A stretch of 64,000 nt of DNA. Origin: Paracyclopina nana. Taxonomy: Eukaryota > Arthropoda > Copepoda > Cyclopoida > Cyclopettidae. The stretch lies in contig JAGUCH010000002.1 in assembly GCA_019096065.1 (NCBI GenBank), positions 4,104,501-4,168,500 on the forward strand. Reading direction: 5' to 3'. Both the position numbers and the translations under genes were made by a program. Numbering within the stretch: the stretch's first letter is position 1; each line of letters starts with the position of its first letter. The notes under the pieces were generated by a model. That model made no database searches and was not told the DNA's origin. It saw only the letters and a program-made list of their open reading frames with translations. Shown piece after piece: positions 1 to 64,000 of this stretch.

Positions 1-526
1 ATTGGTATGTCGATCTCGGACCTTGACAAGGGCTTCGGCAAACTTGGTCATTACGCTCAAATCTTTCGGATTGCTATTTTCAAAAGCCATAACATCACGA
101 AAACTTTGAGCATACTCATCAATCACAATCTAGAGAAAGACTACATGATTCATTTTTGGCTAAAAAAAATAGGCAATAAACACGTACTCTACATCCATTT
201 GTTTCATGAAGCTGATGGGGCAGAAGCTGCAGTTCTTTCATGATATTAGCCAACCTCACAGGCAATTCATGGCGCAAAAATCTGAATGACGACTCAGCGT
301 TGGCACTCTTTCCAAAATCAATGAAATGCTGGATTGAAACTGGAGTCGGTTGGTAGATGGAATATTTCTCCATTGCGACCAAGTAGGAGGATTGTTCATC
401 ACTTCCTCCAGCTGTTTCAGCGGTCACTCCAGAAAATGACCCTGAGCGGGAATTGAAGCTCCGGATGGCCACTAAACTCCTGACAACCTGAGGCCTTAGG
501 GCCCATTTTTGCAGAATTATCGACAT
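1..526 (-). CDS. Pdk: Pyruvate dehydrogenase kinase, 5' coding exons (partial)
   Basis: Two exons are visible: 526-188 and 129 to beyond the left edge (phase 0 join, intron 187-130 with GTACGT donor and CTCTAG acceptor). PDK phosphorylates the E1 alpha subunit of pyruvate dehydrogenase in the mitochondrial matrix and so slows pyruvate oxidation. Seen in the sequence: the helical-bundle start KYSIYQPTPVSIQHFIDFG, then LRHELPVRLANIMKEL and, in exon 2, DEYAQSFRDVMAFEN and VRDRHTN, all typical of the N-terminal BCDHK_Adom3 domain. The ATP-binding GHKL half lies outside the window. The first about 35 residues (MSIILQKWALRPQ..., Arg-rich, few acids) suit a mitochondrial targeting sequence. I start at the ATG at 526 because a good acceptor (TTTTGCAG) lies just upstream, implying a 5' UTR intron. 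Family call is firm; PDK rather than the branched-chain kinase is by overall similarity. Confidence 0.85.
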
Positions 527-1312
527 GGCGAAACCTGCAAAATGGCAAATGAAACTCAATCAGCTTACTGCGTAATAGGATTATTGCCTTGAATGAAACC
601 TACGAAGTACACGGGCCGACTGACATCAATATTCAAGGCTAGGAAAGCAAGGATTTCTTGAAATGTTGCCAATGCATCACATAAGCTATGCAGCTTCAAA
701 AACTGCACCAGAAAAGTACGGTTTTTTCTAGTACTAAATTAAAAAGGAGCGCTATGCCATTAGTTAAATGCATAAAAGCGTTTGTATTATGCACACAAAA
801 ATCAACTTTCTAAAGTTGCGTTGTTATGTAATTTTTTTTTTCCTGTAGCTAGGCAAACTGTGCAGTTGAGGCAATTTACGCAACAAAGGTTGATTAAAAA
901 TATACGCTGCACCTTTCGACTTACTCAAATTAGATGAACTTAGAATGAAGCAGGTGTAAAGGCTGACCTTCAAAGCGTCCTTTACAGCCTTTATTTACTT
1001 CAAACTAGAGCGAAGCAGACGCAAAATAAAAGGAAAACTGGATTCTGCCTATTTTCGAGTGATCGAAAAGTTAGCTCGAAAATCATAACAAACTCCAAAA
1101 ACTACGGTATTCAACCCAATTATCAATGAAGACTCCATAGTACTCCATCTTAAAATTTATTTTAACCTTTTTCTGCGCTCAAAAAGAACTTAAAAAACTT
1201 CTTCATATCAATGCTGTGATGTTTGAATGTAATCAGAGAGCCTTAAATATCCTAGCTCGCATGGGTTGCAAGGGATGAGCAATCAGCCACATCATTTTTA
1301 TTCTGAAATCAG
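527..1312. other. Non-coding spacer between Pdk and the DEG/ENaC gene
   Basis: No coding exon is recognised. It should hold the Pdk promoter and 5' UTR (transcribed leftwards). A minus-strand AATAAA (plus-strand TTTATT at 1297-1302) lies just beyond the channel gene's stop codon and is a likely poly(A) signal for it. Confidence 0.5.
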
Positions 1313-2535
1313 CTACTTTTGGTACATTTTTCTTGCCAGCCACATCATGGCATCTAGAAATGACATGAAAGAGAGTCCAAGCAAAAGTCCCAAAGTTCCT
1401 CCGACTTCGCCAACAAAGCTCTGAGTGTCATAATTGTAGGAGTCCACAATATATTCAATGCTGGCACTCAGCAATGAAAGGGAGAGATAAGCTTCATTGC
1501 TGTTTTCCCCGATGCCACCATCAGCTTGCAATGAATATTTGACCAAATTGCATGGTTGTCTGAATGGGCAAGAGCTAATTTTCATATTGCTTGCTGCTCC
1601 AGGATTAAGGTCATGCTCAGCCAAATCCAGGGCAAGGCTCGAATTGCAGTATGGATACTTGGCAGTAATAGATTTGTCCACTATTAAACTTGAACCGAAG
1701 GGTAGCCTACATTTGTACTTTTCAATCAATGCAATCGTTATATGCTTCACCACACAAGTCCACTTGGGCTTTTCGGCGCACGCTGAACTCTTGCTAGGCA
1801 AGGTTGAGATGACCTTTTTGTCAAACTTAACCAGTCTTATTTCTCCCCGAGTTAATCCAAAGGCGGGATACAGTTCTGATGAATCATACACGTCAGTCCC
1901 ATTGTGTAGTTGTATTACTAGACCTTCTGTCAGCCTTGAACTGGCTAAATTTGCCCTCAGTTCAAAGCTGGGATTGCGAAACTGAGATGTGACACTGAGC
2001 ATGTTAAACTCTTGAAAATTCGTCAAATGAAACATTGTACAAAAACCATATACCCAATCAATGTAGTCTTCCCATAGCTCATTTCTGGAAGAAAGTTTTA
2101 AGATAGAAGTTAAAAAGGTTTAGAGAAAATGGAATTATTTTGCAACCTGTGCACGTCACCGAAATTCTCGTCAAAAATGGACGGCACCATTTTGTACATA
2201 GGCAAAACTTGCGTCCAATTGATGCTCAGATCTTTCAAGATTTGCTCCATGCTCGCATTAGCTCTCAGGCAGTCTGTCATGAATCCAAAGAAATACGTTG
2301 AATTCATTCCACAGTGATCAGCAGGCAAGTGGCTGATGAAAGCAGCAAAGTCCCATGGGCACACTGACAACTTGAGAAACCAAATATTCCCATTATCATC
2401 ATCTCCAAATCTAAATTGAATGCTACTTGAAACCGGTTGCTCGATGTACTTCAAAATGGCTTTTCTCGACCAAAATGAAAATATCACAGCTAAAACGAAG
2501 ACTGTGAGGAAATACGCGAACTTGGCTGCCCACAT
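1313..2535 (-). CDS. DEG/ENaC (pickpocket-like) sodium channel subunit
   Basis: Exons 2535-2147 and 2084-1313 join in phase 2 to give 386 residues. DEG/ENaC subunits form trimeric, amiloride-type sodium channels in the plasma membrane. Seen: a first membrane segment FAYFLTVFVLAVIFSFW followed by the family motif YIEQPVSSSIQF; an extracellular loop with WVYGFCTMF (the G-x-C-x-x-F element) at the exon junction and about ten cysteines; then the pre-M2 and M2 region FVGEVGGTLGLLLGLS with the Gly-x-Ser selectivity filter. The loop is short for the family, and almost nothing precedes M1 (only MWAAK), so the usual cytoplasmic N-terminus with its His-Gly gating motif is absent. Either an upstream exon was missed (an in-frame stop lies 10 bases before the ATG, so it would need splicing) or the protein is truly truncated. 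Confidence 0.8.
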
Positions 2536-2946
2536 GCTCTTTAATGAGCAGCCTTGTGGTCTTCCACGCGAGAACTACGCACAGACTGTGTAAAAACCAC
2601 TTGATAAATTGCCTTACATAAATAATTGAGCATTTGATGAGCTTCCCTAAAAGGCTATTCATTTGAGAGAATTACAGGGCATGGGCCTACTATATGTATT
2701 TATAATGATATGGTACTGGAGGCCAATTTCAAAGTGTACAAACTTTCCTTAATGCAGGCGGAAAATTCGATGTCATTCGTCAAATCGTCATACTAAAATG
2801 AATGCTAGCATTAAGGGAGTTTCTCGAAGCATCTCAACACCCCCAAATGTTTAGCTTAATGGGTGCTTTCCTAGACTGTATTGGCGAGTGGCCAAAAGAC
2901 AAGACCCTTCCAGCACGTTCTTTCAGTCTATTTAAAGAGGGTAAGC

Positions 2947-4975
2947 ATGTCGCCCATAGAACAGATCAAAGCCGGCACGAACATGAAAGTGAAGCAAATT
3001 GAGTACCTTTTCTACAACGATGGTAGCCAATTCGATCACCACATTAGAAAGGCTCGAAAGGCCATCGATTTCAAGGCTTTCGAGGCCTTACCGTCGATTG
3101 CAGACAAAGCGAGTTACCTGAAGAAAAATGGCCCTCTTTTGGCCCCCAAACTGACGAGGATTGAAAAGAGCCTGGAGAAGGCCATGAAATACAAGGAGGA
3201 AGGCAACAAATTGTTCAAGGAGGGAAAGCCCATCGAAGCCATGGATTTATACACGAAAGCTCTTCAATATTGCCCTTGTGATGAGAACGAGCCTGGCAAA
3301 AATAAGGAGTATGCCATTTTGTGGGCCAACAGATCTGCAGCCCTCGATCAAGCTGGCCTGTATGAAGCCACCATTCGTGATATTGACTTGGCTTTCAAAT
3401 ATGGTTACCCGAGGGAGCTCTATTTCAAGGTACTATTAATTATGCAGTCTTCTCCTAATGCCATATTATGCTATGCTTATATTTGTTAGGTGTACAATAG
3501 GAAAGGTCATGCATTGTTCAAGAGGAAGCAATTTGAAGAGTCCAAGGCAACTTTCAAAAAGTGCCAAGATTTCATTGGCAAATCAGAGATGAACACTCAA
3601 GAGAGGGAAAGATGGAGGATCAGAATGGCCAAGCAAATGTCCGTTTTCAATGCTTCCAAAAAGGGCATCGAAAACAAGGATTTGCCTTTGAGGCCTTGGG
3701 CTCAGCAAATCCAAAATGAGTCCTCTATTGAGCTTGATGAGAAGGCAAAGGCTGTCAAGGCCAAAAGGGACGTCAATGTCCAAGAAATTATTCACAATGA
3801 GCTGCCTTTTGCTGCTGTGGTCATGGAAGGAGGTAAATAATTGCTATGCTTAATAAGGGTTACTTGTGTGAAAATAATTGGTTCAATTAGGCCAATCCGA
3901 GGGTAAAATGTGTCCACATTCACTGTCACGAATGTCAGGCGGAATCCCTTGCTCATTCGGATCTCCAATGCTGTTTAAGACCGAAAAAGACCGAGATGAG
4001 GCCAATCAAACATACCAACAACATGAATTCAAAGCCACCGAAACTTGGAAGGAACTGGGACTTAGTGCTCATGCCAAATTGGCCTTCAGAATCTTCACAA
4101 CACTCCCAAGGGAGAGAATTGAGGAGATTAGCAAAAATGTAGCCTCCAAAAATTTCACTTGTGAAGCTGAAGAAGTTTTGGGCCTTCCTGTTGGTCAACC
4201 AAGCAATTCAGACATGCTGAGCTTGACTTGTTTGGTCAATTTTATGCTTCGCCTTCTGGATGAGCATGGCTACTTTGCCAACAGCAAAGTGAACCAAGAT
4301 GATGTGACAAAATTGCTTTTTAGGTCACTCTTGATTGTGGCCAAATATGCTACCAATGTTTTCCTATGTGATCCTCCTTACAATGAATCTGATTTGTGGA
4401 ACATGAAGCAATTTCCCACCAAAGATTTTGCATTGGCCTTGTATCCCAAGTTTGCCAAGTTGATGAGCTGCTCAACTACCTCTGAAAATGGAGCGGATGT
4501 CACCATATTCTTCCAAGATAGCCGACTCATGGTCCAATGTTTGCGAAAGCTGAAAGCTGGCCAAAAAGTGGACATTCACTGGGACAAAGCTGAAGGCAAA
4601 ATTGATGAGGCCTTAGCAGACATTGTCAATTTCAAATGTGCTGGCAAAACATGTGAGCTCTCTTTTCCTCTACATGAGAAAACCAAGGAGCAAGTCATAA
4701 AATGTCCTCTGGAGCAATGTGGAGCAGAGACCAACATCTGGAAAAGACTCAAGAGGATTGTGGAGCTGAAAAACGACCATAAATCCGCCAGAAAGTCTGT
4801 TGAGTCGAAGAATTTTGGCTCTGGCATCAACTATTTCGTGGACTTGATTGAGGAGCTGGAAACGTTTGTCTACAGGCCTTACAAGGAGATAACAAGCTTG
4901 GAATCTGATTTGAGGAAATCGATTTTGCTCAATAATGAAATTATGGAACGCCAGTGGCTTTCAGAGACTCGTTAA
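2947..4975 (+). CDS. Smyd4: SMYD4-like TPR/SET-MYND protein, probably catalytically dead
   Basis: Exons 2947-3429, 3490-3832 and 3891-4975 (60 and 58 nt introns) give 636 residues. SMYD4 proteins carry N-terminal TPR repeats, a SET lysine-methyltransferase domain and an inserted MYND zinc finger. Seen: TPR motifs GNKLFKEGKPIEAMDLYTKA and ANRSAALDQAGLYEATIRD near residues 80-165, then NRKGHALFKRKQFEES. The MYND segment (from about residue 283, CPHSLSRMSGGIPC...) aligns along its length but keeps only two of the usual zinc ligands. Where SET enzymes have Asn-His-Ser-Cys-x-Pro-Asn the sequence reads LMSCSTTSENGADVT, and the following catalytic Tyr region reads KVDIHWD. The post-SET cysteines (FKCAGKTCE, CPLEQCG) remain. 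The likely role is therefore as a binding scaffold. The start at 2947 gives MSPIEQIKAG; an in-frame ATG at 2881 is also possible. Confidence 0.8.
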
Positions 4976-4979
4976 TAAA
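4974..4979 (+). promoter_or_regulatory. Poly(A) signal overlapping the Smyd4-like stop codon
   Basis: AATAAA shares its first two bases with the TAA stop of the SMYD4-like gene. The converging protease gene stops at 4988, so any cleavage 10-30 nt downstream places the 3' end inside the antisense of the protease coding exon. Confidence 0.6.
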
Positions 4980-4987
4980 GGCTTGCT

Positions 4988-6447
4988 CTATTCACTCAAG
5001 TTTTGCTTGATCCAGTCGATATAGTGGTCCACTCTGGTATAAATGCCAGGCTGTCCAACTCCACAAATTCTGGATCCAGCTGAAACAATGCCATGGATAC
5101 TCATTTGCCCAAATCCCACCTGATCCACCAAAGGCCCACCAGAATCTCCATCACAAGAGTCCTCATTCTCCTTTCCACCAGCACAAATATGATAATCTGA
5201 GATCCCAGGAAATATTGCATTACACTCCACGTTAGCAAATAGTGGTAGCTCAAGCTTCAATGGGAATCTGTTGGCCACTCCAATCCTGTAGATTTCATTG
5301 GAGTCATCGTAGCTGTCAGTTTTGCCCCAACCAGCAACGATAAAGTTTTCAACTTGAATTTGGGCTTCTGAGTAATCCGGTGGTGGCAGGCACACTGGCA
5401 TCACGGGCACATCTGGATCTTCAAGGATGGTGGTCACCAATCCATTCAGTTTTATCAATGCAATGTCATTCTTCAGCACAGACTCCCTTCAAGAAAAAAA
5501 TAATGCTTAATCCATGATGTTTCAGCGATTTTGAGATTACTGAGAAGATGTGAAATAATCCTGGTGAACGATTATTTTCTCGGGAGCAAATCTTTCCACA
5601 GGTTTGCATCCATTAGGACAATCCGGATCGCTCACAACATCATGTTCTCCAATGACAACTTCAACAATTTGATTTTGCTCAACATTTGGGTCATGGCAGT
5701 GAGCAGCTGTGAGGACGAATTTCCGGTTGATCAAGGTGCCACCACAGCGGTACAAAATTGGCTGAGACCCTTTATTTCTGGTGTTTTTGTAGCCTAAAAG
5801 GGCCAAAAAGGGAAACTCTCCTCTGACAGCTGTTGATCCGCCCACAATGTAGCCAGTAGCTACAGAATATCCGCATTCACCCAAATCTTTTGATGGAAGC
5901 CATCTGCCATCAATTGAAGTGAGACCTCCAGTTGCCTCAGTTGTCAATGGTGACCTCGTGGTCGGAGTGCTAAATCAAAAAGATTCGTTTTCGTTGGCTT
6001 AATCTAATTATAGCGTATATACGCAGTTGTCCCAAAAGTTGTGGATTTCCTCCTGTTTCCTCTTCGAGTGGTTGATTCGCTTGGAGATGGAGTTGTGGTT
6101 TGCAAAGTTCCAGATCCATCATCGAATGGGCATCTTCGATCACAATAGCCCCAATCATTGCTCAAAATGTCGAATCTTCCCTTTTTGTCCACTTTTGTGA
6201 CGCACCAAGGCCTTTTGTCACCCTCCGAAACTATTGTGCAAGCATTAAATTCCCTTCCGAAACTTTTGAATGGAAAAACACATTTTTTGCCAGCGCCTAA
6301 AAAAATTGAAAAATTATAAAGCACAAATTGAGCCATGTTATGGTAGGTACCTGCTGGTCCTCCCCATATTGTCACCTCGCAATTGAGGTCTTGAGCGTTT
6401 GAAAAACTTATTAAAAGTAGCACTTGCGGCAAATAGTCAATCTTCAT
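4988..6447 (-). CDS. Secreted trypsin-like serine protease with fibronectin type II domain
   Basis: Exons 6447-6351, 6296-6023, 5969-5541 and 5486-4988 give 432 residues with consistent phases. Seen: a signal peptide (MKIDYLPQVLLLISFSNAQ); a fibronectin type II module (CVFPFKSFGREFNAC ... RPWCVT ... DWGYC); a Ser/Thr/Pro-rich linker; then an S1 protease domain beginning IVGGSTAVRGEFPF. The catalytic triad is present: His in LTAAHC, Asp in KNDIALI, Ser in CDGDSGGP. The Asp six residues before the Ser predicts trypsin-like preference for Arg/Lys. Oddly, the residue before IVGG is Tyr (ATGY-IVGG), so this zymogen would not be activated by a trypsin-like enzyme but by a chymotrypsin-like one or autonomously. 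FN2 modules are known to bind collagen-type ligands, which suggests an extracellular matrix or haemolymph role. An in-frame ATG at 6474 adds nine residues. Confidence 0.85.
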
Positions 6448-6853
6448 TGTTAGCAAGCAACTGAAGGAAAACAATGAATTACTCGCTCAAAACCAGCTTG
6501 GCTGGTTTGGTTTCAAATGAGGCCCAGAGCTAAAAAAACCACCTTGAGCCTGCACCAAAGAAGTAAATGGCTAAATAAACTCCCCTGGCCTGCACTTATG
6601 TGTTATAAAAATTAAGACATATTAATGTCAATGGTATCTTTCCGCCAAAAAGTAGGACGTGAGATAAATGGATATCCGAGAATTACGGGGCTTGGACAAA
6701 GTTTGGGAAGCATTATAAGCGGGAGGTGGCATACTAGTAGTATATAACGTTTTTTTCTGCTGGAGATAACCTTACATTCATGACTTGTTGGCTGAAAGTG
6801 TTAGTTGTTCGTGCAAGACACGATCCGCTCCAAAAATTCGTCACTTCAACGAA
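6448..6853. other. Divergent intergenic region, protease / TM-cassette locus
   Basis: No coding sequence is seen. The two genes start head-to-head, so this should contain both promoters. The TATATAACG run near 6740 is the only TATA-like element facing right. Confidence 0.35.
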
Positions 6854-7341
6854 ATGACATCTGAAGAAGTGAACAAAAGGCAATCAAGACAAATTGGTAA
6901 GTTAAGCGAAAGTGTTGCCTAAATGTCAACAGTGTTGATCAACCGTCTCACTCTACTTTGGCCCACTTTTTTGCAAAGATCATTTTTCAACCATTTGCAT
7001 CCATTTCAACCGCAAGGAAAATATTTTTCACACTTTCTTCACTCAAAGCTCTTCGGGATAAACTGAGTCGGTCAACTGGGCTAGACGTCAGCTGACAATG
7101 TAAACAAATATTGTTCATTCAGATTATGGACTGCAAGCCGCAAGCTCGGATTTGTATGCGGCTGCCTCGGGATACGGGGAATATTGCGACGAAGGCATTC
7201 CCACCGAGGCGGCCTTGCTGGCCTTGCTAGCGGCCTTTGCGGTCAGCTTTGGGGTACTCTACAGAGCTTCCACTACCAATGCGGGTCGTAAGAAGAGAGA
7301 ATTGACTTTTATGGAGAAAATACAAGACTTACTTTGGACAG
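6854..7341 (+). CDS. TM cassette A (own first exon plus TM exon)
   Basis: Exon 6854-6896 (MTSEEVNKRQSRQ, donor GTAAGT, phase 1) joins exon 7123-7341 after a CATTCAG acceptor. The TM exon encodes YAAASGYGEYCDEG, the helix AALLALLAAFAVSFGVLY, then the basic stretch GRKKREL and MEKIQDLLWTG. It ends in phase 1 at GTAAAT and is phase-compatible with the constant exons at 10504. If the intron were kept, the frame would run on for about 27 residues and stop at 7421, giving a short isoform. A separate first exon implies a separate promoter upstream of 6854. Confidence 0.6.
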
Positions 7342-10300
7342 GTAAATCATTTTTTCGCACGCATTTGCAAAAAATTGGCACAAAGCGTGGATTCCAGCGA
7401 TTGTTGCGTCGCAGAAAGTAAACGCACTTTTTCCTCTTTGATTGTTTCCCTTTTGGTAATATTTTTCGATGAGCAACAGTAAATATTCCGGTAAATCACA
7501 CGATTCTCATGATATCCCGTAGTTCATTGCTCTCAACATTTTCCGTCGGTGTTGCGTAGTGTTCAGATCTCACACTTTTGGTATGGCTGTGACTTAACTA
7601 CCTACAAAACTACTAAAAAGGGAGAGCGGTTTAAAGTAAGCCTTTTTCGCAAGCAAATAACCATTTTTTTGCAAAGTGTTGCAGAAAAGAAATTTTTTTA
7701 TGCGACCAAAAAGCAAAATCCTAACTGCAACCACAGTTAAGGTAAGAGTGGTAGTTTAACCTTTCTGCATTTTATTCATTGGATGATGCAGCTAGAGATA
7801 AAAGCGTCATTAAAACGGTAATTTTCCATTCATAAAACAAAACTGTTTCACCCCTAACTCAACAGATTTGAGAAAATGGCTATAAAATCAGGGTGACTTT
7901 TGGTGTTCAAGAAAGTAAGATTCAAAGGTTAATTGGTCAAATGGAAGAGTGTGTGTGTCATTTTAGTTTTAAAGGGCAAATAAATGGTGTAGAAAGTGCA
8001 TCTGTTCTCGTTGCTCGTGATGTTGAACTCTCACCAAGTTGTTGCCGTTAGGTTTTTAGTTGCCTCCTGTCAGTCCTCGTGCGAAGATCAGAAAGAAACA
8101 GTTCACTCTGCTGTGCCATAACTGGATCAGATTAGACCAGAAAATGTTATGAGACTCACACCATTGGTAATTGCAAACATGGCCACTCCAGAAAACAACG
8201 ATTTCTTGTCCCTGCTCAATCAGCAGCAGCAGGAAGCGGAAGGCAGGCAGGCTAAAGAAGCACAAATGGGCGTTTTGCAGCCCCCAGAAGGTTACTAAAG
8301 GTTGCCCTTTTCATATCTGAAAAAAATGCAATATTATGGTTAAATCAATTCAAACTTAATTTTTGGAAGCAAAGTATAATGAAAAGGGCAATCTTGAAGC
8401 AAAACTTTGACAAAGAAGTAGGCAAAACCGACCTGAAATCGGCAGGAAGTCTTGAAAGCCGGTACATGAGCCCCTCAGTTTTGGGCGGGAATTTGGAAGC
8501 TCAGCGAAACTTTGCACTGCAAAAACAGCAGTTGCTGCAACAGAGGAAATTGGCCCTGCTGAAACAGCAGCAAAAAATCCGCCAGCAGCTTTTGCTGCAA
8601 AATAACAAGCCCTCAGCGGGAGTTGCGGCATCGAACAGTGTCAAGCCATACAGTGACTACAACGCACTCAGTGCCAACTCTGGTATCTCAGCAGCAGGAG
8701 ACAAAACTGAGCTGGAATTTGACCCAACTGACTACTACGACGAATACGACAACACCAACAGGTTAATTGTCAACTTTCAACGTAACATTACTTTTGTACT
8801 GCAGCCTGTAAAAACGCCATACGGTTCTTCTGACGTGTTAAAAAAGCGTGTCGCGTACACTTTTACGCTCCATTCAATTTTGCCCTCTAGGCTTGCCAAG
8901 AGTGCGGGAAAATAATCTTTTCCTTAACTTTATTGGCTGATTAAAGACTTTTAATAGCAAAATAATGTGTTGGAAGCGGACAATTAACCATCTTTTCCCA
9001 ATTTAGAATTGGTAGTCGGTATGACACTTCTTCAGTGTTGAATGGGAACAGTGCCAATGACGTTTTGACGGCAAATAATTACTTGAGGCAGCAATATTAT
9101 GCTAATAACATTGGCACCACCGGCAATAATGCCTATCGAGGTCTGGGCGTGAACAACCTCAATTCATATGGTCTCACTGGAAGTGGGATCTCTTCTCCTG
9201 GTGTTGCATTGGGAGGGGGCTACAATAATGGAGGTTATGCTGGAGGGGGGCTCAATTTGGGGGCTGGAGGACTGCTCCAGAACAACAACATTGATAGGCA
9301 GTACTATGATCATCAGCAGCTTGTCCTGATCAAGCCTCAAGGAGGAGGATCCAGTGGAGGACTTGGATCAGCTTTGGATGGCCTAGACATTGACTATGAC
9401 ACCTTTGTGCTCTTGCTTGGCTTGGCCACCGCAGCAGCCGCGTTTGCGCTATACCAAATTATCGTTACCAAAGGCCGTAGGAGAAGTTTCTCGCATGAAA
9501 GCTGGTGGCAAATGGCGATTAACCGGCTCTCCGACTTGGTTTGGACGGGTAAGATTTAACAAGGGGGAATTTTGGGTGAGGAGACACAGCCATATCAAAG
9601 GTGTATGAATATAGTACATGAAGTATGGCAGTAGTTGATGTAGAGCTGGTGGCCTCATCTGCCAATAGAATTGCAAATTATGACTACTATGATGATTACT
9701 CCAATGCACCACTCACCAGAAAGGCTGATCACCATGCAAGCTATGGTCATCATGGATATCATGATGAGTACTATTGCAAGGAAGATCAAGTCTCCATTGG
9801 GCTGCTTGTGACTGCCATTGCGGGCATCGCATTGATGTGGTATACTTTGTATACCAAAATCAAAGCAAATGGCGGCCGAAGGAAAAAACGTGAAGATAGC
9901 TACTTTGACTGGCTTTCATTTGTCGATAGATTCAATATGGGTAATTTCATGCACTCTCGCACTAAAGCAGGCTACAGATTGAGCACAGCCATACCAAAAA
10001 TGCGTTAAGAACCTGGTGATGGAGGAAAAAAGGCAAGGCAGGGGTTTCATGACTCGCATGAAAGCATGGCTCAATTCAAGAAAAGATGCGGGGAATACGA
10101 ATGAGCAAATTGGGTCATTGTATGATTATTACGATGATTACCCTTTGCTGCAACCTAAGGCAAAACAAAGAGTATTTGACTATGGTGGATACACTGATCA
10201 CCATGCAAGCTATGGTCATAAAGGATATCACGATGAGTACTATTGCAAGGAGGATCAAGTCTCAATTGGGCTGCTTGTAACTGCCATTGCAGGCATTGCA

Positions 10301-11320
10301 TTGATGTGGTATACTTTGTATACCAAAATCAAAGCAAATGGCGGTCGAAGGAAAAAACGTGAAGAAAGTTTCATTGACTGGCTTTCACTTGTCGATAGGT
10401 TCAATATGGGTAATTTCACGCACTCTCTTGCACTTAGGAATATTATTTTAGCCAACCGTTATGTTTGTTCCTCATTTTGAGTTTGCCAATTCATTTCTTA
10501 AAGGCCTTGAGGATTTTGAGAACAAAATTGATAAAATTGCGAGTGGTGTTGACAACGATGAAGGCAGCTGGATTAACCAGATTTACCACCAGTTTAGCGG
10601 CAACTCCGAAGCTGCCAATGAGACTTTTGATGATGCTGAGGGCTTGGAGCCTCCAATGCTGGATGAGACTTGGGGACTCAAGGATGGAGATGAGGAGCAG
10701 CAGCCTAAGAAGTTTAAACGAAATGCCATTGATGACACGTTTAAGAACGACATTGAAGGTAAAAGCTCAAAAAGGAAAGCTCTATCTTCATGAGTTTGAA
10801 TCTGGTGGGTTTTTTCCTCAGCGATTCGAGGGGAGGATTCCAGTTGCAAAACCAAATTGTGGAGGTGCTTTTCCAAAGTTGCTGAAGGAGGACTTCATTA
10901 CTTTGACAGTCCTCAAGGAATTTCTGGGTACGACAATTGCAATCATCGAAAAATATGCCACCTAATTAATGTTAATTTTTGTCCATAGCGTTATCAAAAG
11001 CCATTTATTCAAGATTGGGTTCCAAGGTGCTTTTGGCAATGTTTGGAATGCAGTTATGTCCATTCCGGAGGTAATTGATCCGATGCCTTTTTAAATGCAA
11101 GATGACATGAGCTTTAAATTATCCACAGGCTAGGCAAATCAAAATGTGCATGGCAGCAAATGATGAATGCACCTCCAAGGAAATTTTGAGGAAAGAGTCG
11201 AACTCCGAATCGGATCGGATATTGGTGAATCCGGATTTCGTCGAAAATCTCGACCAGTCAGATGGCTCGGAGCAATATGAAAAAAATTTAACTGACTTCA
11301 TCGCTGATGATGCACTCTAA
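6854..11320 (+). CDS. Multi-cassette locus: alternative TM exons joined to constant exons
   Basis: This entry describes the locus as a whole; parts are listed separately. Four exon cassettes (ending at 7341, 9548, 9940 and 10409) each encode an acidic Tyr/Asp/Gly-rich stretch, one membrane helix, a basic juxtamembrane motif and a short amphipathic tail ending in Trp-Thr-Gly or Asn-Met-Gly. Each ends exactly one base into the final Gly codon at a GT donor. Only one downstream set of exons that continues this phase (10504-11320) is visible, and I found no separate 3' exons after the first two cassettes. The simplest model is one gene with alternative promoters and mutually exclusive exons. Two or three separate genes with unnoticed 3' exons remain possible. 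I do not recognise the family name; it looks like an uncharacterised arthropod membrane protein. Confidence 0.6.
8149..9548 (+). CDS. TM cassette B with Gln-rich N-terminal exons
   Basis: Proposed exons are 8149-8290, 8446-8761 and 9007-9548. The first two encode a Gln-rich region (NQQQQEAEG, QKQQLLQQRKLALLKQQQ) and an acidic Tyr-rich patch DPTDYYDEYD. The third carries Asn/Gly-rich sequence (GGGYNNGGYAGGGLNLG), a helix TFVLLLGLATAAAAFALYQI, the basic KGRRRSF and LSDLVWTG, ending phase 1 at GTAAGA. The join between exons 1 and 2 is my least certain splice: an in-frame extension also reaches upstream to 8379. Exon 2 ends in phase 2, which matches the acceptors of cassettes B3, C1 and C2 alike. 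A TATAAAATC element near 7880 could serve as the promoter. Confidence 0.55.
9669..9940 (+). CDS. TM cassette C1 (duplicate copy 1)
   Basis: The acceptor CCAATAG at 9668 and donor GTAATT at 9941 bound an exon encoding NYDYYDDYS, the His/Tyr/Gly stretch SYGHHGYHDEYYCKEDQ, the helix VSIGLLVTAIAGIALMWYTL, and GGRRKKRED followed by WLSFVDRFNMG. Entry phase 2 and exit phase 1 match cassette B exon 3. An ATG at 9625 is in frame, so it could also begin a transcript. It is nearly identical to C2. Confidence 0.55.
9723..10435 (+). repeat. Direct duplication holding cassettes C1 and C2
   Basis: About 240 bases starting near 9725 recur near 10195 (offset about 469), including the first about 20 bases of the following intron (GTAATTTCAYGCACTCTC). 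Similarity in intron sequence as well as codons points to a recent tandem duplication. Confidence 0.8.
10081..10409 (+). CDS. TM cassette C2 (duplicate copy 2)
   Basis: This copy encodes YDYYDDYP, then SYGHKGYHDEYYCKEDQ, the same membrane helix as C1, GGRRKKREE and WLSLVDRFNMG. It exits in phase 1 at GTAATT (10410) directly before the constant exons. An acceptor at 10080 (TCAATTCAAG) gives entry phase 2; an in-frame ATG run further upstream (10019, 10049) could instead start translation. About 5 of 70 residues differ from C1 over the shared core. Confidence 0.6.
10504..11320 (+). CDS. Constant 3' exons of the TM-cassette locus
   Basis: Exons 10504-10758, 10822-10927, 10989-11070 and 11129-11320 (phases 1, 1, 2, 0) end at TAA 11320, with AATAAA at 11404. 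They encode LEDFENKIDKIASG, WINQIYHQF, an acidic linker, then a Cys-containing module: CKTKLWRCFSKVAEGG, HLFKIGFQGAFGNVWNAVM, IPEARQIKMCMAANDEC, and a polar acidic tail. The four cysteines and conserved-looking Gly/Trp pattern suggest a small folded, perhaps disulphide-bonded domain. The RRKKR motif after each membrane helix fits either a stop-transfer signal or a furin-type site that would release this C-terminal part. No function is known to me. Confidence 0.65.
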
Positions 11321-11545
11321 GCTCGTAATTTCTTTAAAAATGTGTTTTTTCATGGCCACACCACATTAACTATTATGTAACTGCTAGGTAGATTTCATAA
11401 AACAATAAATTTCACAGTTTCCACTTTTATGCTTTTTAATTAGTATTGCATTTCTTGTGAAATCACTTCACAGCAGTTCGTTCTACTAAACAACAATAGT
11501 TGATGATCACAATTTCACTTCGGTGGTACATGCCAATGTGATGAT

Positions 11546-13604
11546 TCAAACTGCAACTGAGACCAACCAACCGATGCCAAGCAGAGCTGAAGATCCAAAA
11601 ATGGCATCCATAACGAAATCAACTCCATCGAAATCCTGCCTCATTGAGCCCCTTAGATGAGAGAAAATACTCGTCAATTTTAGCCTTTTTTCTTTTAAGA
11701 AGTGAAATCTTACTTGACATCTCCTCTCATAAGTCTATTGACTTGTAGCTGTCCATTCATGGCCGACCTTGAACCAACTATGATAAATCCAAGCACCAGA
11801 GGAGCTACCAATATGGCTGCGACTGGTATGAGGTTGGCAGCATTTCCGTTGCCTTGTAGCACGTATTTATACCCGATTATAGCAATAGCACCTGCAAAAA
11901 AGCAATTTATGATGAAATCATAAGAGCGTGGTATTGGGTATAGATTGCATACCAGCAAAGTATACCAGGCCAAGAAGGGCCAGAATTGTGGTAGGCACTG
12001 TCCACATCATGAAGACGGGATTTGAGTCAGATCTCTCACTAAGAGCAGCTGCAGCTGAGAGGACCTTCTTGAAGACATCTGCACTCGTCTCATTGTTCCT
12101 GATTGCATGTAGCACATCTTGAAAGTCATACAAGCCATCCACAGATGTCTGCTGCTGCTGTTGCTGGTGGTGGTTGTAAAACACCAAATTCTGGTCATCA
12201 TCTGTATCATATTGGCTGTAATCTAGGCCATGCTGATTTCCTTGTTGGCCCTCAAGCCTCTCTAACTTTTGCTTTATTCCTGAGGCTTTCTGGAAACAGG
12301 CAATATTATTTTTTTAGTAGGACATAGCTATATGCTCTACGCATTGGTGACTCACTGATTTTTTGCTTGAGGGAATTTTGAAGCCAGTGAACCATTTGGC
12401 CACCCTTTCACTAATGGTTTTTGGCCTTTGAGGCTTGACATGGTTTTGGAAGCCTTCTAGGTAATCTCCATAGTCGTACTCTAGCGGATCATGGTACTTT
12501 AACTGACTAGAGGACGTGCCTTCAAAGGCACTATTGAATAAGCTGTCATCTTCTTTCAAGCCCACCAGCTTCAATAAAGGGTCAAAAAGGCTATCTTCTT
12601 GTGGGTGGGCCAAATTGCTGGGGTCCTTTTTCCTCAGGATGTTGAAAGGGTTCAGGCCTGAGAGCCCGCCGCCATTATTACTCAGGGCTGGTTTGGGGCC
12701 TGGGGAAAATGGCGTTTGATATGGGCTTGGTGATTGCAATGGGTGGTGATATGAAGGTGGATTTGGGTAATGATGATTAGGATGCTGAAACACAGAAAAA
12801 AGTTGTTAGTGCAAAGGATAGGTGCGCGTACGACCCGTGTGACGTAAACAAACAAACAAACAGCTTACTTGGTACTCTACTCTACGCAGTGGCCGCTGTA
12901 GCTGCTGAGGTGGAGGCTGCCACTGATTATGGTGATTATGCCTTAATGGCCTGTGGTACTGCTGAATATGCTTTGGACGGTTGTCGATGTAGTCATAGTC
13001 ACCATAAGCATCGAGCCTATCAATGCTCGCTTCGGCCGGCTTGAAATGCAGACCGCCATTGTTGACTGTAGGAATTTGTGAGAGGTCGATGGTATCTGAT
13101 TTTTCCGCAGGTCGCGGGGCTGGCAAATAATGCTGCTGCTCCCTTCTGTGACTGCAAAACAAACATGGACATTAGTACAGCATATCCTGTTTTTTCATCT
13201 GATTCATCCTAAAGCATTTTCTCTTTTAAATCCAGCCAAGAGTGAAATTGGTGAATTTAGATAAAAAGCCAGCACAACCTGCTTAGCTGCGTACAGAATT
13301 TGACCCAAAAAATAAGTGGACTAGGAACTTGAGCTCACCTGGAACGACTCGCATGTTCAGTGGGACTCGCTCGAAAATCCTGGTGATGTCGTGAATAATT
13401 CGGTTGGCCCTGAAAATAGGAAGAAAATTGCTCGTTTCCTCTCACCTCAGGAATATCACTTTTTTAGCGTTTCACCTGCTGCACTATCCTCGGTGGATGC
13501 TCCTGGGCGAACACCCCCACGAAATTCAGGCTCAGAAGCAAGTAGCAATTGAGCCCCACTAACGTCCAATGTTTCACAAAGGTGGGAACCCTGATGGCCT
13601 CCAT
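11546..13604 (-). CDS. Unrecognised secretory-pathway protein with Pro/His/Gln-rich region and C-terminal TM helices
   Basis: Seven exons: 13604-13476, 13409-13339, 13151-12869, 12784-12356, 12289-11953, 11891-11714 and 11651-11546; all phases agree and the product is 510 residues. Residues 1-37 form a signal peptide (WTLVGLNCYLLLSLNFVGVFAQ). Then comes a low-complexity region rich in His, Gln, Pro and Tyr/Asp (HHYPNPPSYHHPLQSPSPYQ; EYDYGDYLEGF). The C-terminal third has hydrophobic helices TILALLGLVYFAG, NLIPVAAILVAPLVLGFIIV and AIFGSSALLGIGWLVSVAV. It converges on the TM-cassette locus (stops 226 bases apart). I do not recognise a family; the same style of Tyr/Asp-rich stretch before a membrane segment as in its neighbour suggests a shared cell-surface or cuticle setting, but that is inference. 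Confidence 0.65.
12845..12861 (+). repeat. AAAC microsatellite in an intron
   Basis: Four tandem AAAC units in an intron of the secretory-pathway protein gene. Confidence 0.7.
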
Positions 13605-15139
13605 GTTGGTAAGTGGCCTCTTTATTTATCTGGATGACGGAGGTCACATAGCACTATCAGACTTTTTTGAGCGAAAAAAGATTGGTTTTCGTGTCACTAC
13701 ATGTTTGCTCTAACTTAAAAGCAAAGGAGAAACTGGTGGTGGCAAACAGAGATATATTCTACTTTCACTGTTTGGAAGCTGGCTCGCGTTTGGCATGCAG
13801 CACCATCAGGACATTGGCTAAAGCGCCAGCCACATATACCAGCGTACGAACGCGCTCCAACATTTCCATGAAACCAGCAGAAGAAAGAAAATTCCATTAC
13901 ACATTCTATACTACGTACGCGTACCACGCGCTGTGCTATGAGTGGCATGGGCAACACAGTTTCGAATTCCCTTTATGTGATGGGGTTGAATAAAAAGTAT
14001 TTATGCATAAAGGCAGGTGAGCTGGAGTCTGCTGCAGGATAAGTGGAAATCTGCGGTGTTTTTTTGTGAAAGGCATATGCAGACATATGGTCTCGGCTTT
14101 AATTATGTTTTTTGACCAGCTTAGCACTCGTACGCGCTAGAAATCACCGAAGGACGTGGCTAGTTGCGTCAATTTAGCGGTGGGTGCCATTAAGAACGAT
14201 TTTTGTGACCCTGATATACTCCACTGCAGTCGAACTGGGAGTCGGTTTTGCAAGGACAAAATCAAGATTTTTACCGGCTCCATTCCAACATGAATTCATT
14301 TCTCCAGATGAATGCATAATGCGTTGATGACTCGAAAAATGTTGAAACGAGTTGAGGCATGAATGAAATTTGTTGGGGCCGAGCTAGATTTCTTACTTGG
14401 AAAACGACTATATTGTTCACCTCGGGCAAAATGAACTTGAAAAATATGACGACGTCGCAAAATGCACCTTGCTACATAATATAACATGCACAGGGTCATG
14501 TGAAGAAACCATTAATCGGAGATTTAGAATACATATAAATAACTGGTACGTTGTAATTCATGCATGAAACAACAATGTTGAAAAGAAGATTTAATTTTAG
14601 GCAAAGAAGAAAAATGTGCCATCTTGATTAGAAGGAGGCTGAAAAAATGCAACAATTTACCGCTAGATATGCTAAAAAAAGAATTACTAGATGGCATACA
14701 ATAATAAAACGCGTGTGTTCGGACAGGAAACTCAGCCATGAGTGACAAAAGTGGCGCAACTTTCAAGAAAAGTCAATGGCAGCAAGTGGCCTTGAAATGG
14801 GAAACCAGATTTGATGCAGGTAACCATATATAGATATGCAGAGCACAAGGCTATAATTAAGCACTTTATCTAAACGCTGCAATGAGAAGGTGAGGCGAAA
14901 GTGGCGGGAAATTTGAATTTGACAAGTGCAAGTCCATAGCGCGCGTTGTCTATGTCCTTGGAGTGAAAGCTAGGCCGCGCGAGCAGGCCAAAGTGAAAGC
15001 CATTCAGCAGCTGCTGCTTCTCTACTGGATACGAAGAGAGCATTTGAGAGAAGATGGCGACTTGTTAGTGTTTGCTCTCATTTATTAAGGCTCAATATGC
15101 CAAGGTAGGTAACCGAGTCAACAAGCACACCCATCCAAC
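13605..15139. other. Divergent intergenic region without recognised exons
   Basis: It lies between a leftward and a rightward gene and should hold both promoters. The part from about 14930 is locally CpG-rich (GCGCGCG, GGCCGCGCGAGC) and probably includes the 5' UTR of the BTB gene, with a tiny upstream frame (ATGGCGACTTGTTAG at 15055). No other gene is seen. Confidence 0.4.
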
Positions 15140-16895
15140 ATGGATCCCACTATGAGCGTTGGCGGCTCGCAGGACTTTCGCCTCACTTGGGTGAATTACT
15201 CGCAAAAGCTGACTGAGTCTTTCCACAAGTTTCTCACGAGTGAAATACTGTGCAATGTCACTCTCTGGGTACACGAGAACGGCAGTGCAAACTCAATCAA
15301 GGCTCACCAGGCAATCCTCTCAGCCTGCTCTCCCTGGTTTGAAAAAATACTGAGCTCCAATCAGCATCCGCATCCTATAATAATTTTGAAAGATGTCAGA
15401 TACCATGATCTCAAAAATATTATCAGGTAAATTATTGATTCAAGCATGGCAGATATCCTGGAGGCCTTCAATTTTCACTGCTTCAGGTTCATCTATACTG
15501 GCGAGGTATTTGTCCCGCAGCATGACTTGCAAGACTTTCTTCGCACAGCTGAACTACTTGAAATCAAGGGATTGCTCAAGGATGAAGCATCTTGGCCTCC
15601 CCAAGGGCTGGCCTCACTATTTCAGGGCCCAGTCTCGCCTGGACACAACAAGCATGGCTTACCCAGCTTGCCAACAGTACCTGTCAGCTCATTCCTTTTG
15701 CCAACTGGTAGCACAACATCCCTGGTGTCAGGCCACATCACTGAAGGCACTCAAATTCACGATCTGGTGTCCCAAATCAAGGTCCCAGTCACACTACCCA
15801 GCCAACCTATTTCCAAAACGCTTCTGACCTCAGGTGGTAGTCCTGTGGGATCAATGCATGCAGAAAAAAGACGAAAAATTGAGATCATCAACAGGAGATC
15901 AGTTCCAGTCACCTCTGGAGTCACTGTGGTAAACAGTGGAGCAAAAGCAAGAAGAGTCATGACTGCAAATGCAGTGGCCACACATTTAGTGGTGGAAGAT
16001 AGTTCAGTAATTATCATGATAAAAACAGCTAGACAAGATTTTTGATAATCATCAAGCAAATTGCAGGGCCATGGGAGTGGAGGACCAATGATGTCTCAAG
16101 CCACAGTGGAAGAGGAAGGAGTCTCTTGGATTGATGAGACTGGAGGCAATTCGTGCTCTGACAATGTAGCTGGTATTGATACATCTGCAAACCTAACCCC
16201 AGCAGAAGTAAGCTGCCTTCAGTGCGCGGGCGACGGCGCGGCTCGTCTCACTACCAGCCAGCCCACGCGTCAGCTGTAAATGCCTATATTCATGCTTTTC
16301 TTAAATTTTTCAGTGGGTGGCAACGGGAATCAACGATTGTGGAGCCTTCAAACGAGTCTGGGCTGAAAGGTACCTATGCTACAACCTTGGGAGGGAAATC
16401 ATCTGCCTCCTCTGCTTTTGTCGGTTCACTCAGTTCAAAAAGTTCAACCTGGAGAGACACATGAAGAATAAGCACCCTCAAATGTACAGCCTGAATGAGA
16501 CAGCCAGAAGAGAGATTCTAGAGCAGTTTGTGGCTAGGTACATCGATCATGTGAGCCCTGAGAATAGTGTCAATGCAGCTGGTAATGGTGAACAAAGAAG
16601 CCATGATGTGGCTTCAGAGATTCTAGCCATTGGACCAATACAAGTGGAGGGATTAAGCATTGACACCTCTGGCTCTGAGCCCAACCTGCATGACATTAAG
16701 GTGGAAGATAATGACAATGATGAGCTGGGAGTTCATCACCATCATCATCACCACCACCATCATCACCACCAAAACCATCATCATGGTGGAGAATCCTCCA
16801 AGGAGAATTCCAACTCTGCAAGAGAACCTAGGCCACCTGATAACATTATGGTTGAGCTGGAAGAGACAGACAGTGGCATGCTTCTTGTGAAATGA
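15140..16895 (+). CDS. BTB/POZ domain zinc-finger protein
   Basis: Exons 15140-15426, 15487-16006, 16067-16207 and 16314-16895 give 509 residues. The N-terminus is a BTB/POZ domain of the insect tramtrack/lola type: LTWVNYSQKLTESFHKFL, CNVTLWV, IKAHQAILSACSPWFEKIL, IIRFIYTGEV, FLRTAELLEIKGL. BTB domains dimerise and recruit co-repressors in the nucleus. A Lys/Arg-rich stretch (AEKRRKIEIINRR) is a probable nuclear signal. The last exon has one finger, CLLCFCRFTQFKKFNLERH plus MKNKH, with an unusual cysteine spacing. A run of twelve histidines follows at 16734-16769 and then an acidic tail. It is probably a transcription factor; I cannot assign an orthologue. Confidence 0.75.
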
Positions 16896-17313
16896 TAATC
16901 AGTCATCATTCTACCAATTATACCATCTACCCCAACAACAAAAATAATATTGAACTACCTAAACAAGAAGAACCAAGTACAAAGATATTTCCTCTTTTTG
17001 CTCTCTTTCTCTCACACTCTTATCATGCTACCATTTTCAATGTCAATTCTCCTATTTAGCTAGAATTTTGTGCATTGACATAAACACTATAGAGACATTA
17101 CTTAAAAAACAATGAATTACTATAAACATACAATATGCACACCATATTCATAGCAAATATATTGAATTATATTCCAACTTTGCTCTCTACTCTGCTCATC
17201 ATGTGAGTTGAGAAAGCCCAGCTCTCTTCTGCAAGCTGTCAGCTGATGCAAGCAAGGTCATAGGGCTCTCAGTCACACACTGAGAGCCAGTGTGGCTTAA
17301 CTGAACCACTACC
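16896..17313. other. 3' UTR and spacer
   Basis: This stretch is AT-rich and non-coding; presumably the 3' UTR of the BTB gene and the promoter of the next gene. No conserved element is recognised. Confidence 0.4.
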
Positions 17314-18699
17314 ATGGGACACTACTTTTTGCATTTCCTGCCCATTTTGGGTGAGCTCAGTTGACCCATTTTCTTATGTTTAACCGCATGTAATTATTTT
17401 AATTCTTGAAAAATACTTCTACAGGCCTAGGCATCAACAGTCAAGTTGGTGCCACAGGAATAGCTCCCATTGGTATGGTTCCAGTTGAATTGGTGCGATA
17501 CTTTCATGTAAGACCTGATGTGTAAATATTGTAGCTTTTGGGACATAAATGCTTATTTAATTCTGAAGCCTGAACAACTGGATGAAGCCCTGCATCCTGG
17601 ATTCGTAGAGAGGCAAAGAAGGGCCTCAGGAAGTGAAGATATTCCAGAGGATGAGCCACTTTACACACTCTACTCTCTCGGTGGGGCCCCATGTATTTTG
17701 GCAAAATTGGATGCCATCTTTTACCTTCAGTATCGCACCATGAGGCATGGCACTCAAGCTGCTAGGGTAATTGAATTCTTGCGCCATCTTACGGCTCATA
17801 ACTAGAACCTTATTCAGGTTGACCTCCCCAAAGAACCAGAAGTGTCTGGCTCTTGCGTTAGGGATGGTGACACTGCAGTTCTTACTTTGACTTGGTCTGT
17901 GTTCAACTTCAGCATGGTTTTCACTGAGAACCCCGAAGGCAACTCCTATTACTTGGACACAGTCATTCTCAAGTATAATCAAAGCATCGGCATTTTTCAA
18001 GACACCACTTATAGAGGAGCGGTCATAGCTCAAACTGAAACTGGCTGGAATTATTATTTCACTCCATTGGGCAAATCTTGGGTCTGCAGACGTGCTGAGG
18101 ATCAAGGAACTCTTAAACTTTTCAATGAGGATGATGAGGAAATTGGCAACATGACTCTTTACAACATTAAAATTCAACCCTTTGTTAAAAGAGCCAAAGG
18201 AGATTGGGGTGAAGGTAATCATCATCCAAAACTTGATTTTAACTCTTTTAACATTTTTCGTATTGTAGAGCTTCACTGCCTTGATCGAGAAACTCAAAAC
18301 ATGAGAGAAAATCTGGTTCCCTATGTGACATCCCTGATCTTTACTTTTGGAGTGGCTCTTTGTGTTGCAGCCTATGGAGTATTTAGGCAATTTTTTGTCA
18401 AGAAAACCACGTGAGCTACCGATTATGAAATATAAAAAGAGTACCTGGAGTCAGATCCTAATTTCAGGTATGGTGTGTATGATGAGAATGGGGAGGCCAA
18501 TAATGAGTTTGGGAATGGAAGTGTGCCTATGGAGGAATTCACTCCAGCAGCCGTTCCCATGCAAACGCAACTGAATGAAAACTTTGCTGATTTCGATGCT
18601 CAGGTTGCTGATGAAGTTGAAGCTCCCAAAGCAGCTCCAGCTGCAAATCCGTTCAAGAAAGAAGCCACGAATGTGACAACCAATCCATTCAACCAATGA
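17314..18699 (+). CDS. LAMP-like type I membrane protein with cytosolic NPF motifs
   Basis: Exons 17314-17350, 17425-17507, 17569-17766, 17818-18214, 18269-18410 and 18468-18699 give 362 residues. The luminal part resembles LAMP-family domains: SGSCVRDGDTAVLTLTWSV, SWVCRRAEDQ, then NMTLYNIKIQPFV and ELHCLD, i.e. the paired cysteines and the Gln-Pro/Ala-Phe element before the last Cys. A single membrane helix follows (VPYVTSLIFTFGVALCVAAY). The tail is long (about 80 residues), acidic, and ends with two NPF motifs (AANPFKK, TTNPFNQ), which are known to bind EH-domain endocytic proteins; the usual short GYxx-phi lysosomal tail of LAMPs is absent. The N-terminus is weakly hydrophobic (HYFLHFLPILGLG) and may act as a signal peptide. 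It probably cycles between plasma membrane and endosomes. Confidence 0.6.
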
Positions 18700-18890
18700 T
18701 CAAGTCTTCCAGTTTGATTCAACAGTCTTCCCAATTGACACGAAAACGTATCAAGTCTTCCATTGACATGTGTAACTATTGTATATCAAGTCTTCCATTG
18801 ACATGTGTAACTGTATATCAAGTCTTCCATTGACAAGTATCAAGTCTTCCACTGACATGACAAATTCACAATTATCAAAGTCTTCCAAAA
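18700..18890 (+). repeat. Tandem 3' UTR repeat containing AAGTCTTCC
   Basis: About six copies of a core AAGTCTTCC, three of them within a roughly 30-base unit that also contains ATTGACATGTGTAACT, lie directly after the stop codon of the LAMP-like gene. The array is in its 3' UTR and ends before the converging SPG7 gene. An AATAAA at 18969-18974 abuts the SPG7 stop. Confidence 0.75.
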
Positions 18891-18974
18891 CAAAACTGTT
18901 GATTTTGTGACTTCTTAGAAAGAATTTGCTGAATGTATTAAATACTCTCAAGAGATGATGTACATATCAATAAA

Positions 18975-21427
<2,453 letters not shown>

Positions 21428-21516
21428 CGTTTTACATAAGATTTTGTCACTTTTGTTTTGATTTTGTAACTGAAGAACAACAAGCAGGGAAAAGCGCGCG
21501 AAAATTCAAATCAACT

Positions 21517-22429
21517 TTAATTCTCTTCTTCGTAACTATAGTTGTAATTGTAATCATCAGGTAAAAAATGATAATTATCTTCGTTTTTAAGTGGAGATGG
21601 CGGAGTTATGGATGGGGGTGTCACAATTTGGATGCCAAAATCCGGAAACAGCTGTTGTGGTGGAGCAGGACTGGTTAAATCAGCGAGTGAAAAGTGCCCA
21701 GCATCTTGGCTCGGAGATAACCGAAAATAGGGAATTTGGTCCACCATGCCAATTTCGGCCACAGTTGTTTCCAGCTGTGATCCTTTTTGGCGCCATTTTG
21801 GGCTAACAAAAACTATAATTTGAGTATAATTTGAATTTTGAACGAAAAAAGCTACGAATTGGGATTAGAAGCAGACTAATCAGTCGTTGTGAAGTACTTG
21901 CCTTCTAAATCAAGTTTTACTGGGTGAGCCAGCTTTTTTGTGTTCCCCAGGATGACAGCTGGCGAGCTCATTGTCCAAGGTTTAACTAGCTTCTGGTAAC
22001 TTGATTGAATAATGGGCTTATTTTTGGCTTGGTTTACAATCTGTTCTTTTTGTGCAATGTAGTGCTTAATTCTTCTGGGGAGTTCACTGATTTTGACAAC
22101 TGAGGGCTCGTGATATGACTCCCTATAGAGTGTGTCAAATTTTGTCTGATAGGGAGACAGCTTTTGAGTTTTCATCCTCTGTAAAGTTTTTGGCGGCAAC
22201 AGATCACTAAAAGAAGGTCCTATTTTCTGAGAGGGCTTGAAGTCATCGATGACATTGGAATCAGCCAAAACATGAAGGGAATCAATGTTTAGCACTGATC
22301 CAGGATGAAACTCAAAATTGTGAGATTTCTCAGAGAATTGAGTTTGAAATGCCTCATCCTGAAGAAAAGGGGCACTATTAAATCATAAGCTTTTACTGCC
22401 ACTATCTAAGATGAGCTTACAAAATCCAT
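21517..22429 (-). CDS. Unrecognised 251-residue protein
   Basis: Exons 22429-22421 (only MDF), 22358-21898 and 21802-21517 join in phases 0 and 2. The protein has no signal peptide or membrane helix. Features: SFSDLLPPKTLQRMKTQ, SELPRRIKHYIAQKEQI, KPWTMSSPAVILGN, then a Pro-rich part (TSPAPPQQL, TPPSITPPSP) and a Tyr/Asn/Glu-rich end (DDYNYNYSYEEEN). If the last intron is not removed, translation stops at 21876 and gives a shorter form. The gene lies 89 bases from the start of Spg7 in the same direction. I recognise no family; the join of the last exon is supported only by phase and splice sites. Confidence 0.55.
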
Positions 22430-25400
22430 GGCGTGGATTTGAGGCACATTTAAAATTATAATACAAGCTATATGATGCAACAGCATCTTGCTAAATTCGC
22501 CTGCTAGACGAAACTGAAGCTTAATGTGTTCATTTTAGCGGAAATGCTTTTGTCAACGGAGACATGCAAACAGACAATAGGAACAGATGATGTAACCTTC
22601 TTTGCGTCAAGTTATTCCGTAAGTATTTGAAATTATCATCATCTCGCAACCTTGCTATTTTAATATACTACGGTCAGTTGCTCGCACGTGTTCGGTTACG
22701 CAAAAATTGATCGCTCTCTTGTTACACCGCATTATTACCATCAATTGGGCTGAGATCATCATTATCATTATTGATTCTTCATGCTTATCAGATGATTGGT
22801 TGGGCTGAGTATAAGTAATAACCGCCGCGTATTATGGGTAATCTGGGGGCACTGAAATTACTTTCCCCACAATCAAGGCTGCTAATCCGTCGAATCTGAA
22901 TAATTTTGAGCAGCACTGTTTTAAATTGGTCCGAAACGTTTTTACTCCCCTTGGCCCAGTGTGCTATTTAATCCTCTTTAGAAAGGGTCATGCAAGCAGA
23001 GAGCACAGTGGTCGCGCGGAGCGGAAACAAAAAGCCTTTGAGCAGATGTTCATGGAATTAATTAGTGACGCATCTCATCACTTTTCCATAGTAGTTCACT
23101 ACACACACTACATCGACGGGGATGTACAAAAGTTTCATGACTTTAGATGGCAAAATGAGATTTGCATGGCATTATCATCCATTCTATAAAAGCGTTTTTC
23201 GACTTTGCTCCCAAAAGCAGTATGTAGCGTTTTTAAGGCTGCACTTATCTTTTGATCTATCAAAGTACGCATACTCATAATTACGTGATGTCAAAATTCA
23301 TTCAGAATGACGGGGATTCCTTTGTGCTGTCCACGTGCTGTTGACACTAATTACACGCCCCAATGTCAAATCCGCAAAGATCAACCTGGCTTTTGGCCGA
23401 AAAACGAGCCGCCATTGCAGCTCATATATTATGCTATAAGAGTATTGTCTAAAAAATGCTATAATCCGCGCCCTGTGCATTTTTGAACGCGTCATCGGTC
23501 ATTTCAAAATTCATCCCTAGTTTTTGCTGAATTTTCTGTCAATGGAAATCATGTGGTTTTTCTGTCGGTTTACACTGTATATAGTAAAATAAAGCATTTT
23601 TTCTCGTGAATTTCGAGGCCAATATAGAATTACATTTTAATGAGAAAAACGCTATTTTGTGGTACGCTGCCATAAAAATACGCATCTGCCATCACGAAAG
23701 CCTTTTTGGGACTTTTGGCACAGCCATCTGATAAAAGACTCAAACTAATTTGAAAAGCAAAAGAACGTAAAAATGCTTCCTAAATGCACATGTTTGCTAT
23801 TATAGCGTTGAAAAACTGAAAGAGGCCAGGAATACTGTTCATGAACTTACTCAAAATATTTACTCATTTTGATATCCAATCTACTCATCATTTTTAAATA
23901 TAAGGAGTTCAATAATGGCCAGAAATATTAATTTGGGCATGAAGACGTTACTGGCCACACCTGCAGTGTGTGCAGCGGTTGGGCAAACATGGCCCCAACC
24001 AAGATGATCTATAATATAAGGTGACATACTAGCTGAGCTTCACTTCTATGAGCTGTCGGACTATACTGTGGTACCCCGTCTGACGAAAAAAAATTGAACC
24101 CTGTGAATTTTTTCAATAATAACATTTTCATTTTTGCCAGAGTTTCACAGAAAACGCCAAAATAAAGGCCTTTTGAGAAGTAAAAAAAATCTGGCAACAC
24201 TCACTTCAAAACAAAACAGTTTCAGCTAAAATTAGCCACATTGGATTTAAAGGAGTAGATGAGAAAAGTAGCAAAGTTGCTGATAGTAGCCCTTCATTTT
24301 TTTAAAGCTTGCGCTAGAAAATTCAATGTCATTGAAATTAAAGTTGATTTTATTATAAATTGATAATCATATCCAGGCAAAAATTGCATTTCAAAACGAA
24401 AGATTCTTAGGGAATAATATTAGAAATCATTAGCTCCAGCATCTGCATTACTTTCTACTTTTGTTCCCTCTTTTAGTGATAGCAGCGCCGCCGCAGTTAT
24501 GACGAACAGATTTCGTGATTTTATGTCTCTTTGTTCCGTCAAGAATAGCCGTACGAGATGGGGCTGGCCCCAACAATGTTAGATATTTGGCTAGAAAATA
24601 CAATGTTCTTTATTGCATCTCTCCTGCAGAAGTTTATTAATGCAAATGTGTACACATCCTGCTGGTGCAAAGAGAAAGCCCCTAACCAAATGCCTGACCA
24701 ATTTTTGATGTTTGCTTTTTCAACATTTGGCAAATTAAGCGCATCAGCCACATTTGAAAAGATCAACTGGGTCATTTGTGATGAATGTTCTCTGGCAACT
24801 TAAAACTGGCTGCAATCAATTTGAGCCTTCATTCGAGGGACCTTCAAACTAACTGTCAAATTGGAGGGTTTTTTGCTGTCCTTGCATATGTATATGTCCG
24901 CTAACCCATTCATGTCACGTTCTAATGGTTGATGCACTGCAAATAAGCAGCTGCTGTGTCAAAATCTGTTTGTTCTTTCATTCAGCCCCTCTTTTAATGC
25001 GAGGAAAAGGGGTTCAAACAACACTTTGAGCATAAATAGAGAGATCAGCATATGGAGAACACTCCTGTATCTTTTGTTTGGATAAAAACACCTGTAAATT
25101 GCCAACTCTTACAGGTTGCCAACCCAAATAATTCCTTTTAATGCAGTAACAAACCATTCAAACTGTATTTTTGGCTGAAGAAATATTTCATTGCTTCCAA
25201 AGCTGATTTTTAAGTTCTTTTGGATCTTAAAGCCTCTAGTTAAATAAGATCAGTTTGCTTTGCATAATGAAGTTTGGCATAAGTAAAAAATACCTAGCTG
25301 TTTTATTGGGTTTTATAGAGTAAAATTTATGATGGGAGCCTGAGGTGAATTTTGATTTGTTCGAAAAGTCGTTGACAGCTAGCAATATGGCTTGATATAG

Positions 25401-28400
25401 GAGAAAGTGATCATTAAAATTCTACATTGGACTTTTTTCCATGTTTCCTGCTGGCTTTTTATTCATCTCATAATTTTGGCTCAACATGTCATCCGTCGCA
25501 GATGAAAAAACGGGGAACTACAATTCCACTCCTACTTTCTAATTAAGCGACATGTGTGCTTTTTAGCCAAGCCACCCATCGTGCAATTTTGTTTTCCAAC
25601 GGAATTTTCCGGGCTTTTTTGTCAACTAATGACTGCCTGTTTTAACAGGGGTACAACTACTGGTACAACATAAAAATTGCATGCCATTCTCACCTTTTAT
25701 TAGCAGATGAACCTGGTAATTACTGTATACTACATGCGGGGATGCTTTTCACTTTTGAGATCGCGAGGGGCTCTTTTTTCAAAGCCAAAATTAACTTGTG
25801 GTCGCATTTTGCGGCTTCCTACCATTCAAAAAGTTGAATGCTCTCCTATCCACTATTTTAACTGGCAAAAAATTGTGAAAAAGTTCATTTTGCAATTTGC
25901 AACTCAAATATCATGCAAACAAGAAAATTGTATTCAAGATTTTTTGCACTCAGCATAATGGCGATCATGTTCCTATGAAGTGTCAAGTGAAAAGAGAGCA
26001 AAAAATGGGGTTATTGAAATCATCAATCCTCGTTCCAAATAATTTTTTGCTATTTCACGATTTTTGCTTGTTATAGTTTTGTGCTCGCATTACTTCTATG
26101 CCATCTGCTCTCCCATAAAAGCTTTCTAAAATTAGATTTTGAGGTCAATGATACAAATGCTCAAGTTGTGAAAATGTCTCTTGATGCTGGTGGTGGCAAG
26201 TCTTGCTAGTGCTTCGTTTCAACTTTCAGCTTGGCTGAATTCGAGCAATTGACGCAAAAATCTGTCGAATTCCGCCCCCCGATTTCCAGCTGCCCATAAA
26301 ACTGCAGAGCCAACATGTTGTGGCTTCAAGTCATGCGCCTTGGAAAACACCACCAAACTTGCACATATGCACAAAATATGTGAGTAGTGTGTGCTCGCAG
26401 ATCTGCTGCAGAAGCACACTGGTCGGACTTATGTCATCGCGTCGCGTCCACACATACGTATTCACAACAATGGGAAGCTTTTCAAAAACTTGTTCCGTCC
26501 CAGGACAATAAACTATTGACCTTTTTGTTAGCAGCAGATTTTTGGCAATAATCACGTTGCCCTAAAAGCATGCAAAGTCCAAAGTGTGAAATGTTTTAAA
26601 TGGTCGCGGCTAGCAACTAGGCGCCAATTTTTAGCGAGAACATAACTTGAAATAGTTCAGTTTTGCGCACTTTATCATTTCTTGGAAGGAATGTGTAAAC
26701 AAAAAGATATAGATTTTTTTGTCATATTATTTAAAATCTCCGATAAGCTGACATATTTCTTCCTAAGGAAAACGTACGTATATGCAAATGAAACGAAGCA
26801 GGGTTTTTTTCGTACTTTTTGGGCCTTAGTTAATTTAAACCTCTTACCTCATTAAGATGCTGCATGACCTCTGTGTTGTTTCTGTTTTGTTGGAAATTTC
26901 TTGTTCGTTTGGCTTTGACATTTGGCCACACTTTCCCATGAATCTTCTTCATCCTTTCGCCACGACTTTGAGAGATGCCAAACGATCTAAATCTGGCGTG
27001 GAGGAGGAAAAAAATAACACAAAACGTTGTTGTCAATTTTTCACTTTAATGGGATGCAGCTTTCACTTTTTTTCTGCGCGCTATGATGATCGTTTTTCCC
27101 CTTTGGCAGAGCAGAATCGCATGTAAATGCGGTGTGTAACCTTTTCTCATTTATACTTGTCCACAGTGGACAAAGGGGAGGCTTATGCTCGAATTTTCAC
27201 GCGAAAATGACTTCATTTTTTTCCTGAGCCGAAATTTTATGCTAATAGAGGTGAGTGGATTAGGTGACATTTTTGCCAGCACTCAAAATGGGACCAGGAC
27301 GTGACGATGTTTTCATTCAAATTACCATTTTATTTGAAAAAAGTGTAACTGTAGGGGACTTGAAAAATTAACTCGGCATGAAAAAAAGAGTCTCTAATTT
27401 GCATCATTTGAGAGCCACTTAAAAAAGAGAAGACGAAGACGTCACTTGAAAAGAATGTTCAATTGGCAATTATCCCGGGCAAAGTCACTCGGCGAAAGAT
27501 GACACTACTCGTGAAATGCAAAACGGAGTCAGGCAATTGTTTGCACTAAAAAACCGCATAAATCTTTCAGAGGAGTAGACGCCCTCGGCTAAATCGGCTC
27601 AGGGCGAAAGTCGCAAAAATTGCAGGAATGTCAACGTTTTCATGTCGATGATGGGGACGAGCGACCCAGATATTTTTTCACCAAAAGTGTCAATCAGCAT
27701 GAAATCAAAATGATTAACATGCGCCCATAAATTGTTGCACGCAGTCGCCTTTTTATGGCCCACCGTGCGAACCAATGCATAGTATATGCATGATTTCAAA
27801 AGCTGCCAGCAGCGATTGAAAAGTAATTGACACTCCCACACAGATTTATGATCTTATGTGTCTAATCGATATGCACAATATCGCACTGCCATGTTAATCA
27901 AATTCCAGGAAATAAATTCACGAAATAAAAGCCAGCCAAATATGGGATAAAGCGTGCGCGCATGTGTGATGATGGAAAAAGCTGCAAAAATGTCAGCAAG
28001 GTGAATAGAAACAGGGTATGTAAAGATTGGAATCTCGGCGAGCCGTTTCTCTATTTGGTGGTGTTTTTAGCAGTTTATGGCTTATCTAAATGGATCGTTC
28101 CACGTCAAAGGACCCTGGTCTCGTTTCCCAAATTTTGGCTTGATTCCCATTTATTTGTGGCAAATAAATATAATTTTTTAAAAAAATTCCCAATTAAAAA
28201 TATCAAAAAAATGATCAACAACATGGGCTTGATGATCCTCTGATATGCAGTCCGGTTCAACGGCTAAATCTATTGCCGATGAAGTAAGATATTTAAGGAG
28301 AAACGCACAATGTGGTTTCGTGTTTTTACTTATAAAACGCGTCCCAAGAGACGCGAGCGACGCGCAGCGCTTCACCTCGTTTTATGCGCCTGATATTGAG

Positions 28401-28599
28401 ACTGCACAGCGGGGCAAACCCAAATAAAAAAGTCGTGATGGAAAACATGTCTCCAAAATGTCACAGTAAATAAAGCGCGAATTCATGGAAGAAATTACTA
28501 TCGGAATTGAGGCGTGGTTTTTAATGTCCATTTCCCCAGTGTGCTGTTGCATTGGAATGCATTGTTGAGCCGCGGCTCGCTGAGTCGTTCTCCGTGAAA

Positions 28600-28710
28600 A
28601 GTTGTCAGTCAGTAGTGAATGAGTGCGTGCTCAGGCAAAAGCTTACCACACTACGAAATTCGCATCTGCCGCAGACATTTTGGGCGAAAATCCTGGCCTT
28701 TATGTTCGTG
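28600..28710 (+). promoter_or_regulatory. Candidate transcription start and 5' UTR exon (for cytohesin)
   Basis: A TCAGT initiator-type element occurs twice (TTGTCAGTCAGTAGTG near 28601) and is followed by an exon-like stretch ending in a strong donor, GTGAG-GTAAGC, at 28710. Joined to the acceptor at 34069 it would make a 5.4 kb first intron; the short frame starting MFVS would then be an upstream ORF. This is inference from splice sites only. Confidence 0.35.
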
Positions 28711-29969
28711 AGGTAAGCACACGCCCTTTTTTTCCATTCCATGAAGGCCGCGCTTATCGCAAAAGCTCTTAATTTTTTTCTTGCTTATTTTATCCGAGCT
28801 GAGACATCGATAAAAACGTCAGAAACAACTAGCGATTCCATACTTCATTTCATGTTTATTTTTGGTTATTATCCAAACATTTTTACTAAGAACTCACGAA
28901 ATCATGATCTGCGGGCATGTGTTATGTTTGCTGAAGGAGAGCTATTATTTGATTGATGCCTGATTTTTGCTCTTTTAGCGAAGAATAGACAAAGCATTTG
29001 ATAAGCGGGTTTGCTTTAATGAAAATGTCACAAAAATTCCAGAGCAAATAAGATGATGATGATCATATTTACTGTGTCCACTCACCGATTTTGGGATATT
29101 TGAGAGCAAAATTGCCCCCTGGGTGGAATTGTAAATTATAGCTCCTGAATATGTCAAAAGAAGACTTCTTTTATCTGGAGCCTTTGAAAAAAGTCGGCAA
29201 ATCATCGCGGTGATGGGCTTAACTGGTCCCCTTTGAACCGCAAGCCTGCTTGCTTGTCAATCTCAATCCATTTAGCCTGGATATTTTTGGTTTTTGCATG
29301 AACAGCTCCAAATTTATGTGCATCCAGGTGTCCAAATGTCAGAGTGGGTTCGATGATTTGAATTTATGAGTCATGACGCCTAAATGAATCGCATTGAGAA
29401 GCACGCGCGTCATGGATGTGCACACTAGGCAGCCAAGAATTCTGCCAGTTTCGCCTGTTTGTTCTGCTCCGCGGCATTTTTTGAGGGTCTCCGCGTCCCA
29501 CCGTGCGGGCTAAAAATATCGATTGTTTTCGGGCTAAAACAGTTTGCTTTCACTTCTCAAATCCGATTAATGAAACACAACCTCCTGTCCGACCAGATGG
29601 CAAAATTTGCTAATTTATGCCTGATAAAGATCTAAATGATCCAAACAAACTTGGCTCGACTTATTTGTACCACCACGTCATAAAAACGGATTGGATGGAA
29701 TTTATTTCTTAATCGTAATGCCAAAATTGGTTGAAATATGCTTAATCTAAAAATGAAAAGCAGCCTCTTTCTGCTCTTCAAAGTTATCTTAGAAGATGGA
29801 AAAGGTACATCTCAATGAAAAAATGTTTCTATTGCTTTTTAAGAAACTTTTTAAAAAAGTAGTTCTTTTAAAGTAACTGGTTTTTGTCGCTTTTAAAAAT
29901 GGTGGTGTTTTTTTTTTGGAAGGTAGAAATGTCAATGTTTCCAAACATCCCGAGGCATTCGGCAGAGTA

Positions 29970-29979
29970 GTATATAAGT
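29970..29979 (+). promoter_or_regulatory. TATA-box-like element
   Basis: AGTATATAAGTC is a good TATA box with G/C-flanked downstream sequence. No gene model starts within 1 kb, so it could mark an alternative cytohesin promoter or be chance. Confidence 0.25.
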
Positions 29980-32900
29980 CGAGCTACAAAAGCTGAAAAA
30001 AAATGCTTATCTAATCCCTCTGTGGAATAATATCTGGTGGGGATCGGATCTTTTTTAGCGCGAAGCCGCCAGTTCAGAGGAGCTCAGCAGCTCGCTGCGT
30101 ATGTAATAATAACCGTTTTAGCTCTCCTCTGGCGGTAATTTAATCGATACTGACAATTTTTTCACTCGAGAAACAAACTTTGCTCGTTATTTGGCTTCTG
30201 AAAATTTGTGTCCTCGATTTTCACGAAACTTAATCCCACTCACTTCCTGTCATACTTTGTTAATGCGCCTTGGAATGTTGCTTCGCAAAACAGCCGGAAA
30301 ATTGTTTTGTTATGGCTTATCACATTTTTGTCCCAGCCGCTTTTTCCACGAAAACTCAAGTATGTAGGACTTCAAAAACGCGATGCTTCGATGATCCAAG
30401 TCAACTAATGGCTTTTTTTTCACGCAATAATGGAGAACAGCCTCCCCCTTTTCTGTTTATGTTTGAACATCCATTAATGATGATGAAGTGGTGAACTGCT
30501 CGTAAAAATAACATTTTTACTCTTGTTGGCAGAAAAAACGGTTTTTATTGTTCGTGCATCAAAGCTCAATCAGATTTTTGGCCATGAAAGCCGACAAAAG
30601 TGACACGTTGAAGCACTGTTTGACGTTTCGTGCTGCTTTCACCTCCCACAATGGTGGCAGTGATTTTTTGGAAGCGTTTTCACAAAAGTTGACTTATTTA
30701 TGAGGCAACCGGTTCAAAAATGGAGCAAATCGAGCGAAAAGTCGTGATTGGAATTTATTCTTTCGCTTATTGAAGTGGCTTTTTCATGCAACAGCCACCA
30801 TTCGAATACCCTTTAAAGCTCGTCAATTGTGCGCGATGTTTTGACACCACCGTGGTTTTCTCCCAAACAAAAAAAAAGACCAGCTGACTTTTGAGGCATT
30901 GAGAAAAGGCCATAAAATGGCCGACGTTGTTCGTATGATGTATATATTTTGCTCATTTCCCGTCCATTGTTTTGACGATGTAGCAGTGACCATTTCAAAC
31001 GTGAGCTGAGGAAAAAAATTGCCATATTTGCTTTTCGCGGCTCCAAAACGTGCTACCAAAAAATGTTGCCCGCTCCTTAAACGGCCCAAAAAAGGGTTTT
31101 TTGGTGGCTAGGTGCATAATAAACAATTATCCACGGTTGTTAAAAAAATCTGTTGGACCTCGCAGCCAACCTTGATTTTGCATGATGATGTTCCCGTTGC
31201 TCAAATGAGACTTTTCCTGCCATAATTTAGCCTCCGTTATCGTACAATATAAAATATTTCGCGGTCTTTTATGCAACGCTGTTGCCGTGCCATTTGCGGT
31301 TAAACTTGGCATGGCCCCAAGAACCGCATCTCAATTGCATGCAAATGGGAGGACGCGCGCAAACCGTTCCATTTTATCCCTTTTGGACACGCCAAGCTAA
31401 GAAATTAAGAAATGTGTCAATTGGGTGAAGAAAAAAAAAGCCACATTCCCAACCAGAAATTACGAGCCCTCGTACGCGAAAACCATCCTCATCGAAACTT
31501 GCACTGTGTCATTATGCGACATTAACTGCCTTGCCACATAAGTAAAATCGAAAACTCTAATGTTCAGCGTTTCCTTGGTTTTTTACATAGGTGGTAATAA
31601 ATTAAGGCAGTCAATGTTACATAACGACATAAACTCAACCTGGTAAAACGAAGGAGCCTTCTCTTTCCATTCCTAACCGGCATTTAGGCATTTCATCGCG
31701 GCGCAAATGAAAAATGAATTTACATCACGCCGCTCTAAAAGATGGCCCGAAGCCGTCCAAAGAAGCTGACCTTGATCGTCATCTCGAAATAATAATGATG
31801 ATGACGATGATGACGATCACGCCATTGGCTTTTGCGGAGATGCCGAAAAATTCGTTACATCATTAGGGCGCGAAGAAGACAATTCCCGCACGGCGACTCC
31901 CTAGGCCGATGATTGTTTAAGACGCGCACGTGCGCGAATCGGGGTGAAACGGGGCAGCAAATTGCTTACGCGCAGTCGGTGGCCGTCGCGTTTCCCCAGA
32001 AACGACCCGTCAAAACTGCTCAAGTTGGCGGAAAAAAACCACCCCCGCTTTTTTGCCACCTTTGCTTCTGGCCATAAGCAACGCCAAATGCCCCATCCAA
32101 TCTCCACTTAAAGCTTTTTTTTATAAATGGTGGAAGCCGGCTATCTTGGGTTCTGTTGGGTGCGGGAACCCCTAATCCCCGGGGATGATGGCGCTTTGAT
32201 GGACTCTGGCTACCTGGCTGCATAATAATGGAGCTTGTTTTCCTCGCGACCGTCCCATTGTGCAAGCAGATGGTTGCTTGGCTTCGATTCAGCTCGGGAA
32301 GAGCAAAACACGTGCAGCAACAAGAAGAAGACGAGTTTTACGCGCCAAAACCGGACCAAGATCACCGGGAGGTCATCCAATCCAAGCGAGGATTTTCCGA
32401 AACTCCATAATGAACTTTGAAACTGCCCTCGGAAGCAAAACGAGCTTTTTAAAGCGCCGTTTCCCACGATGATGACAACTCTTTCACTTTTTGGAGCACT
32501 TTTGTCCCGATCGATCGCCATCGCATTGAAACCGTGAAAGAAACAAAGCCTTTGCGAAAGTCCCGTCGTCGCGTCGCACGGTGGCCGAAATGATTTGTTG
32601 ACGCTCAATCGAGGAAAAAAAGGTCGCGCAATTTAGAAAAAAAAGCACGGTCCATTGTCCGGGGTTTTTTGGTCTAATTCCGAATTGATCTTTGTAACGG
32701 TTGGAATTCAAGTGCTTTTGACACAATGGATCGATGCATGTAGCACTATGCACCGTGTCGTCGTACGTAGCAGTTGTAGGGGAGAAAACTGCGAGAGGGG
32801 GACTTTGGAAAAAATCACTTAGGTCGCTTTATGCTTGCACAGTGAACCAATAGATTCGCAATTTTACGACCACTTCTTAATGATTTGAGGGATAAACGAT

Positions 32901-34071
32901 CTCAAATGGAAAAAGGATACAACATTCATGAAAACCGCGAAGGACCACTGCTGCGCCGGCGACCAGATGAAATTTTTCCTAACAAGGTTTTTTTATTTCT
33001 GAGGAAAAAAACGTTGCCGCTTTAATTTGGTCCCATTCAAAAAAAGGTGCGCGAGCTCGCAAACAAGCCGAAGAAAAGATTTCAACGCCGCACTTACAAA
33101 CACGTGGTGTGACGATAGTCACCAACTCCGCCCACTGTGCTGCAGCTAATTTTGAGACAATGGATGCGTTTTGCTGATTTTCGCTTTCCTTCATTCTTCA
33201 TTTTTTCCCCGGTGCGCGCAACGGTCATTTTTAAGGTCAAGACCTTATTACTCAGGGCAATCATAAAAAAGATGGCGTTGACAGCACGGCGAAACGGGTG
33301 TGTTTGACCTCATTTCCTCTTCATTTTGCGCGAGATCTATTTTAAGGCCTCATTTTTGGCATTCCAACGTACAACCCGTGAATAGGTGCTCCGCTAAAAC
33401 AGTCGCCCGGGGATTGAGTAGTAGTAGGAAGGAATCTTTGTTAAAAATTTGTCCACGGCTGCTGATATTGATCCTGTCATCTGAATAGAGCGGGGTCCAT
33501 TGTGTCTCATTTTGTTGTTGTGATATTTGCCCCTTTTCACGAATTCATCGCTCGCGTTGTAAATACCGTGAGAATTTCAATCGTCGATCCGCTAAAAAGA
33601 TTCGAAGCGGATTCTCCTTTCTTTTTTTTCTTCGTCCGAGAAAATTTACGAGCGTCCATTTTGGCATATCTCGTTTCGAATTTGCACAAAGCAAGCGGAT
33701 TCCCAAGTGACCGTTTTTTTCGCATCGGCATTCCAATTTTGCAAATTTTACAACTCGCCACGGTTGATTGATGATGTCATAATGAGGTTCCTTTCACTTC
33801 TGCTTGTTTTTTGAAATGCTAATTATTTTCAACGCCGTCAGTCATTATTTTGCGCTAAGAGTCATTTGTCAAAAAGTAGCGCATGCAGTATATCGAAAAA
33901 ATGCGTGGGAAAGCGGCAATCATGTCTCTGTTCTCACCTGCTTGGAAAATCATTAAAACGCAAATGGAAAGCAGTTTTCCCACTGTATGGCGGATCCAGT
34001 TCCATTGACGGATTGGCAGCTTTAGTTAGCATAACAAAGCTAAAACGCGGCATTATTTTATCGTTGCAGTG

Positions 34072-36300
34072 ATGGCTTCCAACATCGGCACGATGAAGAC
34101 CAAGTCGAAATCCGAATCGGGGCCGCCGACAGCCCACCGACTGAAGCGGACGCCGAAATACAAAAGTATGACTTTGAAGCGTCAGGAAGGCAAGTTGAAT
34201 GTCACTGACGTCACGTTCGACGAGCAAAATGGCGAGCTGAGCTTGGACTCGCCGTCCAAGCTGCTCGACATTTCCACGGCCTCCAACAAGAGCCTCATGA
34301 ACAAAACGACCAAGTTCCTCAACCATTTGGGATCCAAGCTGTTTGTCACTCCGCCAAGAAAAACGACCCTCAGTTCCTCCAGTGTCACGGATCCAACGAG
34401 GAACTTGAGCAGGAAGAGATCATTTGTCTTGTAAGTGTGCAGCAGCTGCTAAAATTCCCTCCCATTGTTGTTGCTGTTTCATTCACTGATTTTAACTCTC
34501 GCCGAGGACTTTTAAAAAAAGGTTTTCTCTCTCCGCAGTGACTCTCCCAGCTTGGGTCCGAGATCGACCTCGGTGTCTGCGCATTTGCCACTTTCGTCCA
34601 GCTCCAAGTCTCACTCGGCCAGCTTGACAACCTTGAACTCCACCGACACTGGATACGAGGGCTCAAAAGCCAACATAACCTGCCCCAATGAGGTGAGCCC
34701 AGCTTTTAGCCGAGTTGACACTGCTATAATTATATGCATTCTTCAGGCCTACTTCACCATTGATGCCCGAAATCTGGGCTCCAAGCACTGCAGCCAGAAG
34801 AGCCTGCAAGACAAAAAGCTGCTGCATGGAGTGAAACAGTTCAATTTGGACCCCAAAAGGGGGCTGGATTATTTGAGCAAGGGTGGATTTTTGAACAAGA
34901 GCTGCGCCAAAGAGGTGGCATTATTCCTCTACCGCGAAGGAAGGCTGTCCAAAAGGCAAATTGGCACATTCATTGGGGACCACCATGAATTCAATAAGCA
35001 AGTCTTGTCAGAATTTGTCTCGTTGCATGAATTCACTCACCTGATTTTGGTGCAAGCGCTGCGCCAATTCCTGTGGAGCTTCAGGTACGCGCAATTTATT
35101 TGTAGCATATATCAATCATCTGCTTTTCGCACTAATTGACTCATTTTTGACCCCAACGTATATTTGTGATGATTGCAGGCTGCCAGGTGAAGCTATGCAG
35201 ATCGACCGTATCATGGAGTCGTTCGCCAAACATTACTGTCATCAGAATCCCAATCTGTTTGATGAGACTGACACCTGCTACATTCTGTCCTTTTCCATCA
35301 TCATGCTAAATACGGCTCTGCACAACCCCAACGTCAAGAAGAAGATCACCTGTGAACAGTTTGTGAGTCAAAACAGAGGTCTCAACTCGGGCAAAGATTT
35401 GCCCACGGACATTTTGGTGAGTTGGCAAAAGCAGTCTCAATCGCAGCTAGGAAATTAGCATCATTTCAATTTCAGGAACTCATCTACAAAAGCATCAAAG
35501 AAGAGCCATTCAAAATTCCAGACGAGACCTATGACGATTTGATGTACACATTTTTCTCCCCTGAAAAGGAAGGATGGCTGTTGAAGCAGGGAGGAAGGTA
35601 GTACAGATGATTAGCTTTTTTTAGCATATCGATCTTTCACGCATTTCTTCTTTTTTTTGCCAGCTGGAAAAATTGGAAAAGGAGGTGGTTTGTTCTAAGC
35701 GACAGATGTCTCTATTATTTTCAGCATACGGCTGAAAATACTCCAAAGGGGATTATTCCTCTGGAAAATGTCAAGGTAATTGAAAAAAAATAAAAGTCCT
35801 GGAATGCAGTTTGTAGCTTTACTCTGTTTTTTTTAACCAAGGTGAGGCTCATGGAGGACTCTGATGGGAAAAGGTTCCTATTTGAAGTCTACTCAGACTC
35901 CAATCCAACTGTGAAGGGGTGCAAAACTGATTCCAAAGGAACCGTGGTGCAAGGAAATCACAAGACCTACAGGTAAAAGCAAAACAAAGTAGTAACTGAC
36001 TAACTGCACGCCGTGCCGGGCGGGCAAACGCATGCTGTAAACAACGCCCGCGCGCACCGTGAACTATTTCAAGCTCTTGAGTCATTAGCCGTGTTGATTT
36101 TCAAAATCTGTTATTTCAGGATGTCAGCCAGTTGTGAAGACGAGCGCACTTCCTGGATCCAGTCAATCCAAGACAGCATCAAGGAGGATAAATTTTATGA
36201 CATTATTAGTGCGAAAAAAGCCGCACTGCGAAGGAAGAGCATGAGACATGTGAATCACCATGACATTCCTACCAGTTCAGAGCCTACTATTGTCCAATGA
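34072..36300 (+). CDS. Cytohesin-type ARF guanine-nucleotide exchange factor (Sec7-PH)
   Basis: Eight exons (34072-34430, 34539-34692, 34747-35084, 35179-35416, 35476-35597, 35664-35775, 35842-35972, 36120-36300) give 544 residues. Cytohesins load GTP on ARF proteins at membranes marked by phosphoinositides; the fly member steppke acts in insulin signalling and membrane traffic. Seen: a long Ser/Lys-rich N-terminus (about 220 residues) instead of the usual short coiled coil; a Sec7 domain with [55 protein letters not shown] and [20 protein letters not shown]; then a PH domain beginning EGWLLKQGG and [19 protein letters not shown], with the ligand-binding Lys/Arg set. The C-terminus is basic ([12 protein letters not shown]). 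At the position of the catalytic glutamate the codon at 34978-34980 encodes Asp (FIGDHHE). AATAAA lies at 36361. Confidence 0.87.
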
Positions 36301-36419
36301 AATAGTACCCAGAACATCTGTCGTCATTTTTTACTTGCTTACCTCCTATCTTTTTTTATCAATAAATTACTTATTGTGTTATTTCTACTTGGCGAGTTCT
36401 AAATTTGAGTATAGCTTCT

Positions 36420-39400
36420 ATGCTATGCACAACTTTCAGTTTATGTTACGTCGTTTTGCATAAATTGTCTAGCGCAGACAACGGTTACCGAAATGCTAGG
36501 CAACCTAGCTCAAGTGTTACAACAAATCGCTCATTGAGTCCATTATTGCTAGCCAAAATGGACATGCTTTCTAGGCCAGCGAGCAATACGAGCCAAGTAT
36601 CATCTAGGCCAATGAGCAATACGAGCCAAATGTCATCGAGGCCCGTAAGTGCGATTAGTGGGGCATCCCAAATGTCCCTTCAAAGCAGGCCAGGCTCAAT
36701 ATTGAAAAGGGCAGAGTCAGCTTCGTCCCAAGCCTCTCTCGATTCACGAAGATTTCTCGTTAATCCGTCAGCTAAGAGAGATCCAGGACTCTATAGGTAT
36801 TTTTAACAAAAGTAAAACTACAGCTATAGTAAGACTTTAGAGTTTCTTTTGGGCTCGTAAGGAAAAAGTCGATTGCCTTTGGCTCCGAAGACAATGATAC
36901 CATCGTGTTTCCAAATGGAGAGCCGCCAAGGGGTTGCTGGTATTATTTCACCAAATGCATTGGTGGGATGTGGTCCACTCGTGAGATTGAGACAAATGCC
37001 AACAAAGAAGTTTACGTCCGAACGACAATCAGAGAATTGGTGATTTATGTGATTTTCCTCGTGGTGCTTTCTTTCCGTGAGATCCTCATTTCCATCCATT
37101 ATTAGTGAACACACGCACAATAGCGATGCGTCTCATTTCAGTGACATTTTCGATGACATCCACGGTCAAGTTCTACTACACCCAAATTATGATCGATTTG
37201 TTTGGTGGCTACAAAGATGTCCAAACAGTCGATAATTTCTGGTCATTCATGAATGGTGACTTTTTGGACAGCCTCTATTGGGAGTATGACAATGGCATCG
37301 ATCCTTCTGATCAATCTGAATTCATTTGCCCTGATGGCTCGAAATCGGTGGGACCGTGTCCAGTCACACCGGTTGACAGAAATATCCTCTATGAAAATAA
37401 GCTCCTTGGGCTACCCAGGTTAAAATAACGGAAAGCAATTAAAGCTCCATTTTTTAACCTCCTACTCGTCTTGCTTTGTTCCATTTCCAGGCTAAGACAG
37501 CTGAAAGTGCGGAACGATTCTTGCCACGTGTCCATGCTCATACAAGAACTGAGACGAAACTTGTCAAAGGCAAACCCTAGTGAATGCTATGACCATTATA
37601 GCTCAAGCTTGGAGGATACCAGCAATTTCGGGCCTGGCATCGACACAAATGTGTCGACTTGGAATCTGGAAGGCGACCGAGTCACCAATATTTCCGCGTA
37701 AGCTATTTTCACCATCAGCTGACGTTTTCCGGTAAACCACGTGGCTTTTGTTTTTGTGTGCTCCATTAGATGGATGTACCAGACTGAGGATGAGATTGAT
37801 GGGACGCCATTTTCAGGCAATCTTGGGTATTACAGCGGCGCTGGCTCATATCAAGTAATTCCTAGGCCAATTAACCAAATCCTGTATAGTATACAGATGA
37901 ATTACAATATAGGATCTGGCTTCTTCGAAAGACAAGTCATCCGAAATTATATCAGAACTGAAGGAAGGTTTGTGGATTTCATCTGGCACAAGGTTCATTT
38001 CGATTGATTTCACAGTGTACAACGCCAACATCAACCTTTTCTGCATCATCAAGTAAAATCTTCTAGAAATTACAAAAAATTCATGTAAAACAGTGATTCT
38101 GATAGGATCGTTTTTGAATTTTCCGCTACTGGGGGCATTTTCCCAATAGGGGACTTTCGGACTGTCAAATTGCTGAAATATGTGACGCCCACCGACTATT
38201 TCATGCTTGCTTGCGAGCTCATATTTTGCGCATTTGTGGCCTATTACACCGTCGAAGAAGTATTGGAGATTCGACAGCACAGCTTTCTGTATTTTGGCTA
38301 CATTTGGAACCTTTTGGACATAGCAGTCCTCGTTGTAAGCCTTTAAACCTCTTACTGGTGTTGAATGCAGCTTCATATGTTGTTCATCTTTCAGATGTGT
38401 GGGATTTTAATCATGTTCAATGCATTCACAACCAGCACTGTGGAAACGGAATTGGTCAGCTTACTGAGTGAGCCGGACAAATTCGCGGATTTCACCCATC
38501 TGGGATCACTCACCACACAAAACGGCAATGTGACGGCCATTGCTGTCTTTTTGGCCTGGGTGAAACTTTTCAAGTATTTATCCTTCAACAAAACCATGAC
38601 TCAACTGACCAAAACGTTGTCAAGGGTAAGTTACATCTAAAACCCATTCTAGTAAAAGCTATCATATAATTTCCTTTTCAGTCGGCAAAAGATATGGCTG
38701 GATTTGGAGTTATGTTTTTCATAGCCTTTTTCTCCTTTGCCATATTTGGATATGCCTTATTTTGCCCGGATGTAAGTACACCTATAAAGCAGCATCTGTC
38801 ACACCTTTGAGATAAATATGCCAAGCTAGCATAATGCATAGTGCTACTATATGGCTTTAACCGCCCATCAATAATATGCACAGATATCAAAGCTATTCAA
38901 AATCGTATTTCATTGTGATTTTTGACGCAGCTACCCGACTATCAAAGTTTCGGTGAATGCATTTTCACACTATTGAGGATAATTCTGGGCGAATTCGATT
39001 TTCCTGGGATGATGGCGTCACAACCGATATTGGCACCGTGGTACTTTTTCGCCTACGTCGTGTTCATTTTCTTCATTTTACTGGTAGGCTTCTCGGCGTC
39101 AGAAATTATTTTCAAGTTACGTTAAATATCGACTTTTTGCTGATATAGAACATGTTTTTGGCCATCATCAACGATACCTATGCTGAAGTCAAAGATGAAC
39201 TGGCTTCAAAGCAAGCTGATCAAATGGTGGAAGATTACTTCAAAAAGGGTTATACCAATGTGATTGGAAAATTGTCCGGCCAAGATAGCTCAAAGCCACA
39301 GGATATCATGAATGCCCTGAGAGCAGCCTACGCTGATGATGAGATTGTGACCTATGCTGAAATCAGGCAAAATCTCAAAAAGTATAACCAGTATTCGAAA

Positions 39401-40000
39401 ATGCTCGTTAACCAGTTTTAAGATACTCTAATACTATGCAGGTGCAACTTTTCGGACATGGAAATTGAAATGTTCATATCTCAATACGACAACGATGAGA
39501 ATGACGAGATTGATGAGAACGAGGCAGTCAAGGTCTTCAGAGATCTCACTGATGGGAAGCAAATCACAGGAGTTCAAGAAGGCTTTGAACTTCCCTACGA
39601 AAAAAGGCTGCCTCCACCATCCGATGAGGATCTAGCAAAGTATATATTATTGCAAAATATCTTCTTAACGAGGAAAACTCTCAATGCATTTTCAGCATGA
39701 TCATCATGGTGGATGAGCTTGAGGAGAAAATAGGAGAAATGGTGGGTAAACTCGATGCTGCTGTGGATAAAATGACCAATGTGGAAAAGTCAAAGGCGCT
39801 CAAAAAAGAGTCGATGAATAAGATTCTGGCGGCTCTTTTTTCTGCTAATGATGATGGATGTAAGCTTTCCTTTTTTACGTAGCTTTCTGCTGATTTAACC
39901 GATTCTTTTTAAATACTTAGTGAATGACGAGGAGCGGAAATCCAAAGTGGAGGAAATGGTCAAGTCTGAATTGCAAAAATTGGATTCAAATCGCCAATAA
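36420..40000 (+). CDS. Pkd2: Polycystin-2 (TRPP2) cation channel
   Basis: Fourteen exons: 36420-36796, 36862-37076, 37142-37418, 37491-37697, 37770-37854, 37913-38052, 38106-38334, 38395-38625, 38682-38771, 38931-39083, 39149-39381, 39442-39639, 39696-39859 and 39921-40000 (892 residues). Polycystin-2 is a six-helix, cilia- and sperm-associated calcium-permeable channel (fly amo). Seen: Ser-rich N-tail; S1 (RELVIYVIFLVVLSF); the polycystin (TOP) domain with IDLFGGY, GLPRLRQLKVRNDSC, WISSGTRF and FTVYNANINLFC; S2-S5 helices; pore region LLRIILGEFDFPGM; S6 FFILLNMFLAIINDTYAEVK; an EF-hand loop DNDENDEIDENE; and a C-terminal coiled coil (MVDELEEKIGEMVGKLDAAV). The start is uncertain: ATG at 36420 continues in frame, but an acceptor at 36471 or the ATG at 36558 are alternatives. 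It begins only about 120 bases after cytohesin ends. Confidence 0.9.
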
Positions 40001-40437
40001 TAATTGCTGTATTGATAATCACAGACTGCATAAGTCAGAAGCTGAAATAAAAGCGACGAAGCGTTTTGTAGCAAAGGTTGCGTGATTTTTATTTTATACT
40101 TACGTTCCTTAATTCTGCTGACTGCACTTATAAATGCTGATAAGAATAGAAAACTTGTAAAATTTCCATATCATTGCAATTTCCAAAGGTAATATTTTAA
40201 TTATACAAAATAAAAACCAATTTCTTAAATGAAATGCAAATTGAAAGCAATTTTGAAATGAAAGCTACATTTCAGCCCAACTTGACACTTGAACTTAGAT
40301 CAAAAGAACCGTTTTGTTAAGTGCTACAGATGATAAAACGTCAAGTTCGCACCAAAACAAAACCATTTCTCAGTTTTCACTTTTCACACACAGTTCCAAA
40401 ATTCTGAGCTGATTCCTAAATAGCTGTAATGTGTATT
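40001..40437. other. Convergent 3' region
   Basis: 3' UTRs of Pkd2 (AATAAA near 40045) and of the converging tetraspan gene; no coding sequence. Confidence 0.5.
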
Positions 40438-41181
40438 TCAGTTTTCGTACGCAATTGCCATATCTTTATGTTGCAAAAAGGCGGCCAAAAGGTGCAGTGC
40501 ACTTTGAACTAGTCCAAAAACGCCAGCAAAAACTTTGATCTCATATTGCTCGACAAAATATCGACCATACTGAAAAGAAGAAAAAATGTATCTTACATAT
40601 TGAAATTATGTATCCAGCCTTACTTGACCCAGTTGTATCAAAAGAATCATTCCACCAAGAGCTGAAGCAATACAAGCTGCTAGTTGACTTAGCAATGCAT
40701 GAAGATTATCTTGGTAAGTATCAGCCTAAAAAACACATTATCAAAGGTTGAGAAATACTTGCTTGTATTTTCAAACCTTTTGTAAGATGAATACAATGAT
40801 GGACATTGCAGTGAAGGAGAAAGCTATCGCGTACAGCACCAAATAAGTCAATTCAGAGTGAAAAAGTGATGTTCTATATGAGCCCTTATTGAAGTAATGT
40901 TAGGATAGTTAGCCTTTAATAATTATGAGGAATGATACCTTGTAATAGGAGAAGTTGTAGCCTATGATTGCAACGTTGATGCCCCCCATCACCAAAGTGA
41001 TGATATTTAGCCAAAAAGCCAGTGTTTTTCCATTGTTGCAACAACTTATGGCCACTGGGTGGCCAGCTTCAACATTGCCAGAATTGGCACTTCTCCTTGT
41101 GGGTGAATTATTTGGTATGTAGTACACTGGGCTCACTTCATGGTGCCTTGGACGGCTCATGTTATGAGTAGGCCTGTTCAT
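40438..41181 (-). CDS. Small tetraspan membrane protein (MARVEL/Snakeskin-like topology)
   Basis: Exons 41181-40939, 40884-40777, 40725-40624 and 40569-40438 give 194 residues in phase 0 throughout. After a basic, Pro/His-rich cytoplasmic N-terminus come four hydrophobic segments: FWLNIITLVMGGINVAIIGY, TYLVLYAIAFSFTAMSIIVF, LSQLAACIASALGGMILLI and VFAGVFGLVQSALHLLAAFL. Short loops and size match MARVEL-type or arthropod smooth-septate-junction proteins such as Snakeskin, but no diagnostic motif decides between them. It converges on Pkd2 and is divergent from the DIPK1 gene. Confidence 0.65.
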
Positions 41182-41690
41182 TTCATGCCACCTATTTGCA
41201 AATGGAGCGCATTTTTCTACTCGTGACTAAGAATACATTGACTATGCGCACTAAGGGCTCTCCGGATGAGAAAAGGTCAATAAAAATGGGCATTTTTCAG
41301 TTCCAAGTTTCTCCTGGTGCATTCCAAGTAGGTCTTTGATTAAGAGGAAAACCCAGGCTTTTTTTAGCTTCTAAGCAACTCAATTGTCATGGCTATAAAA
41401 TTCCATTTTTTAAAATCTTATGCATGACTTAGTTTACATATTCATCAGTGCTTTGTCAACAATAGAGGCAATTGCAAGGAGTAATTTTGGTAAGAAGTCT
41501 TTGTGCTGCTAAGTGAGAAAATAGCTATTGCCAAGGGATCCGGAAATCCCATTTCCTGCCCTCAAAATGCCCGTTATTCAAACTGGCGCGAATCTTTGAA
41601 GTTGCACATCAGTCTTATCGCAAAGTCAACATTTACCAAATATGTGCAGCATAATGCAGCTGATCATAGCCTACCTGATACATTTTCAGC
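41182..41690. other. Divergent promoter region
   Basis: Non-coding spacer between two divergently transcribed membrane-protein genes; no clear core element picked out. Confidence 0.35.
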
Positions 41691-43981
41691 ATGCGAATGC
41701 ATCCCAAATTGATGCGAAAATGGCTGATAATTGCGGACAAAATGCGAAGGAGGAGATTCAGCTCAAAGAAGGCCTTGACTTTGGTGGCTATTTGCGTTGC
41801 CTTCATTATAGTGCATTACTTGTATAAGTGGAACATTTTCTGCTCCAACGGTCAAATTCATAACACAATAGGTAATTAAATTAGCTCAACTTGGAAGGTT
41901 GCGTGTCAGATAAGTTCCGAGATGGCTTATTTATACTAAATCTCTTCGGCGATAATCTTGAGGAAAATGGGACACCTACTACTCTTATCCTGGTATAATA
42001 GCATGTATAGTATATCATTTTAGATACGCTGTGCGAACATTTTGCCAATGGCAAAGCCCATGGGAATCTTTGCAGAGAGATTTGTGTAACAAGGGCTTTG
42101 TTGCCTGAAGCTTGCTCTACATTCCACGGTGGCAAGGAAGTTGTTTTCTCTGCAACTTTAAATGACAACCAGCCAGTAAATGAAAACCATCCCAGGCTCT
42201 GGATTCTATCTGTAAATCATAATTTCTTTCCTTAGGTTTACGTCAAAGGGCGGAGAATGGACTTTTTGGCCCATCCGGAAGAGGCCTTACATTGGGGCTC
42301 TCAAGTTTTCCCGTCAAAAGGTGACTTTGACTTGATGGTCAGAAGCTACTTGGAGCACAACATGGGCATCAAATTGGCCAAGGATGCAGATATTATGGAG
42401 ACATTGTGGTTTCCGGAGAAAAACGCGCCCTCCTCTCCAGGTTGACCCGATTCATAATGCTCCAAGTGTATAATCTAATTTTTAAAGTCCAGATCAATTG
42501 AATTGGAAAATGGCCAGCGTGTGGAGTCTCATCCAGGACAGTGAATATGTCTTCTCCAGACTGTATGCTCAAACTGACATCTTTCCATCCCTTTTTGGAA
42601 CATGTGGCGGCCTTTTTGTCGTGGAAGCCTTAGAACCCATCCAATACCCGGCCTACTATGCCAAGCTCACCTTTACTGATTGGGCTCAACGAGTCTCAGT
42701 AGCATTGGCCATGCTCGACTTTCTGGACGAGCTCGACAATGTCATTGATGAGCCGGTCTACCTTTGTGATGTGAAACGGGAGCATTTCGGCATTTCCGAC
42801 TTTGGCAGAGTCAAATTCCTCGATCTGGACTCTGTGTTCCTCAAATCCTACTTGGGTAGTTATTTTTTGAATTTGAACCAAAACAAAGCTCTGATCAATC
42901 TGTCCCTTAGATAGGACGATGACTCAAAATGTCTCCTGTGAGAGCCACGAGGACTGCAATTTCTTCCACTGTAGAGGCATGTGTGATTTGATCACAAATC
43001 AATGTGTCAAGGGAGTTGTCAACAACAATTTGCAAGTATGCTAAATTTGTGAATTGACATTTAATTGACGTTCTTTACCACTTTTCCTCCTCTTCTAGTT
43101 ATTATGCCAAAAGATTCTGCTATCCCGTCCTTATGGACCTTTGCTTGGCACTGTGAATTATCCCGGATTATTGACATCAAAGCATCTCAACAAAAGACTC
43201 AAGGCAGTAAGTAAATCTGCACACACTGAATGCCATGGAAGCAAAATGGTAATAAACTAGGACGTGTGTTTTTCCAAGGCCTTTTTTTGGTGGGGGCATC
43301 AATCAGTTGCGCAATGACTTGCGTCACTGTAAACCTTGGAAATGAAGTCATTAGCTGGGTGCTTTTTTCATAACATTTTCCGAAAGTCGTCGAGTCGATC
43401 TATGCTTGCCGTTGGCTTAAGTGAAATTAAAAGCGTGCATGTTCGGTAATCCACCAACTGAAAATAGCTCAAAATGTGCAGCACTCTCCTCAAATTATAA
43501 TTTTCAGTTGCCATACCAAGACCCTTATTGTATGCAGCATTTTCTCAAAGACGGTGACTTTCTTGGCAGCTGTGGTGCAGCATGAGAAACTTTTTTATTC
43601 TCTCTTCTACAACACAATTTGATCCTTGAAATTTAGTTTGGCAGCGTGTTTTTTGCCAGCTACTCTTCACGTTTTTGCATGATTGGCTTTCAAAATTCCT
43701 GAAGGAGCAGAATAGTGGTGCTTGAAGAACTATTTCTTTTATTGAACATTCCATGCAGGCAAATCTTTTAATTCTCAATCTTTTGAACTTTTTCTCTTTT
43801 CCTCCAGATTCTGGAACGATGTGCCAATCCGAGTGGAAGTAAAGATGGTATTCGGCTAGAAGCTGGTCCAGACATTAGAATGGAGCTTTACAAGGGGCTC
43901 AGGGAAGTCATGGACATTGCCAGGCAAATTGACCATAATGAGCTGGATATGGAAAGGCTGGACAGAGATGATATGAAGTAG
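41691..43981 (+). CDS. FAM69/DIPK1-family protein-kinase-like ER protein
   Basis: Exons 41691-41871, 42024-42175, 42236-42440, 42493-42855, 42911-43035, 43099-43206 and 43808-43981 give 435 residues. DIPK1 (FAM69) proteins are type II, cysteine-rich, kinase-fold proteins kept in the endoplasmic reticulum. Seen: a cytoplasmic N-terminus with a tetra-Arg cluster (KMRRRRFSSKK, a possible ER-retention signal); one membrane helix (ALTLVAICVAFIIVHYL); the N-terminal Cys pattern CEHFANGKAHGNLCREIC; the kinase-like core DFLAHPEEALHWG, LTFTDWAQRVSVALAMLDF and YLCDVKREHFGISDFGRVKFLDLD, where the last Asp residues take the metal-binding position; and the family CESHEDCNFFHCRGMCD and NLQLLCQKILL elements. 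A 600-base intron precedes the last exon. Substrate unknown. Confidence 0.85.
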
Positions 43982-46900
43982 ATGCACTTTCATATTTTGG
44001 AAACGTTTCAGTTCCAATCGATTGCTTTTGATCTTTTTGAGATCCGCTTTTTTTGGAATGTTTCCATTATGGCTTCAGCGACTCTGAAGCTGAATATTGT
44101 CAAAAATCCCTTTTAAAGGGCATTTCAAATTATTTAGAAGCTATGAATTTCTAAGTAGCATATTCTCAAGAGTAATACAGAGCACATTTTACTGGAGTTT
44201 TTGGATTTCATTTTTTAAATCCTAGTATTTTTGTCTGAAATGTTTAAGCAGTTTTATTGAGAAGAAAGTCTGACTTTTGAGCTTTTTGCTGGCACTCGCT
44301 AAAGAATGTCGCTATAAATGCTGCATTAAAAATGGTATTTGCATTTGGCTTATTGTAATATAGCCGAAAACCTCCAAATACCCTGTGTGGGCACAATATT
44401 GCACTTGCAAACAGCAGCATTGCTGTACTAATAGAAAATATCAAATATCATCTTGTGCTCCTTTAATTGTTACCAGCAACGATTCTAGGTTCAAATAGTT
44501 TCAAGGGCCTTTTTACTCAGCTCTCATAGAAATTGAGTCAAGGAAAAGAGAGAATTCATTTACAAAGGTTAGCGTAGGATGATCAACCTACAAGGAAAGC
44601 AAACAACAGGGTATCTTGAAGCAATCTTGGCATATTGTACAGGAAAATGATTAGTGAGTCTAGCACAGTTATATGCACTTTTTCATTGATCATATACTGT
44701 GTATGAATTCGTGGACATATGCCTGCATGCTGATATAGTCCATTTACCGAGCAAAATGGGCAGCGCATTATTGCATGAGCATTCTGAGGTCGGAGAACCA
44801 ATTTCCCAGCTGATCTGAGCTCCTACGTAAATGGAATATTTTGCTTTATGTCCAAAAGCTCAATTTTTTGCTTTCTGCTCTGATGAAATTGTCAATCAGT
44901 GTTTTCTTGTGTAAATCAATAAAGGCCAAATAAGGAGTCACACACAGTTGCTTTTGAAGGCTGACACTGATGCATTGGGTCAATTTGTGCCCCTATTTGC
45001 TTCCAATCTTGGGAGGACAGAATTCTTCTCTCAAGGAGGTATAAGCTTTTTTAAGCCTGTTTTGGCAAGGCTGCCTGTGGTGTATCTTCTTAGGCTGAGG
45101 CCAATCATGACTGCTACGACCGAGGTCGTCCTCGTTTGTTGACACAATTGCACTCAGTCTTCAACAAACATTCACTTATTGTGACAATCATTCTAAGCAC
45201 ACAATGTTCAATCAAGATTTCCATTAGAGGTTGGGTGCGAGAGAGACAAATGAAACAATTTTCCGCGGCCTTTCCTATCATGCTCCTCAACAGCTTTCAG
45301 AGACTTTGTTGGGTGCTTCAAGATCAAAGTTTCATGTCAAGCATGAAATGTGAAACCTGGCTGAACAACAAGGCTTCAACTTGAATTAAGAGTAGATGGC
45401 ATTAAAAATCTGGGGGGGAAATCGGCTTCCCCGAAGGGATATCAATTAGTGCGTTGTCACTTTGAACCTTACAGCCAGTGCTATTGCGTAATGGTTGATC
45501 TAGGGATCCGAATGCCGGTCTTTTCTTGAAATAGTTTTATTTGAGCTACTTTAAGTTTCCAAAGCCCCAGGGGACAAGTTTGGCTTTTAGCCTTCATTGC
45601 AGTGAAATGCACATACGAGGTTACTGCCGATCCATTAGATACACTGCGCAAGCATATAGTACACTAAATATGGCAAAAGTTTGCGAAAAGACATGGCTCT
45701 TAGCAAATTCCTTCATGTGGTTGAAACTTCTTCTCCAACCACTAGCTGTGGCATATTTTGGTAAACTATGTCATGTGCTGCTTTAAGCTGATGCTTAGAC
45801 AGTGATACTAACTAGAGCACTTGTATTTGCATAAAGTAATTATTCTGCCCATGAAGAGGCTTGCTTGTAGTAGGTCTTTTCCTGAGATTAACTTTTTTTA
45901 CTAATTAGTTTTCGTCTTAATCGTTTCATCTCGCACCTCTCAGGCTTAATAAGCAAGAACTTCTATTTTGCCACGATGATGGATTAGACCAGAGCAACTG
46001 AATGAAATATCAGTTTATCAATCTCAACGACAGCTGACCTTTCTTTAGGAAGAGCTTTAACTGCAACTCAGAATGCTACAATAAAAAACTATAGGTGGAA
46101 TTGAAATAGGCACTTTATCAGGAACTAAATAAGATTGATTCTCTCGATCTGTTCGCAGTTCTAGTTAAAAAGAAATGAAACCTTCGCATCCATTGGTTCA
46201 AAAAAATAGTTCGGATAGCAAGCATGCTTGATATCAAGGCTGTTAATTATTACAATGTTTTCCCATCATTAGCCACCCTTTTTCAATCATTAAAACTACT
46301 CTTTCGGAGCTCTCGCGCACCTATACGCGTATATGCAGTGAAGTTACCCTGTTGCTTTCACATAAAAAAGTCGCATGGCAGCATACAGCCGTGGAAGAGC
46401 TCCTCTCTCGTCGCAACAGTCGACGTCGCCATCGTCTACCTCGTCTCATAATATGTGTAGTAAACCAATCTCGCCTCATATCGTGGTCAAAGCTCGAACC
46501 GCACACCGAGCCACAGAGCAAAATATCATATCAATTCGTATTAGTATGCTAATATAGGAAGTGGTGCTGAATGAAATCACCCATCCGGCTACCGGTAAGT
46601 CAAAATAACTCATGACCTAGCGTGCGTTATCGCAGCTATATCCTTGTGATTTGAGCGTTTTTAGAAGCCAATAAAAGCTATAAAAAAAGAGTCAAGTGCT
46701 CTTCATGGCCTTCAGCTTGGTACAAGTGGAAGAAAAAATAAGAAGGAAGGTTGAGATTAACTTATGGATGTGTAGTATCATCATAGCAGAATATTCTCCT
46801 TTTGATGGGTATACCATAGCAGATCGCTAAGTGGGGATTAATTGCCAATTAATGCACTACTGTTCAAAGACGCAAGCAATAGGCTGAATAAATGGTCTCT

Positions 46901-48803
46901 TGGTATAAGTATACATAATTTTTCGTCCTTTCTTCGTTCGTCTGAGTCGAGTTCATTAATCAGCGCTTACAGCAAGCTGGCTTTCTGAAAAGTACCAATA
47001 TGCTAATTTATGAAGTACCTTCGCATATTCCCACAGGAGGAGAGCAAAGCTTATAGAAGTGTGTTTGATTTTCACCTAATCTGATTTTACGCTCAGAAAG
47101 TTTCCCGTTCGATCAAATGAATTCAGAACAAAAATATGGATGGCCAAGTTGGCAAATTCGAGAGGAAACTCCGAAACGAAAAGCCCATTCTTAACGACAG
47201 ATTATATGGTATTTGGGCTTATTATCTCTTTTGTGGGGCTTTAAAAGCGCGCCACTTTTCGCAACATTTATAGCTTCAATCACATAATGCTTGCACGAAA
47301 AGTCACGATTAAGCGCCAAAATAAAATGCTCATGAAACAACTTACGAAAAGGAGAAATATTGGCAGATGAAATCCAAAAAATGAGCCTTCAGCTATTGCA
47401 AGAATCGACGTTAACTCAAGTTGATTACATCTATCAAAACCAAATTTCATTCAGCAAATACAGTGCAAGGCATGTCAAATAAAATGAGCCCCTAAAATGC
47501 CCCATCAAGCCCACGAAAACGTTGCTCGGCTTCAAGCTGAACTTGTTGAGAGATAGGGTCGTATTCGCTTTAAATTAATGAAATTGTTCCGATTGTTTAC
47601 ATTTCTGCAACGCAATGCGGCGTGCCGCGTCATGGCCAGCACTCAGACAGCAACAATTTTTCCTGTTGGCATGAAAACACGCGTTAATTAATTTTCATTG
47701 CTTTCCGGGATTTGGCAGCCAATACATCTCTCCGAAAGCAAGGCAAAGAAAGGTAGAATCAGTAGCTAGCTCTCATGCATAGATGACTTCTTAAGGGTTC
47801 TCATAACCTTAATGGGAGCTAGCTCGCAACGCAGTGCAACAAAAGGACGCAGATTGCTTTTTCCTAAAAACAATTGCAGTGTACATTTCCTAAAATAACA
47901 TAGGCCTGAAATCATGAAATGTTAGATGACAGGTAAATCTGAGCCACTTATTTTGGTATACTCTGTTGGTAACTGGCTAATTGCAGGCACTTAGAATTAA
48001 GGATGACTGGCTAAAAGTGACAATAGGAGCTAAATTATGGAGAAACTAATTAACAGATAAAATAGTAAAGGCTGATGCAGCCAAGTTCCCCCTCAAAAGT
48101 TGCCAAACATACCTGGAAAAAGAAAATTGATGATCCAGAGGCAGATTGATGCTCGCAGCAAACAGTTATGACAGAGCAGCGTGCGAAGTGTTACGGAAAG
48201 TATCACAAGCAAAAAAAAAGCCCAGCCATTCGAGATAACTTTTCATACGTACGCCACATATGACATACGTTACAGATACTCAGTACAACCGCAAAATTCT
48301 TAATTAATACGCATACAGAGTGTTTTTGGATAGCTTGCATTCACGGCTGTAGCATATACTACAAGCTCGTAATCGGATTGTCTAGCATTTCATCTATGTT
48401 GCCATAATATCTATTGAACGAAAGTAATCTTGATTTCTGAAGATGTGAAAACTTTTTTCTCCCGTATCTAGCATATAAGAGGAGAGCAGGGAAGTAGCTA
48501 CTGGAGAAACTTTACACGATGTGCAAAATGCCTTGATTGAAAATTGAGCCTTCCGACAGCTTGCCAACGAAATCTCGATGCTTATGATTCAACTTTCTGA
48601 CTTTTTTGAGCTGCTAATGCTATCAGGCATTTTTCAAGTTGATGCTTGTCTTATAGTGAGAAAAAGTGGAAAGTTTACATAGCTTTTAAGTATATTCTTC
48701 GCGAAGATCGTCGGAAATGGCTGACTTGGCCTTAATTAATCACGATATAATTTTTGCTCCCTTCTTCCAGATTTTCTCTGGACCCGACTTTTTTGACAGC
48801 TCA
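43982..48803. other. About 4.8 kb without recognised genes
   Basis: No exon with a recognisable domain or consistent splice chain was found on either strand. Some short open frames (for example 44948-45142) have no supporting features. It probably contains the 3' UTR of the DIPK1 gene (AATAAA at about 44917) and the promoter or a first UTR exon of the next gene. Confidence 0.45.
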
Positions 48804-51521
48804 ATGGCTATGGTCAGAACCGACAGTGGGAAGGCTCAACGAACTGGTAGCCTCAAGTCTTTTGAACAAGGTAAGCAGCCAGATGACATTTAAATTATAA
48901 AGTTTCTACGACTGGTTTAATGAGAACGTGGGAATTTTGTTGTGGGACGACTCATAAATTCAGAGAAATAACCTAAAAAATGTTGAAGCGTTTCAATATT
49001 GTGAAATGTCTGAAGGAGAATTTTCCTCATTATGGCAAAATGTGGGATTCTTCCAGTATCAACTTGTAAGGACCAGTTTCGATGAAATAGCCATTACATT
49101 TTATACTTTCGACTGAAATGGCAAGCTATGAACCAACTTATTACTGTCTCCTTACCCCAGCAACAAGGAAAGTTGCATTCGTTTTGATCTCCCTACCCAA
49201 ATAATAATACCTGAAAGCATCATTTCTGAGCTCACAAATTTTTGCCATAGATCCCCAACTAAATGACATGAATGAACTTTCCCTTGTCAATTATGGCAGG
49301 GACAAGCTTGACAGGAATCCAAAAGACCTCTAAAACCTTTCCAAGGCCTCGAAAACCGAGAGCGGAAAAGTTGAACAAACTGCTATACCACGACGTGAAA
49401 ATTGATATTATTTTGCTCAACTTTGCAGCCGCGGGTGCGACGAAAAACCTTCGGCGATTTGGACAGAGCATCAAGCGCGTTGTGAGAGAAGTCAAAGAGG
49501 ACAGTGGCAGTAAGTAATTTCATTGCAGATTTTGAAACATTGCCATGATGCTTTTTTTATTGAGATAACATAGTTCAGCATATAAAGGTACTGCAACAAA
49601 TCGGATTTCTTATTGTCACACACACACAATACGAAATGGATCAGAACAAAAGCTGCTTGGGATATGCTACGTATAGTGACTGTCTTTTGTGCGCAAAAAC
49701 AATAGATAATTGAAAAGATCTACCTACCTATGTTTTTCGAGTTGATGCGGTCAGTATAGGGACCCGCTCACAAATAATGGCATGTCAATCCAAAGTCGCA
49801 ACAAATTAAAAACTTTCTGATTGGTTTTTCCTATAATGAGTTTATTGCTGAATTCCGTCTTTTTCCAGCATCTGAGCCTCGTGATGTGCTAGTTGATCGG
49901 CACAATCGATTATCAGCTGCCATTCGAATCCTTAATGAGGCTTATCAGGTGAGAAAAAGGTCGGAAATCATATACCCGAGGTAGCCCCCATACTTGCTGT
50001 AAAAGTAGATTTGCGAAAACTTTTGCCTCTCGTTTCTCTTTACGGATAAATAGAGCGTTTCTTATTTACTTGACCAATTTCTAATACATTTAAAAAAAGT
50101 ATTTTTGATCTCAGGAGAACCGGAGAATTGGAAAGTTAGAAATACCAATTATCATTTCAGATATCATTATCCACTTTGGTCACACTTCACAACAAGTATC
50201 TACAGTCGAAGGATGTGAAAAATGTGCTGAGTCGATACTCTCTGATGAGAGAAATGATAAAAGTAAGCAAGATCAACATTTTCCTCCTGAACTATTCAAC
50301 AAGTCTGCACGCAACTGACAAAAAGTCACGAAAATGCCTCTGCCGCTGTATTTTCGCCTTTTCGTCTTAATTATTTATGCCATTCCAGCTCTAAATAGAA
50401 GCACTGCACACCTCGTGCTAAGAAAAATAAGAAAAATCCGTTTGATGCCTTCTCCCCTCTAATTCCTTTTCTCATTAAGCTTGGCTTTTCAAAAGGATCC
50501 AATAACAGCCTTCAAAAGATTTACTACCACTACTTTGAGGCAAACCTTTCAAGCGCTTGCAGAACAACAATCTTGTATGAAATCTATTTTGCTTATTAGC
50601 AGTGCAAATTGATTAGAGTCATTTTTTTCAATGTCACTCTCGTGTCAAGGTAGACGTAAAGATTCAGGCCTAAATTCAATAATGTTACGTGCGCATGAAG
50701 AAGATTGACGCATCAGGAGGAGGAGAAATGAATTACTGCGCTACTGACTTCTTACATAATAAAATTTCAATTTCGGCTACTATTTTTAGGAGGCTGTCAA
50801 AATAGACTCCACGTGGTGGGCTCTGGTGGAAATTCCACAGCAAAATCGTGCTGAAAACTTTGCGTCCTACATCTTGAGAGTGTGCAACACCATTGACTCT
50901 GTCAGAATTCCTCTGACTTCGGAGGCCAATTCATTCAGAGAATCGGAAAAAGATAAGGATACAAGAGTGGAAAAAGTGAATGGTAAAATATTATTGCTTC
51001 CTCGCGCTCATTCAATTTCCGATATAGAAGTCTTGCCTGAAGTGGCGTGGAAAATAGCTGATTTGTGCGAATTTGCTCTTTGCTTCAGAAATGACATCCA
51101 AGCAAGTGCAGGATGAAAACGAGGCAATGTCAAACACCATGTACAAGTTGTTGAAGAAATACCAAGCCATTCGTTCCATAGTGAAAACTCTCCATGTAAG
51201 TAAACTGCGACGGACCACTTTCGTGTGAAAATCGTACTATGTCACGTACAATTATATTCGTGTATATTCGTGTGACTTCATAATTAACTAGTTAGGCTTG
51301 ATACCAGTGCAGTGCAGTGGGAAGAAAAGGATTCATTAGTGAGATTTATGGGGCCTCAGTGGTTTTGAAGGCAATTTAACTTGTTTCAGGGTAATTACGA
51401 GGCCAGCAAGTTTTACCCCATGTTTCCTCGCTACACGATGCTCAAAGAAATGATCAAAGATGTCACGCACCATCCAGATTACATGGAGCACCGCCATGAA
51501 TCCAGAGTTCAGCCGGATTAA
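48804..51521 (+). CDS. Unrecognised helical protein, 296 residues
   Basis: Exons 48804-48870, 49300-49509, 49869-49948, 50161-50262, 50790-50982, 51089-51195 and 51390-51521 form a consistent chain. The start region MAMVRTDSGKAQRTGSLKSF is basic; then comes LYHDVKIDIILLNFAAAG, several amphipathic helices (RHNRLSAAIRILNEAY, LVTLHNKYLQSKDVKN), a Trp pair (IDSTWWALVEIP), and near the end YKLLKKYQAIRSIVKTLH and FYPMFPRYTMLKEMIKDV followed by HHPDYMEHRHE. No signal peptide or membrane helix. The acceptor at 49299 was chosen because it alone keeps the frame open. It may be a coiled-coil or cytoskeletal protein, but I cannot name it. AATAAA at about 51721 is a likely 3' end. Confidence 0.6.
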
Positions 51522-52231
51522 ATCCATATCACAACAAACTTTGCTTAAATCGAAGAAAACCTAATTAATGAAGAATGGCAGAACAACCACAGAATTATGG
51601 GCCTGCTTCGCTTTTCTTTCGTTGCACTATTAGAGCGCGCGCGCGCTTAACACAGTGTTCCATTTTACTATATGGTACGAAAAAACTATAATATTGGTGT
51701 GTGTACTTCTCCCTTAGTTCCAATAAAACGATGACGAAAATCTGTGAAACCATCACATATTGCTTGGTAACTCTCCAGACGAAAGCAGAGAGAGAGAGAG
51801 AGAGAGAGAGAGCTAGCTGTTGAGTCCGTAGGGAATTTCTCAAGCCGGCTTCCGGATGGCTGATGGTCAGCAAGTTTGAAGTGGAGGCTTTGACAAAGTT
51901 CTCATAATTTCATCCAACCACAAATATAAAATTGAGTGAGTGATGGGCAACGACGATACTTTATTAGTTGCTGTATATGGGATTATTATGGTAATTAGTG
52001 ATTTCCAGGGTGTCCTACCAAAAGCGGAGTATACTGCAGGCTTCACATATCGAGCTCCGAGTCGAGCTGGGTCTGTCAATAATACAATTGATCTGGGTAC
52101 ATGACAGCTCAATACGGTACTTGATTTTCTTGCCTTATAACTATAGGCTCGTTACACATGAAAGCTTTTAAATTACTCCGCTGTTAGTAGCACAATCTGT
52201 ATTATAAGCATTCACACCTGCTACAAGCTAG
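51522..52231. other. Convergent 3' spacer with GC and GA runs
   Basis: Contains a short GCGCGCGCGC run near 51637 and a GA microsatellite (listed separately). A minus-strand AATAAA near 51959-51964 is a plausible poly(A) signal for the gene that stops at 52232. Confidence 0.5.
51787..51812 (+). repeat. GA dinucleotide microsatellite
   Basis: Thirteen AG units in a row, followed by CTAGCT. Confidence 0.9.
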
Positions 52232-55200
52232 CTAACGCTCTGCACTATTGCTGCTCTCATCCTCTCCACCTTCCTCTTGATTTTTGCCAAGACTTTCCTC
52301 TTCAGCTGATTCCAAAATGGGCTGGATGTACTTCTTCTGCGGAGATCCTGGCAAACTCATATTGTTGGTAGGAGGAGGAGCCACGTCATTCTGGACCACA
52401 GATGGAATCTCCAGATAGTGGCCATCCCTCCCATTGTAATGAACGTGGTGAGGCTGAGGAGACTGGTTATCCTCGTCCCGATCCACTTCGATGTCACTTT
52501 CTGAGCATGCCATGAAAAAAAGCGTCACACTCTCTAGTTTCCTTTAATCCGTAACTTACCTAATCCTCCGCCATTGATGTCTTTGTCAACTAATTTCCGC
52601 TCTAAAATGTTGACCTTTTCCTACGAGATAAAATTCAATTGGAATCAATTCTTCTTATATTCCTGAATGGCATGAACTATGTATAGTATGTGAATTCTCG
52701 AAGTCAGTCTTACATTGAATTGACAATTACAAGTCCTGCACTAATTTAAATCCAGCAGACCTACCTATTAAAATTAACTACTTTTTTTACAGCCAACTCC
52801 TGGGTGATTTCACCATTTTCTGCGCAAAACATATACTCCGAACGTCAGCATCATCATCGTAAATCATAAAGTTATTATAGTCCTCATTACCTGGTAGTTG
52901 GTGGTGACAGAGTCCAGCTTTTCTTGGTAGTTGGCAATGATTCTCTCCATTTCGTTGAGCTTCTCCTCCCGGGGATCGATCTGCGATATGCCACTGGCCA
53001 AACTGACCGCTCGGGCCAAAGGTGGCAGCCTTGGGACGTTCGAGGCTGACTTGGGATGGATGAGTCCCATTCCAGAGGGAGGTCTGGAGGCGTTCATGTT
53101 CATCAATTGGGTGCCAGGTCTGGACATCAGAAAGTCGTTGCTGCCATAGCCATACCTTTCGGCCTCAGCGTGCTCAATTACTTGGCCGAGGACCTCGTTC
53201 CACACGAAAATCTTCGAGTCCACGTACAGCTTGTCGTACTCCAAAAAGCAGGCCTTTTCTGGGTTGATTTTTTTTATCTGCAGCAGAAAAGCAATCATGG
53301 AAGCATGACGTAAGCGCAGACGAGAAAAAAAACCACGTCATAATTTACTTCTGTGGAGAGCATCATGATGTGAATTGAGACCATATATAAACTCACTTGA
53401 CGCATAAATTTCCTCAATTCTTGGCGACTTTCGCGGGTTCGCTTGCTCAAATCCTCGGTGACGATGACATTTGCTTTTTTGAGAACTTTAGCCAGCCTCA
53501 GAACAGTTTCGCGATCCTTGAACGTTTCGAACGTGACGAGAACAGGGCGACAGCCTCTGACCTCTGGCCCAGTGTGCACTCGGTTAGCTTTCAAAAGGGG
53601 AATTTCCCTTCGGATGCTCAAATTGTCTCTTAATATGGTTGCAATTCGCGTACGCAGGCTTTCACTCGTCTCGGGGTGCTTCGTGGTGATTCCATACAGT
53701 ATTAAATTATTCTTCTTGTTTTGCTCAAATTCATACATCTTTTCCTGCAAGAGCACAATCAGCAGTATATTAATGCATTCTTCGTGGCTGAAGGGATCTT
53801 TATGTTTTTGGTTGTTTAAGAGCAGCCAACATGCCAAATTTCAGCATGCAACTCAGGTTTGTACGAAAGGCAATTCATCTACTGTATTTTTGCGTGTACG
53901 AATGTGTGCTTGAATGTAAAGAGGAAGAAATAATAAGTTTCAGCCCAAAAATAAATCGAAAGACGACTTGATTCCAATGAAAGCATAACAGTTGACAACA
54001 CGAAAGCCTAAAAATGGAATTGGTTGCTCCTTGAGATTATGCAGCAAAGGGCGAGATGCTGGTACATGCCCCAACAAGTGAAAATTGAAAGTGACCGCCT
54101 CGCATTTCATGGTCAAAGGTTATGATAAAAGTGACAGCTTTGAGGCTGAGACCTAGCCATTACTTTTGTCATGCATACAGCACTTTTCATGCATGGTATC
54201 AGTTTAGCAAAAGCCATAATCGTGCACGACGAGAACATGGGACACAGTTAAAAAGCCATCGAGCAAAAAATACCGCGAAGCTGCTGCAAACAAATGCCTA
54301 GCTCCCGGACATCAAACTGAAAAAACAAAAAGAAGGACGAATTTGTTTCATGCAATTTCAGTTGTGCTTCAGCATATTTCTCCCAATTGAATGGCGATGT
54401 TACCTGAACCTCATCCAGCATCATATTCATGGTCTCCAGCCTTTCCCTCATGCGGGCAAATTCAACGTCCATGTCGACAAACTTGGCCTTGTATTCACGT
54501 CGTTGCTCCTTTGTAGTAGAGACCAAGGCCTGAATTTTGCCTGCAAATCATGAAACAAGGCCACATAAGTCACAGCACCAAGGCCAAGAAGAAGGCATAG
54601 TAAAAAGTAGTAACCTTGAAAATGCAAAGCCTTCTATGGCATGCAGTAACTGAAGAATGACATGTCCCTTCACTGTCTTTCACTGCAATATGCCATATAA
54701 GACGAAATAATCATTTTCAATTAGTCAGGCAATAACGAGTTACCTCCGTTAATAATATGAAGAGACAGCAAAAATAGATTTTCCTCCTTTATCTCATTAG
54801 TTGAAAAATTTCTCGCGAAATGGGAACGAGTCAAAAATATCACAACAATGCAGCTCAAATTAAGCTTATTACCTGTGCTCATTCTATTCTGCCCTACAAC
54901 GACTGGAAAGGCTCAACAAGGCTCGATAATGGACAATGCCATGCTAATCCAGTCCAGTGTGATGCATCAAATAAAGAGTCAAGCTCAACTACGTCAACCT
55001 CCGAACCTAACTTTCATTCGCTCCATTTTGGACAATGGCAATGGCGATAGAAATAATATGACAGCCTCGATGGATCACAAATCAAAGCCAGTGAAGAGAA
55101 TCAACTATGTGGCTTGCCTCCTTTTTACTATACCAATCATCCTTGGCGTGATCATCGTTGGAATTTTAGTGTGGCTTTTCTGGCTCATACTAAGGCCCTG

Positions 55201-56503
55201 CACTTGCAGAGCCAAAGTTCCTTGCTTACCTTGAGACTCGATTTTGATGTCCTTCACACGCTGTTCCAACGAACTGTAGAATCCCTGCAATTGAAATAGT
55301 ATGAAACATTGTCAATTATCCAAAAGGAAATTGAACTCGCCTTCAAATTTTCGGCATCATTCAAAACATCCTGGACGTTTCCCTCACTTTGCGACTTGAA
55401 CTTTTTCACTTGGGTCTCGACGTCGTGAATCTTCTTGCCCGAGCTCTCCGTGGCCTCGTTGACCTCGGATTGGAACTGGTCGAAATTCGTCTTGAACTCG
55501 TCGATTTTCGACTCTGCCGCGAGAAACTTTTGAGCCAACTCTTCGGCCAGCTCCTTGAGTTTACTGTCAAGCTCTTCATTTTTGTCGTTTTCTTTCAGCT
55601 TGGCCAGATCGGAAGTCACTTGGCTCAATTGAGCAGTTAAGGTATCCAACTTTTTGGCGTTTTCCTCCTTTTGACTGGCCAAGTCCTTTTCCAAACCTTA
55701 CGTTCGCGAAAATACAAAATATTTAATTTATATTTACATTTCGTCGACACAATTTAAGGCGCAATAATGGCTTTTTACATTATTTTGGAACGCGAACAAT
55801 TTTCCTAATTCTTTGATTAGTTTGATGTTTGATTGAAAAATATTACGGTTTTCTCGGAAAATTTCATTTTTGTGCTCCTAAGGGGAATCCTAGAAAGTAT
55901 CTGGACATTAATGAAAGAGATTGACATCAAATTCGATTTAAAGATGAAAACCGGAATGAAGGGCTGAGCAACAATTTGTCGGCCAATAAAAACCCCTATT
56001 TCTCGGAACTGCCTTTTGAAATACTGAAAGTTTTTAGTTAAATCCTGGCCAATAATCGTAATGGAACCTTTTTAGAGATTCTTAAAAATAAAATCGTTTT
56101 ATAACTTTCATCGTTTAACCATGACGTTGGTTCAGGATGACCTTTTTTCTTATTCCGAGCATTAATTCGATCCTTCCAATTCAAGTCGACAACATTTCTG
56201 TTCACTGGTTACGTTGTTCATTGTTCATCTCTAACTTTAAACTGGCCACTTAGTCGAAAACTTAGAAAAAAATCAGTAAGTTACAAAGTACAGGTGAATG
56301 GGATTAATTTTAGATTGTATTGCGGCTTCATTATTACCTTGTATTTTTTCTTCATAGCTTTGCACTGTGGTTTCCAACTCAGCAATTTTTTGCTCTGGTG
56401 TGGGACCTTCTGGTGCCTTGGCGGGTGCACCCTTTTTAGGTCCTGGATTCAGCTCCACATCTCCTGACAAAACTAGAAGAGTTTGTGCCAAGCTCCAAGT
56501 CAT
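52232..56503 (-). CDS. Spliced 2A-led coiled-coil / LINE ORF1-like protein
   Basis: Exons 56503-56338, 55696-55341, 55284-55230, 54540-54404, 53744-53397, 53277-52891, 52835-52782 (least certain), 52620-52560 and 52500-52232 give 610 residues. Residues 1-22 end in SGDVELNPGP, a full 2A ribosome-skipping motif. Residues about 45-235 are Lys/Glu-rich coiled coil (EELDSKLKELAEELAQKFL). The next two exons resemble LINE-1 ORF1 (Transposase_22) proteins: NKKNNLILYGI, GCRPVLVTFETFKDRETVL, ANVIVTEDLSKRTRESRQEL, then YDKLYVDSKIFVWNEV, i.e. the RNA-binding RRM plus C-terminal domain order. A Ser/Pro-rich and acidic tail follows. Intron 55340-55285 has a GC donor. The many introns and lack of a linked endonuclease/reverse transcriptase argue for a host gene derived from a retroelement rather than a live element. 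No function can be assigned. Confidence 0.65.
54248..54316 (-). CDS. Alternative terminal exon of the 2A/ORF1-like gene
   Basis: A good acceptor (GTTTTTTCAG) opens a frame FDVRELGICLQQLRGIF that runs to TAA at 54248, in the same phase (0) as the preceding exon. Using it would truncate the protein right after the coiled coil, before the ORF1-like part. Confidence 0.4.
   Translation of the reverse strand, partial: FDVRELGICLQQLRGIFCSMAF
54848..55234 (+). CDS. Nested small type I membrane protein ORF
   Basis: A single open frame of 128 codons lies on the plus strand inside an intron (55229-54541) of the minus-strand 2A gene; its last five bases overlap the neighbouring exon. It begins with a classic signal peptide (MQLKLSLLPVLILFCPTTTG), has two NxT/S sites (NLT, NMT), a membrane helix (LFTIPIILGVIIVGILVWLF) and a Cys-rich tail CTCRAKVPCLP. 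The ordered signal-helix-tail layout is unlikely by chance, but there is no splice or homology support. Confidence 0.5.
   Translation: MQLKLSLLPVLILFCPTTTGKAQQGSIMDNAMLIQSSVMHQIKSQAQLRQPPNLTFIRSILDNGNGDRNNMTASMDHKSKPVKRINYVACLLFTIPIILGVIIVGILVWLFWLILRPCTCRAKVPCLP
56438..56467 (-). other. 2A-type translational recoding motif
   Basis: Codons 13-22 read SGDVELNPGP, preceded by TLLVL. The D-V-E-x-N-P-G-P core with the hydrophobic LL stretch before it is the known consensus at which ribosomes skip the last Gly-Pro bond, releasing the upstream peptide and continuing from Pro. Here the upstream product would be a 21-residue leader (MTWSLAQTLLVL...). Confidence 0.8.
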
Positions 56504-58763
56504 CTTTGTGGCAGTTTGAAGTACTTTTCAGCTCATTCTCTTGAGAGGACTGAAAGCACAGAACAAAACGGTAAGTGCTACAACAAATGCTTTTATAATG
56601 CTTTATTGTCGTGATTGGGAACAAATATCCGACTAGACAAAAATAGCAGACAATTGCTCGACTCCAACATGCTAGCTTTAAGATGAATAGAAGAAGGCCT
56701 CCTTTTTCGTCGACGCTACAGAGCATAATTTTCCAGCAAATTCATGGTGCTGCTGTTGGAACTTTGGCCTAACTTCTATCATCTGTTGTAGCATTGCAAG
56801 AAGTGTATAATGGAATGAGAATGGCCACGACATGTTAAAACTTCTTCGGTTGTATCACTTTTTTAAAAAGTGTTTGCGGTAAGCAAAAATCAACTCGGAC
56901 AGTTCCAAAGTTAGTTTAGGCTAAGATGACCTTTAGTTGTAAGGTGTCTTCTGCTAACCAAATTAGACTCGTGTAACTTCATCCAACTAGAATTCCAAGC
57001 ATGTTTTACCGGTGTGTTAACTTGTTTTTGGCAAGACCTTCAATGGCCTTTTTGTCCCTCTTGTATAGCAATGCCTTGCTTTTGACCTTGACGGAAAAAC
57101 TGCATAATGCACCATCAAACTTTTTATTCCAAGTTGGAAAAAGGTGTCTGAGTGATCAAAGTGCATTCCCTTTTGATTTATAGCTGATGGTCTCGGGAAA
57201 AACAAGCCTTTCTCTAATCTAGGCCACAAAAACCTCTGCTTTCAAAGCCGTCCTAGAATTATCTCCATAAATTCGGATACCTAAATCTCTGCACAAGATT
57301 TAATACTTCATTCTTTGGGAATATCTGGCCAAACAAAAGAGGTGGACTGGTTTTATTAAAATAAAAAAACTAACAAATTATGGTTTGAGTGAGAAGGCCT
57401 TGTATTAATAACTTTCATGATTCAGATGGAAGTAACTTTCACCAAGAGGAATGAATGGCTCATAGGAATTATTTGCTACAAGCACAGTTGTTGACAGCAT
57501 TCGTGATGAAATGTTTGCTCAGCGTTTTCCTTCATTCCCGAAGTACACCGCAAATGCTTTATTTTACAGCTCCCTTTGTAATCAAACAAGTAGCTTAAGG
57601 ACTAATTATAGAAAATACTTACTACTTTTGCATAATAAACTGACGATTTTTATAATACAACAGAGCCATCGGCTTGAATGATGATGGAAATATGATGATA
57701 AAAAACAGGAAGTTGCTTAGCTTTTCTTGATAAGTTGAAGCTAGAAAGTGACTCCTAAATTGATGGCTTGATAATTTAATGGGCGAAATTTCTGCTTACC
57801 TCATCTACAATAGAAATCTTGACTGTGGCGAAGAGACAAGTTTTGCCCTAGCATTATTTTGCCAAGAGAGTCTTTCTGCGAAGACTTCTTTTGCGACAGT
57901 GAAGGTCATAACTGCTGTGCTAGAAAAGTAAGCATTTGTCAGCATGCACGTTGTGGAACTTCCATGGCCCCCTCATCCAATGGTACACTTGTATACCCTC
58001 GAGGTGCATGCCTTTTTACCGTCATTTCCCCTCTCAAAGCTAATTTTGGGCATGAAAAATCTCATTGACCAGAAAACAGCCATTTTAGTTAGGTTTTTAA
58101 GGTAGCATGATCTTTTGTATTTACTAATATGCCATGAGACTTATTAGAAAACAATCAATTTTGGCTCAAGTTTCATAAGCGCAATATTTTTTTCATGGAA
58201 CTAATATTAGTTTGAATTGGGATATTTTACGGTAAAGGGAGAGTAAAAAAGTCTTGTGCCACCAAGAGAGCTCTTGTCATGCAATAATGTCTCGAATTTT
58301 CGTACACTGCCATAGCTTTGGTTGGTGGGGCAATCTCTATTAAATTGCATAATAAGAGCCACCAACTACTAATTTGCCCTACTTTGTGACAAGCAAGGAG
58401 AAAGTGGATTCTCAAGAAAAAGTTACTCGGTGGTTGTTTGGTAACGCGCTAATATTTTTAAATAAATAGGAAAGCTGAAAATTGCAATGCCAAACATCAC
58501 CATTTTGTCACGCAACACTATCGAAATATATTTCTTTTCAGAATTCATGGCGTAACTTGAGTTTACTTTCTTTTTACGATCCTTACTAAAAAAGCTCTTT
58601 GACATCTGGTGCATAAAATGCGCCAGATTCGAAGCATGATTATTGCTGTCATGACGAAGCTACATTAGGCCTACTTGCTGCCATAACAATTAGCAATGAT
58701 AATAGTCAAGCCTAGTCATTCATACCATTCGCTTTATTATATAGCATGTTTCAAATAAAAAAG
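56504..58763. other. About 2.3 kb without recognised genes
   Basis: Non-coding as far as I can see. It should contain the promoter of the 2A gene at its left and the 3' UTR of the next gene at its right; a minus-strand AATAAA (TTTATT at about 58733) lies just beyond the stop at 58764. Confidence 0.5.
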
Positions 58764-61700
58764 TTAGGTTGACGAAATGAGACGGACATTAAAGAGAGCT
58801 GGAGATTCCACATGAGCTGTCAAAGCAGAACCTTGAGACTTTTTGCCAATTGAAATCCAAATTTTGTCATCCTTGCTCAGCTTCTCCAATGTTGACACTG
58901 AGGGTGAGGTCTGGACAACCATGCCTTGAGGGTCTTCTTTGTGGTACACTCCACTAAATCCGGCTCCAATGACTTTTTCTATATTGAAAAATTCTAAAGC
59001 TGTACCTCTATATTTTTTGATGATTTTTACCATCTTGGGCTCCCTTTTGTTTTTTATTGATGTTAATCCAAATCCTGGTCCCCTCATAAGACGTCAATGT
59101 GCCAGAAAAGGAGATTACGTAATAGCCATCAAAGGGAGCAGTGAACACTCCAGATTCCACCCAAGATTCCGCACTTTTCTGGGAAGCCTGACAGAAATTG
59201 TACCTCACAATTCCTGTCACATTTGAGGCAGAGTCCAGTGCACATGATATCAGTTGAGCATTTTTAGGCTCTGTCACCACTTCAATAAAGCCATGTGCCA
59301 CAGCAGACTCTTGAATATTGGAGCAGTCCCCTGCATTCAGGCTCAATCCTATTTCCAGGGGAAAGCTGGCAAAATCATCAACTTTCAAAGCATAGAATTG
59401 AAAGGCAGCTGGAAGTAATATGTTGGTGGATGTTTTTGGCTGATGCTGCTGATCAAACAGTAGTGATGCCTTCAGTGAAGCATCAGTGGATAGTCTGCCT
59501 GCTTGGACTGGCTGGAGGCTGAGAGACACTGAATCACAATCAGTACCAGCTAATATGGACCCAGTCACTGAAACCCTAAAAACACCTTCACCGCTCAAAG
59601 AAATTCCATTTGAGGCATTGTCAACTGAAATTGAGCTGTCATTTTCTCCAATACAATTTTTCACTGCTACTTCTCCTTTCACAACTCTCACAGCACATGT
59701 CAAAACTGAAAGAAAAAAGGTGCAATTAATAAGTTGAAAATGGGGCCTTTTTGGCTTTACCTGGAGTGGTTGGAGCTCTCTTGTGCCCATAGAATTTCAA
59801 TGGGTACCAATCAGAGTTTACCACTCCACCCAAGCCCTTGCCCTCAACTTCTAGATACACTGAGTCCCCTTTTTGTAAATAAATAGTGGCGTACAAGGCC
59901 CCAGAAGTTCCCACTTTTGCATCTCCATCTGCACTAGCTTCTGTTGTGGCTATGGCTACCTGAAAGCAGGTGTAAAGGGCATTTTACTTCTTCAAAAAAA
60001 CCGCTCTATGCAAAAACACGTATTACATTTCCTCTTTTGAGCCTCACAACCACTCCTTCATCTTGATCCGTTTTTAAAAGTGCATTGGCTGAGAAGTCAT
60101 AAATACCAGATTCAGGGGCAATAAACTCCCCTGATAGCTCTCTGAAAGCTCCACCAAGATTTATGGGGCATTCTTCATACTTGATTGTTGCTGCAAAAAA
60201 AGAAAGCCTGTAGATAATTCTTTTGAAAAAGAGGAGAAATAGTTGTTTACTAGGTTCATCATTTTGTGATATGATTCTTTTGTTTGAGCTGGATGTGCAA
60301 GCAAAAACTATGTCTCCCACTGATGAATTTGGGTGGCTTTCTATTGTTGTTTCAATATCACCTGCAAAGAAAAGCCAACTATTCACCATTTAGAGCATTT
60401 TAATGCGTTGCATGATTTGCCTGTATTGTCCTCCACTTGTGGATCCATTGCAGCCTCAACTAGGTCTTGAATATTATTATTGTGGCTTCCATAATCTAAA
60501 GTGTGATGTAAGTAAACAAAAATAACGATACATTACCAACCAAAGCTAGTCAAATTGACTTTAGAGTGCATTTGTGCGTTAGTATGTGAGCTGTGAAAAT
60601 TTGGAAAAGGAAAGCAGATAGTGTGCAGATTTTATTGTCGTAATGCCTGTGGTGGTGCTACATAAAGAAGCCAATTTTGTTCAACCAATATATATTGTTG
60701 TGGATAAGAAAAAAAGAAGCTGGAAAGTTGAGCAGGGAGAAAGTGAGTTTTTATGAAGACTTGCCATCCTGTGATTCCTCATCTGCAGACTCTGTAGTCT
60801 CTTCACCTGAAAGAGGTTTATTAAAAAAACATGAGACCATGGTCCTCTTCTTTTGTGCATTAGTGACTAACTTAAAAAATTCATCTGGTTTTGGGTGACT
60901 TCGGGGGTCTCCCTGTGCTTTCCAATAATACCGCTGCCAATTACTGATCCACCGCTGTAAGGGAACACTAAATGGACTGGTTGATTGAGGCCAATGTCTT
61001 TCTGAAATTAGAACTCGATTATCTTAGTAATTGTTGAGTTTGTGTGAATTCCTACTTCGTCAGTGGTTGGCTCAAGGCTTTTCTTGAAATTAATGGTAGT
61101 GAAGCCATCTTTCCTCTCTATGCTAGCTTCTAGGATATCCTGGGAGTCATCAGCTGCTGGTGAAGAATAGCCTGTAGCATAGTAATCCTTGACTATGCCG
61201 TTTCCTTCATCATCAAAATATCCTGCCACAATATCAGTTTCAGCCTATGAATAATTCAAGTATTGACACTGGATCCAACTTTGCTGTTATCATATTACCA
61301 TGACACTGTTTTCAGAGAAACCAATTGCTACCCAGTCTTTATCTTCAGCCTTTCCTGTGACTGTAACGTCTAGCATATTATTTGCCACAGTCCATTTTGC
61401 GATGTATTGACAGTCAGGCTCAAGGCATCCACTTGGATGCTTGAATTCATTTGTGGGACCTGACGCAGTGTCTGAAAAGATAACGACAGCATAACATTCA
61501 GTTTTCCTTTCTATTTGAGGCCCTTTTTTGAAATCTTACCAAAAAAGTTGACCATGACAAAGCCCCTGTTTTCTTTTCCATGATACTTGACCTCATCTGG
61601 TTTGTAGAATTCAGGAATCGAAGCTGTGCCCTTCTCAAGACCAGAGTCTGGTTTATGAGAATAACTGCCAATTGTTTGACCAACTGCCCAAATGACCATC

Positions 61701-63931
61701 ATTGGCTCATCCTCAATGGAGTGATCAGTTGGCTCAAATGCTTAAATTAAACTATTTTTAAAGGAAAAAAGGGAGAATGCTTTTTTTACTTTTTAAGCTT
61801 CTTCTAAAAACAACAGTGGTCACTCCTTCTTTTTCATAACCAATAGCCCCCGTAAGATCATCTTGGCCATTGTAAAAGATATCGGGCATAGGAGTGGATC
61901 TAAATTGGTCAAAGTTACAGCTAATAGAGATACTTTTTGCTTTTGCATACCTGTCTCTGGTATAGGCATCATATACTTTCGAGTACTCTCCCCTTGCCAT
62001 GCCAATTATGATATCAGTGCAGTCCATGGGATGCAGTGACTTGGATCGTGGTTGGTACTTGTGTTTCCGTCCTGCATTTCTTGCCTCAACTTTCTCATTC
62101 TCATAATCAGCTCCCTCAGCTTCTCCTTCTGGCTCAGCTACTGATCTTCCCTCAGCTTCAGCTCCTCCTTCTGGCTCAGCTACTGATCTTCCCTCAGCTT
62201 CAGCTTCTCCTTCTGGCTCAGCTACTGATCTTCCCTCAGCTTCTCCTTCTGGCTCAGCTACTGATCTTCCCTCAGCTTCAGCTTCTCCTTCTGGCTCAGC
62301 TACTGATCTTCCCTCAGCTTCAGCTACTGATCTTCCCTCAGCTTCAGCTTCAGCTTCTCCTTCTGGCTCAGCTACTGATCTTCCCTCAGCTTCTGCCTCA
62401 GCTTCACTCTCGGCTTCACTTTCAGCATCTGCTTCCCCAAGAGACCTTAACTCAGCTTCAGCCTCAGCTTCACTCTCGGCCTCACTCTCACCGTCATCTT
62501 CTGTCTCCCTCAGCAATCTAACCACAGCTTCAGCTTCTGCCTCACTCTCAGCATCTGCGTCATCTTCAGATTTGCCCTCAGCCTCAGCTTCACTCTCAGC
62601 TTCTGCATAGCTTCCTTCGTCTCCTTCAGGCTCTGCAACAGATCGCCCCTCTGCTTCTGCCTCAGCTTCGCTCTCAGCTTCTCCTTCTGGCTCAGCAATT
62701 CCTTGGGCATTTCTTGATTCGGCCTCAATAAAAGTACTGAGATCCTCGTCACCTTTTCCTAGTTGTGGGAATGCTTGGCAAGACTGCTCAAGGTTGCTTG
62801 GTCTGAAGCCAAAAGCTAGATAACTCTCAGTCCTTGCTTGCAGAGCTACTTCGATTTCATCTGTGTCTTTCAGGATTTTCCAGTAAACATCCATTATTCC
62901 TTTGTAGTTCTTTTTAGTGTAAGCTTTGTCTTCTAAATCAACTGGGGAGCTTAGGTCTGATTCGATTTCACAAAACTGTCCAAAGTATCCCATGGCGCAA
63001 AAACAGACCTTTGTAGGAGAGGAGGTGGACTCAATATCAATGCATCTGTCGGGAGAAAAAAATCCATACATAGCAACTGTATCAGAAATGCATTCATCTT
63101 ACTTTCCACCATTGAGACAATCGGAATCTTCATGGCAGTCATTTTTGAATTGGCATTGCATTCCATAGTACTTTTTGTCACAAACACAAGCACCTGAAAT
63201 AACAGTAGCTCTAGCCCTTCTTCAATTTCAACTTTAATAGTATACTTGTTGCTTCATCAAAAACTCCATTCTCGGTGCAAAGTTGCCTCTTGCTCAGCGT
63301 GCTGGGCTTGTAAATATCCACGTCAGCGCAAGTCCAAAATCTGTAGCCTCCAGACCACTCTATGGCTTGTCTCATTAACCTGATCTGAAATTGAAGGCAA
63401 AAATGCCAGGAATTTTGCTATCACTGAGCATCTGCAAAAAACCTTACTGTGCAACCAATGCATTCCAAGTCCTCTGGAAGCTCAATCTGGTGGCTTCTTG
63501 CTGTTGTATCTTCATCCAAAAATCCATCTCCTTGGCTGCCTCCATCTTCAGGAGTGAGACTTTTCAGTAAGTTGTCATCAGCCCCAAAAAGCTCCAGCTT
63601 GAAGCCACCTAAAGAGGCAAGAAGTATTACGTTAATTAAATCAAAGACTATGTTTTCCGAGTACTTCAGAGTTTGCTGAAGTACAAAGCTGGTACATGTG
63701 GAAATCTGTACCTTGATGGGGATAAGCTAGATGCCATGTCACATTGAACCTCGTGCCAGCCTCGAGCGAAGTTTTGGATGGACCCTTAGGCATCCCACAG
63801 GGCGCTGGAGTGCGAACATTATCCAAAAAGTCCAAAGCCAAATCTCTGGCTCTCGGAAAGTCGAGCCTCACATGAGCTCGGCTTACGCCCAGTAGAGTAC
63901 AAAATAAAATTACCAAATTGCCACCAACCAT
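58764..63931 (-). CDS. Large secreted protein: X325/LPMO-like, EGF-type, two DOMON and two C1q-like domains
   Basis: Sixteen exons form a single in-phase chain of 1351 residues: 63931-63712, 63608-63448, 63384-63246, 63193-63103, 63045-61790, 61740-61540, 61471-61299, 61244-61056, 61001-60872, 60806-60765, 60495-60421, 60361-60251, 60190-60027, 59959-59761, 59705-59031, 58993-58764. A signal peptide (ending GVSRA) leaves mature His1 (HVRLDFPRARD), PCGMPKG and TWHLAYPH with His48, as in X325/Bim1-type copper proteins. Then CVCDKKYYG...CHEDSDC and CFCAMGYFGQFC (EGF-type); DOMON 1 (VYWKILKDTDEIEVALQAR ... DCTDIIIGMARG) split by a Glu/Ala repeat; DOMON 2 (AKWTVANNMLDVTV ... DWVAIGFSENSVM); and C1q-like parts (GEFIAPESGIYDFSANALLK; GVFTAPFDGYYVISFSGTL). 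Introns 60764-60496 and 60420-60362 need GC donors. If exon 10 runs on, a form ending at 60751 without C1q domains results. DOMON domains are known to bind haem or sugars. Confidence 0.7.
62100..62720 (-). repeat. In-frame coding repeat, AEGRSVAEPEGE type
   Basis: Within exon 5 of the DOMON protein, about 200 codons are built from AEAEGRSVAEPEGE-like units and Glu/Ala/Ser runs (AESEAEAEAE). The downstream-most copies are nearly identical at DNA level (units of 24-42 bases built on CTTCTGGCTCAGCTACTGA on the plus strand), so copy number is probably polymorphic. Confidence 0.85.
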
Positions 63932-64000
63932 TCTTCTTCGCACAGATGAAGCTGTTTAGGCGGAAAATTCTGCACCTTTCGTTAATTAGTGTTGTTAAGC
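63932..64000. other. Upstream edge of the DOMON gene
   Basis: Probable 5' UTR and promoter; too short to say more. Confidence 0.3.

What the first reader, a model, noticed from the sequence alone, without database searches (positions are those of the whole stretch)
52232..56503. A spliced gene with an N-terminal 2A ribosome-skipping motif and a LINE ORF1-like body
Seen: codons 13-22 spell the complete 2A core (SGDVELNPGP) right after the start, then coiled coil and an ORF1-like RRM/C-terminal region spread over several exons. Known: 2A motifs occur in some animal non-LTR retrotransposon ORFs and in sea-urchin innate-immune genes, where an N-terminal 2A can double as a signal sequence. Inferred: this is a retroelement ORF1 protein captured as an intron-bearing host gene that still uses 2A, producing a leader-free protein starting with Pro and, when skipping fails, a leader-bearing form with different localisation. 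I know of no described case with this layout in arthropods.
Basis: partly seen in the sequence, partly recalled or inferred. Interest (0 to 1): 0.82.

Follow-up and report, generated by a model that had tools for sequence, protein, structure and literature searches.

The report
Copepod gene family keeping ribosome-skipping 2A
A copepod-like animal has a small family of ordinary, intron-bearing genes that seem to descend from the RNA-binding protein of a jumping gene and still carry, near their start, the short peptide signal that makes ribosomes skip one peptide bond; the signal has been kept in copies that are otherwise very different, which suggests that the animal uses it.

Summary
An 8-exon gene on the minus strand (56503-52232, 592 aa) carries SGDVELNPGP at codons 13-22, in frame with a coiled coil, an L1-ORF1p-type RRM and a C-terminal domain (family profile against the PDB: LINE-1 ORF1p, 3.1e-07; fold of a relative agrees). 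Homology says copepod. The 92-Mb genome holds seven such loci found by protein similarity, six with the 2A core, plus one found by motif. The core pattern occurs seven times genome-wide (reversed control 0), each time in this family. Of 42 returned proteins with NPGP, 41 have the whole core and one starts inside it. Five paralogue classes have 2A-bearing relatives elsewhere, including Tigriopus, Eurytemora and Lepeophtheirus. A tick protein with the same parts, probably a LINE ORF1, suggests the ancestral layout. Best reading: an ORF1-derived host gene family that kept working StopGo, releasing a short leader and a Pro-initiated RNA-binding protein. Skipping itself was not tested.

The parts
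56338..56503 (-). Exon 1: start codon, 21-aa leader with the StopGo/2A core (aa 13-22, SGDVELNPGP) and start of the coiled coil
   Evidence: in-frame stop upstream of the ATG.
56438..56461 (-). 2A core octapeptide DVELNPGP; predicted skip between Gly21 and Pro22
   Evidence: core definition from PMC12846837 (abstract and section 10).
55341..55696 (-). Exon 2: coiled coil; GC donor at its end
   Evidence: junctions match relatives.
55230..55284 (-). Exon 3: coiled coil
54404..54540 (-). Exon 4: coiled coil
53397..53744 (-). Exon 5: RRM of L1 ORF1p type and first helix of the C-terminal domain
   Evidence: fold of the relative P0010.
52891..53277 (-). Exon 6: rest of the C-terminal domain, linker, second coiled coil
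   Evidence: the intron before it (after KFMRQ, phase 0) is at the same place in paralogue L042.
52560..52620 (-). Exon 7: second coiled coil
52232..52500 (-). Exon 8: acidic C-terminal tail and stop

Best explanation
This is a host gene of a copepod, one of an old family derived from the ORF1 protein of a LINE whose ORF1 already began with a 2A sequence. Ribosomes translate the leader; its Leu-rich stretch plus DVELNPGP acts in the exit tunnel, the bond between Gly21 and Pro22 is not made, the 21-aa leader is released, and translation goes on to give a Pro-initiated 571-aa protein with a long coiled coil and an ORF1p-type RRM and C-terminal domain, predicted to oligomerise and bind RNA. Shown by sequence: gene structure, core, domain, paralogues, conservation of the core. 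Inferred: LINE origin, that skipping happens, and that the leaderless RNA-binding protein is the main product. Most likely use of the 2A (weakly held): a translational gate on the RNA-binding protein that also strips the leader. Some related proteins lack the 2A and begin with Met about where the others begin with the post-2A Pro.
Against: No translation, mass-spectrometry or ribosome-profiling data. No orthologous DNA, so no dN/dS. L046 has no 2A in the stretch read, and many relatives show none (P0010-P0035 among them), so the family does not strictly need it; some of those are incomplete sequences. The tree needs 6 changes of the 2A label among 39 rows, 5 of them forced by supported branches. 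Transposase_22 is not listed for any of 15 domain sequences scanned alone. The RT linkage of the tick protein was not checked. Two shared intron places among 11 mapped introns of 7 loci leave several captures of related LINEs open. LINE reverse transcriptases are not excluded in this genome, since one search scored 150 of 658 candidates.
Confidence: 0.77

Rival explanations
1. Dual targeting, as the first reader proposed and as in sea-urchin NLR genes: the leader is a signal sequence when skipping fails, so a secreted or membrane form and a cytosolic form are made.
For: 2A near the start with a hydrophobic stretch in P0006, P0007, L043, L045 and, more weakly, the target (2.68, 3.27, 3.13, 3.14, 1.80). 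Dual targeting was shown for SpNLR2A6 (PMC4981915, abstract and passages).
Against: Leaders of L044, P0041, P0046, P0072, P0008 and P0009 are not, or only weakly, hydrophobic, yet keep the core. An RNA-binding coiled-coil protein has no obvious use in the secretory pathway.
Confidence: 0.12
2. The 2A is a leftover of the LINE with no activity, or is kept for another reason such as the leader peptide itself.
For: Skipping was not tested; some relatives live without it.
Against: The constrained positions are those of viral StopGo (D, V/I, E, N, P, G, P fixed, position 4 free), while leader length varies from 20 to 121 residues, leaving aside P0130 and P0157.
Confidence: 0.1
3. Copies of a LINE that is still mobile or only recently dead, not host genes.
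For: Domain and 2A are those of LINE ORF1 proteins.
Against: Introns, mostly at different places in each copy, 35-48% domain identity, relatives in other copepods, no PF14529 match, 10 PF03372 matches in frames of at most 614 aa, no RVT_1 place inside the window among the 150 scored of 658, and the tick protein finds only family loci (4 matches).
Confidence: 0.03
4. Several separate captures of related 2A-bearing LINE ORF1s, each of which gained introns, rather than one capture and duplication (compatible with the best explanation otherwise).
For: Most intron places in the domain differ between paralogues; two deep groups in the midpoint-rooted tree.
Against: An intron at the same place and phase in the target and L042, and another in L044 and L045.
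Confidence: 0.3

Closest known systems
L1TD1 of placental mammals (PMC4161310 and PMC11925450, abstracts and outlines seen)
   Same: Host gene derived from LINE ORF1; an RNA-binding protein.
   Different: Mammalian, from L1. The abstracts do not mention 2A; from recall it has none. [quoted passage not shown]
2A-bearing ORFs of APE-type non-LTR retrotransposons (Odon 2013; seen only as a reference in PMC12846837, paper not held)
   Same: From recall, 2A near the N-terminus of element proteins; the tick protein P0157 has 2A before an ORF1-like body.
   Different: Those are mobile elements; here the gene is spliced, low in copy number and has relatives in other copepods.
Sea-urchin NLR genes with N-terminal 2A signal sequences (PMC4981915, abstract and passages)
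   Same: Cellular genes with an N-terminal 2A, shown active there.
   Different: Another protein; there the 2A doubles as a signal sequence, which is not kept through this family.
EKA effector genes of powdery mildew (PMC4641428, abstract and outline)
   Same: Genes co-opted from part of a LINE ORF1.
   Different: More than 1350 homologues in a fungus, among abundant LINE copies; no 2A in the abstract.

Membership tests
StopGo/2A element | Core (D/G/C/N)(V/I)ExNPGP in frame inside an ORF | tested here: met
   DVELNPGP at aa 15-22; definition from PMC12846837.
StopGo/2A element | Suitable upstream hexapeptide | tested here: met
   LLVLSG resembles the LLLLSG-like class with G before D; compared by eye, not by a motif program.
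StopGo/2A element | Skipping activity | not testable with these tools
   Needs translation assays.
LINE ORF1p-like protein | Coiled coil followed by RRM and C-terminal domain of ORF1p | tested here: met
   (fold computed on the relative P0010, whose domain is 66% identical to the target's).
LINE ORF1p-like protein | Match to Pfam Transposase_22 | tested here: inconclusive
   Not listed for the full protein or any of 15 domain sequences; the family profile against PDB sequences found ORF1p.
Active LINE | Downstream endonuclease and reverse transcriptase, intronless, multicopy | tested here: not met
   Eight exons, about eight diverged loci, none of the 150 scored RVT_1 places in the window, PF14529 absent, PF03372 only in frames up to 614 aa.
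Domesticated transposable-element gene | Introns, low copy number, relatives conserved in other species | tested here: met
Domesticated transposable-element gene | Purifying selection shown by dN/dS | not testable with these tools
   No orthologous DNA at hand.
2A signal sequence with dual targeting (SpNLR2A type) | N-terminal hydrophobic leader able to enter the secretory pathway | tested here: inconclusive
   Moderate in the target, absent or weak in other members with 2A; no localisation test and no signal-peptide program was run.

The most novel reading that the evidence does not exclude
A whole family of ordinary animal genes uses StopGo in cellular translation: an RNA-binding protein family captured from a LINE before the copepod orders split has kept N-terminal ribosome skipping as a required or regulated step of its synthesis in at least five paralogue lines, in a genome where no LINE of that kind was seen.
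Probability: 0.6. Interest if true: 0.85.

Novelty: new variant of a known kind. Interest (0 to 1): 0.77.

Why it matters
StopGo is said to be largely viral and only rarely cellular (PMC12846837, outline text and passages seen). A low-copy host gene family with an intact 2A in different copepod lineages gives a natural system to ask what ribosome skipping does for a cell. Relatives that lack it, that broke the first copy but have a second, or that carry it behind a longer leader are built-in comparisons. It would also be a further case of LINE ORF1 turned into host genes.

Tried and rejected
Second 2A-like motif in the window (59059, plus strand, DVNPNPGP): lacks the core Glu and lies antisense to a likely gene; judged chance. 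DVSTNPGP, DILSNPGP and DVVKNPGP lie in loci without a family match in the tblastn; judged chance. A 43-base possible exon at 54316-54274 breaks the frame. Pfam gave nothing above its curated cut-offs for family members. VIA-align rows below the LINE-1 chains are other RRM proteins and a few unrelated ones. Organism: the nearest named relatives are copepods, so copepod by inference; order and species were not settled, as the rRNA search did not complete. No paper holding 2A-like, copepod and retrotransposon was found (0 papers); none of the papers listed is, by title, on this layout. Only the held open library was searched.

Full report
What is there. The minus strand from 56503 to 52232 holds an open frame of 592 codons in eight exons. 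Six introns are GT-AG, one GC-AG. The ATG is preceded by an in-frame stop. Codons 13-22 read SGDVELNPGP. After it come a long coiled coil, an RRM and a small C-terminal domain, then a second coiled coil and an acidic tail.

Splicing. The junctions were compared with six of the nine 2A-bearing relatives of the target class: five of seven junctions align without a gap in all six; junction 4/5 has an insert in P0007; junction 7/8 lies in a poorly conserved stretch, with an insert in P0003 and the end of P0009. Overall identity to the target is 75-76% (P0001-P0003), 64% (P0006), 51% (P0007) and 48% (P0009). P0001 to P0005 and P0009 fill contigs of 1.9-2.7 kb, too short for a gene with these introns, so they are probably cDNA; intronless copies are not excluded, and the kind of source was not shown.

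Paralogues. The window lies in a genome of 92 Mb in 10 contigs. A search with the protein found 7 loci: C2 (the target), C9, C4, C7 and three on C8; a search with the L044 domain found the same 7. Six have a full core; on C7 none was seen. An eighth locus, on C8, was found by motif and has a weak domain match (E 6e-11). In L044 the 2A and the start of the RRM share one open frame. In the others the frame between them crosses inferred introns; for L043, L045, L047 and L048 it was not firmly worked out. The target's domain is 35-48% identical to six paralogues. Eleven introns were mapped in the domains of 7 loci: the target and L042 share one place (phase 0), L044 and L045 share another, the rest differ (the second intron of L046, 54 bases in an open frame, is doubtful).

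How rare the motif is. The pattern D[VI]xxNPGP has 11 places against 1 for the control; the pattern with Glu and a freer first residue has 7 against 0, all seven in the family. ExNPGP alone has 32 against 22, near chance.

Relatives. One search gave 17 proteins, one search gave 285 (120 listed), one search gave 51. Named organisms in the lists are the copepods Tigriopus, Eurytemora and Lepeophtheirus, plus a tick (Haemaphysalis longicornis) and Rhodnius; most rows have no name. Of 164 proteins held, many of them fragments, 42 have NPGP and 41 of these the full core; the last, P0133, starts inside it. By best match the 42 fall to the classes of the target (9), L042 (2), L043 (3), L044 (25, of which one is the distant tick protein) and L045 (3). 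A tree of 39 domain rows (made, so without P0127 to P0164) has 2A on both sides of its midpoint root; it needs 6 changes of the label, 5 forced by supported branches, against 13.2 on average in shuffles, none of 500 as low. Near-copies inflate this.

Constraint. In the 24 sequences tabulated, D, E, N, P, G and P are fixed, position 2 is V or I, position 4 takes 7 residues, the residue before the core is G (16) or N (8), and Leu stands five places before the core in 22. Rows were chosen for having NPGP. Among the genome's own 7 cores, 76 of 126 codon comparisons differ and all 76 are synonymous; the pattern used to find them demanded the residues.

Telling details. P0004 and P0005 begin with a 2A that breaks off after NP, followed by an intact 2A. 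P0008 and P0009 have the 2A some 60 residues in, after a similar leader that holds an LLLCGEID-like stretch in P0009, perhaps a decayed 2A (my reading). P0012, P0018 and P0019 start with MSKK or MSRR, about where 2A-bearing relatives start, after the skip, with PPRR or PKK; others such as P0011 and P0032 start differently. This suggests that the leaderless protein is the working form.

Origin. P0157 of the tick reads LLLLSGDVETNPGP, a short coiled coil, then RRM and C-terminal domain, and matches the target in two main pieces: 25% over 237 columns, and the 2A. P0164 of Rhodnius joins a similar C-terminal piece (my reading) to an endonuclease-reverse-transcriptase domain, PF14529. So the layout is likely that of a LINE ORF1. 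In this genome PF14529 has no match, PF03372 has 10 with frames of at most 614 aa, the RVT_1 list (150 of 658 scored) has none in the window, and P0157 finds only 4 places, all family loci. These searches score only the best candidates, so absence of LINEs is not proved.

Mechanism. Shown: gene, domain, core, conservation. Established elsewhere: four upstream classes tested with such cores, an LLLLSG-like one among them, supported StopGo in reticulocyte lysate (PMC12846837, section 10). Inferred: skipping here, release of a 21-aa leader and a Pro-initiated RNA-binding protein. The purpose is open. A translational gate is my first choice, weakly held. Dual targeting fits some members and not others.

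Novelty. Cellular 2A and ORF1-derived host genes are each known; I saw no report of the two together or of 2A in copepods in the searches made (titles and abstract starts). I therefore file it as a new variant of a known kind.

The intron count was mended to 11, the naming of organisms per class was narrowed, the limits of the LINE search were spelled out, and the confidence was lowered by 0.01 for these.

Noticed in passing
window 59059 (+): DVNPNPGP behind a hydrophobic stretch, antisense to the end of a likely gene; the core Glu is missing, probably chance.
   Followed up: partly
window 58764-59983 (-): Open frames of a likely spliced gene; the two frames scanned (59008-59796, 59726-59983) have no Pfam match up to E 0.1.
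   Followed up: partly
window 56536-56528 (-): A two-codon upstream ORF (ATG AGC TGA) just before the start codon; read.
   Followed up: no
P0004, P0005: First 2A interrupted after NP, followed by a second intact 2A.
   Followed up: partly
P0012, P0018, P0019: Related proteins without 2A, with Met about where the post-2A Pro would be.
   Followed up: partly
L046 (C7): Paralogue with the domain but no 2A in the stretch read.
   Followed up: partly
G000: Many RVT_1 matches with identical scores in frames of about 1368-1493 aa, of LTR-retroelement look (my reading), but no PF14529 match.
   Followed up: no
P0162: An ORF1-like RRM and C-terminal domain (my reading) in one protein with a NADAR domain.
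   Followed up: no
window 62001-64000: GC skew of -0.218, against at most 0.083 in absolute value in the other 2-kb steps.
   Followed up: no
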